Shown: positions 1 through 64,000 of the stretch, piece by piece
How positions within the stretch are numbered: the first letter of the stretch is position 1
Layout: every line of letters begins with the position of its first letter
Source of the DNA: Rhizobium sp. CCGE531
GTDB taxonomy: Bacteria; Pseudomonadota; Alphaproteobacteria; Rhizobiales; Rhizobiaceae
DNA length: 64,000 nt
Direction of reading: 5' to 3'
Assembly (NCBI RefSeq): GCF_003627795.1
Contig: NZ_CP032684.1
Location: 2,147,001-2,211,000, forward strand
The notes under the pieces: generated by a model
Seen by the model: only the letters and a program-made list of their open reading frames with translations
The model's database searches: none
Told to the model about the DNA's origin: nothing
Made by a program: the position numbers and the translations under genes

Positions 1-168
1 CACGTTCGGACGCGCTCGTTTACAAATCCCGCCTCAATCGAAACTTGCCATCCGCGCCCACCAAAATGATGACGTGCCGGCAAATCGGTGCTAAACGCGC
101 CTCCGCGATATTCAACAACAGCGACTTCGCCGCATCCTTCATCGACGCGGCTTCGAGAGACCAAGATC

Positions 169-1425
169 ATGGCTGAGTTCAAATCCGATTTCCTGCGCAC
201 CCTGCACGAGCGCGGCTTCATTCATCAGATTTCCGATGAAGCCGGCCTCGACGACCTTTTCGCCAAGGAAACGGTAACGGCCTATATCGGCTTCGATCCG
301 ACGGCGTCGAGCCTGCATGCGGGTTCGCTGATCCAGATCATGATGCTGCACTGGATGCAGGCGACCGGCCATCGGCCCCTCTCGCTGATGGGTGGCGGCA
401 CGGGCATGGTCGGCGACCCCTCGTTCAAGGACGAGGCCCGCCAGCTGATGACCATCGATACGATCGAAAGCAACATCGCGTCGATCAAGCGCTGCTTCTC
501 GAACTACCTCACCTATGGCGATGGCCCGAAGGAGGCGTTGATGGTCAACAACGCCGAATGGCTGCGCTCGCTCAACTACCTGGAATTCCTGCGCGACGTC
601 GGCCGTCACTTCTCGGTCAACCGCATGCTGTCTTTCGACAGTGTCAAGACGCGCCTCGACCGCGAACAATCGCTGTCGTTCCTCGAATTCAACTACATGA
701 TCCTGCAGGCCTACGATTTCGTCGAGCTGGCCAAGCGCTATGATTGCCGCCTGCAGATGGGCGGTTCGGATCAGTGGGGCAATATCGTCAACGGCATCGA
801 CCTTGGTCACCGCATGGGGACGAAACAGCTCTTTGCTTTGACCTCGCCGCTGCTGACGACGGCATCCGGCGCCAAGATGGGCAAGTCCGCCACCGGTGCG
901 GTCTGGCTGAATGCCGACCTGCTCTCGGCCTACGATTTCTGGCAGTACTGGCGCAATACCGAGGATGCGGACGTTTCCCGCTTCCTGAAGCTGTACACCA
1001 CGCTGCCGATGGACGAGATTGCCCGTCTCTCCGCGCTTGCCGGCTCCGAGATCAACGAGGTCAAGAAGATCCTCGCGACCGAAGTGACCGCGATCCTGCA
1101 TGGCCGCGCGGCAGCCGAGCAGGCAGCAGAAACGGCCCGCAAGACCTTCGAGGAAGGCGGCCTGTCCGAAAACCTGCCGACGATCGATGTTCCGACTTCC
1201 GAGCTTGAAGCCGGCATCGGGCTTCTCTCGCTGATCGTGCGTGCCGGCCTTGCCGCTTCCAACGGCGAGGCTCGCCGCCACGTTCAGGGCGGCGCGGTTC
1301 GTATCAACGATGAAGCCGTCAGCGACGAACGCAAGATCATCGGCGGCGGCGAAGTGACTGCGGATGGCATCATCAAGCTGTCGCTCGGCAAGAAGAAGCA
1401 CATCCTGATCCGTCCGGCCGCCTGA
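169..1425 (+). CDS. tyrS: Tyrosyl-tRNA synthetase
   Basis: Charges tRNA-Tyr with tyrosine in the cytoplasm. The 418-residue product is the usual length for bacterial TyrRS. It shows the class I fold with the [12 protein letters not shown] version of the HIGH motif near residue 40, the GGSDQWGN tyrosine-site motif near residue 195, a KMGKSATG (KMSKS-type) loop near residue 240, and a C-terminal S4-like RNA-binding domain ([16 protein letters not shown]). An in-frame ATG exists at 88, but homology only begins at [12 protein letters not shown], so I take the ATG at 169. A strong hairpin terminator follows. Bases 1-168 hold no supportable gene, only presumed promoter and leader. Confidence 0.96.
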
Positions 1426-1452
1426 GTAGCGGGAACTGCCTCAAAATAAGCA

Positions 1453-1482
1453 AAGCCGGCGTCCCCCGCCGGCTTTTTTGTT
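1453..1482 (+). terminator. Rho-independent terminator of tyrS
   Basis: A 7-bp GC stem (GCCGGCG at 1455-1461, CGCCGGC at 1467-1473) with a TCCCC loop is followed by a run of six T. It starts about 30 bases after the tyrS stop codon. Confidence 0.85.
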
Positions 1483-1609
1483 TCCGTGATCCCTGTACGC
1501 ATGGCGCGATCAATCAAATGGCGTTGCCGGAACAATTTAACCCCTCCCAATGTCGGATCGGGACCTGCCCCATCGTCCTCTGCTAAGATCCTTATTTCGG
1601 AGGTGGATT

Positions 1610-1936
1610 ATGGATGAACTGCCGGTCATCAAAACGAGGCGTAAAGGCAGAAGCCTTACGCAGAACATGCTGATCCCAAGCGAGGAAATGGTTGTCCGTG
1701 CTCTCTGGGCGGCGCCTGCGGGTCGACTATCGGATCTGGGCGAGTTGCGACAGTCGCTTGCCAAACAATATGGCGCCGACGCCTGTTGCCCGGTCACCGT
1801 TCAGCGACATCTGGTGCGGATCAGCGAGGCCCGCGACGCTCCATTCTGGCGCGTCGTGGATCCCGATCGACCATTCGCCCGGCGCATGAGCGGTGGATCG
1901 GAACACATACGTCAGCAATTGGCGGAAGAAAAATGA
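1610..1936 (+). CDS. Small MGMT-like / methyltransferase-like domain protein
   Basis: 108 residues, starting at the ATG at 1610 behind a near-perfect ribosome site (GGAGGTGG, 1599-1606). The upstream in-frame ATG at 1550 has no such site. The body (iPs-E-V--AL--aPaGrLsdLgeLRqsLA-qYGADaCCPVT near residues 22-66, then fWRVVDPD) resembles a small bacterial family often labelled MGMT-like or 6-O-methylguanine DNA methyltransferase. The alkyl-acceptor motif PCHR of true MGMT is absent and a CPVT motif stands near residue 62, so alkyltransferase activity should not be assumed. The gene is convergent with the AsmA-like gene, 58 bp away. Family recognition is from memory of the motif pattern; function is unknown. 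Confidence 0.6.
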   Translation: MDELPVIKTRRKGRSLTQNMLIPSEEMVVRALWAAPAGRLSDLGELRQSLAKQYGADACCPVTVQRHLVRISEARDAPFWRVVDPDRPFARRMSGGSEHIRQQLAEEK

Positions 1937-1994
1937 TCCGTTACGCGGCGTCTTTATGAAAAGAGAGGCGGCGATCACCCTTCGAGGCACTTCG

Positions 1995-4900
1995 TCAATA
2001 TTCGAAGATCTGCCTGAAAACACCGGGCGCGATGATCGACAACGGATTGATCTGAAGGTTCGATTTTTCCAGCGTGCCGGTCAGCCTGAAGGTGATGCCG
2101 ATGAGGCCGCGGTCACTGCCGTTGCCGAGGATGAAACCGACGATCGGGAGTTCCGCGAACAGCCGATTTAGGCCGTAGGCGGGCATGAAGGTTCCGGTCA
2201 TGTCCATCTTGCCGTTGGCATCCTTCAGCGTTCCCTGGAACGTCGCGCCTAGCTCCACGCCGCGCACCACGCCATTCTCGACCGACAGCGAACCGTCACG
2301 CATGACAAGCCGCGCAAAGCCCCGTTCGAAGCTCTGCGAGCGTGTATCGATATTCTGCTTCACTGCCGCATTCAGGCTCTTTCCATTCTTGCCGCTCGGG
2401 GTCGAGACGATGGTCGAGAGTTTCTTTTCATCGATGATGGCGAAGTTGCGGATATCGAGCGAGCCATCCCAATCGTCCTGCCCGGTCGAGCGCAGCGATA
2501 GATTGAGAAGCCCGCCCTTCAGGTGCTTGTAGAGATCGGCGAAGCGCGCCACCGCGCCGGCGTCGCCGCTCGTGATGCGGATCACGCCGTTGCTGCCTTT
2601 GCTCATCTGGGTGACGAGCGCCTCGCCGCTGCGGGTCACGCCGGAAAAATCCGCTGCCGTCGTCTTGCCGCCGGCGATCGAATAGACGCCCTTGACGTTG
2701 CCCATGGTCTCGTCGTTGAAACCGATGACCTTGTCGATATTGGCGCGAACGGTGGCGCTCGCCGAAGCATCGCCGTCCGAATTTTGCTGACCGCCTGACG
2801 TAGACGACTTCAGGCGGGCCAGGATCGGGCGTATGTCGGCGGAGTTGCCCGATATGGCGACATCGTAACCGCCGCTTTTGCTCCGCTTCAGGGAGAGCGC
2901 AAAATCGTCGAGCGCCGAAAGCTTGACGCTGTCGAAGTTTGCCGACGTCAGGCTCCCCTTGCTGATCATGAGGTCGCCACTAACGCCGAAACCGTCGCCC
3001 TTGAGCGTGAAGTTCTTGAGCGCAGTCTGATTTTCAGGGCCGGATGCCTCGAACTGTGCGATCGCTCCAATGCCGCTGCCCTTCGACCAGCCGATCCAGG
3101 GCACCGTCAGCGCCGCCTTGCCGAGATCGACCTTGACGCCCTGGCGATCGTCGTCGATGCGCGTCAATTCCACTTTGACGGGTCCGTCGATCAAATCGCG
3201 AAGACCGGGCAGAACCGCGCTACGCTGCGCATCGGTGAGCGTCGCCGTGATGACGCGCGCGCGCTTGACGCTCGATTTGCCGTCGGTCGGCTCCACCATA
3301 TCGATCTCAGCGGGAATGCCGTCGATCTGCGCCTGTGCTTGCAGATGCACCGATTGAGGATCGGCCGAAATCTCACCGGTCAGATTGTCGATCTTGCGAT
3401 TGTTCATCGGCTTCAGCAGATCGACATGGTCGAGCTCCAGCTTTGCCTGCCAGTCCGGCGGAGGCGGCTGCTGATCCCTGATCAACCCGATCCTGGCATC
3501 GACCTTGGCGACGATCTTGCCGTTGAAATCCTCCGGCTTGAACTCGGTCCGCTGCAGCACTTCAAGGGGCTTGTAGGTCAAGAGCTCGCCTATGGCGTCA
3601 CCGGAGCCTGAAATTGTCAGGTCGAGATCGGCCATCAGCGGCTTGTCGTAGGTCGCCGGGATCGAGAAGCTGCTGTCGCTCAGCGTGATCGTGCGACCGG
3701 TCGAAAAATAGGAGGTCGCCGTCGCGATATTGACGGCCATATTCGGCCCGGTCAAATCGAAATGGGCCTTGGTATCGCGCAGCGGCGGGATTTCACCGGG
3801 GACGTTCATGCGCGCGCCGGCAATGTCGAAGGCGATGTGCAGCTCGTTCTTGCCGAGCTGCAGCTTGCCGCTTTGCGAAGCTTCCCTCAGTCTTCCAGCG
3901 GGAATGAAGACGGATATGACGGCATTGGTCACCGAGCCGCCAAAAAGATTGGCTTCGACCCAGGTCCTGGGTTTCGATGCCATCCAGAAAGGCCAAAGCT
4001 GCTTGATGACCGTCGTGTCCAGCTTGTCCGCGCGGCCGCCGAAGCTGATTTCCGGCGAGCTGTCGCCGAGCTTAATGTGCAGCGAACCGAACAGCGCGCC
4101 TTGCGGCGTCGATACGCCGAGGTTGTCGAACTGGAATTCCTTGGTGTCGGATAGGAAGTGCCCCATGGCGCGACCGTCGAAGCTGACGGGCTTTTCCCCC
4201 GAGATCGTTGACGCGGCAACGCCGTCCTTGATCACGAAATCGATGCCGAAGCCCTTGCCCGCTTTGGCATTGACACGATCGAGATCGATGAGCGCACCGG
4301 AGAACGGCACCACGGTGCCGACGAACTGCAACTTCGAAGGCGAAATCTCCAGCGTCTGATGATCGAAATTATAGGCGAGATTGATGTTGCCTTGCGTCAG
4401 ATCCTGTATGTCGCGGTCCATATAGAGGGTGCCGGGCTGCACGTTGATCGCGGCTTCGAGGCTCGGATCGATGCCGGCATCGCCCTTGACGGCGGACAGC
4501 GTCACATCGGCAAAACTGATGACGCCCTGCCGCGGCGCGCCGTTCGCATCATAGGCCATCGTCAACGGCTTGAGATCGAGATTGGAGATTTTCGCCGTCA
4601 GCGACGAACTGTGGCCGGCTTGCTGCTGCGTCGCTTTCACATCCAGTCTCGCGACCGATCCGTTGACGGCAACCTCGCCATAGAGGTGCAACGTGTTCGG
4701 CTCGGTGCGCTCGAAGGTAAGATTGTCGACCACGAGGGAGATCGGATCGCCTTCCTGGCGCGCCAGTTTCATCGAGAATCCGGAAATGCGCACGGAATTC
4801 GTGCCGCCGCGCTGCACGAAATGCTCCAGAAAATCGAGATTGTCGAAAGCCGCGTTCAGCGCCAGCGGCAGTGCATCGACCCGCAGCTTCGTCAGATCGA

Positions 4901-5414
4901 CGGGGTCTCCCTGGGGCAGGAGCGACGTATCGAGCGCTATGCCCTCCGCCGCCACGCTTGCAACTTCCACCCGGCCCCCGAGCAGGGCCAGCGGATCGAG
5001 CTCCATGTTGACTGCAGACATCGTCGACAGATGCTTGCCGCTATCCTGATCGACGACGTTGACGTCATGAGCTTCGAGCGTCAGCCGCAGGCCGGATGTA
5101 AATCGGACCACAGTCGCGCCGACTTCTGCCTTGTAGCGAGGGCCGATGGCACGATCGAGGGCCGTCTGCGCCTTCTTCGACAGCGGCTCGTCGAAGATGC
5201 CACCTTCGATGGTCGCGACGACGGCTCCGAGGATGATGGCGAGAAATGCAAAGAAAACCAGCGTGATGCGGCAGACATGCCAGACATGCGAGCGACGACG
5301 GCGAACGCGCTCCGGCACGTGCACGATCAACGGATCTTCGGCCTGGGCGGACGGCAGATTGTCGAGCGGCACGAGATCCTTTTTGCGGAATGTTATCTTT
5401 TCGCCTCGGATCAC
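1995..5414 (-). CDS. AsmA-like / DUF3971 (YhdP-type) large envelope protein
   Basis: A very large protein (about 1140 residues) with a basic, Arg-rich cytoplasmic N-terminus, one transmembrane segment near residues 48-70 (LVFFAFLAIILGAVVATI) and a long periplasmic region of repetitive beta-strand pattern. That is the layout of AsmA/TamB/YhdP proteins proposed to carry phospholipids between membranes. The C-terminal block (GLNRLFAELPIVGFILGNG, near residue 1095) is typical of the DUF3971/AsmA-like C-terminal region. The start is uncertain: the frame is open up to 5525, but that would overlap the bcp promoter. GTG at 5414 keeps the IRGEKITFRKKD segment; GTG at 5372 has a better ribosome site (AAGGA). 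It is divergent from bcp. Confidence 0.75.
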   Translation of the reverse strand: MIRGEKITFRKKDLVPLDNLPSAQAEDPLIVHVPERVRRRRSHVWHVCRITLVFFAFLAIILGAVVATIEGGIFDEPLSKKAQTALDRAIGPRYKAEVGATVVRFTSGLRLTLEAHDVNVVDQDSGKHLSTMSAVNMELDPLALLGGRVEVASVAAEGIALDTSLLPQGDPVDLTKLRVDALPLALNAAFDNLDFLEHFVQRGGTNSVRISGFSMKLARQEGDPISLVVDNLTFERTEPNTLHLYGEVAVNGSVARLDVKATQQQAGHSSSLTAKISNLDLKPLTMAYDANGAPRQGVISFADVTLSAVKGDAGIDPSLEAAINVQPGTLYMDRDIQDLTQGNINLAYNFDHQTLEISPSKLQFVGTVVPFSGALIDLDRVNAKAGKGFGIDFVIKDGVAASTISGEKPVSFDGRAMGHFLSDTKEFQFDNLGVSTPQGALFGSLHIKLGDSSPEISFGGRADKLDTTVIKQLWPFWMASKPRTWVEANLFGGSVTNAVISVFIPAGRLREASQSGKLQLGKNELHIAFDIAGARMNVPGEIPPLRDTKAHFDLTGPNMAVNIATATSYFSTGRTITLSDSSFSIPATYDKPLMADLDLTISGSGDAIGELLTYKPLEVLQRTEFKPEDFNGKIVAKVDARIGLIRDQQPPPPDWQAKLELDHVDLLKPMNNRKIDNLTGEISADPQSVHLQAQAQIDGIPAEIDMVEPTDGKSSVKRARVITATLTDAQRSAVLPGLRDLIDGPVKVELTRIDDDRQGVKVDLGKAALTVPWIGWSKGSGIGAIAQFEASGPENQTALKNFTLKGDGFGVSGDLMISKGSLTSANFDSVKLSALDDFALSLKRSKSGGYDVAISGNSADIRPILARLKSSTSGGQQNSDGDASASATVRANIDKVIGFNDETMGNVKGVYSIAGGKTTAADFSGVTRSGEALVTQMSKGSNGVIRITSGDAGAVARFADLYKHLKGGLLNLSLRSTGQDDWDGSLDIRNFAIIDEKKLSTIVSTPSGKNGKSLNAAVKQNIDTRSQSFERGFARLVMRDGSLSVENGVVRGVELGATFQGTLKDANGKMDMTGTFMPAYGLNRLFAELPIVGFILGNGSDRGLIGITFRLTGTLEKSNLQINPLSIIAPGVFRQIFEY

Positions 5415-5478
5415 TCCTGCGCGTGCCTTTCGCTCTATACAATTTTGTTGGTGACGTTGCGTCCCATCGGGCGTCCCA

Positions 5479-5507
5479 TTGGACGGCACACGTGGGCAGT
5501 ATATATG
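5479..5507 (+). promoter_or_regulatory. Putative sigma-70 promoter of bcp
   Basis: TTGGAC at 5479-5484 and TATATG at 5502-5507 are 17 bp apart, matching the -35/-10 layout. The position, about 50 bp before the GTG start of bcp, fits. If real, it argues against using the in-frame ATG at 5505 as the bcp start. Confidence 0.35.
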
Positions 5508-5555
5508 GCTTCCCTCAAGTGTCATCTAAAAAACCGGCAAAAGAAAGGTTTTCCC

Positions 5556-6038
5556 GTGGCGGAAGTTTTTCCATTTCAACTCTGCATCGGCGACAAGGCA
5601 CCGGATTTCGATCTTCCGCGCGATGGTGGCGGCCGCATTGGTCTTGCTGATTTTACTGGGAAGCCGCTGGTGGTCTATTTCTACCCCAAGGACGACACCA
5701 CGGCCTGCACGACGGAATCGATTTCCTTCACTGCGCTCGCAGCCGCTTTCGCCAAGGCGGGTGTTGCCCTCCTCGGCGTGTCGCCGGACCCGGTCAAGAG
5801 CCATGACAAATTCGTCAAGAAACATGCGCTCTCCGTGCCGCTTGCCTCCGACGAGGAGAAGACCATGGCGACAGCCTATGGCGTCTGGCGGGAGAAGAGC
5901 ATGTATGGCCGCACCTATATGGGTGTCGTGCGCTCCACCTTCCTGATCGGCGCCGATGGCCGGGTCGCCAGAATATGGGACAAGGTCAAGGTCGCGGGGC
6001 ACGCCGAGGCCGTTCTGGCCGCCGCGACGGAACTCTGA
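5556..6038 (+). CDS. bcp: Thioredoxin-dependent peroxiredoxin, BCP/PrxQ family
   Basis: Thiol peroxidase reducing H2O2 and organic hydroperoxides with electrons from thioredoxin. The product has 160 residues. The catalytic segment YFYPKDDTTACTTES (around residue 45) carries the peroxidatic Cys. The Cys often found five residues later is a Ser here, so this is a 1-Cys or atypical form. The start is the GTG at 5556 after AAAGAAAGG; the open frame upstream is antisense to the AsmA-like gene and is not coding. The DUF455 gene follows after only 4 bp, so the two are probably co-transcribed. Confidence 0.9.
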   Translation: MAEVFPFQLCIGDKAPDFDLPRDGGGRIGLADFTGKPLVVYFYPKDDTTACTTESISFTALAAAFAKAGVALLGVSPDPVKSHDKFVKKHALSVPLASDEEKTMATAYGVWREKSMYGRTYMGVVRSTFLIGADGRVARIWDKVKVAGHAEAVLAAATEL

Positions 6039-6042
6039 CGGC

Positions 6043-6873
6043 ATGACGGACAATCTCGAACCGATTACCTCGCTGCGTGGCGGCGCCATCGCCGCCATCC
6101 GTTCGGCCGATCTCGATCTGAAGACCGAGCTTGCCCAGGAATCGGCAAGGCGCTGGTTTGCCCGTACCCTGTCGCTACGTTCACCGCTCGATCCGCCGCT
6201 CGCCGATCGCCCCGGCCGGCCGGAAAAACCGGAATTGGTGCCGCCTAAAAATATGGAGAAGCGTTCCCTGCATACGCTCAAGGGCCGCATCGCTCTTCTG
6301 CACGCCATCGCCCATATCGAATTGAACGCCGTCGATCTGGCGCTGGATATCGTCGCCCGCTTCGCGACGGGCCCGGTCCCCAATTCCTTCTTCGACGGCT
6401 GGATGCAGGTCGCCTTCGAGGAAGCCAAGCATTTCCGCATGGTGCGGGCGCGCCTGCGCGAACTGGGCGCCGACTATGGCGATCTTCCCGCCCATGACGG
6501 CCTGTGGCAGGCAGCCCATGCGACCCGGACCGATCTGACCGCTCGCCTCGCCGTCGTGCCGTTGATCCTCGAAGCGAGGGGCCTGGACGTGACACCGGCG
6601 CTGCAGGCGAAAATGCGCGAAACCGGCGATCTGGAGAGCGCCGCCATCCTCGACGTCATCTATAATGATGAAAAAGGCCATGTCGCCGTCGGTGCCAAAT
6701 GGTTCCGATTCCTGTGCGCGCGGGAGAAGCGCGATCCGGCCCGCACCTTCCAGGAATTGGTGCGCGCCAACTTCCGCGGCTCCCTCAAGGCACCGTTCAA
6801 CGACATCGCACGAGCGGAAGCAGGACTGACTCCCTCCTTCTATCGCTCGTTAACATCTACAAGCAGCGCATAA
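6043..6873 (+). CDS. DUF455 ferritin-like domain protein
   Basis: 276 residues, all-helical by composition. Its carboxylate/His pattern is that of a di-metal ferritin-like bundle: HAIAHIELNAVDLALD near residue 92, FEEAKHF near residue 127, and NDEKGHVAVG near residue 210. These E and ExxH motifs are the expected metal ligands. It matches the DUF455 family, whose substrate is not established. It begins 4 bp after the bcp stop, so an oxidative-stress or iron-handling role is plausible by context only. Confidence 0.8.
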   Translation: MTDNLEPITSLRGGAIAAIRSADLDLKTELAQESARRWFARTLSLRSPLDPPLADRPGRPEKPELVPPKNMEKRSLHTLKGRIALLHAIAHIELNAVDLALDIVARFATGPVPNSFFDGWMQVAFEEAKHFRMVRARLRELGADYGDLPAHDGLWQAAHATRTDLTARLAVVPLILEARGLDVTPALQAKMRETGDLESAAILDVIYNDEKGHVAVGAKWFRFLCAREKRDPARTFQELVRANFRGSLKAPFNDIARAEAGLTPSFYRSLTSTSSA

Positions 6874-6989
6874 TCCACTAACATTAAAGGCTTTTTCCGG
6901 TATTTGACGATGCGCCGGAAAGTATTCATTAACCATAATGCCGTGTACTTCCCAATCAATGCCACAAGGCATCCATTGGGAGATTCTCG

Positions 6990-8306
6990 GTGACAGCAAA
7001 GCCTCAGAATCGGGTTTTCGGCAAGCAGCAGCGACACCACACCATTATCGTCGCGAGCGGCGATACGGTGCGCCATATGACCGTGCGCCCCTGGATGGCC
7101 GCCGTTGCCGTCTGTCTGGCCGGGATCTTTTCGATCGGCTATCTGCTTGCGACGTCCTACCTCGTGCTGCGCGACGATCTGATCGGCGCGACGATGGCCC
7201 GCCAGGCGCGCATGCAATATGACTACGAGGACCGCATCGCCGCATTGCGCGCCCAGGTCGACCGCGTGACCTCCCGTCAGCTCCTTGATCAACAGGTCGT
7301 GGAGGAAAAGGTCGACAAGCTGATCGAACAACAGCAGCAGCTTTCATCCCGCAATGGCAAACTCGGCACCTTGCTCGACAGGGCAGAAAGCTCCGGCCTT
7401 ACGAACAAGAGCGCGCACCCGGATGCGAACGCCGCTGCCCCCAGGAACGAGCACGCCCAGCTGACAGCGCCGAAGGCGATCGAGACGCTTCTTCAGGGGG
7501 GCAAGCCGGCCGACGCGACGCCTGACAATTCCACGCTCGCCTATGTCCCCGCGCCGGAAACAGTCGCCGATCGCGCCGATCGCGTCTTCTCGAAGGTAAC
7601 GTTGTCGCTGAAGCATATCGAACAGGATCAACTGACCCGGATCAACAATCTCACGGTCGATGCTTCCGCGACTGCGAACGAAATCCAGACGATCATGCAC
7701 AATGTCGGGGTCAAGGTTCCGAACGAGGTGGCGGCCGCGAAGCGCGGGGATGCCGATGACGGCGTGGGTGGACCTTATGTGCCGCCTGAAAATGTGGATC
7801 GGTTCGAACGGTCGATGGCGGACCTCGATACCGCATTGACGCATCTGGAAACCGTGCGGGGCGCGGCCGAAAGCCTGCCTTTCCGCAACCCGGCGGCGGG
7901 CAAGCTCGTCACCAGCCCCTTCGGCAATCGCAAGGACCCTTTCTTCGGCACGCTGGCGCTCCACACAGGCACGGATTTCCATTTCAGCCCTGGCGAGAAG
8001 GTCAAGGCCACCGCCCCCGGCAAGGTCATCGCGGCCGGGTGGACGGGCGGTTACGGCAATATGGTGGAGATCGAACATGGCGACGGTATCTCCACGCGCT
8101 ACGGCCATATGGAGCAGGTCGTCGTCAAGGTCGGCGACAAGGTCGGCGCAGGCGACGTAGTGGGTCTTGCCGGCAGCACCGGGCGTTCGACAGGAACGCA
8201 TCTGCATTACGAAGTCCGCGAGAATGGGCATCCGGTAGACCCGATGTATTTCATCAATGCCGGCACGAAACTTGCGGGTTACATCAGCGGCCTCGGCGCA
8301 ATTTAG
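6990..8306 (+). CDS. M23 family (LytM-type) murein endopeptidase, membrane-anchored
   Basis: 438 residues from the GTG at 6990, preceded by GGGAG. A basic N-terminus and one transmembrane helix (about residues 34-57) lead into a coiled-coil-like stretch (about residues 70-125) and then a C-terminal LytM domain from about residue 330. The zinc ligands are visible as HTGTDF (first His and Asp) and HLHYE (HxH). Such proteins cut peptide cross-links in peptidoglycan or activate amidases during division and elongation. The coiled coil plus intact HxH suggests an active enzyme tethered in the periplasm. The upstream intergenic region (6874-6989) contains TTAACCAT at 6929-6936, resembling a CtrA half-site. 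Confidence 0.88.
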   Translation: MTAKPQNRVFGKQQRHHTIIVASGDTVRHMTVRPWMAAVAVCLAGIFSIGYLLATSYLVLRDDLIGATMARQARMQYDYEDRIAALRAQVDRVTSRQLLDQQVVEEKVDKLIEQQQQLSSRNGKLGTLLDRAESSGLTNKSAHPDANAAAPRNEHAQLTAPKAIETLLQGGKPADATPDNSTLAYVPAPETVADRADRVFSKVTLSLKHIEQDQLTRINNLTVDASATANEIQTIMHNVGVKVPNEVAAAKRGDADDGVGGPYVPPENVDRFERSMADLDTALTHLETVRGAAESLPFRNPAAGKLVTSPFGNRKDPFFGTLALHTGTDFHFSPGEKVKATAPGKVIAAGWTGGYGNMVEIEHGDGISTRYGHMEQVVVKVGDKVGAGDVVGLAGSTGRSTGTHLHYEVRENGHPVDPMYFINAGTKLAGYISGLGAI

Positions 8307-8503
8307 CTGCCGGAATTGTGACAAACGCGCAACAAACATGGCACTAATCCAAAAATTGCGTTATGAATGAACTTCAGGTCCGTTGAAGCACCTGCTTTCC
8401 TTGACTTCACGGACATTTGGTTCTATGTCGCGCTGCGTTGCGGCACGTTTCCATGTGTCGACTCATGGTGTTCGACTGAACCAAGACGGAACTAGATTTC
8501 CCT

Positions 8504-10024
<1,521 letters not shown>

Positions 10025-10060
10025 TAGCTCCCATTTAGCTGCACATCTCGGGATGTACGC

Positions 10061-10483
10061 ATGGGTAAGCCCGGCATCGATTTCCCAGGATTAGGAACCG
10101 GTCTCGCAATATTGCGGGACGGCAAGCTTTTGCTCTATCGGCGCCTCAAGGCACCGGAAGCCGGCTTGTGGAGCATCGGCGGCGGCAAGGTCGATCACAT
10201 GGAGCCTGCCGCCAAGGCCGTCGTCCGCGAGGCTGAAGAGGAGAGCGGTCTCTCCATCGGCAGGATCGACTATCTCTGCACAGAAGAAGTCATCATCGAG
10301 GCTGACCAGCAGCACTGGATTTCGCTGATCTATGTCTGCAGGGATTTTTCCGGCGAGCCTCGCCTGAGGGAACCCGACAAGCTCTCCGATTTCGGCTGGT
10401 TCGGCCGCGACGAGCTGCCGGCTCAGCTTTCCGAATTCGCCAAGGCAACCATCGCCCATCTGGGCGAAGAAGATTTCCGCTGA
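10061..10483 (+). CDS. Nudix hydrolase
   Basis: 140 residues with a complete Nudix box: GGKVDHMEP, then AVVREAEEESGL (pattern Gx5Ex7REUxEExGU) at about residues 44-67. It probably hydrolyses a nucleoside diphosphate linked to another moiety; the substrate cannot be read from the sequence. It sits 36 bp after the DEAD-box gene and converges with the TfoX-like gene 3 bp away. Confidence 0.85.
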   Translation: MGKPGIDFPGLGTGLAILRDGKLLLYRRLKAPEAGLWSIGGGKVDHMEPAAKAVVREAEEESGLSIGRIDYLCTEEVIIEADQQHWISLIYVCRDFSGEPRLREPDKLSDFGWFGRDELPAQLSEFAKATIAHLGEEDFR

Positions 10484-10486
10484 CGT

Positions 10487-10807
10487 CTACTTATCCGAGC
10501 GACGTGCCGCCTCATAGGCGAGCCTGACCCATCGCGCCATCACATCCGGATCGTCGAACGCATCGTCGGGTATCGACCAATAAGGCATGTTGATCGCCTT
10601 GCCCTTCTTGCCTTCATAGGCCCAGCGCCGCGAGCCGGCTGCCTCGAATTCGGAAGCGCTGGCATCGTCCGCTTTCAGGAGAATCTCGTCGTCCACTTCG
10701 AGCGCCAGGATCCGCCCCATATGGTAGATCCCCTTGCCGCCGAACATCCGTTTGATGGTGATCGGCCCGAGAGACTGAAACATCTCCTCGATGTCGGTAT
10801 TGTCCAT
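10487..10807 (-). CDS. TfoX/Sxy N-terminal domain protein
   Basis: 106 residues matching the TfoX N-terminal domain (IEEMFQSLGPITIKRMFGGKGIYHMG near the start; the MFGGxGxY core is the hallmark). In gammaproteobacteria full-length TfoX/Sxy controls competence. Stand-alone N-terminal domains like this are common in rhizobia and their role is not known. It starts 3 bp after (downstream on the minus strand of) the molybdopterin-type fusion gene, so it may be transcribed with that cluster. Confidence 0.8.
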   Translation of the reverse strand: MDNTDIEEMFQSLGPITIKRMFGGKGIYHMGRILALEVDDEILLKADDASASEFEAAGSRRWAYEGKKGKAINMPYWSIPDDAFDDPDVMARWVRLAYEAARRSDK

Positions 10808-10810
10808 TCC

Positions 10811-12445
10811 CTACCCCTTCAAAACGCCGCCGGCCGCGACGACTGCCTCGGGCGTGTCGACATCGAGATGTGCCGCCTTGCCGATCTCGACGTCGATAAC
10901 CGGAAGCCCCGATGTCTCGATAATATGCCGGGCGCCCACATCGCCCTCCAGCCGCACTACGGCGTTCAAGACAGATCTCGGCAGGATGACGGGATTGCCG
11001 CGCTTGCCCGCGGACGCCGCCCGCACGATCGCCTGGCCGTTCGCCTCACGGAAAGCGGCGATCAGGGTTTTCAGATCGTCGCTGGTGACGCTAGGCATAT
11101 CGGCCAGCATGACAAGAACGCCATCAGCCCTTTGCGCCGCCTGCGTGCCGACGCCCGCGACCAGCGAACTCGCCATGCCGGAGGCATAATCCGGATTGAA
11201 GACCTGCTCGACAGCGAGATCGCGCAACGCATCTTCGATCTCGTCACAGCGATGTCCGGTGACCGCGACGATATCCGATGCGCCGCTGGCAATGGCGATG
11301 GACGCCGAACGGCGAACCAGCGGAACACCGTCGAATTCCGCCAGAAGCTTGTGCGAACCGCCCTCGCCCATGCGGCTCGCCTTTCCGGCGGCCAGCAGCA
11401 CGACGGCAACCGATATCCGCGCGGCTGGCTTGGCAACGATGTCGCGTGGCCGCGGCCGTGACTGAATTTCCATGAGCAATCCTCCAACGCCCATGCCGCT
11501 TATGTCCCGCGACGTCGGTCGTTCGCCGGCTAATATGCGATCCAGCACCCAGTCGAAACCATTCTCCTTCGGGCTGCGCGCGCATCCGGGTGCCCCGACG
11601 ATGTGAACACCGCCTACTCTTCCAAGCACGAGAAGATTACCGGGATCGACCGGCATGCCGACCTGAATAACCTCGCCGCCGGCAAGCCTGATCGCTTCCG
11701 GAATGACATCGCCGGCATCGATGACGGCCGAGGCGCCAAAGACGACCACCAGCTTCGGCAGTTGGTCGCGCGCCTCCAGCGCACGGCAGATTGCGTCGGC
11801 AACGGCATTCGCCCGATGCGCAACCCGCTCTTCCCGCTGCAGCACGCTGCCCGATGGCTGCAGCCGCTGCGACAGGATCCGCGCCGTCTTGTCCATCACC
11901 GAAGCCTTCAGCGACGGCAGCTCCGTGGCGACGAGCGATATAGCGTGCGGCGCGAAGGGCTTGACCTCGAAGACCGGCATACGCCGCAGAATTTCGACGC
12001 CTTCGGCAACTTTGGCCCCGGGAACGGCGAGAGGAATGATCTTGAAGGTCGCCACCATGTCACCCGATCGCACCGGCACGCGATCCGCGAGACAGGCAAG
12101 GGTGATCGCCGGATCGACGCTGTTGAGCTGATCGACCGCTGCACGGTTTGCGACGAATAGGCCGTCGACTGCGCTGTGGACGTTCACCCGCCCCGTCGCC
12201 GCCTTAGAGAAGGTCAGATGATCGGGAGCGATAGCTCGCGCCAGCCGTTCGGCCGCCTCGTCCTCCATGAGGTCGCCCGGCTCGATGCGCGCGGCAATGA
12301 CACGCTCTATCCCGGCGGCAGCAAGCCGTTCGATGTCTCCGCCAGCAAGCTTATGCCCCTTGGAAAAGCTGCCATCGGAGATCCGAATGGAATGCGCGAG
12401 AACGGCGCCCTCCGCCTCCACCGTCTGAAATTCGCCGAAGATCAT
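10811..12445 (-). CDS. Molybdopterin-binding / MobA-like nucleotidyltransferase fusion
   Basis: 544 residues in two parts. About residues 1-335 resemble the MoeA/MoCF molybdopterin-binding fold (VVVFGASAVIDAGDVIP and the GMPVDPGNLL region). From about residue 345 there is a MobA/MocA-like NTP transferase with the signature LAAGKASRMGEGGSHKLL and later LADMPSVT. In MocA this enzyme attaches CMP to molybdopterin to make the cytosine dinucleotide cofactor used by xanthine dehydrogenase and CO dehydrogenase family enzymes. The start ATG overlaps the stop of the upstream XdhC-like gene (ATGA), so translation is coupled. Confidence 0.83.
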   Translation of the reverse strand: MIFGEFQTVEAEGAVLAHSIRISDGSFSKGHKLAGGDIERLAAAGIERVIAARIEPGDLMEDEAAERLARAIAPDHLTFSKAATGRVNVHSAVDGLFVANRAAVDQLNSVDPAITLACLADRVPVRSGDMVATFKIIPLAVPGAKVAEGVEILRRMPVFEVKPFAPHAISLVATELPSLKASVMDKTARILSQRLQPSGSVLQREERVAHRANAVADAICRALEARDQLPKLVVVFGASAVIDAGDVIPEAIRLAGGEVIQVGMPVDPGNLLVLGRVGGVHIVGAPGCARSPKENGFDWVLDRILAGERPTSRDISGMGVGGLLMEIQSRPRPRDIVAKPAARISVAVVLLAAGKASRMGEGGSHKLLAEFDGVPLVRRSASIAIASGASDIVAVTGHRCDEIEDALRDLAVEQVFNPDYASGMASSLVAGVGTQAAQRADGVLVMLADMPSVTSDDLKTLIAAFREANGQAIVRAASAGKRGNPVILPRSVLNAVVRLEGDVGARHIIETSGLPVIDVEIGKAAHLDVDTPEAVVAAGGVLKG

Positions 12446-13149
12446 GGTTTGGCGCCCTTTGGCGATGAGACGTCACGCCCGCGAAGGGAGCCGATGATCT
12501 CGGCCAGAATGGCGACGGCGATCTCGGCCGGGCTTGCGGCGCCGATGGGAAGCCCGATCGGCGCATGGATGCGGGTAAGATCAGTTTCCGCCACACCTTC
12601 CCGCCTCAAGCGCTCCAGACGCCCGGCATGCGTCTTGCGGCTGCCGAGCGCGCCAACGTAGAAACAGCCCGTTCTCAGTGCCTGAATGACCGGCTCGTCG
12701 TCGACCTTCGGATCGTGGGTGACGGCAATCAGTGCCATATAGCTGTCGAGCGGCCGTTCCTTCAACGCATCGGCGGGCCAATCGGCGATCAGGTCGATGC
12801 CTTCGAAGCGCTCCGGCGTTGCAAAGGCGGTGCGCGGATCGATGATCGTCACATCGAAGCCTGCAAGCGCCGCCATGCGCGCCAGGACCTGGCTGATATG
12901 CACGGCACCGATGACGACGATGCGCGGCGGCGGCAGATGGACGTTGAAGAACAGGCTCTGCCCTTCGATCTCAAGCGCCGCCGATTTGCCCGAACGGAAT
13001 GCCGACGAAGCAGCATCGGCCAGAGCGCCTTCCAGCGCGTCGCCTTCGACGATGAGTCGATCTGGCCCGCCGGAGAGATCGGTGACAAGGATCGCCGCTT
13101 GTCGCTTGCGCCGCATTTCATTCAGCCGCGCCAGTATCAGACGGTCCAT
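12442..13149 (-). CDS. XdhC family protein, Rossmann (C-terminal) part
   Basis: 235 residues. A Rossmann-like domain begins near residue 75 (RIVVIGAVHISQVLARMAA) and contains ALGSRKTHAGR near residue 165, as in XdhC C-terminal domains. XdhC binds molybdenum cofactor, helps add the terminal sulfur and inserts it into molybdenum hydroxylases. Here the N-terminal XdhC/CoxI domain is encoded by the separate upstream gene; the two overlap by one base (TAATG). The downstream MobA-like gene overlaps as ATGA. Confidence 0.85.
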   Translation of the reverse strand: MDRLILARLNEMRRKRQAAILVTDLSGGPDRLIVEGDALEGALADAASSAFRSGKSAALEIEGQSLFFNVHLPPPRIVVIGAVHISQVLARMAALAGFDVTIIDPRTAFATPERFEGIDLIADWPADALKERPLDSYMALIAVTHDPKVDDEPVIQALRTGCFYVGALGSRKTHAGRLERLRREGVAETDLTRIHAPIGLPIGAASPAEIAVAILAEIIGSLRGRDVSSPKGAKP

Positions 13150-13478
13150 TAGGCGAGCCTTTCGACATAGACGCGGATGCGGCCGCCGCAGGAGAGGCCG
13201 ACGCGCCAGGCCGTCTCATCAGCGACGCCGAACTCCAGCATGCGCGACTTGCCCGTTTCGATGACGTCGAGCGCCTCGGTGATGACGGCGCCTTCGACGC
13301 AGCCGCCCGAAACAGAACCATGGAAATTGCCCTCGCCGTCGATCACGAGATGACTGCCGGACGGGCGCGGTGCCGACCCCCAGGTATCGACAACGGTCGC
13401 CATGGCCACATTGCGGCCTGCTGACACCCATTCCTCCGCAATGACAAGCGGATCCAGACTTTCGGATATATCTGACAT
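13149..13478 (-). CDS. XdhC/CoxI N-terminal domain protein
   Basis: 109 residues, starting at the ATG at 13478 (MSDISESLDPL). It matches the XdhC_CoxI domain: APRPSGSHLVIDGEGNFHGS and SGGCVEGAV near residues 45-75. The GGCVEG loop is a hallmark. The C-terminal GLSCGGRIRVYVE contains a second conserved Cys. With the next gene it forms a split XdhC for maturation of a molybdenum hydroxylase. It starts 10 bp after the CoxE-like gene. Confidence 0.87.
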   Translation of the reverse strand: MSDISESLDPLVIAEEWVSAGRNVAMATVVDTWGSAPRPSGSHLVIDGEGNFHGSVSGGCVEGAVITEALDVIETGKSRMLEFGVADETAWRVGLSCGGRIRVYVERLA

Positions 13479-13488
13479 CGGAGCCTCA

Positions 13489-14733
13489 TTATTTGCCGAG
13501 GAACCGTCGTGGATCATAGGTATCCGCGCGGCCGGCTGTGAGGGCCGATACGAGATCGGCCAGAGATAATAGATTGTGAACGGGACGGAATTCGTCAACA
13601 TGCGGCAGCATTGCTTTTACGCCGCGCGCCCGCGCCTCGAAACCCTCGAACCGCAAGAGCGGATTGAGCCAGATGAGCCGCCGGCAGGAGCGATGCAGGC
13701 GATCCATCTCTTGCGCGAGCAGCTCGACGCCTTCGCGCTCCAGCCCGTCGGTAATCAAGAGCACAATCGCGCCCTGCCCCAGCACCCGGCGCGCCCATAT
13801 CAGGTTGAACTCCTTCAACGTCTCGCCGATCCGCGTCCCGCCAGACCAGTCGCGCACCGCCGCCGCGCATTCGTCCAGCGCCTGATCGGGGTCCTTGTGG
13901 CGCATCGCTCTGGTGACATTGGTCAGCCGCGTTCCGAACAGGAACGTATGCACGCGCCGACGCCGTTCGGTGAGCACATGCAGGAAATGCAGGAAGATGC
14001 GCGTATATTGGCTCATCGAGCCCGAGATATCGGCAAGCACGACCAATGGCGGCTGCAATTCCCTCGGCCGTCGAAAACGCGGCAGGATCAGCGCGCCTCC
14101 CGTGCGCAAGGCGGAGCGCATCGTTGCGCGCGGATCCACTTTGCCCGGTCTAAGGGATGCCTTGAAGCGGCGCGTGCGCACGCGGTCCAGCGGCAATCGC
14201 AGCTTCTCCAGCTCCTTCCTGGCGATGGTAATCTCCGCAGCCGACATCTGCGCGAAATCCAGGTGGCGCAACACCTCGCTGCCGGAGCTGGTAAATCGCG
14301 CATCTATCTCGATATCTGGAGTCTCGCGCTGCGGGCGTCGGTCGTTGCGGTCGCTGAGTAACGCATCGCTTGCCCGGCTCTCGCCCGGCTTCGGCTTTTC
14401 CTTCTCTCGATGATCCGGGGCGACCGGCGACATCAGCGCGATCATTTTCGCGACGAGATCGCGCGAGCGCCAGAACAGCCGGAACGCCTCGTCGAATACT
14501 GCGAGATCTTCATGGCGCTTGACGAAGACGGAACAAAGGGCGGCGTGGAACTCCTCGCGGGAGCCGATGCCGATGGCCTCGACCGCTTCGATGGCATCGG
14601 CTATCGCCCCAGGCCCGATTTTCAGGCCGGCCTTGCGAAGCACCCGACCGAACAGCACGATATTATCGGCAAGGCGCCCGTCACCGGGCGGTGACGGCGC
14701 AACGATGATGCCATCCTGCGCACTCGGCTCCAT
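13489..14733 (-). CDS. CoxE-like von Willebrand factor A domain protein
   Basis: 414 residues. The C-terminal half is a VWA/CoxE domain with a MIDAS-type DxSxS motif (VVLADISGSMSQYTR near residue 235) and a second metal-site region (VLLITDGLEREG near residue 325). CoxE works with the MoxR ATPase CoxD when the copper-molybdenum site of CO dehydrogenase or related enzymes is completed. Its partner MoxR gene lies 3 bp upstream and the XdhC pair follows, the typical cox accessory order D-E-F. Confidence 0.87.
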   Translation of the reverse strand: MEPSAQDGIIVAPSPPGDGRLADNIVLFGRVLRKAGLKIGPGAIADAIEAVEAIGIGSREEFHAALCSVFVKRHEDLAVFDEAFRLFWRSRDLVAKMIALMSPVAPDHREKEKPKPGESRASDALLSDRNDRRPQRETPDIEIDARFTSSGSEVLRHLDFAQMSAAEITIARKELEKLRLPLDRVRTRRFKASLRPGKVDPRATMRSALRTGGALILPRFRRPRELQPPLVVLADISGSMSQYTRIFLHFLHVLTERRRRVHTFLFGTRLTNVTRAMRHKDPDQALDECAAAVRDWSGGTRIGETLKEFNLIWARRVLGQGAIVLLITDGLEREGVELLAQEMDRLHRSCRRLIWLNPLLRFEGFEARARGVKAMLPHVDEFRPVHNLLSLADLVSALTAGRADTYDPRRFLGK

Positions 14734-14736
14734 GGC

Positions 14737-15666
14737 TCATCCCGCCGCCAGCAGTTCGGATTTCACCTCGTCCAGTACACGCCTGCCCTCGGCGCCCTGG
14801 ATGCGGGCGATATCGTCCTGGTATTTCAGCAGCGTCCCCAACGTGTCCGAAACGGTCTCGGGATCGAGCGCCAGCCGATCGAGTTCGGTCAAGGCGGTCG
14901 CCCAGTCGATCGTTTCGGCAACGCCTGGATTCTTGAAGAGATCGAGCGTGCGCAGCTTCTGCACATAGGCGACGATCTGACGTGAGAGCGCCTCGTTGCA
15001 GCCTGGCACCTTGTGGCGAATGATTTCCAGCTCCTGCCCGGCCTCGGGATAATCGACCCAATGATAGAGGCAGCGCCGCTTCAACGCGTCGTGGACTTCG
15101 CGCGTGCGGTTCGTGGTGATGATAACGATGGGCGGCTCGGCAGCGCGGATCGTCCCGAGTTCCGGCACCGTCACCTGAAAATCGGACAGCACTTCCAGCA
15201 GGAATGCCTCGAAAGCCTCGTCGGTGCGATCAAGCTCGTCGATCAGGAACACCGGCGCGCGTCCACCGACACCCGACAGCGCCTGCAGCACCGGCCGGCG
15301 AATGAGATAACGCTCGGAGAAGATATCGGCCTCGATGCGGTCGCGGTCGGTGTGACCGGATGCCTCCGCGAGACGGATTTCCAGCATCTGCGCCGGATAG
15401 TTCCATTCGTAGACGGCGGAGGAGACATCCAGCCCCTCATAGCATTGCAAGCGGATCAGCGGGCGATCGAGCGCCTTCGACAGGACCTTGGCGATTTCGG
15501 TCTTGCCGACACCGGCCTCGCCCTCGAGAAAGAGCGGCCGCTTCATCTTCAATGCGAGAAACAGGACGGTGCCAAGCGCGCGTCCGGCCAGATAGTCATG
15601 CGCGCCGAGCAAAGCCATCGTCTCATCGATGGAACCCGGTAGCGAAGGTAATGTCTGATCCGCCAT
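14737..15666 (-). CDS. MoxR-type AAA+ ATPase (CoxD-like)
   Basis: 309 residues with Walker A (LEGEAGVGKTEIAK near residue 50), Walker B (VFLIDELDRTDE near residue 137), sensor 1 (IVIITTNRTREVHDALKRR) and an Arg finger region (RRCLYHW). This is the MoxR family, whose members remodel or activate metalloenzymes together with a VWA protein. It is the first clear member of the minus-strand maturation cluster, with the CoxE-like gene 3 bp downstream. Confidence 0.88.
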   Translation of the reverse strand: MADQTLPSLPGSIDETMALLGAHDYLAGRALGTVLFLALKMKRPLFLEGEAGVGKTEIAKVLSKALDRPLIRLQCYEGLDVSSAVYEWNYPAQMLEIRLAEASGHTDRDRIEADIFSERYLIRRPVLQALSGVGGRAPVFLIDELDRTDEAFEAFLLEVLSDFQVTVPELGTIRAAEPPIVIITTNRTREVHDALKRRCLYHWVDYPEAGQELEIIRHKVPGCNEALSRQIVAYVQKLRTLDLFKNPGVAETIDWATALTELDRLALDPETVSDTLGTLLKYQDDIARIQGAEGRRVLDEVKSELLAAG

Positions 15667-15685
15667 GATAACTCCCTTGAAGGGG

Positions 15686-16192
15686 TTATAGCGTGTGATA
15701 GCCCCGGTTCATATAGAGCAATGCCGGCTTTGGCTCGCTGTAGCGTACGGCCATCACCTCGCCGAAGATGATGTTGTGCGTGGAGGCCTGCTTGATCTCG
15801 ATCACGCGGCAATCGAAAGCGGCCAACGCGTCGCTTAGGACAGGCGCGCCCGTCACCAGCGTCTCGAACTTGCCGGTTGCAAAGCGCTCGTCGGTGGTCA
15901 GCTGCGTCTTCCCGGAAAAGGCGTCGGCCAGGGACTGGTGATCCGCACCGAGCGTATTCAGGGCAAAAATGCCGCTATTGAAGAAGATCTCGTTCTTGGC
16001 GTTGCTGTTGTTGACGCAGATGAGAACCGTCGCAGGGCTGTCCGACACCGAGCAGGCGGCCGTGATCGTCACGCCGCGCCGCTCCGCGCCGAGCGCCGTC
16101 GTCACCAGCTGCACATGCCCCGCATAGCGGCTCATGGCATCTCGATAGAGCGCCGGATCCATACGCTGCCTGTCTAGCATCACCGTCTCCAT
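15686..16192 (-). CDS. Flavin reductase-like domain protein
   Basis: 168 residues fitting the flavin reductase/FMN-binding split-barrel family: FRxAMSRYAGHVQLVTT, RRGVTITAACSVSDSP and CVNNSNAKNEIF motifs in the first 80 residues, then a DCRVIEIKQASTHNIIFGEV segment near residue 130. Such proteins supply reduced FMN to two-component monooxygenases. It lies 19 bp upstream of the MoxR gene and may lead that operon. No monooxygenase partner is in the window, so its physiological partner is unknown. Confidence 0.82.
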   Translation of the reverse strand: METVMLDRQRMDPALYRDAMSRYAGHVQLVTTALGAERRGVTITAACSVSDSPATVLICVNNSNAKNEIFFNSGIFALNTLGADHQSLADAFSGKTQLTTDERFATGKFETLVTGAPVLSDALAAFDCRVIEIKQASTHNIIFGEVMAVRYSEPKPALLYMNRGYHTL

Positions 16193-16348
16193 ATTCCCGT
16201 GATACCTTGTCTTTCGCTCAATATGGCGGCCAGGTATTAGCTTTTCTACAATAGCGCCATTGAAATCAGAGCCATTTTGTTGCTTTTTCTTTGACGATGC
16301 CCATCAGGCGGATAAATAGAGCAGAAAATTGTCCGGGATAATCCATCG

Positions 16349-17428
16349 ATGAACGTTCTGCGTCGCCTTCCGCTTCTGTTCGTGCTGCTTTCTGCGGCCG
16401 GCAGCAGCTACGCCGCGGGAATCAATATCGGCGTGGTGGCACCGCAGGGCGGCAATTTCGCAACGCTGGGTGCTGAAATCACCACTGGGGCCAATTTCGA
16501 GATCCAGGCTCAAAAGGATACGGCGACCGTCATCGACGAACCCTGCACCGAGGACGGCGGCCGGGCTGTCGCCGAGGCATTGATCACGGCCAAGGCGCAG
16601 ATCGCGATCGGCTTCCTGTGCACGGAAACGTTGGAAGGCGCGCTTCCGCGCCTCAAGGAAGCCGGCATCCCGGCCATTACCGTTTCCGTACGTTCCCGCA
16701 TCTTGATGGAAGACGCGCTGAAGAATGGCTGGCCGCTGTTTCGCCTCGCACCCGTGGATAGCGCCGAGGCTGCCGTCGCGATCAATACTATCCTGAAAGA
16801 CTGGGCAGCCGAGCCGATGGCGCTGATCGACGACGGCACCATCCACGGCCGCGAACTGGTGGGCGCGATCAGAAACGCGCTCGAGGAAAAAGGGCTGAAG
16901 CCAGTCTTCAACGACACTTACCGTCCCGGCCAGGATCAGCAGATCGCTCTTGTCCGTCGCTTGAAGAAAGCCGGCGCCACGCATGTCTTCATCGGCGGCG
17001 ACCGCAGCGATGTCGCCGTCATCGCGCGCGACGCCAAGGGCGAAAACATTCCGCTGGCCCTGATGGGTGGCGACGCGATGCGTGCAGCCGATACGCCCTT
17101 GCCTTTGCTGGAAGGCGTGCAGGCGATCGCACTGCCTGACGCTGCAAGCCTGCCAGCGGCACAGCAGACTGTCCAGGCCATGCGCGCCGGCGGCATCGAA
17201 CCGGACGGTTATATTCTGCCGGCCGCGGCCGCGGCACAGATCGCCAGCCAGGCAGCGGAAGGCGCGAAAGCGGAAAATAAGCCCGTTGCCGATAAGCTCG
17301 TCGGCACGGCATTCCAGACGGCAATAGGCCAGATCTCCTTCGGGCAGAACCACGAATTGACCGAAAACCCCTATCGCCTGCTGGAATGGCGCGGCAATGC
17401 CTTCGTGCCGGTGACACCGTTGAACTGA
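16349..17428 (+). CDS. Periplasmic substrate-binding protein, branched-chain amino acid (LivJ-type) family
   Basis: 359 residues beginning with a clear signal peptide (about residues 1-22, LLFVLLSAAGSSYAAG). The mature part is a type I periplasmic binding fold: GVVAPQGGNFATLG, then AQIAIGFLCTETLE and IPAITVSVRS. No permease or ATPase genes are next to it, so it is an orphan binding component or a sensor subunit. It is divergent from the flavin reductase gene; bases 16193-16348 would hold both promoters. The ligand is not predictable; short-chain amino acids or amides are typical of the family. Confidence 0.8.
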   Translation: MNVLRRLPLLFVLLSAAGSSYAAGINIGVVAPQGGNFATLGAEITTGANFEIQAQKDTATVIDEPCTEDGGRAVAEALITAKAQIAIGFLCTETLEGALPRLKEAGIPAITVSVRSRILMEDALKNGWPLFRLAPVDSAEAAVAINTILKDWAAEPMALIDDGTIHGRELVGAIRNALEEKGLKPVFNDTYRPGQDQQIALVRRLKKAGATHVFIGGDRSDVAVIARDAKGENIPLALMGGDAMRAADTPLPLLEGVQAIALPDAASLPAAQQTVQAMRAGGIEPDGYILPAAAAAQIASQAAEGAKAENKPVADKLVGTAFQTAIGQISFGQNHELTENPYRLLEWRGNAFVPVTPLN

Positions 17429-17485
17429 GGCGATCCGTTCGGGCGGTTGTTTGCCCGCGACAGCGGTGCTAATCCAGACGCCACT

Positions 17486-17588
17486 GCATAATTCCTTAAA
17501 TCGGCATCGATTTTAGGATTAAATTATGCAGCAACTTTAAAGCGCTACAGCGACCTTGGCGCGTCACATGTGACGCGCGGCGCTGTAG
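17486..17588. repeat. Intergenic two-hairpin repeat element (rhizobial mosaic-type)
   Basis: Two stacked inverted repeats fill the space before rpe. The first pairs TGCATAATTCCTTAAATCG (17486-17504) imperfectly with the sequence ending AATTATGCA at 17530. The second has CTACAGCG (17545-17552) pairing with CGCTGTAG (17581-17588), and inside it the perfect 18-base palindrome CGCGTCACATGTGACGCG (17560-17577). I remember very similar hairpin pairs in many Rhizobium intergenic regions (RIME-like mosaic elements), but cannot verify copy number here. Confidence 0.65.
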
Positions 17589-17612
17589 AAATCAGTTGGA
17601 GCTCAGCCACCC

Positions 17613-18299
17613 ATGACCTTGCCGATCCGTATCGCCCCTTCCATTCTCGCAGCCGACTTCGCCAAGCTCGGACAGGAAGTCAAGGATGTGACCGAAGCCG
17701 GAGCCGACTGGATCCACCTGGATGTCATGGACGGCCATTTCGTGCCGAACATCTCCTTCGGCGCCGATGTCATCAAGGCGCTGCGCCCCTATACGACCGC
17801 GACCTTCGACTGCCATCTGATGATCTCGCCCGCCGATCCCTATCTGGAAGCCTTCGCCAAGGCGGGTTGCGACCGCATCACGGTCCATGCCGAGGCCGGC
17901 GTGCATCTGCACCGCTCGCTGCAGACCATCCGCCATCTCGGCAAGAAGGTCGGCGTCACCCTCAATCCGGCAACGCCGCTCTCCGTGCTGGAAAACGTGC
18001 TCGACGATATCGACCTGATCCTGATCATGTCGGTCAATCCGGGCTTCGGCGGCCAGAAATTCATTCCCGCCATGGCCGACAAGATCCGCAACGCCAAGTC
18101 CCTGATCGGTGACCGCCCGATCGAACTCGAAGTCGATGGCGGCGTCTCGGTCGAAACCGCGCCTCTCATCACGGCTTCCGGCGCCAATGTCCTCGTGGCG
18201 GGCTCGGCAATCTTCAAGGGCGAATCGGTCGATGCCTACCGCCAGACAGTCGGCGGCCTCCGGGCCGCCGCCGAACGAGGCCGCGTTGGATCAAACTAG
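17613..18299 (+). CDS. rpe: Ribulose-phosphate 3-epimerase
   Basis: 228-residue TIM-barrel enzyme interconverting ribulose 5-phosphate and xylulose 5-phosphate in the pentose phosphate pathway. Signatures: [15 protein letters not shown] at the N-terminus, [16 protein letters not shown] near residue 34, [12 protein letters not shown] near residue 140, and EVDGGVS near residue 175 with the catalytic Asp. The downstream membrane-protein gene overlaps its 3' end if the TTG at 18286 is used. Confidence 0.95.
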
Positions 18300-18807
18300 T
18301 CCGACCACTGCCATCATGGCGGCGGGCCGGCCACGGACCGTCGCATCGCGCTGCCTCGAAGTTTTCCGCAATGCAGTCTGTTGGGGCGCAGCCATGGCCG
18401 CTTCGGCGCTCGCCGCCCTCTATTGGCGCAATGGCCTTCTGACCAGTCATCTCCCGGCTCTTGCGCTGGTCTACTTCTTCGGCGGCGCCCTCGCCTGGCC
18501 CATTCTCGTGCCGCTCACCCGACGCGTCACCCGTAGCCGGCCGGCCGGCGCGCGCTTCGCCGCTTTCTTTCTGATGCTCTCCATCGGCACCGCCGCCATG
18601 ACGGCGTTTCTCTTCGCCATGGACTATCGCTGGTTCTATTCGCGCTGGCATGCGCCATTCGGCTCGCTTATCTGGACATTCCAGTTCCTGTACACCGGCG
18701 CCAGCGCCGTCTACCAGTTCGCAATTCTCGGCTTACCCCTGTTTCTGCCGTTCGGCCTCCCGTGCCTGATCGCCGTTTCCGCCTATCTTGCGCGACGGAC
18801 GCATTGA
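18286..18807 (+). CDS. Hypothetical multi-spanning membrane protein
   Basis: About 173 residues with four hydrophobic segments ([71 protein letters not shown]). No family assigned. The start is uncertain: TTG at 18286 has GAACGAGG in front and overlaps the rpe stop by 14 bp; ATG at 18316 has no visible ribosome site. Position suggests co-transcription with rpe. Confidence 0.6.
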
Positions 18808-18828
18808 GGCGTACGAAGGATCGGCCCG

Positions 18829-18855
18829 ACAAACATTGTGCCAACAAACGTTGTG
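18829..18855. promoter_or_regulatory. Tandem dyad repeat before purB (possible operator)
   Basis: The 12-mer ACAAAC[A/G]TTGTG occurs twice, at 18829-18840 and 18844-18855, 15 bp apart. Each copy is itself a partial palindrome around AACGTT. It lies 70-96 bp upstream of the purB ATG, where an operator would be expected. The binding protein is unknown. Confidence 0.35.
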
Positions 18856-18924
18856 ATTGCCGCCCGTCTTTGTTATGGGGGCGCCGAGGTTTCCTTTCCC
18901 ATTAGCCAAGAAAGCTTTGAGCCC

Positions 18925-20226
18925 ATGATCCCGCGCTACTCCCGACCGGAAATGGTCGCCATCTGGTCGCCCGAAACCAAATTCCGTATCTGGTTCGAGA
19001 TCGAGGCCCATGCCTGTGATGCGCTGGCAGCTCTCGGCGTCATTCCGAAGTCGGCGGCGGACACGATCTGGGAAAAGGGCGGCAAGGCCACCTTCGACGT
19101 TGCCCGCATCGATGAGATCGAAGCCGTCACCAAGCACGACGTCATCGCCTTCCTGACGCATCTTGCCGAAATCGTCGGACCGGACGCCCGCTTCGTACAC
19201 CAGGGCATGACCTCGTCCGACGTGCTCGACACCTGCTTCAACGTCCAGCTCGTCCGCGCCAGCGACCTGCTGCTTGCCGATATCGACAAGCTGCTGGAGG
19301 CGCTGAAGCGCCGCGCCTTCGAGCACAAGGATACCGTCACCATCGGCCGCTCGCACGGCATCCATGCCGAACCCACGACCTTCGGCGTCAAGCTGGCGCT
19401 CGCCTATGCCGAATTCGAGCGCTGCAAGCAGCGCCTGATCGCGGCTCGCGAGGAAGTCGCCACCTGCGCCATCTCGGGCGCCGTCGGCACTTTCGCCAAC
19501 ATCGATCCCCGCGTCGAGGAACATGTCGCCGCCGCCCTCGGCCTGAAGCCTGAGCCGGTCTCCACCCAGGTCATCCCGCGCGACCGCCACGCGATGTTCT
19601 TCGCGACCCTTGGCGTCGTCGCCTCCTCGATCGAGCGCCTCGCCACCGAGATCCGCCATCTGCAGCGTACCGAGGTTCTGGAAGTGGAGGAATATTTCTC
19701 TCCAGGCCAGAAGGGCTCGTCGGCCATGCCGCACAAGCGCAATCCGGTATTGACGGAAAACCTGACGGGCCTTGCCCGCATGGTCCGCTCCTACGCCATG
19801 CCCGCCATGGAAAACGTCGCCCTCTGGCATGAGCGCGATATTTCCCATTCGTCCGTCGAGCGCATGATCGGCCCGGATGGGACCGTCACACTCGATTTCG
19901 CGCTCGCCCGCATCACCAGCGTCATCGACAAGCTGCTTGTCTACCCGGACAATATGATGAACAACTTGAACAAGTTCCGTGGACTTGTTCATTCGCAGCG
20001 GGTGCTGCTGGCCCTCACTCAGGCAGGCGTTTCCCGCGAAGATTCCTATCGCCTCGTGCAGCGCAACGCCATGAAAGTCTGGGAACAGGGCAAGGATTTC
20101 CTTGAGGAGCTGCTTGCCGACCAGGAAGTGCGCGCGGCGCTTTCCGAAGAGGATATCCGTGAGAAATTCGACCTTGGCTATCACACCAAGCATGTCGACA
20201 CGATCTTCAAGCGGGTTTTCGGTTAA
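18925..20226 (+). CDS. purB: Adenylosuccinate lyase
   Basis: 433 residues. Catalyses two purine steps: SAICAR to AICAR plus fumarate, and adenylosuccinate to AMP. The fumarase/aspartase superfamily signature is GSSAMPHKRNPV near residue 265, and the catalytic His region TSSDVLDT and RSHGIHAEP lie near residues 95 and 145. ATG at 18925 (MIPRYSRPEM) is the standard N-terminus; the frame is open further upstream but includes the tandem repeat at 18829-18855. A strong terminator follows. Confidence 0.96.
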   Translation: MIPRYSRPEMVAIWSPETKFRIWFEIEAHACDALAALGVIPKSAADTIWEKGGKATFDVARIDEIEAVTKHDVIAFLTHLAEIVGPDARFVHQGMTSSDVLDTCFNVQLVRASDLLLADIDKLLEALKRRAFEHKDTVTIGRSHGIHAEPTTFGVKLALAYAEFERCKQRLIAAREEVATCAISGAVGTFANIDPRVEEHVAAALGLKPEPVSTQVIPRDRHAMFFATLGVVASSIERLATEIRHLQRTEVLEVEEYFSPGQKGSSAMPHKRNPVLTENLTGLARMVRSYAMPAMENVALWHERDISHSSVERMIGPDGTVTLDFALARITSVIDKLLVYPDNMMNNLNKFRGLVHSQRVLLALTQAGVSREDSYRLVQRNAMKVWEQGKDFLEELLADQEVRAALSEEDIREKFDLGYHTKHVDTIFKRVFG

Positions 20227-20254
20227 GGCCGACCGATCCATCGATCTGATTTTG

Positions 20255-20292
20255 AAGGAGCGGCGCGGAAAACGCGCCGCTCCTTGCGTTTT
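20255..20292 (+). terminator. Terminator of purB
   Basis: A perfect 13-bp stem, AAGGAGCGGCGCG (20255-20267) with CGCGCCGCTCCTT (20273-20285), closes a GAAAA loop. It is followed by GCGTTTTG, a modest T tract. Confidence 0.75.
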
Positions 20293-20338
20293 GCGGATAA
20301 GATCCTGGCAGTGAATATTCCAACCCGGTGTGCAAGCA

Positions 20339-20752
20339 ATGATCTGGTTCGACGCAGCGCTGCAAAATCCCGCGGATGATGACCTGCTGAGAGGCTGCAT
20401 CGCGGCGATGCTCGATCTGGGCATGCAGAGCGTGGACATCGTCCACGACATCCGCGAAATGCGCGATGCGCCCGTCACTTGCGTGGTCGGCGGCACATCG
20501 GAAGATGCCTATTCGCAAATCGTGACCATCTATCTTTCGGAAAATTTTCAACAGCCCGATATCATTGAAAGTGGTGCACGGCTGGCACGACTGCTCGGCA
20601 GGTCCTTGCTTCTTGCAAATGACGCCACCCCGGACCCCTGCTCGTTCATTCTCGTATCCGAGACCGGAGGAGCGCAGTCGGTCGTATCGGTCGATCCCGA
20701 CGAGCTGGACACGCACGAACGTTACGTTATCCCGAAGCAGGGCAAGCGCTGA
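20339..20752 (+). CDS. Hypothetical protein
   Basis: 137 residues from the ATG at 20339 (an in-frame GTG at 20330 is an alternative). Mixed alpha/beta composition, no signal peptide, no transmembrane segment, no recognised motif. Codon use matches its neighbours, and it is isolated between the purB terminator and a convergent membrane-protein gene. Confidence 0.55.
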   Translation: MIWFDAALQNPADDDLLRGCIAAMLDLGMQSVDIVHDIREMRDAPVTCVVGGTSEDAYSQIVTIYLSENFQQPDIIESGARLARLLGRSLLLANDATPDPCSFILVSETGGAQSVVSVDPDELDTHERYVIPKQGKR

Positions 20753-20780
20753 CTGGTCGGGAGCCATGGGCTCGGCGCGT

Positions 20781-21203
20781 CTACCTTTCGCGTCTGATTT
20801 TCCGATGGATCGATCTTTGCGGCGATCCTCCTTCGCTGTTGCCGTCGCGCCTGGCCGCCTTCGCCACCAGACGGTCGAGGTGCTTCAAATCCTCCTCGTC
20901 CAGGTTCTCGATGCCGATGAAGCGGTTTTCCGCGGCGCTGGTCAGGATAAGCTCGTTGAGCTTGGCCTGGATGGCTCGCGTGTCGCGCGTCTGCGCGTTC
21001 TGCAACAGGAAGACCATCAGGAAAGTGACGATCGTCGTGCCTGTGTTTATGACGAGCTGCCAGGTTTCGGAAAAGCTGAAGATCGGTCCGGTGAAGCCCC
21101 AGACGACGACCGACAGCAGGGCTAGTATGAAAATGACCGGTTTTCCCGCCCCTTCCGAAACCACCGTGGCGAAACGAGCGAAGATATGTTTGAGCCTTGC
21201 CAT
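20781..21203 (-). CDS. Low-affinity iron permease family protein
   Basis: 140 residues: two hydrophobic helices (about 22-40 PVIFILALLSVVVWGFTGP and 48-66 LVINTGTTIVTFLMVFLLQ), then QNAQTRDTRAIQAKLNELI and a charged C-terminal tail. This pattern is the PF04120-type family named after yeast Fet4 low-affinity iron transport. The bacterial versions are short and their transport role is unproven. Confidence 0.75.
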   Translation of the reverse strand: MARLKHIFARFATVVSEGAGKPVIFILALLSVVVWGFTGPIFSFSETWQLVINTGTTIVTFLMVFLLQNAQTRDTRAIQAKLNELILTSAAENRFIGIENLDEEDLKHLDRLVAKAARRDGNSEGGSPQRSIHRKIRRER

Positions 21204-21327
21204 GAACCTTATCCTCGGCTGAACTCCATCTATCCCGCAAATTTATTCCAATCGCGGGATAGACGCAGATCAACGCTGCAAGGTCACGCTGGTTCCCGCC
21301 GAATGGACGGGAACCATGAGCCGGCGT

Positions 21328-22134
21328 CTAGTGAGACTCGATCGGCACCACCAGCTTGCGATAGAGATGCCACGTAGCGTGGCCCAGTATGGGCATGATC
21401 ACGGCCAGCCCCGCAAAGATCGGGATCGTGCCGACCACCAGCAGCGCCGCCACGATCAGGCCCCAGACCGCCACCGGTATCGGATTGATCAACGTCGCCC
21501 GGATGCTGGCGTCGATGGCGGCCACGACACCGACATCGCGGTCCAGCAGCAGCGGGAAGGTAACGACCGTGGTCGCCAGCACGACAAGCGCAAAGATGAA
21601 GCCGAGGAGATTGCCCCAGAACATCATCGCCAAACCTTGGGGCGTGGTCAGGATACTCGACACGAAGGATGTGAGCTTGGGCGGCGCACCATCGCCGAAA
21701 TAGATGAAGTAGAGATTCTGCGCCACGAAGAGCCAGACGATGAAAAGGCCGAACAGCATGAGGCCGGCGACGATGATCGACGGCAAGGCTGGCGAGAAAC
21801 GGACCTCGAAAGCATGGCTCCACGACGTATCCAGCCCCTTCTCCCGCCGTCGGCTGATCTCGTAAAGGCCGATTGCCGCGATGGGACCCAGCAGGGCAAA
21901 GCCCGACATCAATGGAAACAGCAGCGGCAGCAGGTTCTGGTCCGTGCTCCAGATCGCAAGCGCGATGCCCGCAATCGGATACATCAGGCACAGGAACACG
22001 TAGTGCGATGGCTTTTCGCTGAAGTCGTCCAGCCCCAGTTTCAGGGCATCGACGAGGTCAGCAATGCCGATCTTGCGGATGGCGGGGCGGGTAAATGTAT
22101 GGTCCGCTCCGACCATGACGTGAAAGGCCGTCAT
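21328..22134 (-). CDS. DUF2189 family membrane protein
   Basis: 268 residues from the ATG at 22134, which has a strong ribosome site (GAGGAGGAGAGC). Six hydrophobic segments; the central stretch GLYEISRRREKGLDTSW is the conserved cytoplasmic loop of DUF2189 proteins. Inner-membrane location is clear; function is unknown. The open frame continues upstream to 22251, but that part is unlikely to be translated. Confidence 0.75.
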   Translation of the reverse strand: MTAFHVMVGADHTFTRPAIRKIGIADLVDALKLGLDDFSEKPSHYVFLCLMYPIAGIALAIWSTDQNLLPLLFPLMSGFALLGPIAAIGLYEISRRREKGLDTSWSHAFEVRFSPALPSIIVAGLMLFGLFIVWLFVAQNLYFIYFGDGAPPKLTSFVSSILTTPQGLAMMFWGNLLGFIFALVVLATTVVTFPLLLDRDVGVVAAIDASIRATLINPIPVAVWGLIVAALLVVGTIPIFAGLAVIMPILGHATWHLYRKLVVPIESH

Positions 22135-22305
22135 AATGCTCTCCTCCTCAACCTCGATGTGCTCGGCTGGCGGCGCAAAATGACGGCAAAAATGGCTGCC
22201 GACATTCTCATTCGCTACCGGCAGCGGCGATATTAGCAAATTTTGCCGCAATTGTCGCCTTTCTCACTTGACAGTTGGGCTCCCCTTTTCCACATCGGCG
22301 CAATC

Positions 22306-22860
22306 ATGAAAGCCTCCGACGCAAACATTCTCATTATCCCCGGTTATACGAATTCCGGTCCTGACCATTGGCAGACGCGCTGGGAGCAGAAGCTCTCGAC
22401 AGCGCGGCGCGTGGAGCAGGCGGAATGGTCGAAGCCGGTGCGCGATGACTGGATCGCCCGCATTGCCGAGGAAGTGAACGCTTCGGATAAGCCCGTGGTG
22501 CTTGTCGCACATTCGCTGGGCGTCCCCTCTATGATCCATGCGATCCCGCATTTCCGCAACAAGGTTGCCGGCGCTTTCCTGGTGGCGCCGCCGGATGTCG
22601 CCAATTCCGGCATCCGGCCCAAGCATCTGATGACCTTCGGCCCCTATCCTCGCGATCCCCTGCCGTTTCCATCCGTCACCATCGCAAGCCGCAACGACCC
22701 CTTCGGCAGTTACGAGCATGCGGATGATGTCGCCAACAGCTGGGGCTCGCTGCTGATCGATGCCGGCGAAGCCGGCCATATCAATACCGAATCCGGGCAC
22801 GGCCCATGGCCTGAAGGCACGATGGTCTTCGCCAAGTTCCTCAGCCAGCTGAAGCCTTGA
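22306..22860 (+). CDS. RBBP9/YdeN family alpha/beta hydrolase
   Basis: 184 residues. The N-terminus IIPGYTNSGPDHWQTRWE is the family signature, and the nucleophile elbow HSLGVPS near residue 70 places the catalytic Ser. An Asp (SRNDPFG, near residue 128) and a His (AGHINTESGHGPW, near residue 158) complete the triad. A small serine hydrolase of unknown substrate. It starts at the ATG at 22306; the frame is open 63 bases further upstream. Confidence 0.85.
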   Translation: MKASDANILIIPGYTNSGPDHWQTRWEQKLSTARRVEQAEWSKPVRDDWIARIAEEVNASDKPVVLVAHSLGVPSMIHAIPHFRNKVAGAFLVAPPDVANSGIRPKHLMTFGPYPRDPLPFPSVTIASRNDPFGSYEHADDVANSWGSLLIDAGEAGHINTESGHGPWPEGTMVFAKFLSQLKP

Positions 22861-22901
22861 TTGCGCCGGAAACAACGGTGGATAGTAGTGCGCTCGCCTC
22901 A

Positions 22902-22965
22902 CTAGCCTGTGAAGTAGCGGGCACCTTCATTCCATCGTTAGATAAAAGCCTGTAAAACAGGCTAG
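22902..22965 (+). promoter_or_regulatory. Alternative-hairpin sequence in the purC leader
   Basis: ACAGGCTAG (22957-22965) can pair either with CTAGCCTGT (22902-22910, 9 bp) or with AGCCTGT (22947-22953, 7 bp, AAA loop). The two structures exclude each other, the arrangement of an attenuator or switch. It lies 160-220 bp before purC in a 262-bp intergenic region that also has an AAGGAGG sequence at 23019-23025, unusually far from the purC ATG. Confidence 0.35.
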
Positions 22966-23122
22966 CAAAGGATCCCGATTCCCAGCATTGGCACCCCGTC
23001 AAGGCCGGAATTCCGAGGAAGGAGGCGCAGGCGGATTGTGAATTCGCTTCTTATCCGTTATGGGGACGCCCACATGATCCACTTGCGCTGCCCGAGAGCG
23101 CCAAAGACAGAGAACAATACCA

Positions 23123-23887
23123 ATGAACCGTCGCCGCCGTATTTACGAGGGCAAGGCCAAGATCCTTTACGAAGGGCCTGAGCCTGGCACGCTGATCCAG
23201 TTCTTCAAGGACGACGCCACTGCCTTCAACAAGAAGAAGCACGAAGTCATCGATGGCAAGGGTGTTCTGAACAATCGCATCTGCGAGTACATTTTCAGCC
23301 ATCTGAACAAGATCGGCATTCCCACGCACTTCATCCGCCGCCTCAACATGCGCGAGCAGCTGATCAAGGAAGTGGAGATGATCCCGCTCGAGATCGTCGT
23401 GCGCAACGTCGCCGCCGGCTCGCTCTCCAAGCGCCTCGGTATCGAGGAAGGCGTGGTGCTGCCGCGCTCGATCATCGAGTTCTATTACAAGTCCGACTCG
23501 CTCGAAGACCCGATGGTCTCCGAGGAGCACATTACGGCTTTCGGCTGGGCCAATCCGGCCGAACTCGACGACATCATGGCGCTTGCCATCCGCGTCAACG
23601 ACTTCATGACCGGCCTTTTCCTCGGCGTCGGCATCCAGCTCGTCGATTTCAAGATCGAATGCGGCCGCCTCTTCGAAGGCGACATGATGCGCATCATCCT
23701 CGCGGACGAAATCTCGCCGGATAGCTGCCGCCTCTGGGACATCGAAACCCGCGAGAAGATGGACAAGGATCGTTTCCGCCGCGACTTGGGCGGCTTGCTG
23801 GAAGCCTATTCCGAAGTGGCGCGCCGCCTCGGCATCATCAATGAAAACGAACCCGTGCGCGGCACGGGCCCGGTTCTCGTCAAGTAA
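23123..23887 (+). CDS. purC: Phosphoribosylaminoimidazole-succinocarboxamide synthase (SAICAR synthetase)
   Basis: 254 residues. Joins aspartate to CAIR using ATP in purine synthesis. Signatures: [14 protein letters not shown] at the N-terminus, [13 protein letters not shown] near residue 90, and [10 protein letters not shown] near residue 173. The ribosome site directly before ATG 23123 is weak (AGAGAACAATACC). First gene of a purC-purS-kptA-purQ run. Confidence 0.95.
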
Positions 23888-23904
23888 GTTCAGAAAGGAC
23901 AATC

Positions 23905-24147
23905 GTGATCAAGGCTCGTGTAACCGTCACGCTGAAGAACGGCGTTCTCGATCCGCAGGGCAAGGCAATCGAAGGCGCGCTCGGCGCACTCGGCTTTGAC
24001 GGCGTCCATCAGGTTCGCCAGGGCAAGGTCTTCGATCTCGAGCTGGAAGGCACCGACAAGGCCAAGGCGGAGGCAGACCTCAAGGCCATGTGCGAAAAGC
24101 TTCTCGCCAATACGGTGATCGAGAACTTCAGCATTTCGATCGACTGA
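23905..24147 (+). CDS. purS: FGAM synthase subunit PurS
   Basis: 80 residues, the small structural subunit that bridges PurL and PurQ in the three-part formylglycinamidine ribonucleotide synthase. Typical sequence: TLKNGVLDPQGKAIEGALG near the start and LANTVIENFSI at the end. Starts with GTG at 23905 behind AAAGGA. It is 17 bp after purC and 8 bp before kptA. Confidence 0.94.
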   Translation: MIKARVTVTLKNGVLDPQGKAIEGALGALGFDGVHQVRQGKVFDLELEGTDKAKAEADLKAMCEKLLANTVIENFSISID

Positions 24148-24155
24148 GAGCGTTG

Positions 24156-24713
24156 ATGGTATCCACCAAACTTCAGACCGAAGTATCCAAATTTATGAGC
24201 TACGTGCTGAGGCATGCACCGCACGAGGCTGGATTGGTCCTGGATTCGGAAGGATGGGTGCCTTTCAACGATCTAAGAAAGGCGGTCCTTGATCGCTTCG
24301 ATGTCACCGAAGCCGATATTCTCGAAGTGATCGAGTCCAATCCGAAGAAACGCTTCACTTTGTTGGATCACCGTATCCGTGCAGCGCAGGGCCATAGTGT
24401 CGTGGTTGATCTGGCGTTGAGCCCGGCAACGCCGCCATCGAAGCTGTTTCACGGAACATCGCTCGAAAGCTGGCCGACGATCCAAAGTTCGGGGCTGAAG
24501 AAGATGCAACGTCATCACGTTCACCTCTCCCCCGATATCGAAACGGCCAAAGTCGTCGCGACGAGACGCAAGGGTAACTACATCATCCTTGAAATCGATG
24601 CGACCCGTATGCACGCGGAAGGTCATTCTTTCTTTGTCAGTGACAATGGAGTATGGCTCACCGATCACGTTCCAAGCCAGTATCTTTCGCCTCTCTCGGG
24701 ACCAGCATCATGA
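24156..24713 (+). CDS. kptA: RNA 2'-phosphotransferase, Tpt1/KptA family
   Basis: 185 residues. Tpt1/KptA removes an internal RNA 2'-phosphate using NAD+. Family landmarks are complete: YVLRHAP (catalytic Arg19-His20), RAAQGHS near residue 73, LFHGTS near residue 96, and RHHVHLS near residue 118. It sits between purS (8 bp upstream) and purQ (ATGA overlap). Hand count gives about 53% GC over 24241-24660 against about 62% in neighbouring purQ, a sign of acquisition. Bacteria lack the tRNA splicing that yields this phosphate, so its natural substrate is unclear. The alternative upstream ATG at 24090 lies inside purS. Confidence 0.92.
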
Positions 24714-25381
24714 AATCAGCAGTCGTCCAACTCCCCGGCCTCAATCGTGATCGCGACATGATCGCGGCACTGACCAAGATCTCCGGTCATGCGCCGGTGA
24801 CGGTGTGGCAGACCGAGACCGCGATCCCGGATGTCGACCTGATCGTCATTCCCGGCGGCTTCTCCTATGGTGATTACCTGCGCTGCGGCGCGATCGCCGC
24901 CCGCATGCCGATCATGCAGGCGATCAAGGACAAGGCCGACAAGGGCGTCAAGGTTCTCGGCGTCTGCAACGGTTTCCAGATCCTGCTGGAAGCCGGCATG
25001 CTGCCCGGCGCGCTGATGCGCAACGCCTCGCTGAAATTCGTCTGCCGCGAAGTGAAGTTGGAAGTCGTCAACGCCGAGACGGATTTCACGGCTGCCTACG
25101 CCAAGGGCCAGGTCATCCGCAGCCCGGTAGCCCACCACGACGGCAACTATTTCGCCGACGCCGCAACGCTGAAGACGATCGAGGACAATGGCCAGGTGGT
25201 CTTCCGCTATGCGGAAGGTACCAACCCGAACGGCTCCGTCAACGACATCGCCGGCCTGATCAACACCAAGGGCAATGTGCTTGGCATGATGCCGCATCCG
25301 GAAAATCTGATCGAGGCAGCCCATGGCGGCAACGATGGACGCGGCCTCTTCGCCTCCGCACTCGGCGTCATCGCAGCCTGA
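24710..25381 (+). CDS. purQ: FGAM synthase glutaminase subunit PurQ
   Basis: 223-residue class I glutamine amidotransferase that supplies ammonia to PurL. The nucleophile elbow GVCNGFQ lies near residue 86 (catalytic Cys), and the His/Glu of the triad are in MMPHPENL near residue 197. ATG at 24710 overlaps the kptA stop by 4 bases (ATGA), so translation of purQ here depends on, or is coupled to, kptA. Confidence 0.95.
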
Positions 25382-25503
25382 CACCAGGCCGACCCGATAT
25401 TGAAATCGTAAGATCGGCGCCTTTGCGTAAAGCAGCAGGGCGCCGAATAGTGTTCCGGCACCCCTCGGACGAACAGCCTAACCGCCTCATTGGAAAGAGA
25501 TCG

Positions 25504-25911
25504 ATGCGCCCTCGCCTCCTGACAGGACTTTACTCCGCCGCTGCCATTGCGACGCTTGCGCTGCTGGTCACTTCGTGCGGCCCGCGCCCGCCGAGCATCA
25601 ATGCGACGGATCGCAGCGCCCTGTCGACGATGGAGCGCGTCATGCTCAATGCCAGTGCCTGCTGGTTCAAGTCGTCCGACCCGGCCTTCACCGGTTACCA
25701 GCTCTCTCCGGAACTCAACTCCTTTACCGGTCGTCCGCGCATCCTCGTGGTCGACAAGAAACATCCGACCGGCCGGCCGTCGCTCGTTGTGCAAGCGGAA
25801 GGCAATCCCGCACAGCTGCAGGCCTTCGGTCCGATGATGAACGGCGCCTCCGGCGGCCGTATCACGGGCGACGTCAATCGCTGGTCTGGTGGCTCGAAGG
25901 CCTGCAATTAG
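25504..25911 (+). CDS. Putative lipoprotein
   Basis: 135 residues. The N-terminus has a signal peptide with a lipobox-like LLVTSC ending at about residue 25, so the mature protein is probably lipidated. The remainder has no recognised domain. ATG at 25504 follows GGAAAGAGATCG. Function unknown. Confidence 0.65.
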   Translation: MRPRLLTGLYSAAAIATLALLVTSCGPRPPSINATDRSALSTMERVMLNASACWFKSSDPAFTGYQLSPELNSFTGRPRILVVDKKHPTGRPSLVVQAEGNPAQLQAFGPMMNGASGGRITGDVNRWSGGSKACN

Positions 25912-25993
25912 GCCGATGGCCTGAGGCTTTTTTCCGCCTTAGCGACATCCTGCGCCGCCGCATGACGTTCCCACACTCTCAGGGATCATTGCC

Positions 25994-26524
25994 ATGGACA
26001 GGTTTGTCATTCTTTCAGGCTGCTCCGGCGGCGGAAAATCCACCTTGCTGGAGGCGCTCAGGCGTCGTGGTCACCACGTCGTCGAAGAGCCGGGGCGACG
26101 CATCGTCGTTGAGGAACTAGCAGGCGACGGCTCTGCTTTGCCCTGGGTCGACGCATCGGCATTTGCGCGCCGCGCGATCGCCATGTCGCTCGCCGATCGC
26201 AAGGAAGCGGCGGCGATTCCAGGCACCGTCTTCTTCGACAGGGGATTGATCGACGCCGCATCGGCGCTCGAGCATTTGACGAATGAGCCCGTGCTGACTT
26301 CGCTCAGCCAATTGCATCGCTACAACAGCCACGTCTTCCTGACCCCGCCCTGGCCGGAGATATATGCCGGCGACCGCGAACGGCGGCACGATTATGCAGC
26401 GGCGGTCGCCGAATACGAACGGCTAAGCGCCGTCTATCCCGCGCTCGGCTACGAAGCCCATGTGCTGCCGAAAATCGGCGTCGAGGAACGCGCGGATTTC
26501 GTTCATTCCGTTCTGGGGCTCTAG
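25994..26524 (+). CDS. AAA (ATP/GTP-binding) family protein
   Basis: 176 residues resembling the AAA_28 type of small P-loop proteins: Walker A SGCSGGGKST near residue 8, then VVEEPGRRIVVEEL, FFDRGLIDAAS near residue 78, and FLTPPWPEIYAGDRERRH near residue 115. Probably a nucleotide-dependent kinase-like protein; the substrate is unknown. The stop codon TAG uses the TA target duplication plus the first base of the downstream IS. Before insertion the same position read CTC-TAA, so the protein length is unchanged. Confidence 0.82.
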   Translation: MDRFVILSGCSGGGKSTLLEALRRRGHHVVEEPGRRIVVEELAGDGSALPWVDASAFARRAIAMSLADRKEAAAIPGTVFFDRGLIDAASALEHLTNEPVLTSLSQLHRYNSHVFLTPPWPEIYAGDRERRHDYAAAVAEYERLSAVYPALGYEAHVLPKIGVEERADFVHSVLGL

Positions 26525-27290
26525 GTCACCGACTCATAAGATCGTAGCCAGATACGAATTGAGGCGAGCTGGATAGATGCGAGGAAGTTGTCGTCGCGTT
26601 TGTCATATCGTGTTGCGATGGCCCGGAAGTGTTTGAGTTTGTTGAAGAACCGCTCGACAGCGTTGCGTTGTTTGTAGAGCCGTGAGCTGAAGGCAGGAAT
26701 ATTGACCCTGTTTGGCATGGGACGGATACAGCCCCATGCTCCACGTGCTTTGAGGTCTTGTCGCAGCCTGTCGCTATCATAAGCGCGATCAGCCAGAAGT
26801 ATTTGACCGGGCCCGATGGTCGCAAACATATCGGTCGCCGAGCGTCCGTCATGGGCCTGTCCGGCTGTCAGCTTTAAGCGGATCGGTCGGCCATCGGCAT
26901 CGACAAGAGCATGGATTTTGGTTGTCAGCCCGCCGCGCGAGCGACCCATGCAACCGGATCGCTCGTCTTTTTTTGACCGTTGGCAGCATGTTGGTGAACG
27001 CGGATCGACGAGCTGTCGATCATCTGGATGTCGCCATCGTAAGCTTCTGATATTGCATCGAGAATACGTGCCCAATGCCCCGCATGACGCCATCGGTTAA
27101 AGCGGTTGACACAGGTCGTATAAGGGCCATAGCGCGCGGGAATATCCGCCCACGGCGCACCAGTTCTCAGCCGCCAGAAGATCCCATTCAATACGCGTCG
27201 GTCATCAACGCGGGCCTTACCACGAACCTTTGTCGGCAGAAGGGGTTCGATCACCGACCATTCGAAATCCGTCAAATCAAAGCGCGCCAT
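26521..27290 (-). CDS. IS5-family transposase, two frames joined by programmed -1 frameshift
   Basis: OrfA (27290 to 26925) carries the N-terminal part (FDLTDFEWSVIEPLLP, RTGAPWADIPARYG, and the first catalytic Asp in IQMIDSSSI). OrfB, open from 27093 to 26521, carries the rest of the DDE domain (GGLTTKIHALVDADGRP, LLADRAYDSD with the second Asp, NAVERFFNKLKHFRAIATRYD with the Glu). The frames differ by -1 and overlap at a slippery A-AAA-AAG (seven A on the minus strand, 26968-26974), as in IS427-group elements. The stop codon is completed by the TA target duplication and flanking base. Confidence 0.88.
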
Positions 27291-27363
27291 CTCTGCCTCC
27301 AAGCCTGACAGACAGAGAATCACAAATCATTCAAATCCAAAACTATTTTATGGGTATGTGACC
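26524..27363 (-). mobile_element. IS5-family (IS427-group-like) insertion sequence, 840 bp
   Basis: Ends are imperfect inverted repeats: GGTCACCGACTCATAA at 26524-26539 and, on the other strand from 27363, GGTCACATACCCATAA (13 of 16 matched). Both ends are flanked by TA (26522-26523 and 27364-27365), a 2-bp target duplication. Transposase frames and frameshift site are intact, so the element looks functional and recently inserted. Confidence 0.88.
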
Positions 27364-27367
27364 TAAG

Positions 27368-27461
27368 GCAATTCCAGGAAAAGTGCGCAGCGGTTTTCCG
27401 TCCGGAATTGCGGCAAAGAGATAGAGCGGTTCAGAGATTCCGTGAAAAGCTGAACCGCTCT
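27368..27461. repeat. Intergenic two-hairpin repeat element (rhizobial mosaic-type)
   Basis: First hairpin: GCAATTCC (27368-27375) with GGAATTGC (27404-27411), with an inner GGAAAA/TTTTCC stem (27377-27382 and 27394-27399). Second: perfect 12-bp AGAGCGGTTCAG (27423-27434) with CTGAACCGCTCT (27450-27461). I remember near-identical sequences in many rhizobial intergenic regions. It starts 5 bp beyond the IS right end. It is a different sequence from the element at 17486-17588 but has the same two-hairpin layout. Confidence 0.65.
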
Positions 27462-27478
27462 AATAGACCGGCCGCCCC

Positions 27479-27724
27479 TCAATCCCAGAAGAACGACCTC
27501 TTGGCCTCCGTCGCCGCCTCGCGACGCGTCAGGCCGATGTCGATCAGCTGATCGTCCGTCAGGCCCCGCAGGACCCAGCGGCTCTCGCGCTTCTCCAGCC
27601 AATGCAGATAGACGGCCCAAAGCCGAAGCACCGGATGCGGCTTTGGCTGTGCCGTCCGGACTTTTACGCCTGCTGAAGACGCATCTTGCGCCTCGGTCGA
27701 GCAGATTGCATCTATTGTACTCAT
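27479..27724 (-). CDS. DUF1127 domain protein
   Basis: 81 residues; the C-terminal 45 residues follow the DUF1127 pattern (WRVLRGLTDDQLIDIGLTRREA-like, here ending KRSFFWD). Short DUF1127 proteins in alphaproteobacteria have been linked to RNA turnover, phosphate and stress responses. Start chosen at the ATG at 27724; ATG at 27730 is equally possible. Divergent from the MocR gene, with TGACAA half-sites in the shared promoter region. Confidence 0.75.
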   Translation of the reverse strand: MSTIDAICSTEAQDASSAGVKVRTAQPKPHPVLRLWAVYLHWLEKRESRWVLRGLTDDQLIDIGLTRREAATEAKRSFFWD

Positions 27725-27743
27725 CTTCATTCTCACATCATGG

Positions 27744-27839
27744 TGACAATTTTCGCGCATCGAGCCAAACGATACAAATTGACTCATAATCTTGACTCGA
27801 TGACAGATACAATCTAGGAAATTGTCATTATGACAAATT
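27744..27839. promoter_or_regulatory. TGACAAWTT sites in the DUF1127/MocR intergenic region
   Basis: Three copies of a TGACAA[A/T]TT-like half-site: 27744-27752 (plus), 27819-27827 (minus, reads AAATTGTCA) and 27831-27839 (plus). The last two form the 15-base palindrome TTGTCATTATGACAA (27822-27836), which covers the start codon of the MocR gene. MocR regulators typically bind repeats in their own divergent promoter, so autoregulation is a reasonable inference. Confidence 0.45.
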
Positions 27840-29248
27840 GGCTTCCTGACATTTCAAGCGGGACCGGTCCGGTCTACATTCGCGTCGCCGACAGCATCGA
27901 GAATGCGATCACGCATGGCGTCCTGCCGCCCGGCACCAAGCTGCCGCCGCAGCGCAATCTTGCCTATGACATCGGTGTCACCATCGGCACGGTAAGCAGG
28001 GCCTATGCCCTTGTGCATGAACGCGGCCTGGTGGCGGGCGAAGTCGGCCGCGGCACCTATGTGCTGGAACGCTCGAACGGCAAGCAGATCGAGCTCGTCG
28101 ATCCGATCACGCAGGCACTCGCCGGCACCCGCGGCCTGAATACGCCGGAAGCCAGGATCCGCTTCGACACGACCGCCGCCCCCGACATTGGCCAGGGCGA
28201 AATCATCGGCAGGCTCTTTGCCGACATCAGCAGCGAGCATCAGACGGAAATTTCATCCTATTCTCGGAATTTCCCGGCAAGCTGGTTTCAAGCGGGACAG
28301 ATCTGGCTCGCCCGCAACGGCTGGCAGCCGGCAATCGATACAATCGTGCCGACGCTTGGCGCCCATGCCGCCGCCATCGCGGTCATTTCGGCTGTCACCT
28401 CACCGGGCGACAAGATCGTCTTCGAGAACCTCACCTATACGCAGATCAGCCGCGCCGCACGCCTCCTTGGACGCCGCTCGATCCTGGTGGATTCAGACGA
28501 GCATGGCATGATCCCGGAGGATTTCGAGCGCCTGTGCCAGCAGCAGCATCCGCGCCTCGCCTTCCTGATGCCGACGGCTCACAATCCCACACTGGTGACA
28601 ATGCCGGAATCCAGACGCCGGGCAATCGCCGCCATCGCGCGCCGGCACAGCGTCTGGCTGATCGAGGACGACCTCTACGGCGGCATGACCGGCGACCCAA
28701 ATCCGCTCATGGCCGCCATCGCGCCGGAACGAACTTTCGTGGTCAGCAGCCTGTCGAAGTCGGTTACCGCGGGCGTACGCGGCGGCTGGGTCGCCTGTCC
28801 GCCGCATTTTGCCCAGCGCATCAAGGTCACCCACAAGATGACGACCGGCGGCCTGCCCTTCATTCTGGCCGAAACCTGCGCCCGGCTCGTACTCGGCGGT
28901 CACGCACTGGAATTGCGCCGCAGGTCGGTGGAGGAGATCAAGGCCCGCGAACTGATCGCGCGCGGGGCGCTGGCTGGTTTCGAGTTCAACTCGCATCCGC
29001 ATCTGCCGTTCCTGTGGCTGAAGCTGCCCGAGCCCTGGCTCTCGGGCACATTCAAGAACGCCGCCCTCGCCGAGGGGGTGCTGGTCGATGACGAGGACGA
29101 GTTCAAGGCAGCGCGAATCGAACGGGTTTTCCACAGGGTCCGCGTCGCCTTTTCCTCGCCGGCACAGCGAGAAGATGTCCTGGCCGGCTTCATGACGTTA
29201 CGCAGGTTGTTGGAAAACGGCTCATCGACATATGATAGTCACATTTAA
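27830..29248 (+). CDS. MocR-type transcriptional regulator (GntR HTH fused to aminotransferase fold)
   Basis: 472 residues. Residues about 12-85 are a GntR winged helix (YIRVADSIENAITHGVLPPGTKLPPQRNLAYDIGV, GTVSRAYALVHERGLVAGEVGRGTYV). The rest is a type I aminotransferase fold with the PLP-lysine motif SSLSKSVTAGVRGGW near residue 307 and IEDDLYGGMTG near residue 280. MocR proteins use PLP to sense amino-acid-type ligands. The likely target is the divergent DUF1127 gene and itself. Confidence 0.9.
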   Translation: MTNWLPDISSGTGPVYIRVADSIENAITHGVLPPGTKLPPQRNLAYDIGVTIGTVSRAYALVHERGLVAGEVGRGTYVLERSNGKQIELVDPITQALAGTRGLNTPEARIRFDTTAAPDIGQGEIIGRLFADISSEHQTEISSYSRNFPASWFQAGQIWLARNGWQPAIDTIVPTLGAHAAAIAVISAVTSPGDKIVFENLTYTQISRAARLLGRRSILVDSDEHGMIPEDFERLCQQQHPRLAFLMPTAHNPTLVTMPESRRRAIAAIARRHSVWLIEDDLYGGMTGDPNPLMAAIAPERTFVVSSLSKSVTAGVRGGWVACPPHFAQRIKVTHKMTTGGLPFILAETCARLVLGGHALELRRRSVEEIKARELIARGALAGFEFNSHPHLPFLWLKLPEPWLSGTFKNAALAEGVLVDDEDEFKAARIERVFHRVRVAFSSPAQREDVLAGFMTLRRLLENGSSTYDSHI

Positions 29249-29368
29249 GCAAGCCTTATCAATTTATCGACAAGCATCTTGCGGAAATACGATTGCGTCG
29301 TCTCGACTCTTAGCATCCTACCATTCTATCAATAAGTCAGGATTCGCCCGCCACACTAGGGGGAGTGC

Positions 29369-29971
29369 ATGGCTATTGCAGGCTATTTAAGCAAGCGTTT
29401 AGTTACGAGTTTTCTGGTAGTCAGTTCCGTATTCATAGCAGGTCAGTCCACAGCCGCCGCCGCGGACACCGTAGCGGTTGCCCCTCAAGCCAAGATCTTC
29501 GACGAATTGCGCTTCGGCGCGAGTGGATCGGTTCAGAGCGGATATGATCACGAGAATGGCGTCTTTCCGGATGTCCAGGTGCTCTTCAATCCGTTCGGCT
29601 ACAATCCGACCGCCGATTGGAAGGATCAGCTGACCCATCCGCGTATCCATCTGGGAACCTCGATCGGCACGGGCGGTTCGGCGACGCAGGTCTATGGCGG
29701 CCTCTCCTGGACGCTCACGCACAGCAACGGCATCTTCACGGAAGTCGGCTTCGGCGGCACGGTGCACACCGGCAATCTCGACAATTGGCAGGATCATGGC
29801 CCGATGCTCGGCTGTCGCCTCCTGTTCCACGAATATGCCGGCCTCGGCTACAATTTCGACAACCATTGGAACGTGATGGCGCAGATTGCGCATTCGTCGC
29901 ACGCCAATCTCTGCGATGGCCCCAATGGCGGCATGACGCGCGCAGGCGTCATGGTCGGCTACAAATTCTGA
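29369..29971 (+). CDS. PagL-like lipid A 3-O-deacylase / acyloxyacyl hydrolase
   Basis: 200 residues with a signal peptide (about 1-32, ending STAAAADT) and an outer-membrane barrel-like composition ending in GYKF. The motif MAQIAHSSHANLC near residue 172 fits the catalytic HxS of PagL (HYSNA in the reference); the Glu of the triad is not obvious from the sequence. PagL removes the 3-linked acyl chain of lipid A in the outer membrane. GGGGGAG precedes the ATG. Bases 29249-29368 hold the promoter. Confidence 0.72.
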   Translation: MAIAGYLSKRLVTSFLVVSSVFIAGQSTAAAADTVAVAPQAKIFDELRFGASGSVQSGYDHENGVFPDVQVLFNPFGYNPTADWKDQLTHPRIHLGTSIGTGGSATQVYGGLSWTLTHSNGIFTEVGFGGTVHTGNLDNWQDHGPMLGCRLLFHEYAGLGYNFDNHWNVMAQIAHSSHANLCDGPNGGMTRAGVMVGYKF

Positions 29972-29980
29972 CGCTCGGAG

Positions 29981-30004
29981 AGCGGCCGCGAATGGCCGCT
30001 TATA
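29981..30004 (+). terminator. Possible weak terminator after the PagL-like gene
   Basis: AGCGGCC (29981-29987) pairs with GGCCGCT (29994-30000) around a 6-base loop, followed only by TATAT. It sits between convergent genes; the weak T tract makes this uncertain. Confidence 0.3.
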
Positions 30005-30010
30005 TGGCGC

Positions 30011-31000
30011 TCACAGGGTCTCGTCTGCGCAGGGGAGCTTGCGGGTTGAGGTATCGGAAAACCGCGCGTCCATCGGCGAAAGACCTTGCGGATTGGGCTC
30101 CGTCAGGCAACCGTAAAGCTCCGGGCGGCGGCCGCGAATCCAGCGTTGCCCCGTGCATTTGTCGAGCAAACCAAGATCGATCTCAGTACTCACCATTGCG
30201 TCGGCCGCCTGCCAGGTCTCAACCAGGATCCGGCCATAGGGATCGAGGATCATGGCATTGCCTGTGCGCACCTCATCCTCGTCCTGGCCGACGCCATTGC
30301 TAAAGATCAGAAACATGCCGTTGTCGTGCGCGCGAGACGGCAGCCACCGCATAAACCATTCGCGACCATTGGGACCACGAATTTCGGCTTCGATCGCTTC
30401 CGGCTCTTCGTGGCGGCGGGTCCATTTCTCGACCGGAATTCGCTTCATTCCATGTGGGCTGACGGAGTAGCCGCCGCCCGCTTGATGCGGCGCTATCAGC
30501 ATTTCCGCACCAAGTAGGGCGTTTGCTCGCGCGTTTTCGATGAGATTATTGTCCCAGCAGATCAGAATGCCGGCGCGAACACCCCAAGGCGTATCGAAGA
30601 CCGTGTAGCTATTGCCGCTGGAAATGAGACGATGCTCCCAGGCATGGAGTTTGCGATGGCAATGAATCTGCCCATCCGGCATGCAGACGGCATAGCTGTT
30701 GTACAAGGATTGATCCTCGGCCAGCTCCAGGAATCCCGCGCCGATCGCAATCCCCTTCTCGCGTGCCAAGGTAGCGACATAGGAAATCGACGGGCCGGAA
30801 AGCGGTTCGGCAAGCGCATATAGGCCATCTCGATCCATCTTGGGGACATGCCAATATCCGGTGATGCACATCTCGGGGAACGCGACGAACTGGCTGCCCT
30901 CGAGAACGGCCTCATTGGTGAAATGCGCGATCCGAGCCAGATTGTAGGCCTTGTCGCTGGCCTTGTGCTGAAACTGCACGGAAGAAACTTTGAATGTCAT
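30011..31000 (-). CDS. Carbon-nitrogen hydrolase (nitrilase superfamily)
   Basis: 329 residues from the ATG at 31000 behind GGAGG; the frame is open to 31063. The E-K-C triad is complete: Glu in FVAFPEMCITGY near residue 44, Lys in CHRKLHAWEHRL near residue 118, Cys in GILICWDNNLIE near residue 147. The family cleaves amides or nitriles; the exact substrate is not evident. The divergent LysR gene 108 bp away is the likely regulator. Confidence 0.88.
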   Translation of the reverse strand: MTFKVSSVQFQHKASDKAYNLARIAHFTNEAVLEGSQFVAFPEMCITGYWHVPKMDRDGLYALAEPLSGPSISYVATLAREKGIAIGAGFLELAEDQSLYNSYAVCMPDGQIHCHRKLHAWEHRLISSGNSYTVFDTPWGVRAGILICWDNNLIENARANALLGAEMLIAPHQAGGGYSVSPHGMKRIPVEKWTRRHEEPEAIEAEIRGPNGREWFMRWLPSRAHDNGMFLIFSNGVGQDEDEVRTGNAMILDPYGRILVETWQAADAMVSTEIDLGLLDKCTGQRWIRGRRPELYGCLTEPNPQGLSPMDARFSDTSTRKLPCADETL

Positions 31001-31108
31001 GACCGATGCCTCCGATGAGCTGTGGCGATTGAGTGCTTGCTTATGATTTGACTGCGCCGACATCCTTTTGTAAAATGAAACTTTAGATCAAAAATATTCG
31101 GAAATAGA

Positions 31109-31978
31109 ATGGAACTTAAACTGCTGCGATCGTTCATCGAGCTTGCCGATGCGGGTCACTACGGCAAGACCGCGGCGAAGCTGTTCATCACGCAATCGAC
31201 GCTGTCGAAGCAGATACAGGCATTGGAAGAGAGCGTCGGAGGAGCGCTCTTCGAGCGCGGACGGCATGGCGCGATACTGACGCCATTGGGCATGCTGCTG
31301 AAGCGGGAAGCGCGGGCGCTCCTGCGCCTCAGCGAGGATATCGATGTCAAGATGCGTCGCGCCAATGCCGGGCTGACCGGGCAGCTGGATATTGGTTTTG
31401 GCATTTCGACGCTCGTCATCGCGCCGAAACTCATCGCTGGATTTCGCGCGGTGACGCCGGACAGCCAGATCACGCTCAATGACTTGCCGTCGCGAACACA
31501 ACATGAGCGCCTGCTGAGCGGCCGGCTCGATATCGGTATTTGCCGTGCGCCGGAGGAAGGTGACGAATTGTCTTTCATGCCGCTTATCGAGGAGCAACTG
31601 GCGTTGGTGCTGCCGCAAGAGGTGGAGTTCCCTGCTCCGGATCAAATGTCGACCTTGAACCAGCTTGGCTTCGTGGCGCTTTCACCGTCCAGCGGGCCGG
31701 GATTGGATAAACAGCTCAGCCGCTGGTGCGCGGCGAACGGTTTCAAGCCGCGTATCGTTCAACATGCGGAAGATATCCTGACCGTGCATGCCGTGGTGGC
31801 CGCCGGATTGGGAGCGGCGCTTTTACCTTGGCACGGCGTCAATGCTCTAGCCGGCCGCACCCACCAGCAACCTCTTTCCGGCATAGAATCCACTTGGCCC
31901 GTCGGACTTTGCTGGCATAGGAAGCAAGCAACGCCCCTTTTGAGCCGATTTGTAGATTATGTATCGAAACATCGATGA
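31109..31978 (+). CDS. LysR-type transcriptional regulator
   Basis: 289 residues. N-terminal winged helix (ELKLLRSFIELADAGHYGKTAAKLFITQSTLSKQI) followed by an effector-binding domain with EEQLALVLPQEV near residue 163 and VAAGLGAALLPWHGV near residue 232. It is divergently oriented to the nitrilase gene and presumably controls it in response to the substrate or a product. Confidence 0.9.
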   Translation: MELKLLRSFIELADAGHYGKTAAKLFITQSTLSKQIQALEESVGGALFERGRHGAILTPLGMLLKREARALLRLSEDIDVKMRRANAGLTGQLDIGFGISTLVIAPKLIAGFRAVTPDSQITLNDLPSRTQHERLLSGRLDIGICRAPEEGDELSFMPLIEEQLALVLPQEVEFPAPDQMSTLNQLGFVALSPSSGPGLDKQLSRWCAANGFKPRIVQHAEDILTVHAVVAAGLGAALLPWHGVNALAGRTHQQPLSGIESTWPVGLCWHRKQATPLLSRFVDYVSKHR

Positions 31979-32100
31979 GAGGGCGCCCTGCGGGAGTATT
32001 CCTGCCAATGGAGCGTCATGAATGCCGGCGTGTTGTGAACGCCGGTGATTTTCCTGTCGCACGACAGGGAGACTTGCGCTAAAGAGACCCCGATCCCTGA

Positions 32101-34374
<2,274 letters not shown>

Positions 34375-34389
34375 ATCGAGGTACCACTC

Positions 34390-34623
34390 ATGCCCATGAA
34401 CCCCGGCGACATCGAAGACATGATCAAGGCCGGCATTCCCGGCGCCAAGGTGACGATTCGCGACCTGGCCGGGGATGGCGATCACTATGCCGCCGAAGTT
34501 GTCGCGGAAGCCTTCCGCGGCAAGAGCCGCGTGCAGCAGCACCAGATGGTCTATGATGCCCTGAAGGGCAATATGGGCGGTGTGCTGCACGCTCTCGCGC
34601 TGCAGACGTCAGCGCCCGATTGA
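34390..34623 (+). CDS. BolA/IbaG family protein
   Basis: 77 residues with the BolA core GDGDHYAAEVVAEAF...RVQQHQMVYDALKG; the His of the QxHQ region is the Fe-S ligand typical of monothiol-glutaredoxin partners. BolA proteins bind [2Fe-2S] clusters with Grx4. grxD is 2.1 kb downstream on the same strand, but two minus-strand genes lie between, so they are not one transcript here. The 3' end overlaps the convergent lipase-like gene by 15 bp. Confidence 0.9.
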   Translation: MPMNPGDIEDMIKAGIPGAKVTIRDLAGDGDHYAAEVVAEAFRGKSRVQQHQMVYDALKGNMGGVLHALALQTSAPD

Positions 34624-35808
34624 GAGCGCCTGCGCTTCTTCGCCGGAGTTGAACGCCAGCTCCGGCAGTTTCTTCGAGGAAAATTCCGCGAAATGCGAGG
34701 CCGGCAGCGGACCGGCTGATATCAGCGTGAAATCGAAGAAGGCCTTCACGTCGGGACCGAGCACATATTGCCGGTGAACCCGCAGGAAATCGCGCTTGAT
34801 CTTGGCGTAGTGCTGCGTCGACAGCATCTGCTTGAACCGAACGAAAAGGATCGAAGCCTGTTCGGCATCCGGATGCCCGCAAACAGCGGCGACCTTCACC
34901 TTGTAAAAGTGAATCGCGTCGGTCAGACAGTGAACGTCGAGCCAGAAAATCTCCTTACAGCGCGCGATCAATCCGACACGAGAGCGCAGCACGGTTGCCG
35001 GACGCATGAGGGCGCATTGCAGGATGGCGCTGCCGAGCGTCATGAACACCACGCGCTTGCCCTCCAGCAATTCCGGTTCGCGCTCGAGCAGCAGGCCGAT
35101 CACATGAGCCGCGACGGACGAGCCCATGCTATGTGAGGAAATGACGAATTCGTCGATATCAGGCTCATCCAGGGCCTGACGTACGCTGATTGCGCCCGCC
35201 TCCAGCCATTGTTTGGCACCGAGCCCGTTCAGCCCCGCCATCGCCACGGCCATTTCCCAGTCGGAGAAAAGATGCATGGTGTGCAACTTCTCCGCCTGTG
35301 GCAGAAATACATAGACGAGGAAAGCGACGGCCAGCGCAATGCTGCCGATATGGCTCCAGCCCGGCAGCCCGAGCACGAACGGCGTAAAGGCGATCGAAAG
35401 GCTGATCAGCAGCCCCGCAAGCATCAGCAGAAAGGGAAAGACGAAGAACAGGCCGAAACGCCAGGCGTGACGGAAATAGCCGACCATCCCGCCCGAAGCG
35501 GCAACCTTTGCGGCGGCAAGATAGCCTTGCATGAGCCGCGTAAAGAATGGCCTGCCATTCAAGGCCGAGACCAGGTCGTTGTGATCGACGATATGAATGC
35601 GGCTCTGCGTTTGCCAATCCGCGGCCGTCGCGGTTACATCGAAATAGGGTGCCCGACCGAAATTCTTCAGCTCGTCGACCGAGACCGAAAAATCCCAGAC
35701 AGCAGCGCTCTGCCGTGCCGAACGCTCGTAACGAGCCCGATGCGCCGCCGCGTCCAACGGCTCGAAACCGGGGAAGTGGAGAACCACCCTCTTCTTGATA
35801 TTATTCAT
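34609..35808 (-). CDS. Lipase-like alpha/beta hydrolase with membrane segments
   Basis: 399 residues. Two adjacent transmembrane segments (about 120-170, LFFVFPFLLMLAGLLISLSIAF and SIALAVAFLVYVFLP) precede a serine-hydrolase elbow SSHSMGSSVA near residue 225. Start taken as the ATG at 35808 (MNNIKKRVVLHFPG). Overlaps the 3' end of bolA, convergent. It resembles predicted lipase/hydrolase proteins; the His and Asp of a triad are not assigned and the substrate is unknown. Confidence 0.6.
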   Translation of the reverse strand: MNNIKKRVVLHFPGFEPLDAAAHRARYERSARQSAAVWDFSVSVDELKNFGRAPYFDVTATAADWQTQSRIHIVDHNDLVSALNGRPFFTRLMQGYLAAAKVAASGGMVGYFRHAWRFGLFFVFPFLLMLAGLLISLSIAFTPFVLGLPGWSHIGSIALAVAFLVYVFLPQAEKLHTMHLFSDWEMAVAMAGLNGLGAKQWLEAGAISVRQALDEPDIDEFVISSHSMGSSVAAHVIGLLLEREPELLEGKRVVFMTLGSAILQCALMRPATVLRSRVGLIARCKEIFWLDVHCLTDAIHFYKVKVAAVCGHPDAEQASILFVRFKQMLSTQHYAKIKRDFLRVHRQYVLGPDVKAFFDFTLISAGPLPASHFAEFSSKKLPELAFNSGEEAQALSIGR

Positions 35809-36025
35809 CTGGCAGGCTGTCCCTGGGCACACGAGCGGCATCGAAATACTGGAAATCGCCAAGACCACGGGCTGCGGGCTTTTTCATGGCGGCGCACCAG
35901 AATTCATCTGAACATAAAAAAGATTGAAATCAAGTGTTTACGATCGTGCTCGTCGGCGGGAAGGGAAACGCTTATAGGTGTCATCGACTTATCGCCGCAC
36001 CACACGGTGCCAAGAAGGCGATACG

Positions 36026-36328
36026 TCAGCATTCGCGGCCGGGATAGGGAGAGCTGTCGGCACAAGGGTCCGCCGGTGGCGCGATCATGATTTTTTGAAC
36101 GATCTGAGGCACGGCCGGTTGCGGCGTCGGAGCAGTCGATGCGCGATAGCCGAAGGCAATGCTCAAAACGAGCACGATGGCACAAACGGTCACGGCACTG
36201 TTCAGAATGGAAGCCCTTGGCGTGCGCACATGCTCATAATATTCCCGCTCGCCCGCGCTCGCTCCCTCCGAACTGTAAAATTCCCGCTCTTCACCAACCT
36301 GCCCGTCAGAATAGTGATGGTGGCTCAT
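36026..36328 (-). CDS. Hypothetical small membrane protein
   Basis: 100 residues from the ATG at 36328. N-terminal half is polar and charged (MSHHHYSDGQVGEEREFYS), then one transmembrane segment (about 44-64, TVCAIVLVLSIAFGY), then a Pro/Ala-rich periplasmic tail with two Cys. No family recognised. Confidence 0.5.
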   Translation of the reverse strand: MSHHHYSDGQVGEEREFYSSEGASAGEREYYEHVRTPRASILNSAVTVCAIVLVLSIAFGYRASTAPTPQPAVPQIVQKIMIAPPADPCADSSPYPGREC

Positions 36329-36711
36329 GGTGTTCCGCTCCCTCAAAGTGCGAATGTAATGCCGACAAGGGACCGACACGCGCCAAATCGCATCAATCAA
36401 CAGACCTTAACAAACATACCGTCCGTTTGTAAATTAAATAGCAGCCTAATATTACTCGTCCCTTGCTTCGAATTTCATGTGTGTTGTTCAGGCTCGGAGT
36501 TGAAGAGGCATTTTCAAAACGCACTGTTCAGAAAAGATTGCCAATGCGCGGTTTCAGCCATCTTTCTTAATCGCTGATGCCGGAAAACTATTCATGCGAT
36601 GAAAAAGACGGCGCGTACGTTTTGCCGCTGGAAATCGCGCCGGTCGCTTGCTATTTAAGGAACAGATTTAACGCTGCGGACCTTGACCCCGCATGTGAAA
36701 GGAACTGGACA
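36329..36711. other. Intergenic region between divergent genes
   Basis: 383 bp, AT-richer than the flanks, with no supported gene. It contains a TetR-operator-like dyad, ACATACCGTCCGTTTGT (36414-36430, 12 of 17 bases match the reverse complement). An in-frame ATG at 36577 could extend grxD but lacks homology. Confidence 0.5.
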
Positions 36712-37047
36712 ATGAGCGGCATTCACGAATTCATCGACAGCGAAGTCAAGAACAACGACGTCGTTCTCTTCATGAAGGGCACGCCCCAGTTCCCGCAGTG
36801 TGGCTTCTCCGGCCAGATAGTCCAGATTCTCGATTATGTCGGCGTCGACTACAAGGGCATCAATGTCCTTGCCGATGCCGAGATCCGTCAGGGCATCAAG
36901 GACTATTCCAACTGGCCGACCATTCCGCAGCTCTATGTAAAGGGCGAGTTCATCGGCGGCTGTGATATCGTACGCGAAATGTTCCAGGCGGGCGAGTTGC
37001 AGCAACACCTTCAGGAACACGGCATCAGCGTTCGCGGCGCCGCCTGA
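36712..37047 (+). CDS. grxD: Monothiol glutaredoxin Grx4 family
   Basis: 111 residues with the CGFS active site ([14 protein letters not shown] near residue 28) and FMKGTPQFP before it. Monothiol CGFS glutaredoxins carry and transfer [2Fe-2S] clusters and pair with BolA. Start at the ATG at 36712 (MSGIHEFID) behind AAAGGA; the frame is open to 36577. Confidence 0.94.
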
Positions 37048-37144
37048 CCGGGCACCGGGCACCTCGTCCGGTTTCCATAGTTCAATTTGATCGAAAAGGC
37101 GCTGCCGCCGGGCGGCGCCTTGACATGTTTATGGGAACAAAACC

Positions 37145-38419
37145 GTGACGACTACATCCAAGGTTATGTCCCATGGGCAGCTGCCCATGGGCAAACGCGA
37201 GTTCATTGCGCTCGCGGCCTTCCTGATGGCGATCAACTCGCTCGCGATCGACATCATGCTGCCCGCCTTGCAGCAGATCGGCTCCAGCCTCGGCGTGATG
37301 AACGAGAATCACCGCCAGTATGTGGTGACGGCCTATCTGATCGGCTTCGGCTCGGCTCAGCTCGTTTACGGCCCCTTATCGGATCGCTTCGGCCGCCGCT
37401 TGCCTTTGCTGATCGGCATTACCGTCTACGTCGTCTCCGCCTTCGGCATTGCCCTTATTCCGTCCTTTGCCGGCCTGCTCGCCCTGCGCTTCATCCAGGG
37501 TCTCGGATCGGCGGCAACACGCGTTATCACCATTTCGATCGTCCGCGACGTCTTCGGCGGCCGGTTGATGGCCGAAGTCATGTCGCTGATCATGATGGTC
37601 TTCATGATCGTGCCTGTTATAGCGCCTGGAAGCGGCCAGATCATCTTGCTGATCAGCACCTGGCACATGATCTTCGTCTTCATCGGCACCATGGCGACAC
37701 TTGTCGGTCTCTGGATGTACTTCCGTCTTCCCGAAACGCTGAAACCGGAAAACATCCGACCCCTGACGGTCAAATCCGTCGCGGCGGGCTTCCGCATCGT
37801 CCTGACGAACCGGGTGGCGCTCTGTTACACCCTTGCCAGCACGTTCCTGTTCGGGGCGCTGTTCGGCTTCATCAACTCGGCCCAGCAGATCTACAGCGGC
37901 ATTTACGGGCTCGGCGTCTATACGCCCGTCGCCTTCGGCGGCGTAGCGCTGTTCATGGCCCTGTCATCCTTCATCAATTCGCAGCTCGTCGGCCGCTTCG
38001 GCATGCGGCGGCTGTCGCATGCGGCGCTGCTCGGCTTCTCCGTCGTGACCTTCATCTGGATGATCGTGCAGCTTTACGGCCCAGCGCCGATGCCCTTCCC
38101 GCTCTTCATGATCTTTTTCGCACTGGCGATGTTCCAGTTCGGCTGGATCGGCTCCAATTTCAACTCGCTCGCCATGGAGCCGCTCGGCCACGTCGCCGGG
38201 ACCGCCTCCTCGGTGCTTGGCTTCATGAGCACTGTCGGCGGCGCATCGATCGGCGCCAGCATCGGCCAGTATTTCAACGGCACCGCGACGCCGATGGTGA
38301 TCGGCTATTTCACCGTCTCGCTGATCGGTTTGATGTTCGTGCTGATTGCCGAAAAGGGCCGCCTCTTCCGCCCGCACAACGCGCCGCCTCCGGCTGATCA
38401 GTCCCTCGCTTTGCATTGA
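37145..38419 (+). CDS. Major facilitator superfamily transporter, Bcr/CflA type (copy 1)
   Basis: 424 residues, 12 predicted transmembrane segments. MFS motif A is GPLSDRFGRRLPL near residue 78. The N-terminal IDIMLPALQQIG and the ARVITISIVRDVFGG region are typical of Bcr/CflA drug exporters. Starts with GTG at 37145 (GGGAAC upstream). Copy 2 begins 13 bp after its stop. Confidence 0.87.
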   Translation: MTTTSKVMSHGQLPMGKREFIALAAFLMAINSLAIDIMLPALQQIGSSLGVMNENHRQYVVTAYLIGFGSAQLVYGPLSDRFGRRLPLLIGITVYVVSAFGIALIPSFAGLLALRFIQGLGSAATRVITISIVRDVFGGRLMAEVMSLIMMVFMIVPVIAPGSGQIILLISTWHMIFVFIGTMATLVGLWMYFRLPETLKPENIRPLTVKSVAAGFRIVLTNRVALCYTLASTFLFGALFGFINSAQQIYSGIYGLGVYTPVAFGGVALFMALSSFINSQLVGRFGMRRLSHAALLGFSVVTFIWMIVQLYGPAPMPFPLFMIFFALAMFQFGWIGSNFNSLAMEPLGHVAGTASSVLGFMSTVGGASIGASIGQYFNGTATPMVIGYFTVSLIGLMFVLIAEKGRLFRPHNAPPPADQSLALH

Positions 38420-38432
38420 CAGGCATATTCCA

Positions 38433-39716
38433 ATGACCACTTCGCCTCAATCCCAGTCGCCGGAACAGTCCGGCTCCAACCGCATCGGTCTCGGCATCGT
38501 GGAATTCATCCTCATGATCGCCCTGATGACGGCCAGCATCTCCATGGGCATCGACAGCATGCTCCCGGCGCTGCCGAACATCGGCCAATCGCTTCATGTC
38601 GCCAACCCGAATGACACGCAGCTCGTCATCGGCGTCTACTTCCTGGGCTTCGGCATCTGCCAGCTCTTCTTCGGCAGCCTGTCGGACACCTATGGCCGCC
38701 GCCGCATCCTGCTCGGCGGCCTCGCCTTCTACACGGTGACGCTGTTTGCTGCTGCCTGGAGCGGCAATCTCTTCGCGCTGCTCGTCCTGCGCTTCGCCCA
38801 GGGTGTCGGCGCCGCGGCCGTGCGCATCACGACGCTTGCCATCGTGCGCGACTGCTTCGGCGGGCGCGAAATGGCTCGCGTCATGTCCTATGTGATGATC
38901 GTCTTCATGATCATGCCGATGGTTGCGCCTTTCGTCGGCCAGGTGATCGTTGCCTATTCCAACTGGCAATGGATCTTCATCCTGATCGGGATCGCCAGCG
39001 CCGGCCTTTTCCTGGTCGCCTTCTTCCGCATGAAGGAAACGCTTCCCGCCGAGGAGCGCCTGCCGCTTTCGGTCGCCTCCGTCCTTTCCGGCTTCAAGAC
39101 GGTGCTGACCAACCGCATCACCTGCGGCTACATGATCGGCCTGACGCTCTATACCGGCGTCATTTGCGCCTACATCGTCTCCGTGCAGCAGGTTTTTGGC
39201 GAAGTCTACGGCCTTGGAGACACGTTCCCGATCGCCTTTGCGGCAACGGCAGCCGGCACTGCCGTGGCGCAGTTCGCCAACGGCTATTTCGTCCGCAGCT
39301 TCGGCATGCGCCGTATTTCTCATGCCGCCATGATCGTTTTCACCGTCCTTGGTGCTGTCGGCTATATCGTCGGCATGTTCGGTCAGCCAAGCTTCACCTT
39401 CATCTATATCCTGATTTCCGTAATGCTGATGATGTTCGCCGTCATCACCACCAACTGCATGGCGATCAGCCTGGAGCCGATGGGGCATCTGGCGGGCACG
39501 GCAGCCGCCATCACAAGCTCGATCTCCACGACAGTCGGCGTTCTCATCGGCGGCGTTGTCGGCCAGATGTTCGATGGTACGGCGCAGCCGCTGCTTGCCG
39601 GCTTCACCGTCTTCGGTGCGCTATCGATCCTGGCGACGCTCTGGGCGGAACGCGGCAAGCTCTTCACTCATCCGGGCGATGCGCCGACCCTAGAGCCGGG
39701 CATGGGCCACGTCTGA
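38433..39716 (+). CDS. Major facilitator superfamily transporter, Bcr/CflA type (copy 2)
   Basis: 427 residues, 12 predicted membrane segments, motif A variant GSLSDTYGRRRIL near residue 77, and IDSMLPALPNIGQSL near residue 36. Start is the ATG at 38433 (MTTSPQSQSPEQ). It is similar throughout to the preceding gene (shared LPAL--IG and VRDxFGG blocks), a tandem duplication that has diverged. Probably one operon exporting drugs or metabolites. Confidence 0.87.
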   Translation: MTTSPQSQSPEQSGSNRIGLGIVEFILMIALMTASISMGIDSMLPALPNIGQSLHVANPNDTQLVIGVYFLGFGICQLFFGSLSDTYGRRRILLGGLAFYTVTLFAAAWSGNLFALLVLRFAQGVGAAAVRITTLAIVRDCFGGREMARVMSYVMIVFMIMPMVAPFVGQVIVAYSNWQWIFILIGIASAGLFLVAFFRMKETLPAEERLPLSVASVLSGFKTVLTNRITCGYMIGLTLYTGVICAYIVSVQQVFGEVYGLGDTFPIAFAATAAGTAVAQFANGYFVRSFGMRRISHAAMIVFTVLGAVGYIVGMFGQPSFTFIYILISVMLMMFAVITTNCMAISLEPMGHLAGTAAAITSSISTTVGVLIGGVVGQMFDGTAQPLLAGFTVFGALSILATLWAERGKLFTHPGDAPTLEPGMGHV

Positions 39717-39730
39717 TCGATGTCGCGTCC

Positions 39731-40663
39731 TCACACGCCGCGGCGCGGACGACTGACCCAGCGCACCGCCGCGGCGATCGCGAGCCCGAACAGCGGCCAG
39801 ACCGCCCACGGCGTACCGTGCCAGGTGAAGAGATTGATCGCGACGATGCCGATGCTGGTGACGACAAGGCTGGCAATCGCCATATCGACCTGCTTGCTGC
39901 CACGAAGGACGCGATACGCCGTGACCCACAAAATGATGAGTATGGGCCATTTCGCCCAGAACTCGCCGTCCCACGTCAGCCCATTGAGTACGGCAAGGCC
40001 GATACAGACGATCAACGGGGTACCGTAATTAAGCCGCCAGTCCTGCAGCACAGATCCCCTCGCCACCACCTCGGGCGCCCGTGCCGGAGCTGGCTCCGGG
40101 CTGGATCGATAGTCTGAGGTGGTGGCATCGACCACCTGCACGCGGCCGATCCGCACCGCGTAGCTCGGCACGCCGCCGTCGATATTCTTGACATCGAGCT
40201 GGCCGAGGAAATCGAAGCCGACCGCCACCTTGTTACGGACCTGGTCGTAGACCGTGTTGGAAATGACGATACCACCCGGCACCGCGCGTGACTGCAGCCG
40301 CGCGGCAATATTGACGCCATCGCCATAGAGATCGTCGCCGTCGGCGATCACATCTCCAAGATTGAGACCGATGCGGAAGAGCATCTGCTTGTCGGGATCG
40401 CTGCCGGAATTATAACCGGCAATCTCGTTTTGCGTGTCGATTGCCGCGCGCACGGCTTCGACGACACTTGGAAATTCGGCAAACACGCCATCGCCCCAGG
40501 TATTGATGACCCGGCCGCCATGCGCCTCGATCAGCCGTTTCATCGCCTCGCGGTAGCGGCGAAGGGTCGAAAGCGTCCCCTCCTCGTCTTTCCCCATGAG
40601 GCGCGAATAATCCTGCACGTCGGCGCAGAAAATGGTGGTCAGCTTGCGGCTCGTCTCGGACAT
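39731..40663 (-). CDS. Class III adenylate/guanylate cyclase with C-terminal membrane domain
   Basis: 310 residues. The N-terminal catalytic domain has FCADVQDYSRLMGKDEEGT (metal Asp) near residue 13, INTWGDGVFAEF near residue 53, and DDLYGDGVNIAARLQ near residue 110. The last 90 residues contain 3-4 hydrophobic segments. Many rhizobial cyclases of this type have variable C-terminal sensors; here catalysis is at the N-terminus and the membrane part follows. Makes cAMP or cGMP. Convergent with the MFS gene (14 bp). Confidence 0.87.
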   Translation of the reverse strand: MSETSRKLTTIFCADVQDYSRLMGKDEEGTLSTLRRYREAMKRLIEAHGGRVINTWGDGVFAEFPSVVEAVRAAIDTQNEIAGYNSGSDPDKQMLFRIGLNLGDVIADGDDLYGDGVNIAARLQSRAVPGGIVISNTVYDQVRNKVAVGFDFLGQLDVKNIDGGVPSYAVRIGRVQVVDATTSDYRSSPEPAPARAPEVVARGSVLQDWRLNYGTPLIVCIGLAVLNGLTWDGEFWAKWPILIILWVTAYRVLRGSKQVDMAIASLVVTSIGIVAINLFTWHGTPWAVWPLFGLAIAAAVRWVSRPRRGV

Positions 40664-40780
40664 TTGTCTTCATCCTCGCGGCAAGCACCGACCAAGGCTC
40701 TTGCCTGTTAGAGCAAAGATAGCCTTCCAGGTACCATTTTCCAAGTGGGGCACCCCCGGCAATCCAATCGCAAAACCCGC

Positions 40781-41605
40781 CTAAACGGTGAAGACCTCGC
40801 GCCGCAGCAATTCCCAGGTGTCCTTGTCCACCGCAATCAGCAGCCCGCCGTCGAGGTGATGCGGCAAATAGGGCGAACCGTCGAAACGGCGGACGTAGGC
40901 GCCCGCTTCGGCAGAGATCAGCGATCCCGCCAGATGATCCCAGGGCATCAGCTTGTTGTACATGAGATAGTGCACATAGCCGCCGGCAAGCGTGCGGTAT
41001 TCATGGGCCGCGCATCGATAACTGGTCGCGTAGCGCACCTTGGCAAGATTGCCCATGATCTCGGCGCGCTTTTCCTTGGGCAGATAGCCGGTGGCTGCCA
41101 TGCCGACCAGCTCTTCCAGCGCGACCGGCGGAGCCGTGTTCAGACGCAGCATCTCGCCATCGGGCCGGCGCAACCATGCGCCGCTGCCGCGCTCCGCCAG
41201 CACCCAGTCGTCGCCCATCGGATCGAAGATGATACCGGCAACCGTTTCCCCTTTGGAGATCACCGAAGCCATGACGCCGAAAGCTGGAATGCCGGCTGCG
41301 AAATTGAACGTGCCGTCGACGGGATCGACGATGATGGCAAGGTCAGCGTCCGCCAGCTTCCCTAGCAGCGCCGGATCCGCCGCGACCGATTCCTCGCCGA
41401 TGAAAAGCGCCTCGGGCCACAGCCGCGAAACCTCGGCCTTTACCATGCGCTCCGCACGCTCGTCGGCTTCCGTCACCAGATCGGTCGCCTCGCTCTTGGC
41501 GCGGACATCGTCGCTGCCAAGCCGGCGGAAACGCGGCAGGATCTCCGTCTGTGCCGCGCGGCGCAGCACGTGAGCAAGGGTCGTAACGTCAACGCGCGAT
41601 GTCAT
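40781..41605 (-). CDS. Inositol monophosphatase family protein (downstream copy)
   Basis: 274 residues. Signatures: EATDLVTEADERAE near residue 38, EESVA near residue 68 (metal Glu) and IIVDPVDGTFNFAAG near residue 90 (motif DPxDxT), then GAYVRRFDGSPY near residue 245. Likely a Mg-dependent phosphomonoesterase acting on a sugar or inositol phosphate, or on PAP. It is the second of two tandem related genes, 16 bp after the other. Confidence 0.88.
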   Translation of the reverse strand: MTSRVDVTTLAHVLRRAAQTEILPRFRRLGSDDVRAKSEATDLVTEADERAERMVKAEVSRLWPEALFIGEESVAADPALLGKLADADLAIIVDPVDGTFNFAAGIPAFGVMASVISKGETVAGIIFDPMGDDWVLAERGSGAWLRRPDGEMLRLNTAPPVALEELVGMAATGYLPKEKRAEIMGNLAKVRYATSYRCAAHEYRTLAGGYVHYLMYNKLMPWDHLAGSLISAEAGAYVRRFDGSPYLPHHLDGGLLIAVDKDTWELLRREVFTV

Positions 41606-41621
41606 GCTTTGTCCTTTCCCG

Positions 41622-42449
41622 TCAGGCGCCGATGATGTTGCGACGAATCATCCGCCAGCTTTCCTCATCCGGCGCGGAAATAATGCCGCCCACAGTTTCA
41701 CCGGGTCTGTAGGGCGTGCCATCGAATTTGGCGGTAAAGCCGCCGGCTTCCTGATGCGCCAGCACGCCGGCAAGATGATCCCAAGGCATCAGCTTGGAAT
41801 GGCCGATGAAATGCCATTTGCCTGATGCCGCCATCCAATATTCGTAAGCCGAGCAATTCAGCGAGAATGCCATTCGGGTCTTCGACAGATTGGCGCTGAT
41901 GCGGGACCTATCCGGCTCCTCCATATGCGCCCAGGATATGGCGCCCGTCATTGCGCTCAGTGGAGCGGGGGCGGCAACGGAAAGCCGCCTTTCCTGCCCC
42001 GTTCGCCGGCACAGGAAAGTACCCGAACCCTTCATCGCAGTTACGGTGTCGCCGAGAACGGGATCATGAATGACGCTGGCGATCGTCTCGCCATTGGCGA
42101 CCACCGCCACAATCGTGCCGAATACCGGCAGGCCGGCCGCGAAATTGAACGTGCCGTCGACAGGATCGATGGTAAAGGCCAGCCCCGCATGCGCCAGCGC
42201 GGGTACGACCGATTTGTCGGCCTCATAGGCCTCTTCGCCAACGATGAGGGCATCCGGGAAACGCGCCCTCAGCGCCGCAGTGATATGCTTTTCGGCCAGC
42301 AGATCGGCCTCTGTCACCAGATCGATGGCCGAGGTCTTTTCCGATATGTCGCCAGCGGCCAAATTGCGGAAGCGCGGGAGGATTTCCTGTGCCGCGGCTT
42401 CGGCGACAATCGTCATCAGGAAATCGAAATCTGTATCGGAGAAAGTCAT
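41622..42449 (-). CDS. Inositol monophosphatase family protein (upstream copy)
   Basis: 275 residues with the same domain plan as the downstream copy: KTSAIDLVTEADLLAEK, GEEAYE, FTIDPVDGTFNFAAG near residue 95, and WDHLAGVLAHQEAGG near residue 220. Clear tandem paralogue; both keep the metal-binding DPVDGT. They probably act on different phosphate esters. Located 74 bp downstream of ttcA. Confidence 0.88.
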   Translation of the reverse strand: MTFSDTDFDFLMTIVAEAAAQEILPRFRNLAAGDISEKTSAIDLVTEADLLAEKHITAALRARFPDALIVGEEAYEADKSVVPALAHAGLAFTIDPVDGTFNFAAGLPVFGTIVAVVANGETIASVIHDPVLGDTVTAMKGSGTFLCRRTGQERRLSVAAPAPLSAMTGAISWAHMEEPDRSRISANLSKTRMAFSLNCSAYEYWMAASGKWHFIGHSKLMPWDHLAGVLAHQEAGGFTAKFDGTPYRPGETVGGIISAPDEESWRMIRRNIIGA

Positions 42450-42523
42450 CGGAGGCCTTTGCTTTGGAAGGGCCCCCTCTTATGCCCGATTCGATGACGA
42501 TGGTGTGGCAAAACCAACTAATC

Positions 42524-43414
42524 TCAGTCGGTTCGTCCTGCAGAGGATCCGTCGGTCATCAATCCAGCGAAATCAAAGAGTTTCGGGTCGAGCAGATGCG
42601 AGGGATTCACATGCGCCAGCGCGCGCAGCATCGTGTCCTTGCGCCCCGGCATGCGCCGCTCGATATCCGCCAGCATGTCCTTCATGGCGTTGCGCTGCAG
42701 CCCGTCCTGCGAACCGCAGAGATCACAAGGAATGATCGGAAACTGCATGGCCGCGGCAAACTTGGCGAGATCGTCCTCCGCCGCATAGGCCAGCGGACGC
42801 AGCAGTATCAGATCGCCTTCGTCATTGAGCAGCTTTGCCGGCATGGAGGCCAGGCGGCCGCCATGGAAAAAGTTCATGAAGAAGGTTTCGAGAATATCCT
42901 CGCGATGATGGCCGAGCACCAGCGCGTCGCAACCCTCCTCACGGGCGATACGATAGAGATTGCCGCGACGCAGGCGCGAACAGAGCGAGCAATAGGTTGC
43001 GCCCTCGGGCACCTTCTCCTTCACGATCGAATAGGTGTCGCGATACTCAATGCGATGCGGAACGCCGATCTTCGTCAGGTATTCGGGCAGAATATGCTTC
43101 GGGAAATTCGGCTGGCCCTGGTCGAGATTGCAGGCGATCAGCTCCACCGGCAGCAGGCCGCGCCATTTGAGGTCGAGCAGGAGGGACAGCAGGCCATAGG
43201 AATCCTTGCCGCCGGAAAGGCCGATCAGCCAGCGCTTCTGTCCCTTCAGCATCTGGAAATCCTCCAGAGCCTGACGCACCTGCCGCAACAGTCGCTTGCG
43301 AAGCTTGTTGAAGGAAACAGACCGGGGCGCATCGAGGAACATCGGATGCACGGCGGAGCCGCCGTCCTCAGCCTCAATATCGATTTCGTCCGTGACAACA
43401 GTCGCGATATTCAT
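42524..43414 (-). CDS. ttcA: tRNA-cytidine(32) 2-sulfurtransferase
   Basis: 296 residues. PP-loop ATPase SGGKDSYG near residue 68; Cys pairs [11 protein letters not shown] near residue 136 and CDLCGSQ near residue 225 for the Fe-S cluster. TtcA adds sulfur to C32 of several tRNAs. It is the first gene of a minus-strand group with the two IMPase genes. The N-terminal 30 residues are acidic. Confidence 0.9.
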
Positions 43415-43488
43415 TCCGTCATCCCCAACGCGGCACAGTCATATCTCGCCACGCTGATAGCAGAAAGCGGCACGAGAAGACATGAGTA

Positions 43489-44418
43489 TCAATCACCAAA
43501 GACGGACCAGCCGGTACGGGCCGCCAGCATTTCCAACGCCACCGCGCCGAGTTGCGAATTGCCGACCTTGTTCAGACCCGGCGACCAGACGGCGATCGAA
43601 CCGATACCGGGCGCCACGGCCAATATGCCGCCGCCGACGCCGCTCTTGCCGGGAAGACCGACATGATAGGCGAAATCGCCGGAGCCGTCATAATGGCCGC
43701 AGGTCAGCATCAGCGCATTGATGCGCCGCGCCCGTTTCGGCGAGACGACGGAATGGCCCGTTATCGGATTGCTGCCGCGCGCGGCAAGATAGAGCCCGGC
43801 CTTGGCAAGCTGCTGACAGCTCATCGAAAGAGCGCATTGATGGAAATAGACGCCGAGCACATGCTCGACCGGATGATGGAGATTGCCATAGGCGCGCATG
43901 AAATTCGCGAGCGCGAAATTGCGATAGCCCGTCTGTGTCTCAGAGCGCGCCACCCTGTCGTCGATGCTGATCGCTTCGTCGTCCGCCACATAGCGCACGA
44001 AGCGCAAGAGTTCGCCGATCGCTTCCCGCGGCTCATGTCCCGCCAGCACGATATCGCTGATGGCGATAGCACCCGCGTTGATGAAGGGATTGCGAGGAAT
44101 GCCCTCCTCCCGCTCGAGCTGAACGATGGAATTGAAGGCCGTGCCGGACGGTTCGCGTCCCACACGATTCCACAAGCTCTCGCCGACTTTGCCCAGCGCC
44201 AGGGTCAGCATGAAGACCTTGGAGATACTCTGGATGGAGAAGGGAACGGCGGCGTCGCCGATGCTGTAGACATCGCCGTTGACCGTGGCGATCGCCATGC
44301 CGAACTGCTTCGGATCGATCTTTGCCAGTTCCGGAATGTAATCGGCAACCTTGCCCTCGCCGATGCGCGGCGAAAGCTCCGCATGAATGCCGTCGAGAAT
44401 GGCCTGCAAATCCGTCAT
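43489..44418 (-). CDS. glsA: Glutaminase
   Basis: 309 residues from the ATG at 44418 (GGAG ahead; the frame is open to 44436). The beta-lactamase-type fold shows [16 protein letters not shown] near residue 60 (catalytic Ser-x-x-Lys) and [10 protein letters not shown] near residue 105. Deamidates glutamine to glutamate and ammonia. It follows the rpsD terminator, so it is transcribed separately. Confidence 0.94.
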
Positions 44419-44434
44419 GAGGCGCTCCAAAGAC

Positions 44435-44465
44435 AAAAAAGCCGCTCGAATCGAGCGGCTTTTTC
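44435..44465 (-). terminator. Terminator of rpsD
   Basis: Near-perfect 9-bp stem GCCGCTCGA (44441-44449) with TCGAGCGGC (44451-44459) with A and T runs on both sides, so it could act in both directions. It lies 26 bases beyond the rpsD stop on the minus strand. Confidence 0.8.
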
Positions 44466-44490
44466 ATTCATCAAGAAAGTTATCCGCTTA

Positions 44491-45108
44491 TTAACGCGAA
44501 TAGAATTCGACGACCAGCTGCGGCTCCATGACGACGGCGTACGGCACATCGGCAAGGGTCGGAATGCGAGCGAAAGTCGCTACCATCTTGTTGTGGTCGG
44601 CTTCGATGTAGTCCGGAACGTCACGCTCAGCGAGACCTACCGATTCCAGGACGATCACGAGCTGCTTGGACTTTTCGCGAACTTCGATGACGTCGCCAGC
44701 CTTGCAGCGGTACGAACCGATGTTGACGCGAACGCCGTTGACCGTGACGTGGCCATGGTTGACGAACTGACGGGCTGCGAAGACGGTCGGAACGAACTTG
44801 GCGCGGTAGACGATCGCGTCGAGGCGCGATTCGAGCAGGCCGATCAGGTTTTCCGAGGTGTCGCCCTTGCGGCGGTTGGCTTCGTCGAAGGTGGCGCGGA
44901 ACTGCTTTTCACGCAGGTCGCCGTAGTAACCCTTCAGCTTCTGCTTGGCGCGCAGCTGCACGCCGAAGTCGGAAAGCTTGCCCTTGCGGCGCTGGCCATG
45001 CTGGCCCGGGCCGTATTCGCGGCGGTTTACCGGGGACTTCGGACGGCCCCAGATATTTTCGCCCATACGGCGGTCAATTTTATACTTGGACGATTCGCGC
45101 TTGCTCAT
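44491..45108 (-). CDS. rpsD: 30S ribosomal protein S4
   Basis: 205 residues. S4 RNA-binding domain with [31 protein letters not shown] near residues 95-125. N-terminal [20 protein letters not shown] is typical of alphaproteobacterial S4. ATG at 45108 has AAAGGAA upstream. S4 is a primary 16S rRNA binder and, in many bacteria, an autoregulator. Here it is monocistronic; bases 45109-45332 hold its promoter and leader. Confidence 0.96.
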
Positions 45109-45332
45109 CGCATTTCCTTTCAAATGTTATGGCGGCTCGTTACCGAACCGCGAAGGAAACACGCCCTCCTCTGAACTCCATTTTCGAGCTCTGACAGGCT
45201 TCTCGCGTTAGCGAACGGACGAAGCCACGGGACATGTCAAATGAAACACCGGACATTTCTGCCCGGCGTTGGCGCGGTCTGTAAGGGGTCGTCATGAAAA
45301 TGTCAACAGCAGGATCGGCGAGAAGCGCAGTT

Positions 45333-46157
45333 TCATTCCACATGCCCGATGCCGCGCCATTCCTCCGGCACATCCGATAACGCCGGCATCAAATCCGGCT
45401 CGGATGTCGCCTTTCGAAACTGCACGCCGTCTTCGGTCAAAGCGGATATCTGAATGGGAATGCCGCTGGCGTTGACCGCAAGCAGACCGACTATGTCCGG
45501 CGGCGCCGATCGAATATAGCGCTCCGCTCTCTCCAGCACTTCGACAAGCCTCTCGCGAATGACACTTGCCGTTAAGTCGATCGGAAGACCTTTCACGGAA
45601 TCATAATCATCAGTCGAAACCGATAGTCCTCTTCGCCTAATTTCATCGATTATCTTGATTGGAGAATAATGCGGCGGTTTTCCTGAGGCTGCAGCAACGA
45701 TCGCACCAAGCGGAGACAACCTTTCGTCGATCATCAACAAATCGACGAAATCCCGCGGCTTTGTCCGGGTTGATGCCGCTAGAACCTTGTTCACGGCAAG
45801 ATCTGCAGGGTGAAGCCTCGCACCCCATTCCTCGTCTCGGATAAGCGGGAAAAAACGGGTTCGAGATTCGCTCATCCATTGGATGAGCGTATTCTCTTGC
45901 GCTTTGAAGACTTCCGCCTCGACGCAGCCATAGACATTTACCTCGACATAAACACGGAAACCGTCATTCCTGAGCGTTTCCATGTCCCGCTCGGCGACAG
46001 GACCGATTTCCTCGTCAGTATCTTGAAAGATGTCGATATCGTCGGACAGGCGAGGCCAGTTCATATTGAGGACAAGCCCACCTGCGACATAGCTGGTTTC
46101 CGAGCGATTTTTCGCGATGGAAGCCATAATCTCTTTTTGCAGCTTCGTCAGCGCCAT
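45333..46157 (-). CDS. AbiEii/AbiGii-like nucleotidyltransferase (candidate toxin)
   Basis: 274 residues with the nucleotidyltransferase signature YVAGGLVLNMNWPRLSDDIDIF near residue 22 (GG and a DxD-type metal motif) and ADLAVNKVLAASTRTKPRDFVDLL near residue 117. These are hallmarks of the AbiEii/DUF1814 fold, in which many toxins NMP-modify tRNA or other targets. It starts 3 bp after the 111-residue upstream gene. GC is low (about 37-55% in the four 60-base lines I counted), against about 60% nearby, so the module may be acquired. Confidence 0.72.
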   Translation of the reverse strand: MALTKLQKEIMASIAKNRSETSYVAGGLVLNMNWPRLSDDIDIFQDTDEEIGPVAERDMETLRNDGFRVYVEVNVYGCVEAEVFKAQENTLIQWMSESRTRFFPLIRDEEWGARLHPADLAVNKVLAASTRTKPRDFVDLLMIDERLSPLGAIVAAASGKPPHYSPIKIIDEIRRRGLSVSTDDYDSVKGLPIDLTASVIRERLVEVLERAERYIRSAPPDIVGLLAVNASGIPIQISALTEDGVQFRKATSEPDLMPALSDVPEEWRGIGHVE

Positions 46158-46160
46158 CGC

Positions 46161-46496
46161 TTACCGCCCCATCTCGTCAAGCATGCGACGCCCTATGGCA
46201 AAGGCGCGTGCATCGCCGCGCTCCATCAGGGCATTGGCTATCACCTTCGCCTTTTGCGCCAAATCCGGCAGTCGATCCAGATCAATATTGTCAAGAAGGC
46301 GAGTGCCGTAGCGGTCGAGCGCTTCTTCGATATCCTCACGGAGGCGTTCTTTTCTCTGCCGATGTTCTACACGCATCTCCGCCGCTTGCGATAGGATATC
46401 GCTGCGGCGCGCTGCAGGCACCAGAACCTCCACCCTTACAAGGTCGGATGCTCCACCACTTTCCCGATATCGCTGGATCCTGTCACGCGCGGCCAT
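46161..46496 (-). CDS. Small charged protein, candidate partner/antitoxin
   Basis: 111 residues from the ATG at 46496 (GGAG upstream). Very rich in Arg, Glu and Ala, with long predicted helices (MRVEHRQRKERLREDIEEALD). No HTH or RHH is obvious. Located 3 bp upstream of the AbiEii-like gene, probably co-translated. In typical type IV systems the antitoxin AbiEi has an HTH; this one does not resemble it. Role inferred from position only. Confidence 0.5.
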   Translation of the reverse strand: MAARDRIQRYRESGGASDLVRVEVLVPAARRSDILSQAAEMRVEHRQRKERLREDIEEALDRYGTRLLDNIDLDRLPDLAQKAKVIANALMERGDARAFAIGRRMLDEMGR

Positions 46497-46565
46497 GAAT
46501 TCATCTCCTGCAGAGACAAAATATAAGCGTATCCCGGATACGGATCAAGAGCGCCGCATAAGCAG

Positions 46566-48083
46566 CTATTCCGCCGCCGCCTGCTCGCCGCTATTCAGAT
46601 CGGGCGCATTGGCGTCACCCGGCGCGGTCTGCGACCCCATATCCGGAAAGGCGACAATACGCTTGCCCGAAAAATCCGTGTGAACGACGACGCTGCCCTG
46701 CTCCTCGAAATAGCTGAGGAGACGGCGCGCGCGGCGCGCCGAATGGGTGCCGTAGGCACGGGCGATGCGGGCATCGGATGGGCACGGCTCGCCACCGATG
46801 GCGGCTTTCGCCAGCATCAGGAAGACGCCCTGCAGGTCGTCGGTGACGCTGGAGGAAAGCGAGAGTGCCGTTGCCCACTGGTCGGTCGCCATGACCTCCT
46901 CATCCGCGCCGGAGCGCGCGATCGCCACGCGGCGGCGGAATTCCGACAGGCTCATGGGCGCACCGGGCACGCGGCGCATGCGCAAGCGAACGAGAAACTC
47001 CTGATAGAGCACTGAATCCGTTCGGAATCCCGAGGCCGGGTCGTCGAGGATTTCCGACAGCACGGCGCTTACCCTCGCCTCGCGGTCTTCGCTCGATATT
47101 TCAGGCTGGCTGACCTTCGGCTCAGCCGGAGCTGGGCCTGCCGCCGGCACGGAACGGGAAAGCTCGGCCAAAATGTCGGTCGTCGGCCGCGGCGCCGGCG
47201 TCGCGCGGCGGACAACGGGCCGCGTGAACTCTTCCGGATCCGGCGTGAAGATCAGGTCTTCCACATCCTGCGGCGCATCCGGCAGCGGCATCAGCTTCGG
47301 GCTGGAAGAACGCGCCGATGTTTCCACCGTGCCGATGGCGATCGGTAACGGCCGGCGTGACAGAGCCGGACCGAGGGCCACGAAATTGCCGCGCTTCAGA
47401 TCGCGGAACATTTCCGCCTGCCTGCGATCCATGCCGAGAAGGTCGGCGGCGCGGGCCATGTCGATATCGAGGAAGGTACGGCCCATCAGGAAATTCGAGG
47501 CTTCCGCCGCAACGTTCTTGGCGAGCTTCGCCAGGCGCTGCGTCGCGATGACGCCGGCAAGGCCGCGCTTTCGTCCGCGGCACATCAAATTGGTCATGGC
47601 CCCGAGCGACATCTTACGCGCATCTTCCGAGACATCGCCGCCGACCGAGGGCGCAAACATCTGCGCCTCGTCGACCACGACAAGCACCGGATACCAGAAT
47701 TCGCGATCGGCATCGAACATGCCGTTCAGGAAAGCGGCGGCGGCGCGCATCTGCTGCTCGATATCGAGCCCTTCGAGCGTCAGCACGCAGGAGACGCGAT
47801 GCTGGCGGATGCGATTGGCGATACCGGCGAGTTCGGCTTCCGTGCGCTCGCCATCCACGACCACATGCCCGAACTTATCGGCCAGCGTGACGAAATCGCC
47901 TTCGGGATCGATGATGACCTGCTGCACCCATTGCGCCGATTGCTCCAGCAGTCGTCGCAGCAGATGCGATTTTCCGGAACCGGAGTTGCCCTGTACCAGA
48001 AGACGCGTCGCCAGCAGCTCCTCGATATCGAGCTGGGCGCTGGTCCCGCCGGACGCCGTTCCCATGTCGATGCCGACCTGCAA
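46566..48083 (-). CDS. HerA-like ATPase (DUF87-type)
   Basis: 505 residues from the TTG at 48083 (AGGGGAAG upstream; the frame is open to 48158). Walker A NSGSGKSHLLRRLLE near residue 33, Walker B YPVLVVVDEAQMF near residue 140, and GRKRGLAGVIATQRLAKLAK near residue 170. HerA-type motors translocate DNA, usually with NurA nuclease or other partners; none is nearby. The C-terminal 200 residues are Pro/Ala/Ser-rich and then a helical domain. Probably a stand-alone rhizobial ATP-binding protein. Confidence 0.78.
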   Translation of the reverse strand: MQVGIDMGTASGGTSAQLDIEELLATRLLVQGNSGSGKSHLLRRLLEQSAQWVQQVIIDPEGDFVTLADKFGHVVVDGERTEAELAGIANRIRQHRVSCVLTLEGLDIEQQMRAAAAFLNGMFDADREFWYPVLVVVDEAQMFAPSVGGDVSEDARKMSLGAMTNLMCRGRKRGLAGVIATQRLAKLAKNVAAEASNFLMGRTFLDIDMARAADLLGMDRRQAEMFRDLKRGNFVALGPALSRRPLPIAIGTVETSARSSSPKLMPLPDAPQDVEDLIFTPDPEEFTRPVVRRATPAPRPTTDILAELSRSVPAAGPAPAEPKVSQPEISSEDREARVSAVLSEILDDPASGFRTDSVLYQEFLVRLRMRRVPGAPMSLSEFRRRVAIARSGADEEVMATDQWATALSLSSSVTDDLQGVFLMLAKAAIGGEPCPSDARIARAYGTHSARRARRLLSYFEEQGSVVVHTDFSGKRIVAFPDMGSQTAPGDANAPDLNSGEQAAAE

Positions 48084-48213
48084 TGCACTTCCCCTATGAG
48101 CAAGAATCAAACGCGGATGCGTCCCATCTTTCTGAAAGGACGCGCCCTCGTCTAGCAAAGATTTCCAAGCTTCGCGCCCGTGGATTGAAAAAACCCACAG
48201 GCGATTGCGAGAC

Positions 48214-49386
48214 CTATCTGAACCGCAGATTGGCCCGTGATAGCTGGCTGACCGAGGTGCAGCCCATCAGCTTCATGTCGCGCTCGACCTCGATGCGCAG
48301 ATGCCTGAGCGCGCGCTCGACGCCAGCCTGCCCGGCAGCGGCCAGCGGATAGAGATAGAAGCGCCCGAGACCCACGGCCTTGGCGCCGAGCGACAGGGCC
48401 TTCAGCACATGCGTACCGCGCTGGACGCCGCCATCCATCATGACATCGATGCGGTGACCGACGGCATCGACGATCTCCGCCAGCTGATCGAATGCGGAGC
48501 GCGAGCCGTCCAGCTGCCGGCCGCCATGGTTCGACAGCACGATGCCGGTACATCCGATATCGACCGCCCGCTTGGCATCCTCGACCGACATGATGCCCTT
48601 CAGGCAGAACTGTCCGTTCCAGTGCTTCACCATTTCGGCGACATCGTTCCAGTTCATCGACGGATCGAGCATCTCGGTAAAATACTTGCCGATCGACATG
48701 GCGCCGCCGCTCATATCCACATGTTCATCGAGCTGCGGCAGGCGGAATTTCTCGTGGGTGACATAGTTCAGCGCCCAGGCCGGCTTGATGGCAAACTGGG
48801 TCAGACCCGCCAGATTGAGCTTGAACGGAATGGAGAACCCGGTGCGAAGGTCGCGCTCGCGGTTGCCGCCGGTGATACTGTCGACCGTCAGCATCATCAC
48901 GTTGACGCCGGCTTCCTTCGCCCGCTCCATCATCGTCCGGTTCAGCCCGCGATCCTTATGGAAATAGAACTGGTAGACCTGCGGCCCCGGGTACTTCCTG
49001 CGGATTTCCTCGAGGCTGACGGTGCCGAGTGAGGAGACGCCGAACATGGTGCCAAGCGAGGAAGCTGCGGCAGCGACCGCGTTCTCGCCCTGGTGGTGAA
49101 ACAGCCGCTGCAGGGCCGTCGGCGAGCAATAGAAGGGCGTAGCGAGCCTTTGTCCCATGACGGTGACAGACATGTCGATCTCGCTGACCCCACGCAGGAC
49201 ATTGGGAACGAGATCGCAGCTTTCGAAGCTCGACGTGTTTCGCCGCAGCGTCACCTCGTCGTCGGCCGCGCCGTCGATATAGTTGAAGATCGGGCCGGGA
49301 AGACGCTTTTTCGCGAGGAGGCGAAAATCATGGAAATTGTGGCACTCACGCAGACGCATGGCTTGCCTCGACAACACTGCAATCAT
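48214..49386 (-). CDS. FMN-dependent alpha-hydroxy-acid dehydrogenase (L-lactate dehydrogenase type)
   Basis: 390 residues. TIM barrel with FNYIDGAADDEVTLRRN near residue 35, TVDSITGGNRERD near residue 165, and GIVLSNHGGRQLDGSR near residue 280, which has the catalytic His of lactate/glycolate oxidases. Oxidises an L-2-hydroxy acid, most likely L-lactate. Start taken at the ATG at 49386. Confidence 0.88.
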   Translation of the reverse strand: MIAVLSRQAMRLRECHNFHDFRLLAKKRLPGPIFNYIDGAADDEVTLRRNTSSFESCDLVPNVLRGVSEIDMSVTVMGQRLATPFYCSPTALQRLFHHQGENAVAAAASSLGTMFGVSSLGTVSLEEIRRKYPGPQVYQFYFHKDRGLNRTMMERAKEAGVNVMMLTVDSITGGNRERDLRTGFSIPFKLNLAGLTQFAIKPAWALNYVTHEKFRLPQLDEHVDMSGGAMSIGKYFTEMLDPSMNWNDVAEMVKHWNGQFCLKGIMSVEDAKRAVDIGCTGIVLSNHGGRQLDGSRSAFDQLAEIVDAVGHRIDVMMDGGVQRGTHVLKALSLGAKAVGLGRFYLYPLAAAGQAGVERALRHLRIEVERDMKLMGCTSVSQLSRANLRFR

Positions 49387-49444
49387 TCTCAAAAGACATC
49401 AAATATCGACCTCCCAATATCCCGCCGCTCAGTCCGATCTTGAA

Positions 49445-49912
49445 CTACAGCCGGTGCAAGCGCGCTTCCCACTTGTAAAGCACATCCGGCTCCTTTTCCT
49501 CATTGCCTGCTCCATCAGACTCGTCAACCACGAAGAAGCCGTGTTTCTCGTAAAAGCGGCGCGCAGGCTCATTTCTCTGGAATGTCCAGAGCGAGAGCAC
49601 CGGATAGGCCGACTTGGCGATATCGAGCAGGCGGCTGCCGATGCCGTGCCCTTGCGCCTCGGGCAAAACATAGAGCTGGTCGATCCAATCCTCGAGAAAG
49701 GCGATGACGCCGACCAGGCGACCGCCCTCTTCCGCGCCCCAGATCTGGCAGTCTTTGAAAACAACGGCGCTCCAGAAGCCAACATCCTCTTCCGGCATAT
49801 GAAGGCCGGCAAGCGTCGGCAGGCGCTCGTTGAAGGAAGCGCGATGGACGGCCGCAGCAGCCGGCATGTCCGTGAGATCGAGTTTACGCAACGAAACCTT
49901 GTCAGTCATCAT
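49445..49912 (-). CDS. GNAT family N-acetyltransferase
   Basis: 155 residues. GNAT motif A is LPEAQGHGIGSRLLDIAK near residue 90 (QxxGxG/A). ATG at 49912 overlaps the murI stop by one base (TGATG), so translation is coupled. The substrate is unknown. The C-terminal LWTFQRNEPARRFYEKHGF is typical. Confidence 0.86.
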   Translation of the reverse strand: MMTDKVSLRKLDLTDMPAAAAVHRASFNERLPTLAGLHMPEEDVGFWSAVVFKDCQIWGAEEGGRLVGVIAFLEDWIDQLYVLPEAQGHGIGSRLLDIAKSAYPVLSLWTFQRNEPARRFYEKHGFFVVDESDGAGNEEKEPDVLYKWEARLHRL

Positions 49913-50712
49913 CAAACCTTGAGCCCAAAACCTTGCATCAGCCGTCGTGTTGGAAAATCCGGCGTCCCCGAAGTGAAGACAGCAAAGTCGAAATTGTCGG
50001 GATGGACGGCATCGGCTACCTGCGGTATCAGGCTGCGGGCACGCCTTGCGATCGCCTCGGCCGGATCGAGCCAGTCGACCGGCCATGGCGCGAGCCTGCG
50101 GAAGATATTGGCCATGAAAGGATAATGCGTGCAGGCCAGCACGACGATATCGGTCTTGCGGCCATCAATCTCGACAAAGCACTGCTCGATCTCCGTCATG
50201 ATGGCTTCGTCGGCAATCACATCGCCGCGAATATAGGCTTCCGCCAGGCGAGCCAGGTTCTGCGACCCGACAAGCCGGACATGGCATTGGGTGGCGAAGG
50301 ACTGGATGAGGTCGCGCGTATAGGCGCGCTTGACCGTGCCCGGCGTCGCCAGCACCGAGACGAGACCGGAGCGGGTCCGCTCGGCCGCCGGCTTGATCGC
50401 CGGTACGGTGCCGACAAACGTCATCCGTGGGAAGGTCGCGCGCAGGTCGGCGCCGGCAAGCGTGAAAGCCGTGTTGCACGCGATGACGCAGACTTCCGGA
50501 TCATATTGGGCAAGCAGCTTCGCAAAGAGATCGACGATGCGCTCCTTCAGTGCCTGTTCCTCCCAGCTGCCATAGGGAAAACCGGCATCGTCGGCGATAT
50601 AGATGAAACCGCGCTCCGGCATCAGCACGCGCGCTTCGCGCAGCACGGTCAAACCACCGATCCCTGAATCGAACACCAGGACCGGCTTCAGCTCATTCGC
50701 CGCTGCTGTCAT
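49912..50712 (-). CDS. murI: Glutamate racemase
   Basis: 266 residues. Supplies D-glutamate for peptidoglycan. [11 protein letters not shown] near residue 14, first catalytic Cys in IACNTAF near residue 77, second in LACTHYPFM near residue 190. Start at the ATG at 50712 inside the end of trmJ (20-bp overlap). The GNAT gene overlaps its stop. Confidence 0.94.
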
Positions 50713-51535
50713 CGTTTGTGGCTTTCTTCGATGGACTGGACGATCTGGGATGCGAGCCGCTGCCGCGAGGAGATTTCCGCGTGAAGCGGTCGAGAGACGA
50801 GATGACGCCGCGCAAAACGCTGATTTCCTGTTCGGTAAACGCCCGGCGCGACAGGACGGCGCGGAGATTGTCGACCATTGTTCGCTTTTTTGCGGCAGGA
50901 TGGAAATAATTGCGGGCATCCAACGCCTCTTCGAGCTGGTCGAAGAGCCCAAAGAGCTGATCCTTCGTCGAAGGCCGCTGCTCGATCGCCTGGAAAGGCA
51001 CGGCGCCGAGATCTTCCATGCCCGACTTCATCCATTCATAGGACATCAGCAGCACGGCCTGGGCGATGTTCAGGGAAGCGAAAGCGGGATTGACGGGGAA
51101 GGTCACGATCTCGTCGGCGAGTGCCACCTCCTCATTCGTCAGGCCCCAACGCTCGCGCCCAAAGAGGATGCCGGTACCCTCGCCGGCCTTGAACCGCGCA
51201 CGAAGCGTCTCTGCCGCAACGACAGGCGAACGCACCGGCTTGTAGCCGTCCCGTTCCCGAGCTGTCGTCGCATAGATGAAATTGAGATCAGCAATTGCCT
51301 GCTCCAGCGTCTCGTAGACCTTGGTCGCCTCGATGATGTGATCCGCCTTCGAGGCGGTGGCCTGCGCCCTCTCGTTCGGCCAGCCATCGCGCGGATTGAC
51401 GAGACGCAGCTCGACAAGCCCGAAATTCGCCATCGCGCGCGCCACCATGCCGATATTCTCGCCCATCTGCGGCTCGACCAGAATGATGGCCGGCCCTTCG
51501 GCCAGAAGTGTACGCTCGCTGTTCGTGCCTGCCAT
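50693..51535 (-). CDS. trmJ: tRNA (cytidine/uridine-2'-O-)-methyltransferase TrmJ
   Basis: 280 residues of the SPOUT class, with [20 protein letters not shown] near residue 20, [16 protein letters not shown] near residue 114, and [16 protein letters not shown] near residue 143 (AdoMet knot). Methylates position 32 of tRNAs. The C-terminal tail is basic and Ser-rich. Start at the ATG at 51535 ([11 protein letters not shown]). Confidence 0.9.
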
Positions 51536-51649
51536 GATGTCTTGCTCTCCGCGCGCGAACCTTCTCGCGCAAATCATGGGTCGCAATAACGAGACACCAG
51601 CCGATCGGCAAGGTTTTTGCGCATCACTGGCTCAGCGAACCGCACCCGG

Positions 51650-52255
51650 CTATTGCGGATTGGCCGGCTTCTGCTGGTCCGTGGACTGTTGTTGCGGATC
51701 GGACGGCTGTTGCTGCTGTTGCTTGACGAGATCCTGCATCACGCTCTTGAGCGAGCTCGGATTGCCATTGTCGTCGTTGGTGACAATATCGTCCACGACG
51801 GGCCTGCCGCCCTCCTCGACGACCTCGAAGCGCACGGTCGTCACCTTCTGGTAGTCGGCATCGGACCCCATGCAGGTGGATTTCTTGAAGGTCGCCAGCA
51901 CTTCGGTCGCATTGTTCTTGGGCGGCTGGGCGGCGATCTTCATGTCCTCCAACGGACAGGCATCCTGCGCATTGACGATGACGTCATAGTCGAAAGGCGA
52001 AATGCCATCCTCGTCGGCGGCGGGAAACTGCGCGGCCGCCTTATATTTCACTGCAAAATCCTTGCTGTAGAGATCCTTGAGCTTGTCGTCGTCGAAGATA
52101 TCCTGCCAGTCGCTGTCGCCGCCCGCCCAGTTCGAAACGGTCGCGTCCATGATGGCCTTGACCGGCGTCGTGGCATCGGCGGCGAGCGCCATATGCGCGC
52201 CCAGGGAGAACTGAAAGAGGGTGAAGGCAAGCGCGGATGCGGCAAATTTCTGCAT
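51650..52255 (-). CDS. Hypothetical secreted protein with Gln-rich tail
   Basis: 201 residues from the ATG at 52255. Signal peptide about 1-26 (ending HMALAADA). The mature region has two Cys (ACPLEDM and STCMGS) and ends in a Gln/Pro-rich tail (KQQQQQPSDPQQQ). No domain recognised. Likely periplasmic. Confidence 0.6.
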   Translation of the reverse strand: MQKFAASALAFTLFQFSLGAHMALAADATTPVKAIMDATVSNWAGGDSDWQDIFDDDKLKDLYSKDFAVKYKAAAQFPAADEDGISPFDYDVIVNAQDACPLEDMKIAAQPPKNNATEVLATFKKSTCMGSDADYQKVTTVRFEVVEEGGRPVVDDIVTNDDNGNPSSLKSVMQDLVKQQQQQPSDPQQQSTDQQKPANPQ

Positions 52256-52477
52256 GACATGATTCCGTAATAACAGGCAAAACATGCGCGACATTAGTCC
52301 CATCGACCGCTTTGGCAATGGCCGGATCGCAAAAAGCCGGTGGTGTCACGAATGATCAAAAACGCCATGCCTGAGGCTCTATCGGCTTTGCGTTCCGCAC
52401 TTGCGGTGCTATAGCCCTCGGGACTTCACATTACCCACAGGACCATCCGGTCCCATCAGCTTAAACGAGGCAGAAGC

Positions 52478-53692
52478 ATGAAGAAGATCAAGGTCGCTAA
52501 CCCCGTTGCCGATCTCGATGGCGACGAAATGACTCGCATCATCTGGCAGCTCATCAAAGAAAAACTGATCTTCCCCTACCTCGACATCGATATCGATTAC
52601 TACGACCTCTCGGTCGAAAACCGCGACGCCACCAACGACCAGGTGACCGTCGATGCCGCCAATGCCATCAAGAAGTACGGCGTCGGCATCAAGTGCGCGA
52701 CGATCACGCCGGATGAAGCCCGCGTGAAGGAATTCAACCTCAAGGAAATGTGGAAGAGCCCGAACGGCACGATCCGCAACATCCTCGGCGGCGTCATCTT
52801 CCGCGAGCCGATCATCTGCAAGAACGTTCCGCGCCTGGTTCCGGGCTGGACCCAGCCGATCGTCGTCGGCCGCCACGCTTTCGGCGACCAGTACCGCGCC
52901 ACTGACTTCAAGTTCCCCGGCAAGGGCAAGCTGACCATCAAGTTCGTCGGCGAAGACGGCACGGTCATCGAGAAGGAAGTCTTCAACGCTCCTGGCGCCG
53001 GCGTTGCCATGGCCATGTACAACCTCGACGAGTCGATCCGCGAATTCGCCCGCGCCTCGATGATGTACGGCCTGATGCGCAAGTGGCCGGTCTACCTCTC
53101 GACCAAGAACACCATCCTCAAGGCCTATGACGGCCGCTTCAAGGACATCTTCGAAGAAGTCTACCAGGCCGAATTCAAGGCTCAGTTCGACGAAGCCGGC
53201 ATCACCTACGAACACCGCCTGATCGACGACATGGTCGCCTCCGCCCTGAAGTGGTCCGGCGGCTATGTCTGGGCCTGCAAGAACTACGACGGCGACGTCC
53301 AGTCCGACACGGTCGCCCAGGGCTTCGGCTCGCTCGGCCTGATGACCTCGGTTCTCTTGACGCCGGATGGCAAGACGGTCGAAGCCGAAGCCGCGCACGG
53401 CACGGTGACCCGTCACTACCGCCAGCACCAGAAGGGCCAGGAAACGTCCACGAACTCGATCGCCTCGATCTTCGCCTGGACCCGTGGTCTCGCCCACCGC
53501 GCCAAGCTCGACGATAATGCCGAACTTGCGAAGTTCGCCGTAACGCTTGAGAAGGTCTGCGTCGATACCGTCGAAGCCGGCTTCATGACCAAGGATCTGG
53601 CACTGCTCATCGGCCCGGATCAGCCGTGGCTGTCGACCACCGCCTTCCTCGACAAGATCGACGAGAACCTCCAGAAGGCGATGGCTGCCTAA
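52478..53692 (+). CDS. icd: NADP-dependent isocitrate dehydrogenase
   Basis: 404 residues, the long (eukaryote-like) form found in rhizobia. Oxidative decarboxylation of isocitrate in the TCA cycle. Signatures: [13 protein letters not shown] near residue 11, [13 protein letters not shown] near residue 100, and [12 protein letters not shown] near residue 305. A 159-bp upstream region holds the promoter; a terminator follows. Confidence 0.96.
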
Positions 53693-53718
53693 GCCTCGCC
53701 GACATCGGAACCAGAGAG

Positions 53719-53747
53719 AACCCGGCCTCAACGCCGGGTTTTCTTTT
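53719..53747 (+). terminator. Terminator of icd
   Basis: AACCCGGC (53719-53726) with GCCGGGTT (53733-53740) forms an 8-bp stem, followed by TTCTTTTG. It lies 27 bases after the icd stop. Confidence 0.75.
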
Positions 53748-53811
53748 GCCCGGAATCTTGCCGCCGCGGCCAACCGATGGCAAGAATGCGCGCAACAAAA
53801 GGGAGAGAGAG

Positions 53812-54438
53812 ATGGCTGAAGAACTCGTTTTCTATACCAACCCGATGTCGCGCGGACGCATTGCCCGCTGGATGCTCGAGGAGACCGGCCAGCCCTACCG
53901 CACCGAATATCTCGACTACGGCACGACGATGAAGGCGCCGGAATATCTTGCGGTCAACCCCATGGGCAAGGTGCCGGCCATCAAGCATGGCGATACCGTC
54001 GTTACCGAAGGTGCCGCCATCTGCGCCTATCTGGCGGAAACATTCCCGCAAGCCGGCCTTGCGCCGACCGCATCCGAACGCGGCAACTACTTCCGCTGGA
54101 TGTTCTTCGCGGCCGGCCCGATGGAGATGGCGGTGACCAACCGCGCCCTCGGCTTCGAAATTCCCGCCGAACGCCTGCGCATGGCGGGCTGCGGCAGCCT
54201 CGACCACGTTTTCGACGCGCTGGAACTGGCCGTTACCGCCTCACCCTTCATCGCCGGCGACCGCTTCACGGCCGCCGACGTCTATGTCGGTTCTCATGTC
54301 GGCTGGGGCCTCAACTTCGGCACCATCGAAAAGCGCCAGGCTTTCATCGACTATTGGGGCCGGGTCAGCGACCGCGACGCCTATCGCCGTGGCAACGAGA
54401 TTGACAATGCCGCCATGCCAAAGCCGGCTAATCTCTGA
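53812..54438 (+). CDS. Glutathione S-transferase family protein
   Basis: 208 residues. N-terminal thioredoxin-like domain: FYTNPMSRGRIARWMLEE (catalytic Ser region) and NPMGKVPAIKHGD near residue 48 (cis-Pro). C-terminal helical domain includes SPFIAGDRFTAADVYVG near residue 145. Substrate unknown. The in-frame extension to 53626 lies within icd. Confidence 0.88.
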   Translation: MAEELVFYTNPMSRGRIARWMLEETGQPYRTEYLDYGTTMKAPEYLAVNPMGKVPAIKHGDTVVTEGAAICAYLAETFPQAGLAPTASERGNYFRWMFFAAGPMEMAVTNRALGFEIPAERLRMAGCGSLDHVFDALELAVTASPFIAGDRFTAADVYVGSHVGWGLNFGTIEKRQAFIDYWGRVSDRDAYRRGNEIDNAAMPKPANL

Positions 54439-54484
54439 AAATACAAGGTATTAAGAGGAAACTTTCAATCGAGGTCATATGCCG

Positions 54485-54949
54485 CTATTGCAGCGGCATA
54501 TAAATATCGGTCAATAGCTCCGTCGGCGGGACGTCGCGCGGGTTGTTGATATATTCCTCGAACATGACGGCATCGCGGAGCTGCCGTCCCGAGGCCGGCA
54601 GCCATTGCGCGTACAGCCATTGATAGGCCTTGTGCATGTCGGCATAGGGACCCTTGTGGCGCAACACGGCGTACTCGCCGCCATCGAGAGAGCGACGCTC
54701 CAACGGCATATCTAGGGTCATTCCTTGGCCAGCGGTGACGCAGGCAAAGGAACGCAGCTTGTCCGTCTCCACGACATCGGGATCGTCGAGATAGACGCCG
54801 ATCATGCGCATATCCGGCCCAGCGAGGCGGCGAGCAAAGATGGTGCCGAACAAGGTTTCGAAAGCCTGGCCGATCTGCATATAGGAGCCGCGATGAGCGA
54901 CACCGACGAGTGACATCGGGGAGATGGTGCGAAGCGTAACGTCGAACAT
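54485..54949 (-). CDS. GyrI-like small-molecule-binding domain protein
   Basis: 154 residues of the GyrI/Rob C-terminal effector-binding type (VAHRGSYMQIGQAFETLF near residue 16, then MPLERRSLDGGEYAVLRHKGPY near residue 80). It lies in the same frame as the AraC gene, 5 codons downstream of that stop, with AAGGAAGG overlapping the stop as ribosome site. In related bacteria the two domains are normally one protein. Confidence 0.78.
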   Translation of the reverse strand: MFDVTLRTISPMSLVGVAHRGSYMQIGQAFETLFGTIFARRLAGPDMRMIGVYLDDPDVVETDKLRSFACVTAGQGMTLDMPLERRSLDGGEYAVLRHKGPYADMHKAYQWLYAQWLPASGRQLRDAVMFEEYINNPRDVPPTELLTDIYMPLQ

Positions 54950-54964
54950 GACCGTAATCCTTCC

Positions 54965-55336
54965 TTAGGTACTGGGTTCGAAGATCGTATGGCTTCCCTC
55001 ATTCCGATATCGCGCCGGCGGCATGCCGTAGACGGATCTGAAGATGCGGTTGAATGACTGGAGGTTGGGATAGCCCGACCGCTTTGCAATGTCGCTGACG
55101 GATAGACGGGTGTTGACGAGATCGCCGGCGGCACGGTGCAGCCGCAGCCGCTTGACGGTTGCCGCCGCCGTCTCGCCATAGATCGCCCGATAGATCCTGT
55201 GCCAGTGATAGCTGGACATGCAGGCGATCTCCGCCAGCTTTTCCATGTCGAGCTCGTCATCCAGATGCTCGTGGATATAGGCAGAAACCCGCCGCAGCCG
55301 GGTCTCGTAAAGCGTCCACGCCGTTCCGCCTGTCAT
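54965..55336 (-). CDS. AraC family HTH protein (DNA-binding half)
   Basis: 123 residues. Two helix-turn-helix regions: MEKLAEIACMSSYHWHRIYRA and LSVSDIAKRSGYPNLQSFNRIFRSVYGMPPARYR. Starts at the ATG at 55336. It lacks a sensor domain. The following GyrI-like ORF in the same frame would supply one, suggesting a split Rob/SoxS-type regulator. Confidence 0.82.
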   Translation of the reverse strand: MTGGTAWTLYETRLRRVSAYIHEHLDDELDMEKLAEIACMSSYHWHRIYRAIYGETAAATVKRLRLHRAAGDLVNTRLSVSDIAKRSGYPNLQSFNRIFRSVYGMPPARYRNEGSHTIFEPST

Positions 55337-55472
55337 GTCAAACCCCTTGCAAATCGATCGGCCCGACAAGAGCATAACCCGATTTGACAAATCCTGCGGA
55401 GTTGGATGCACAAAGAAAAATGGCGAATGCCGCAGCATCCGCCATTTTCGCTATCGTAAGAAAATAGAGCCG

Positions 55473-58133
55473 TTAGCCGGCGAGTGCAGCGGCAATCGCC
55501 TCGATCGCCTCATCAGCCTTGGCGCCATCCGGGCCGCCGGCCTGCGCCATGTCGGGACGGCCGCCGCCGCCCTTGCCGCCGAGGGCGGCTGACGCGACGC
55601 GGACGAGATCGACGGCGCTGATGCGGCCGATCAGGTCTTCGGTGACGGCGACAACGGCGCTAGCCTTGCCATCTTCGGAAACGCCGATCAGCGCGACCAC
55701 GCCCGAGCCAAGGCCTGCCTTGGCCTCATCCGCCAGACCCTTTAGGTCCTTGGGATCGACGCCGGAAATGGCCTTGCCGAGGAACTTGACGCCGTTGACT
55801 TCGCGAACGGCGTCAGCGGAACTACCCTGGCCGCCGCCCATGGCAAGCTTGCGCTTGGCATCGGCCAATTCGCGCTCCAGCTTGCGGCGCTCGTCCATCA
55901 GAGTTTCGACGCGCGAAACGACCTCACCAGGCTGAACCTTCAGCGTCGAGGCGAGGTTTTTCACGCGCTCGTCCTGCTCCGCGAGATAGGCAAGCGCGGA
56001 TTCGCCAGTGACAGCTTCGATACGGCGCACACCGGCCCCGACGGCGCTATCGCCGAGGATGCGCACGAGACCGATCTGGCCCGTGGCCGACACATGCGTA
56101 CCGCCGCAAAGCTCGATGGAATAGGGCTTGCCGGTCTTGGCGCCACGCACGCCCTGCCCCATCGATACGACGCGGACTTCATCGCCGTACTTCTCGCCGA
56201 ACAGCGCCATCGCGCCTTCCGCGATCGCATCGTCGACGCTCATCAGGCGGGTCGTCACCGGCGAATTCTGCAGGATGATCTCGTTCGCCATCTCCTCGAC
56301 GACCTTCAGCTCCTCAGCCGACATCGGCTTCGGATGCGACACGTCGAAGCGCAGGCGCTCGGGCGCAACCAGCGAGCCCTTCTGGGCGACATGCGTGCCC
56401 AGCACTTCGCGCAGTGCCTCATGCAGCAGGTGGGTGGCGGAATGGTTGGCGCGCAGGCGCGAGCGTCTGGCGTGATCGACCGTCAGCACGACGGCATCGC
56501 CCACCTTGATCGTTCCTTCCGAAACCTCGGCTAGGTGAACGAAAAGGCCTTCGCCCTTTTTCTGAGTGTCGCCCACCGTCAGCTTGCCGTTGTCGCCGGA
56601 GATGGCGCCCGTATCGCCCATCTGGCCGCCGGATTCGCCATAGAACGGCGTCTGGTTGACGATGATCTGTACCTTTTCGCCGGCAGAGGCGCTGTCGACG
56701 GCAACGCCATCCCTGACGATTGCCTGGATCACGCCTTCGGCAGATTCCGTGTCATAGCCGAGGAATTCAGTCGCACCATTCTTTTCCTTGAGCTCGAACC
56801 AGATGGTTTCGGTTGCCTTGTCGCCGGATCCGGTCCAATGCGAACGCGCCTCGGCCTTCTGCCGCTCCATGGCATCGGCGAAGCTGGAAATATCGACGCC
56901 GATGCCGCGGGCGCGCAGTGCGTCCTGCGTCAGATCCAGCGGGAAGCCATAGGTGTCGTAGAGCTTGAAAGCCGTTTCGCCGTCCAGGCTGTCGCCCTTG
57001 TGCAGGTCCGAGGTGGCATCGTTCAGCAACGACAGGCCGCGTTCCAGCGTCTTGCGGAAACGGGTTTCCTCGAGCTTCAGTGTCTCGGAGGTCAGCGCCT
57101 CGGCGCGCACCAGCTCGGGATAGGCGCGACCCATCTGCTGGATCAACGCCGGCAGCAGCCGCCACATCAAGGGTTCCTTGGCACCGAGCAGCTGCGCATG
57201 GCGCATGGCGCGGCGCATGATGCGGCGAAGCACATAGCCTCGGCCTTCATTCGACGGCAGCACGCCATCGGCAATCAGGAAAGCGGAGGAACGCAGGTGG
57301 TCGGCGATGACGCGATGACTGGCGCGATGCTCGCCCTCGGCCTTCACGCCGGTTGCCTCTTCGGAAGCTTCGATCAGCGCGCGAAAGAGATCGATATCGT
57401 AATTGTCATGTTTGCCTTGCAGCAAGGCGGCAACGCGCTCGAGACCCATGCCGGTGTCGATTGACGGACGCGGCAGGTCGACGCGCTCCTGCTTGCTAAT
57501 CTGCTCGAACTGCATGAACACGAGATTCCAGATCTCGATGAACCGGTCGCCGTCCTCTTCCGGAGAACCCGGAGGGCCGCCCCAGATATGATCGCCATGA
57601 TCGTAGAAGATTTCTGAACAGGGACCACAGGGGCCGGTATCGCCCATCGCCCAGAAATTGTCGCTGGTGGGGATGCGGATAATCTTGTCGTCCGAAAGCC
57701 CAGCGATCTTCTTCCAGAGATTAAAGGCGTCGTCATCGGTGTGATAGACCGTCACCAGCAGACGCTTGGCGTCGATCCCGAATTCCTTGGTGATCAGGTT
57801 CCAGGCAAGCTCGATGGCCTGCTCCTTGAAATAGTCGCCAAAGGAGAAATTGCCGAGCATCTCGAAGAAGGTGTGGTGGCGCGCGGTGTAGCCGACATTG
57901 TCGAGGTCGTTGTGCTTGCCGCCGGCACGCACGCATTTCTGCGCCGTCGAAGCCGTCTTGTACGAGCGCTGCTCCAGACCGGTGAAAACGTTCTTGAACT
58001 GCACCATGCCGGCATTGGTGAACATCAATGTCGGATCGTTGCGCGGTACGAGTGGGCTCGACGGCACGATCTCGTGGCCGTTTTTCTTAAAATAGTCGAG
58101 GAAGGTCGACCGGATTTCATTCACACCGCTCAT
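55473..58133 (-). CDS. alaS: Alanyl-tRNA synthetase
   Basis: 886 residues. Catalytic core with [15 protein letters not shown] near residue 40 and [17 protein letters not shown] near residue 85. Editing domain near residue 560 ([20 protein letters not shown], HxxxH) with [13 protein letters not shown] near residue 660. The C-Ala domain ends at residue 886. Start taken at the ATG at 58133; the frame is open to 58172. Confidence 0.96.
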
Positions 58134-58220
58134 ATTGGGCCCTTCAGTACTGCGCTCAGCAACTTGCGTCAAAGTCAGTGGCTTTTATCGTTCGCTCCGG
58201 GCGCTGTCCAGCCGCACGAA

Positions 58221-58262
58221 CAAAACCGGCCGCACATCCCTTGGACAATGCGGCCGGTCTCA
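58221..58262 (-). terminator. Terminator of recA
   Basis: ACCGGCCGCA (58225-58234) pairs with TGCGGCCGGT (58249-58258), a 10-bp stem. On the minus strand it is followed by TTTTG. It lies 48 bases beyond the recA stop and before alaS. Confidence 0.75.
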
Positions 58263-58305
58263 AATTTTAGTGTCATATCAAGCCAGGAATTGCTCCCGGA
58301 AATCA

Positions 58306-59391
<1,086 letters not shown>

Positions 59392-59450
59392 CCGATCCAC
59401 CTTTAGGTTATTGAAGCCGCTCTAGCAATGTCGCCGCCGATGAGAATTCT

Positions 59451-59465
59451 GTACTCTATTTGTTC
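59451..59465. promoter_or_regulatory. LexA (SOS) box-like site before recA
   Basis: GTAC-TCTATTT-GTTC, matching the alphaproteobacterial LexA consensus GTTC-N7-GTTC with one mismatch (GTAC for GTTC). The location, about 60 bp upstream of the recA start, is as expected for SOS control. Confidence 0.6.
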
Positions 59466-59630
59466 TCTTATCGCAAGAGCACAACAAGCAATTGAAAGAA
59501 AAAGGTAAAATGAATTCCGTTCTATTTTTGTTTTCTTCTTTCTTCCCAGGCACTTGCATGGCCGGGACGGTGAATTGCGAGATGTTATCGACCCGTCCGA
59601 TTCGTCTTTTCGATTGCTGAGGAAAACCAT

Positions 59631-60575
59631 ATGGCGAAGAAGATTCTCGTTCTCGGCGGCGCCCATATCGACCGGCGCGGCCGCATATTCGGCGAGACCG
59701 CACCCGGCGCCAGCAATCCCGGCGCATGGTTCGAAGAGCCCGGCGGCGGCGGCTTCAATGCGGCCAGAAATCTAGCCCGCCTGGGCTTCGACGTGCGGTT
59801 GATCTCGCCCCGCGGCGGCGATCCCTCCGGCGAGATCGTGGCGGAAGCGGCCAGCCACGCCGGCATCGACGACCGGCCCTTCGTTTTCCTCGATCGCAAG
59901 ACGCCGAGCTATACGGCGATCCTCGAACGCGACGGCAATCTGGTCATCGCGCTTGCCGACATGGAACTCTACAAGCTGTTCGTCCCGAGACGTCTGGCGA
60001 TTCGCGCCGTTCGCGATGCCTTTGAAGAGACCGATCTCGTTCTCTGCGACGCCAATCTGCCGGCCGAAACATTAGCCGCGATCGCGGCAAGAGCGGCCGC
60101 ATGCGGCAAGCCCGTCGCGGCAATCGCGATCTCGCCGGCGAAAGTCGTGCGGCTCAAGCCAAGCCTTGCCGGCATCGACCACCTGTTCCTCAACGAAGCC
60201 GAGGCCGCCGCGCTGACCGAAAATCGCCCGGAAGACCCGCTCGAATGGGTGAACGGATTGCGCGCCCTCGGCCTGCGCAATGGCGTCATCACCCGCGGCG
60301 GGCGCCCGCTGATCGCATTTTCCCGCGATCTCGTCGTCAGCCTGCAGCCGCCCGTCGTCGACGATGTCGCCGATGTCACCGGGGCGGGAGATTCTCTTGC
60401 CGCAGGCGTTCTCTCAGCCTTGCTTGCCGGCCACGACCTCGCGGAAGCTGTCCGCCACGGTGCGGCAGCCGCAGCGATCACCGTGCAATCATCCTTGGCC
60501 ACCGCCGAAAATCTGTCTCCGGAGCTTTTGAAGACGATGTTGGCCCTTGTTCCCAAGGCCGAAATTCTGTCATGA
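59631..60575 (+). CDS. psuK: PfkB family sugar kinase, probably pseudouridine kinase
   Basis: 314 residues. PfkB motifs: GGGGFNAARNLARLG near residue 39 and the C-terminal DVTGAGDSLAAGVLSALLAG near residue 247 with the catalytic Asp. The adjacent psuG (46 bp downstream) indicates that the substrate is pseudouridine. The kinase makes pseudouridine 5'-phosphate. Confidence 0.85.
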   Translation: MAKKILVLGGAHIDRRGRIFGETAPGASNPGAWFEEPGGGGFNAARNLARLGFDVRLISPRGGDPSGEIVAEAASHAGIDDRPFVFLDRKTPSYTAILERDGNLVIALADMELYKLFVPRRLAIRAVRDAFEETDLVLCDANLPAETLAAIAARAAACGKPVAAIAISPAKVVRLKPSLAGIDHLFLNEAEAAALTENRPEDPLEWVNGLRALGLRNGVITRGGRPLIAFSRDLVVSLQPPVVDDVADVTGAGDSLAAGVLSALLAGHDLAEAVRHGAAAAAITVQSSLATAENLSPELLKTMLALVPKAEILS

Positions 60576-60621
60576 AGCCTGCTCAAAACGCATATATTGT
60601 TTCAGCGAATTGGAAACGACA

Positions 60622-61548
60622 ATGACCCAGCCCATCTCGCCACTGCTTCCGATCTCCTATTCGAAGGAAGTCGCCGCCGCCAAGCTGCGCGGCGCACCGC
60701 TCGTGGCACTGGAATCGACCATCATCACCCACGGCATGCCCTATCCCGGCAATATCGAGATGGCCCGCAGCGTCGAGGCGATCATCCGGCAGGAAGGCGC
60801 GGTCCCGGCGACCATCGCCGTCATCCATGGCACACTGCATATCGGTCTTGAGCCGGAAGAGCTGGAAACCCTCGCCAAGACGGAAGGCGCGATGAAGGTC
60901 TCGCGCGCCGACATCGCTTTTGCGATCGCCGAGCGCCGCACCGGCGCGACCACCGTCGCCGCCACGATGATTGCCGCCGCCCGCGCCGGCATCAAGGTTT
61001 TCGCCACTGGCGGCATCGGCGGCGTGCATCGCGGCGCGGAGGAAAGCTTCGACATCTCGGCCGATCTTGAAGAGCTTTCCCGCACCGGCGTCATCGTCGT
61101 CTGCGCCGGCGCCAAGGCGATCCTCGATATTCCGAAGACGCTCGAAGTGCTGGAAACGCGCGGCGTCCCGGTCGTCACCTACGACAGCGCCGAATTCCCG
61201 GCCTTCTGGTCGCGCTCTTCCGGCTTGGCGAGTCCGCTGACGCTGAACAGCCCAGCGGCCATCGCCAACTTCCAGTCCACGCGCGAACAGCTCGGCATCG
61301 ATGGCGGCATGCTGATCGCCAACCCGGTCCCGGAAGCGGACGAAATTCCGCGCGAGGAAATGGAAATCTATATCGAGCGCGCCCTCGACAGCGCCGACCG
61401 CGACGAGATCACCGGCAAGGCCGTCACGCCTTATCTGCTCAGCACCATCTTCGACATCACCGAAGGCCGCAGCCTCAAGACCAATATCGCGCTTGTCGAA
61501 AACAATGCGCGCCTGGCCGCTGAAATCGCGGTCGCTCTGGCGGAATAG
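60622..61548 (+). CDS. psuG: Pseudouridine-5'-phosphate glycosidase
   Basis: 308 residues. Breaks the C-glycosidic bond of pseudouridine phosphate to uracil and ribose 5-phosphate. Signatures: VALESTIITHGMPYP near residue 31, KVSRADIAF near residue 93, ATGGIGGVHRGAEESFDIS near residue 135, and VCAGAKAILDIPKTLE near residue 160. Starts at the ATG at 60622. No nucleoside transporter is next to it. Confidence 0.93.
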   Translation: MTQPISPLLPISYSKEVAAAKLRGAPLVALESTIITHGMPYPGNIEMARSVEAIIRQEGAVPATIAVIHGTLHIGLEPEELETLAKTEGAMKVSRADIAFAIAERRTGATTVAATMIAAARAGIKVFATGGIGGVHRGAEESFDISADLEELSRTGVIVVCAGAKAILDIPKTLEVLETRGVPVVTYDSAEFPAFWSRSSGLASPLTLNSPAAIANFQSTREQLGIDGGMLIANPVPEADEIPREEMEIYIERALDSADRDEITGKAVTPYLLSTIFDITEGRSLKTNIALVENNARLAAEIAVALAE

Positions 61549-61565
61549 TTAGAGCTGTAATGAAT

Positions 61566-61608
61566 AAAGGAACGGTCGGGCGCTTCAAAAGATCGTCCGG
61601 CCTTTCTT
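61566..61608 (+). terminator. Possible terminator between psuG and the minus-strand TrpRS gene
   Basis: AAAGG (61566-61570) and CCTTT (61601-61605) with inner CGG/CCG pairs form an imperfect stem between convergent genes, followed by CTTGTTTC. Uncertain. Confidence 0.35.
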
Positions 61609-61611
61609 GTT

Positions 61612-62631
61612 TCAGGTCAATGAGAACAGGCCTAGCGCGGCCCGCAATTCGGCAAGCGTCGCCTCCGTCCGCTCCCTTGCCTTTCTCGTCCCCTCCCGCA
61701 CTATCTCAAGGACATGGTCCGGCTCTGCGGCAAAGCGTGCACGGCGCTCGCGGATCGGTGCAAGCAGCGCCTGAAGAATGTCCTCGAGATGTCCCTTCAG
61801 GGTGACATCACCGAGACCGCCACGGCGATAATGCGCCTTCATGTCGTCGACCAAGTGCCGATCCTCGCAGAACGCATCCAGATAGGTGAAGACGACGTTT
61901 CCCTCGACCCTGCCGGGATCGCCGATGCGCAGATGATCCGGATCGGTATACATCCGCCGGACCGCATCACTGATAGCATCCGGTGATGCCGAGAGCGGGA
62001 TGGCGTTGCCCTGGGATTTGCTCATCTTCGCCTTGCCGTCGACACCTGGCAGACGCCCCACGCTCGGCACCATCGCCGTGGCTTCCACGAGAACGTCATA
62101 CCCGATCTGCCGGTTGAGGCGGCGAACGATCTCATTGGTTTGTTCGATCAAAGGCGCCTGATCCTCGCCGACGGGAACGACCGTCGCCTTGAAGGCGGTG
62201 ATGTCGGCGGCCTGCGCCACCGGGTAGCAGAGAAAGCCGGCCGGCACGTCGCGTTCGAAGCCGCGCAGCTGGATCTCGGTCTTGATCGTCGGATTACGCT
62301 CCAGACGGCGGACCGTGACGAAATTCAGATAGAGCAGCGTCAGCTCCGCCAGCGCCGGCAGGGCTGATTGAACGCAGATCGTCGTCAGCGCCGGATCGAT
62401 GCCGACGGCGAGGTAATCGATGGCAACTTCGAGAACGTTGCGACGGACCTTGCCGGGATCATGGGCATTGTCGGTCAGCGCCTGCGTATCCGCCAGCAGC
62501 AGGAATTGCCGATGGCTGTGCTGACGCGTGACGCGGCTCTTCAACGATCCGGCATAATGGCCGAGATGGAGTGGACCCGTGGTCCGGTCGCCTGTCAGGA
62601 TGACGGGGCGGGTGTCGGTAGGGGAATGCAT
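61612..62631 (-). CDS. Tryptophanyl-tRNA synthetase, second type
   Basis: 339 residues with a HIGH-like [13 protein letters not shown] near residue 17 and [13 protein letters not shown] near residue 200. The N-terminal [22 protein letters not shown] form is that of the Gram-positive/TrpS2-like group and not the usual rhizobial TrpRS (which I remember with SGVQPTGNLHLGNY). Probably an auxiliary enzyme. Start at the ATG at 62631. Confidence 0.8.
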
Positions 62632-62856
62632 TCGTTGCTCCGCAAAAGGAGCCGCCGCAATCGGGAAGGGAAAACGGAAATTGACCATGCCTGCCGGATC
62701 ACGGCGGCAGGGTCGATTTCAAGACATGACGACTGCCGCTCCTAGAAGGAGCGCCACCACAAACGGTAGATGGGCTTGGCAAGATCGATCATGCGCGGGG
62801 TGATAGCATCTTTATGCCGCTATCGGCAACATGGCGAGGCGAAAATCGCCTCTGAC

Positions 62857-64000
62857 CTAGGGCTTATCGAGCGTCTCGCGCACGACGACGGCAAGCTGCT
62901 TCAGCGAGAAAGGCTTCGGCAGGAAGCCGAACTGCGCATCGGCCGGCAGATTGCGGGCAAAGGCATCCTCGGCGTAACCGGAGACGAAGATGAACTTCAT
63001 GTCCGGATATTTCTTGCGCAGTTCCCGCAGCAGCGACGGTCCGTCCATCTCGGGCATGACGACGTCCGACACAACAACATCGACCTGGCCGTCGAGCTCG
63101 TCCATGATGTCGAGCGCCTCGACGCCGGAGCCGGCCTCGTAGACGGTATAGCCGCGCGTCTCGAGCATGCGCTTGCCGCCGCGCCGCACAGCCTCCTCGT
63201 CCTCGACCAGCAGCACGACTGCGGATTTTCCGGTAAGATCCGCCGGCTCTTCCGGTGGAGACACGATGCCGACGCTCTGATCCATGGCCGCGACATCGCG
63301 GCTCTCCGGCGCCTTGGCGTCCGTTACCGCCGGCATTTCGACGACATGGCGCGGCAGGAAGATGCGGAAGGTCGTTCCCTTGCCCACTTCCGATTCCGGC
63401 TGGATGTAGCCGCCGGACTGCTTGATGATGCCGTAGACCATCGCAAGACCAAGGCCGGTGCCCTTGCCCACTTCCTTCGTCGTGAAGAAGGGCTCGAAAA
63501 TCTTGTCCATGATCTCGGGCGCGATACCCGTTCCGGTATCGCTGACCTCGATGAGCACCATGTCCTCATGCGGCAGATAAGGATAATTGAAAGCGCTGAC
63601 ATCGGCCGCAAGCAGATTTCGGGTGCGCAGCGTCAGCGCGCCGCCGCCGGGCATGGCATCGCGGGCGTTGACGCAAAGATTGATAACCACCTGTTCGAAC
63701 TGCGAGAGATCGGTTTTGACAGGCCAGAGATCGCGGCCGTAATCGACATCAAGCTTGACGTTCGTGCCGGACAGAAGCCGATCCACCAGCATGCGCAAGT
63801 CGCCGATCACGTCGGTCAGGTTCAGCACCGTCGGCCGCATGGTCTGCTTGCGCGAGAAGGCAAGCAATTGCCGCACCAGCACGGCGGCGCGATTGGCGTT
63901 GCGCTTGATTTCCATCAGATCCGCAAAGCTCGCATCCGAAGGCCGTGCCTGCAGCAGCAGATGGTCGGAGGACAGGAGGATCGCGGTCAGCACGTTGTTG
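62857..64000 (-). CDS. cckA: CckA-type hybrid sensor histidine kinase (C-terminal part, runs off the window edge)
   Basis: About 381 residues of the C-terminus; the frame stays open to the window end. Visible are the end of the HisKA domain ([15 protein letters not shown], whose HDF-NN His would be just outside), HATPase ([49 protein letters not shown]) and a receiver domain ([27 protein letters not shown] with the Asp, KPFSLKQL). This matches CckA, which feeds the ChpT-CtrA cell-cycle relay. Confidence 0.85.

Follow-up and report, generated by a model that had tools for sequence, protein, structure and literature searches.

The purC-purS-kptA-purQ locus

The window, by which we mean the whole 64,000-nt stretch of Rhizobium sp. 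CCGE531 DNA that was analyzed, carries on its plus strand the genes for a SAICAR synthetase, purC (23123–23887; PF01259, 270.6 bits, above the family cut-off), and for a subunit of FGAM synthase, purS, which has a GTG start (23905–24147; PF02700, NF004630). After the purS stop at 24147 and a spacer of 8 bp lies kptA (24156–24713), an intact gene for a 185-residue protein of the Tpt1/KptA family of NAD-dependent RNA 2'-phosphotransferases (PF01885, NF002013). Its stop codon overlaps, within the sequence ATGA (24710–24713), the start of purQ (24710–25381; NF002957, 336.9 bits), which encodes the glutaminase subunit of FGAM synthase. Two further plus-strand features are nested in the 3' end of kptA: a conserved hairpin (24621–24659; GGUCAU-UC-UUUC-U-UUGUC-AGU-GACAA-U-GGAG-U-AUGGCU(C)), recognized by conservation, covariation and our covariance model R1, and a second synonymously frozen patch, TATCTTTCG, at kptA codons 176–178 (24681–24689).

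The initial annotation had described purS, 8 bp, a complete Tpt1/KptA gene and an ATGA overlap with purQ, and the sequence and profile matches bear out both the identities and the coordinates, PurS and PurQ passing their family thresholds as PurC and KptA do. Its estimate of approximately 53% GC in kptA against approximately 62% in purQ was equally sound, as we measured 53.1% for 24241–24660, 52.9% for the whole of kptA and 62.2% for purQ. GC at third codon positions (GC3) was 0.586 in kptA versus 0.775–0.835 in purC, purS and purQ.

Scans of 23850–24800 found no terminator and no promoter of the sigma-70-like type, to which the promoter scan was confined. Between 22850 and 25600, no Rfam family matched at the hairpin, and the sole Rfam match with E ≤ 1, on the minus strand within purQ (E 0.74), was taken as chance. 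Elsewhere in the window, an IS4/5-type transposase is present at 26521–27323 as two overlapping minus-strand ORFs (PF13340, PF01609).

KptA has the family features of a Tpt1 enzyme

The profile matches of KptA were well above their thresholds (PF01885, 173.9 bits, curated cut-off 26; NF002013, 263.7 bits, cut-off 231), and a profile search of all 7.14 Mb of the genome gave kptA as its sole PF01885 match. The protein is homologous over its full length to solved Tpt1 chains, of which 7kw8 (E 1.8e-42) and 6e3a (E 8.8e-34) are the closest relatives. The active-site tetrad of CthTpt1 is Arg18, His19, Arg68 and Arg121 (PMC6333775), and an alignment to 7kw8 and 6e3a, the latter taken as CthTpt1 on the basis of its residue numbering, allowed us to place by eye the same Arg-His-Arg-Arg tetrad in KptA at R19, H20, R66 and R119. 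kptA is a genuine gene and not a chance reading frame.

An earlier study reports that bacterial Tpt1s strip 2'-phosphates from RNA in vitro and complement a yeast tpt1 deletion, and describes the natural substrate of bacterial Tpt1 as an open question in 2019 (PMC6333775). An archaeal KptA is reported to erase Up47 of tRNA, with similar results given for E. coli KptA in E. coli carrying an archaeal kinase (PMC9095486), and the KptA of S. coelicolor is reported to ADP-ribosylate 5'-phosphate RNA ends (PMC6582358). By homology, the predicted activity of the window's KptA is most likely the removal of RNA 2'-phosphates using NAD+, and it may also ADP-ribosylate 5'-phosphate RNA ends. As an enzyme, KptA adds one more member to an established family, and its gene arrangement is an old one. 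A search of the open PMC literature found no paper mentioning both KptA and purQ.

kptA is an old and frequently lost resident of the junction in Rhizobium

The genus set comprised 148 genomes. In one of them (G110, 82% complete) neither purS nor purQ was matched, so that 147 junctions could be compared. KptA matches were identified in 67 of the 148 genomes: 60 have a full-length kptA between purS and purQ, one has a partial kptA there (G036), four have a 3' fragment there, which we counted as scars, and two (G128 and G132) have an unlinked copy with 44% identity. The loci of this second kind of kptA (L276 and L277) are off the pur operon, and the purS-purQ junctions of both genomes are coil-type.

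The 147 junctions could be sorted into 60 with full kptA, 33 deletion scars, one partial gene (L103) and 53 that were coil-type (described below) or shorter. All 87 junctions lacking a full gene were fetched, as were the flanks of 45 of the 60 full genes (tblastn and reading frame), the other 15 being assigned by coordinates only. The scars are spacers of 105–107 nt that consist of the purS stop followed directly by the final ~85 nt of kptA, and this 3' end is also kept in four truncated copies (L087, L088, L089 and L103). In the window's own clade, which accounts for 40 of the 132 loci in a tree of purC, purS and purQ, there were 33 scars, five full kptA genes scattered among them and two junctions with neither. 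The presence or absence of kptA changed at least 12 times on this tree, and the four junction states at least 15 times versus a mean of 61 when shuffled; these counts are minima on that tree and not on a species tree, since the pur locus itself may have been exchanged and some nodes are weakly supported. Both loss and allele exchange may have contributed to this history. The gene order purC-purS-kptA-purQ was seen in all 22 records with at least 65% KptA identity (21 named Rhizobium and one "Rhizobiales bacterium"), and no pur genes were near kptA in eight weaker records (four planctomycetes and four Shewanella).

These data bear on the suggestion that kptA was inserted recently and horizontally into this genome, giving a KptA responsive to NAD or purine status. 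The GC content of kptA, 52.9% against 62.2% in purQ, and its GC3 gap would fit such an event, and the match with its neighbors in GC and codon use that would have told against the initial annotation is not seen. However, the two kptA-bearing clades share a low GC3, averaging 0.586 and 0.639, indicating that low GC is a lasting trait and no sign of recent arrival here. Likewise, an insertion peculiar to this genome cannot be squared with 60 full genes and 33 scars among the 147 junctions, or with linked kptA in eight more genera. When the junction is compared across Rhizobium genomes, as the initial annotation had proposed, the shared placement that would count against its reading largely holds, and in the window's clade the scar predominates. 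The recency is therefore refuted, and we consider the suggestion as a whole highly improbable. Our genome comparisons revealed nothing tying KptA to NAD or purine levels.

Between the two kptA-bearing clades, dS for kptA was 1.47 and 1.94 in two genome pairs, roughly threefold higher than the 0.45–0.58 for purC, purS and purQ. Together with the lasting low GC3, this fits alleles that are older than their flanks or were imported; alternatively, the high dS may stem from weaker codon bias. The best reading is that kptA is an old, dispensable and often lost resident of the purS-purQ site in Rhizobium and some relatives.

Linked and unlinked kptA beyond the genus

A sample of 297 genomes of the family contained 30 with a KptA match, four in the genus and 26 outside it. 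In 13 of those 26, representing eight genera, kptA was beside purQ or purS (three as 3' relics), and in the other 13 it was unlinked within the 1.5-kb flanks seen. A sample of the order (347 genomes, 32 with a match) gave 27 matches outside the family, of which 26 were fetched, and kptA was pur-linked in four of them, from two genera: it lies between purC and purS in L190–L192, and a broken kptA follows purS in L214. In a sample of the class (289 genomes, ten with a match), none of the eight matches outside the order was pur-linked.

We built a tree of 96 KptA proteins, rooted at its midpoint, from which L214 and the relics were omitted as too incomplete. In it, 57 of the 58 pur-linked proteins (45 from the genus) clustered together (SH 0.87), the remaining one (L073) being placed just outside with weak support. 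The cluster spans two families (f1 and f50), and L214, absent from the tree, comes from a third. The window's KptA belongs to this pur-linked group, as its gene is beside purC, purS and purQ and the protein clusters with the linked KptAs.

Not all kptA genes in the order have purine neighbors. At L193 and L197, from other families, kptA precedes rtcB and the first part of rtcA, and its product falls outside the pur-linked cluster. Pfam searches of L193 matched these two neighbors to PF01139 and PF01137, respectively, and in the class sample a distant RtcB-like match (29%) is beside kptA at L283. We considered RtcB as a partner of KptA in RNA repair in Rhizobium, where PF01139 matches were found in 48 of 148 genomes and the window's genome had none. 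RtcB proteins of the ~424-residue type were identified in 24 of the 60 genomes with full kptA versus 6 of the remaining 88 (p 1.5e-6), and any PF01139 match in 32 of 60 versus 16 of 88 (p 1.3e-5), all by hand count. Within the kptA-rich clade, to which 15 kptA-bearing genomes not on the tree were assigned by KptA identity, the counts were 22 of 55 versus 3 of 9 (p 1), and within the window's clade 2 of 5 versus 3 of 35 (p 0.11). Based on these within-clade comparisons, clade membership explains most of the association and we rejected RtcB as a partner.

The purS-purQ interval has other occupants

The initial annotation had assumed that purS and purQ are usually adjacent. This was so for part of the 60 junctions fetched from other genera of the family, 20 of which had the two genes within 60 nt; the gap was larger in 37, and in three purS was not found in the fetched stretch. 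Within the genus, 41 coil-type spacers have a length near 276 nt, and 30 of them contain an open frame of at least 75 codons whose TGA overlaps the purQ ATG. This coil ORF, of ~85 residues with a predicted coiled coil (L157, L164, L121 and others), reached no Pfam cut-off. It was matched, in some cases partially, in 27 of the 60 junctions outside the genus. In genus g84, purS, the coil ORF and kptA occur together (L064, L070 and L072), and L089 has the coil ORF plus a kptA relic. Other occupants are an antisense tryptophan 2,3-dioxygenase gene (PF03301) in two genera (L257 and L270) and ORFs with no Pfam family (L247 and L271).

Ten further spacers, either without a gene or of the short coil type, were folded singly and gave z-scores of -0.28 to -2.76 against mononucleotide shuffles, which is too weak to claim spacer hairpins as a general rule. 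Each of four short gene-less spacers (L091, L099, L102 and L126) folds into a hairpin that is unrelated, with z-scores of -1.5 to -2.8 against mononucleotide shuffles.

The variety of genes in this interval favors the idea of a permissive slot over that of a purine-specific function. A stronger version of this idea is that the interval simply tolerates genes ahead of the purQ start and that kptA is a passenger unconnected with purines, kept only as long as its enzyme is useful. Besides the other occupants, this version draws on the kptA genes of the family that are unlinked and on those beside rtcB and rtcA. Against it, the linked KptAs cluster across two families and the overlap with purQ is fixed, although neither fact demands a link to purine metabolism. 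We regard it as a serious contender that narrowly misses an even chance. It is compatible with the explanation we prefer, as neither claims a purine function for KptA, but it denies the nested hairpin a role in purQ expression.

Selection on KptA and its coupling to purQ

In 12 genome pairs, the dN/dS of KptA was 0.096–0.178, indicating that it is kept as a protein, and in nine of the pairs this was above the values of all three pur genes. The gap between purS and kptA varies from 8 to 48 nt (in three loci the kptA ATG is the second aligned codon), while the kptA-purQ overlap is 4 nt in all 45 intact loci examined. This constancy makes translational coupling of kptA and purQ likely, as the initial annotation had found plausible.

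Synonymous codons are nearly frozen close to the 3' end of kptA

Between the two clades, kptA codons 157–178 hardly vary at the nucleotide level. In this stretch, 13 of the 16 codons for conserved residues were invariant, which we defined as one codon being used in 97% or more of sequences, versus 9 of 88 elsewhere in the gene (Fisher p=1.7e-8). This was equaled in none of 10,000 permutations, and the best window before codon 150 had 5 of 16. As controls, the best 16-codon windows of PurQ, PurC and PurS had 5, 10 and 12 invariant codons, respectively, so that PurS comes close. The coil ORF, whose codon diversity was 0.14 in its last 15 codons and 0.31–0.43 before, is a weak control since it has just six conserved codons upstream of the last 30. 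Among the codons kept in the frozen stretch are three that are rare among their synonyms in purC, purS and purQ (GGA 1.3%, GTA 1.8% and CCA 1.4%), and others are common in the neighboring genes.

No other 36-nt window of kptA is as conserved as the core at 24624–24659, whose mean pairwise identity between clades was 0.917 versus 0.797 for the next non-overlapping window. In 24-nt bins of clade consensus sequences the element scored 0.92, a value equaled by the bin at -174 to -151. From the element down to purQ, the sequence scored 0.71–0.79 in such bins with gaps allowed, and 0.415 over the final 18 codon-alignment columns when each gap was scored as a mismatch. The element therefore exceeds its downstream sequence by both measures, with a smaller contrast in the bins, and the result depends on the alignment. 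The binned values also make a conversion tract extending from purQ unlikely, as far as identity can tell.

Outside the genus, part of this element, GTA-TGG-CTC, was present in 7 of 11 purQ-adjacent linked loci (three of six genera, by hand count), in none of six loci that were linked but not purQ-adjacent and in none of 35 unlinked loci (7/11 vs 0/35, p 6e-6); this count was drawn up after the motif had been seen and treats loci of the same genus as independent. The purQ-adjacent kptA genes of the three other genera do not have the motif.

One potential cause of the freezing is overlapping protein coding, in that the ATG at 24653, contained in GTA-TGG-CTC, might start an N-terminally extended PurQ. 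In all 45 full genes this ATG shares the purQ reading frame, which is open from there into purQ in 43, and the motif tracks purQ adjacency in three other genera. The scars argue otherwise: ATGGCT is kept in 32 of 33 but is in frame with purQ in only two, and 13 of the scar frames end at the purQ ATGA and 17 elsewhere. In addition, the invariance starts 29 nt upstream of the ATG. Based on these observations, we consider an extended PurQ quite unlikely.

The frozen stretch forms a hairpin that is retained in scars

Among the 31 distinct scar sequences, a structure of 21 base pairs was formed in 91.2% of cells (pairs by sequences), versus 40–45% in slid controls. There were 23 cells with double changes versus 11.5 in shuffled alignments, and the covariation score was 0.201 versus 0.166, neither value being reached in 500 shuffles. 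The measures least prone to relatedness were weaker, namely six pairs with double changes versus 4.4 (29 of 500 shuffles) and 21 pair types versus 18.4 (16 of 500). The outer pairs 8–49 and 6–51 fail in 25 and 11 of the 31 scars. The scar alleles thus have the covarying pairs across homologues expected of a cis RNA element. In 26 distinct full-gene sequences, a 16-pair core was paired in 96.2% of cells and was nearly invariant, with no covariation.

When folded alone, the window's element had a z-score of -2.15 and a leguminosarum-type one -2.10, and five selected scars ranged from -3.8 to -6.4, such that pairing looks stronger once the coding constraint is gone. In a context of 141 nt, the best fold of the window kept the inner stem and not the outer (z +1.18), and two scars in 115- and 131-nt contexts kept the hairpin (z -1.59 and -3.81). 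Whole scar spacers (five tested) gave z-scores of -0.47 to -2.98 against mononucleotide shuffles, so that not all were unusually stable.

Model R1 matched the window at 24612–24667 with 63.1 bits, the window's sequence being one of the 57 from which it was built. Of 2055 candidates in the genome 150 were scored, and this was the only one of those with E<1. The model had no match in the 53 coil-type loci and only weak ones in g84 and g71 among other genera (E 5e-6 to 0.8; L089 5e-6, L064 0.0017). Given this genus-level range, purQ has no general need for the hairpin.

The same stretch could instead act as DNA, either as a protein-binding palindrome (TTGTC-N3-GACAA) or as an internal promoter. 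The inner dyad is perfect in the window, as a palindromic site would be. However, our scan covers sigma-70-like promoters, of which there was none, and no second copy of the hairpin was detected in the genome within the scope given above. Moreover, variation in the scar dyad is compensatory (CG and UA pairs at columns 26–32, with both sides changed in seven sequences), which suits RNA better than DNA. A DNA site is accordingly unlikely in our estimation.

If kptA were a mere passenger, neither the freezing of this stretch nor its persistence after deletion would be expected. We tentatively propose a structured control element of purQ that lies inside the last 85 coding bases of kptA, predates the loss events, was kept after deletion as a free-standing intercistronic hairpin and was stabilized by compensating changes, such that selection on purQ would outlast the host gene, though we are slightly more inclined to doubt this proposal than to accept it.

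A model for the locus and comparison with known systems

Overall, the explanation we favor, with moderate confidence, is that a canonical KptA is a long-standing and dispensable member of the purC-purS-kptA-purQ row, read from a single transcript and co-translated with purQ through the ATGA, and that its gene has a cis RNA hairpin for purQ nested within it. Under this model, the site in Rhizobium would have switched many times between alleles with full kptA, a deletion scar or the small coiled-coil ORF. The hairpin in the last ~85 nt of kptA would serve purQ expression, which would explain why synonymous sites are frozen and why the hairpin is kept when kptA is deleted. In the intact allele, we speculate that ribosomes finishing kptA would open the hairpin just before restarting at the ATGA, and in the scar allele it would stand free between the cistrons. 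In either form the hairpin probably tunes purQ.

The presence and absence of kptA dozens of times at one site offers matched strains for tracing a 2'-phosphorylated RNA substrate. The nested hairpin that outlives its gene is, in our opinion, the part most worth following, as it offers a testable example of regulatory RNA overlapping protein-coding sequence and persisting after that sequence is lost.

In its enzyme, the locus resembles the characterized Tpt1/KptA proteins (6e3a and 7kw8), with which the window's KptA shares full-length homology and the Arg-His-Arg-Arg tetrad; it differs from them in the purQ neighbor of its gene and in the extra nucleotide constraint at the 3' end. The kptA-rtcB-rtcA clusters of L193 and L197 encode the same enzyme family, but their KptA is outside the pur-linked group and the window's genome is without a PF01139 match. 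Intercistronic mRNA hairpins occur in bacterial operons. The scar allele, with its stem-loop between two cistrons, is similar to these, whereas in the intact allele the hairpin is embedded in the coding sequence of another, third gene.
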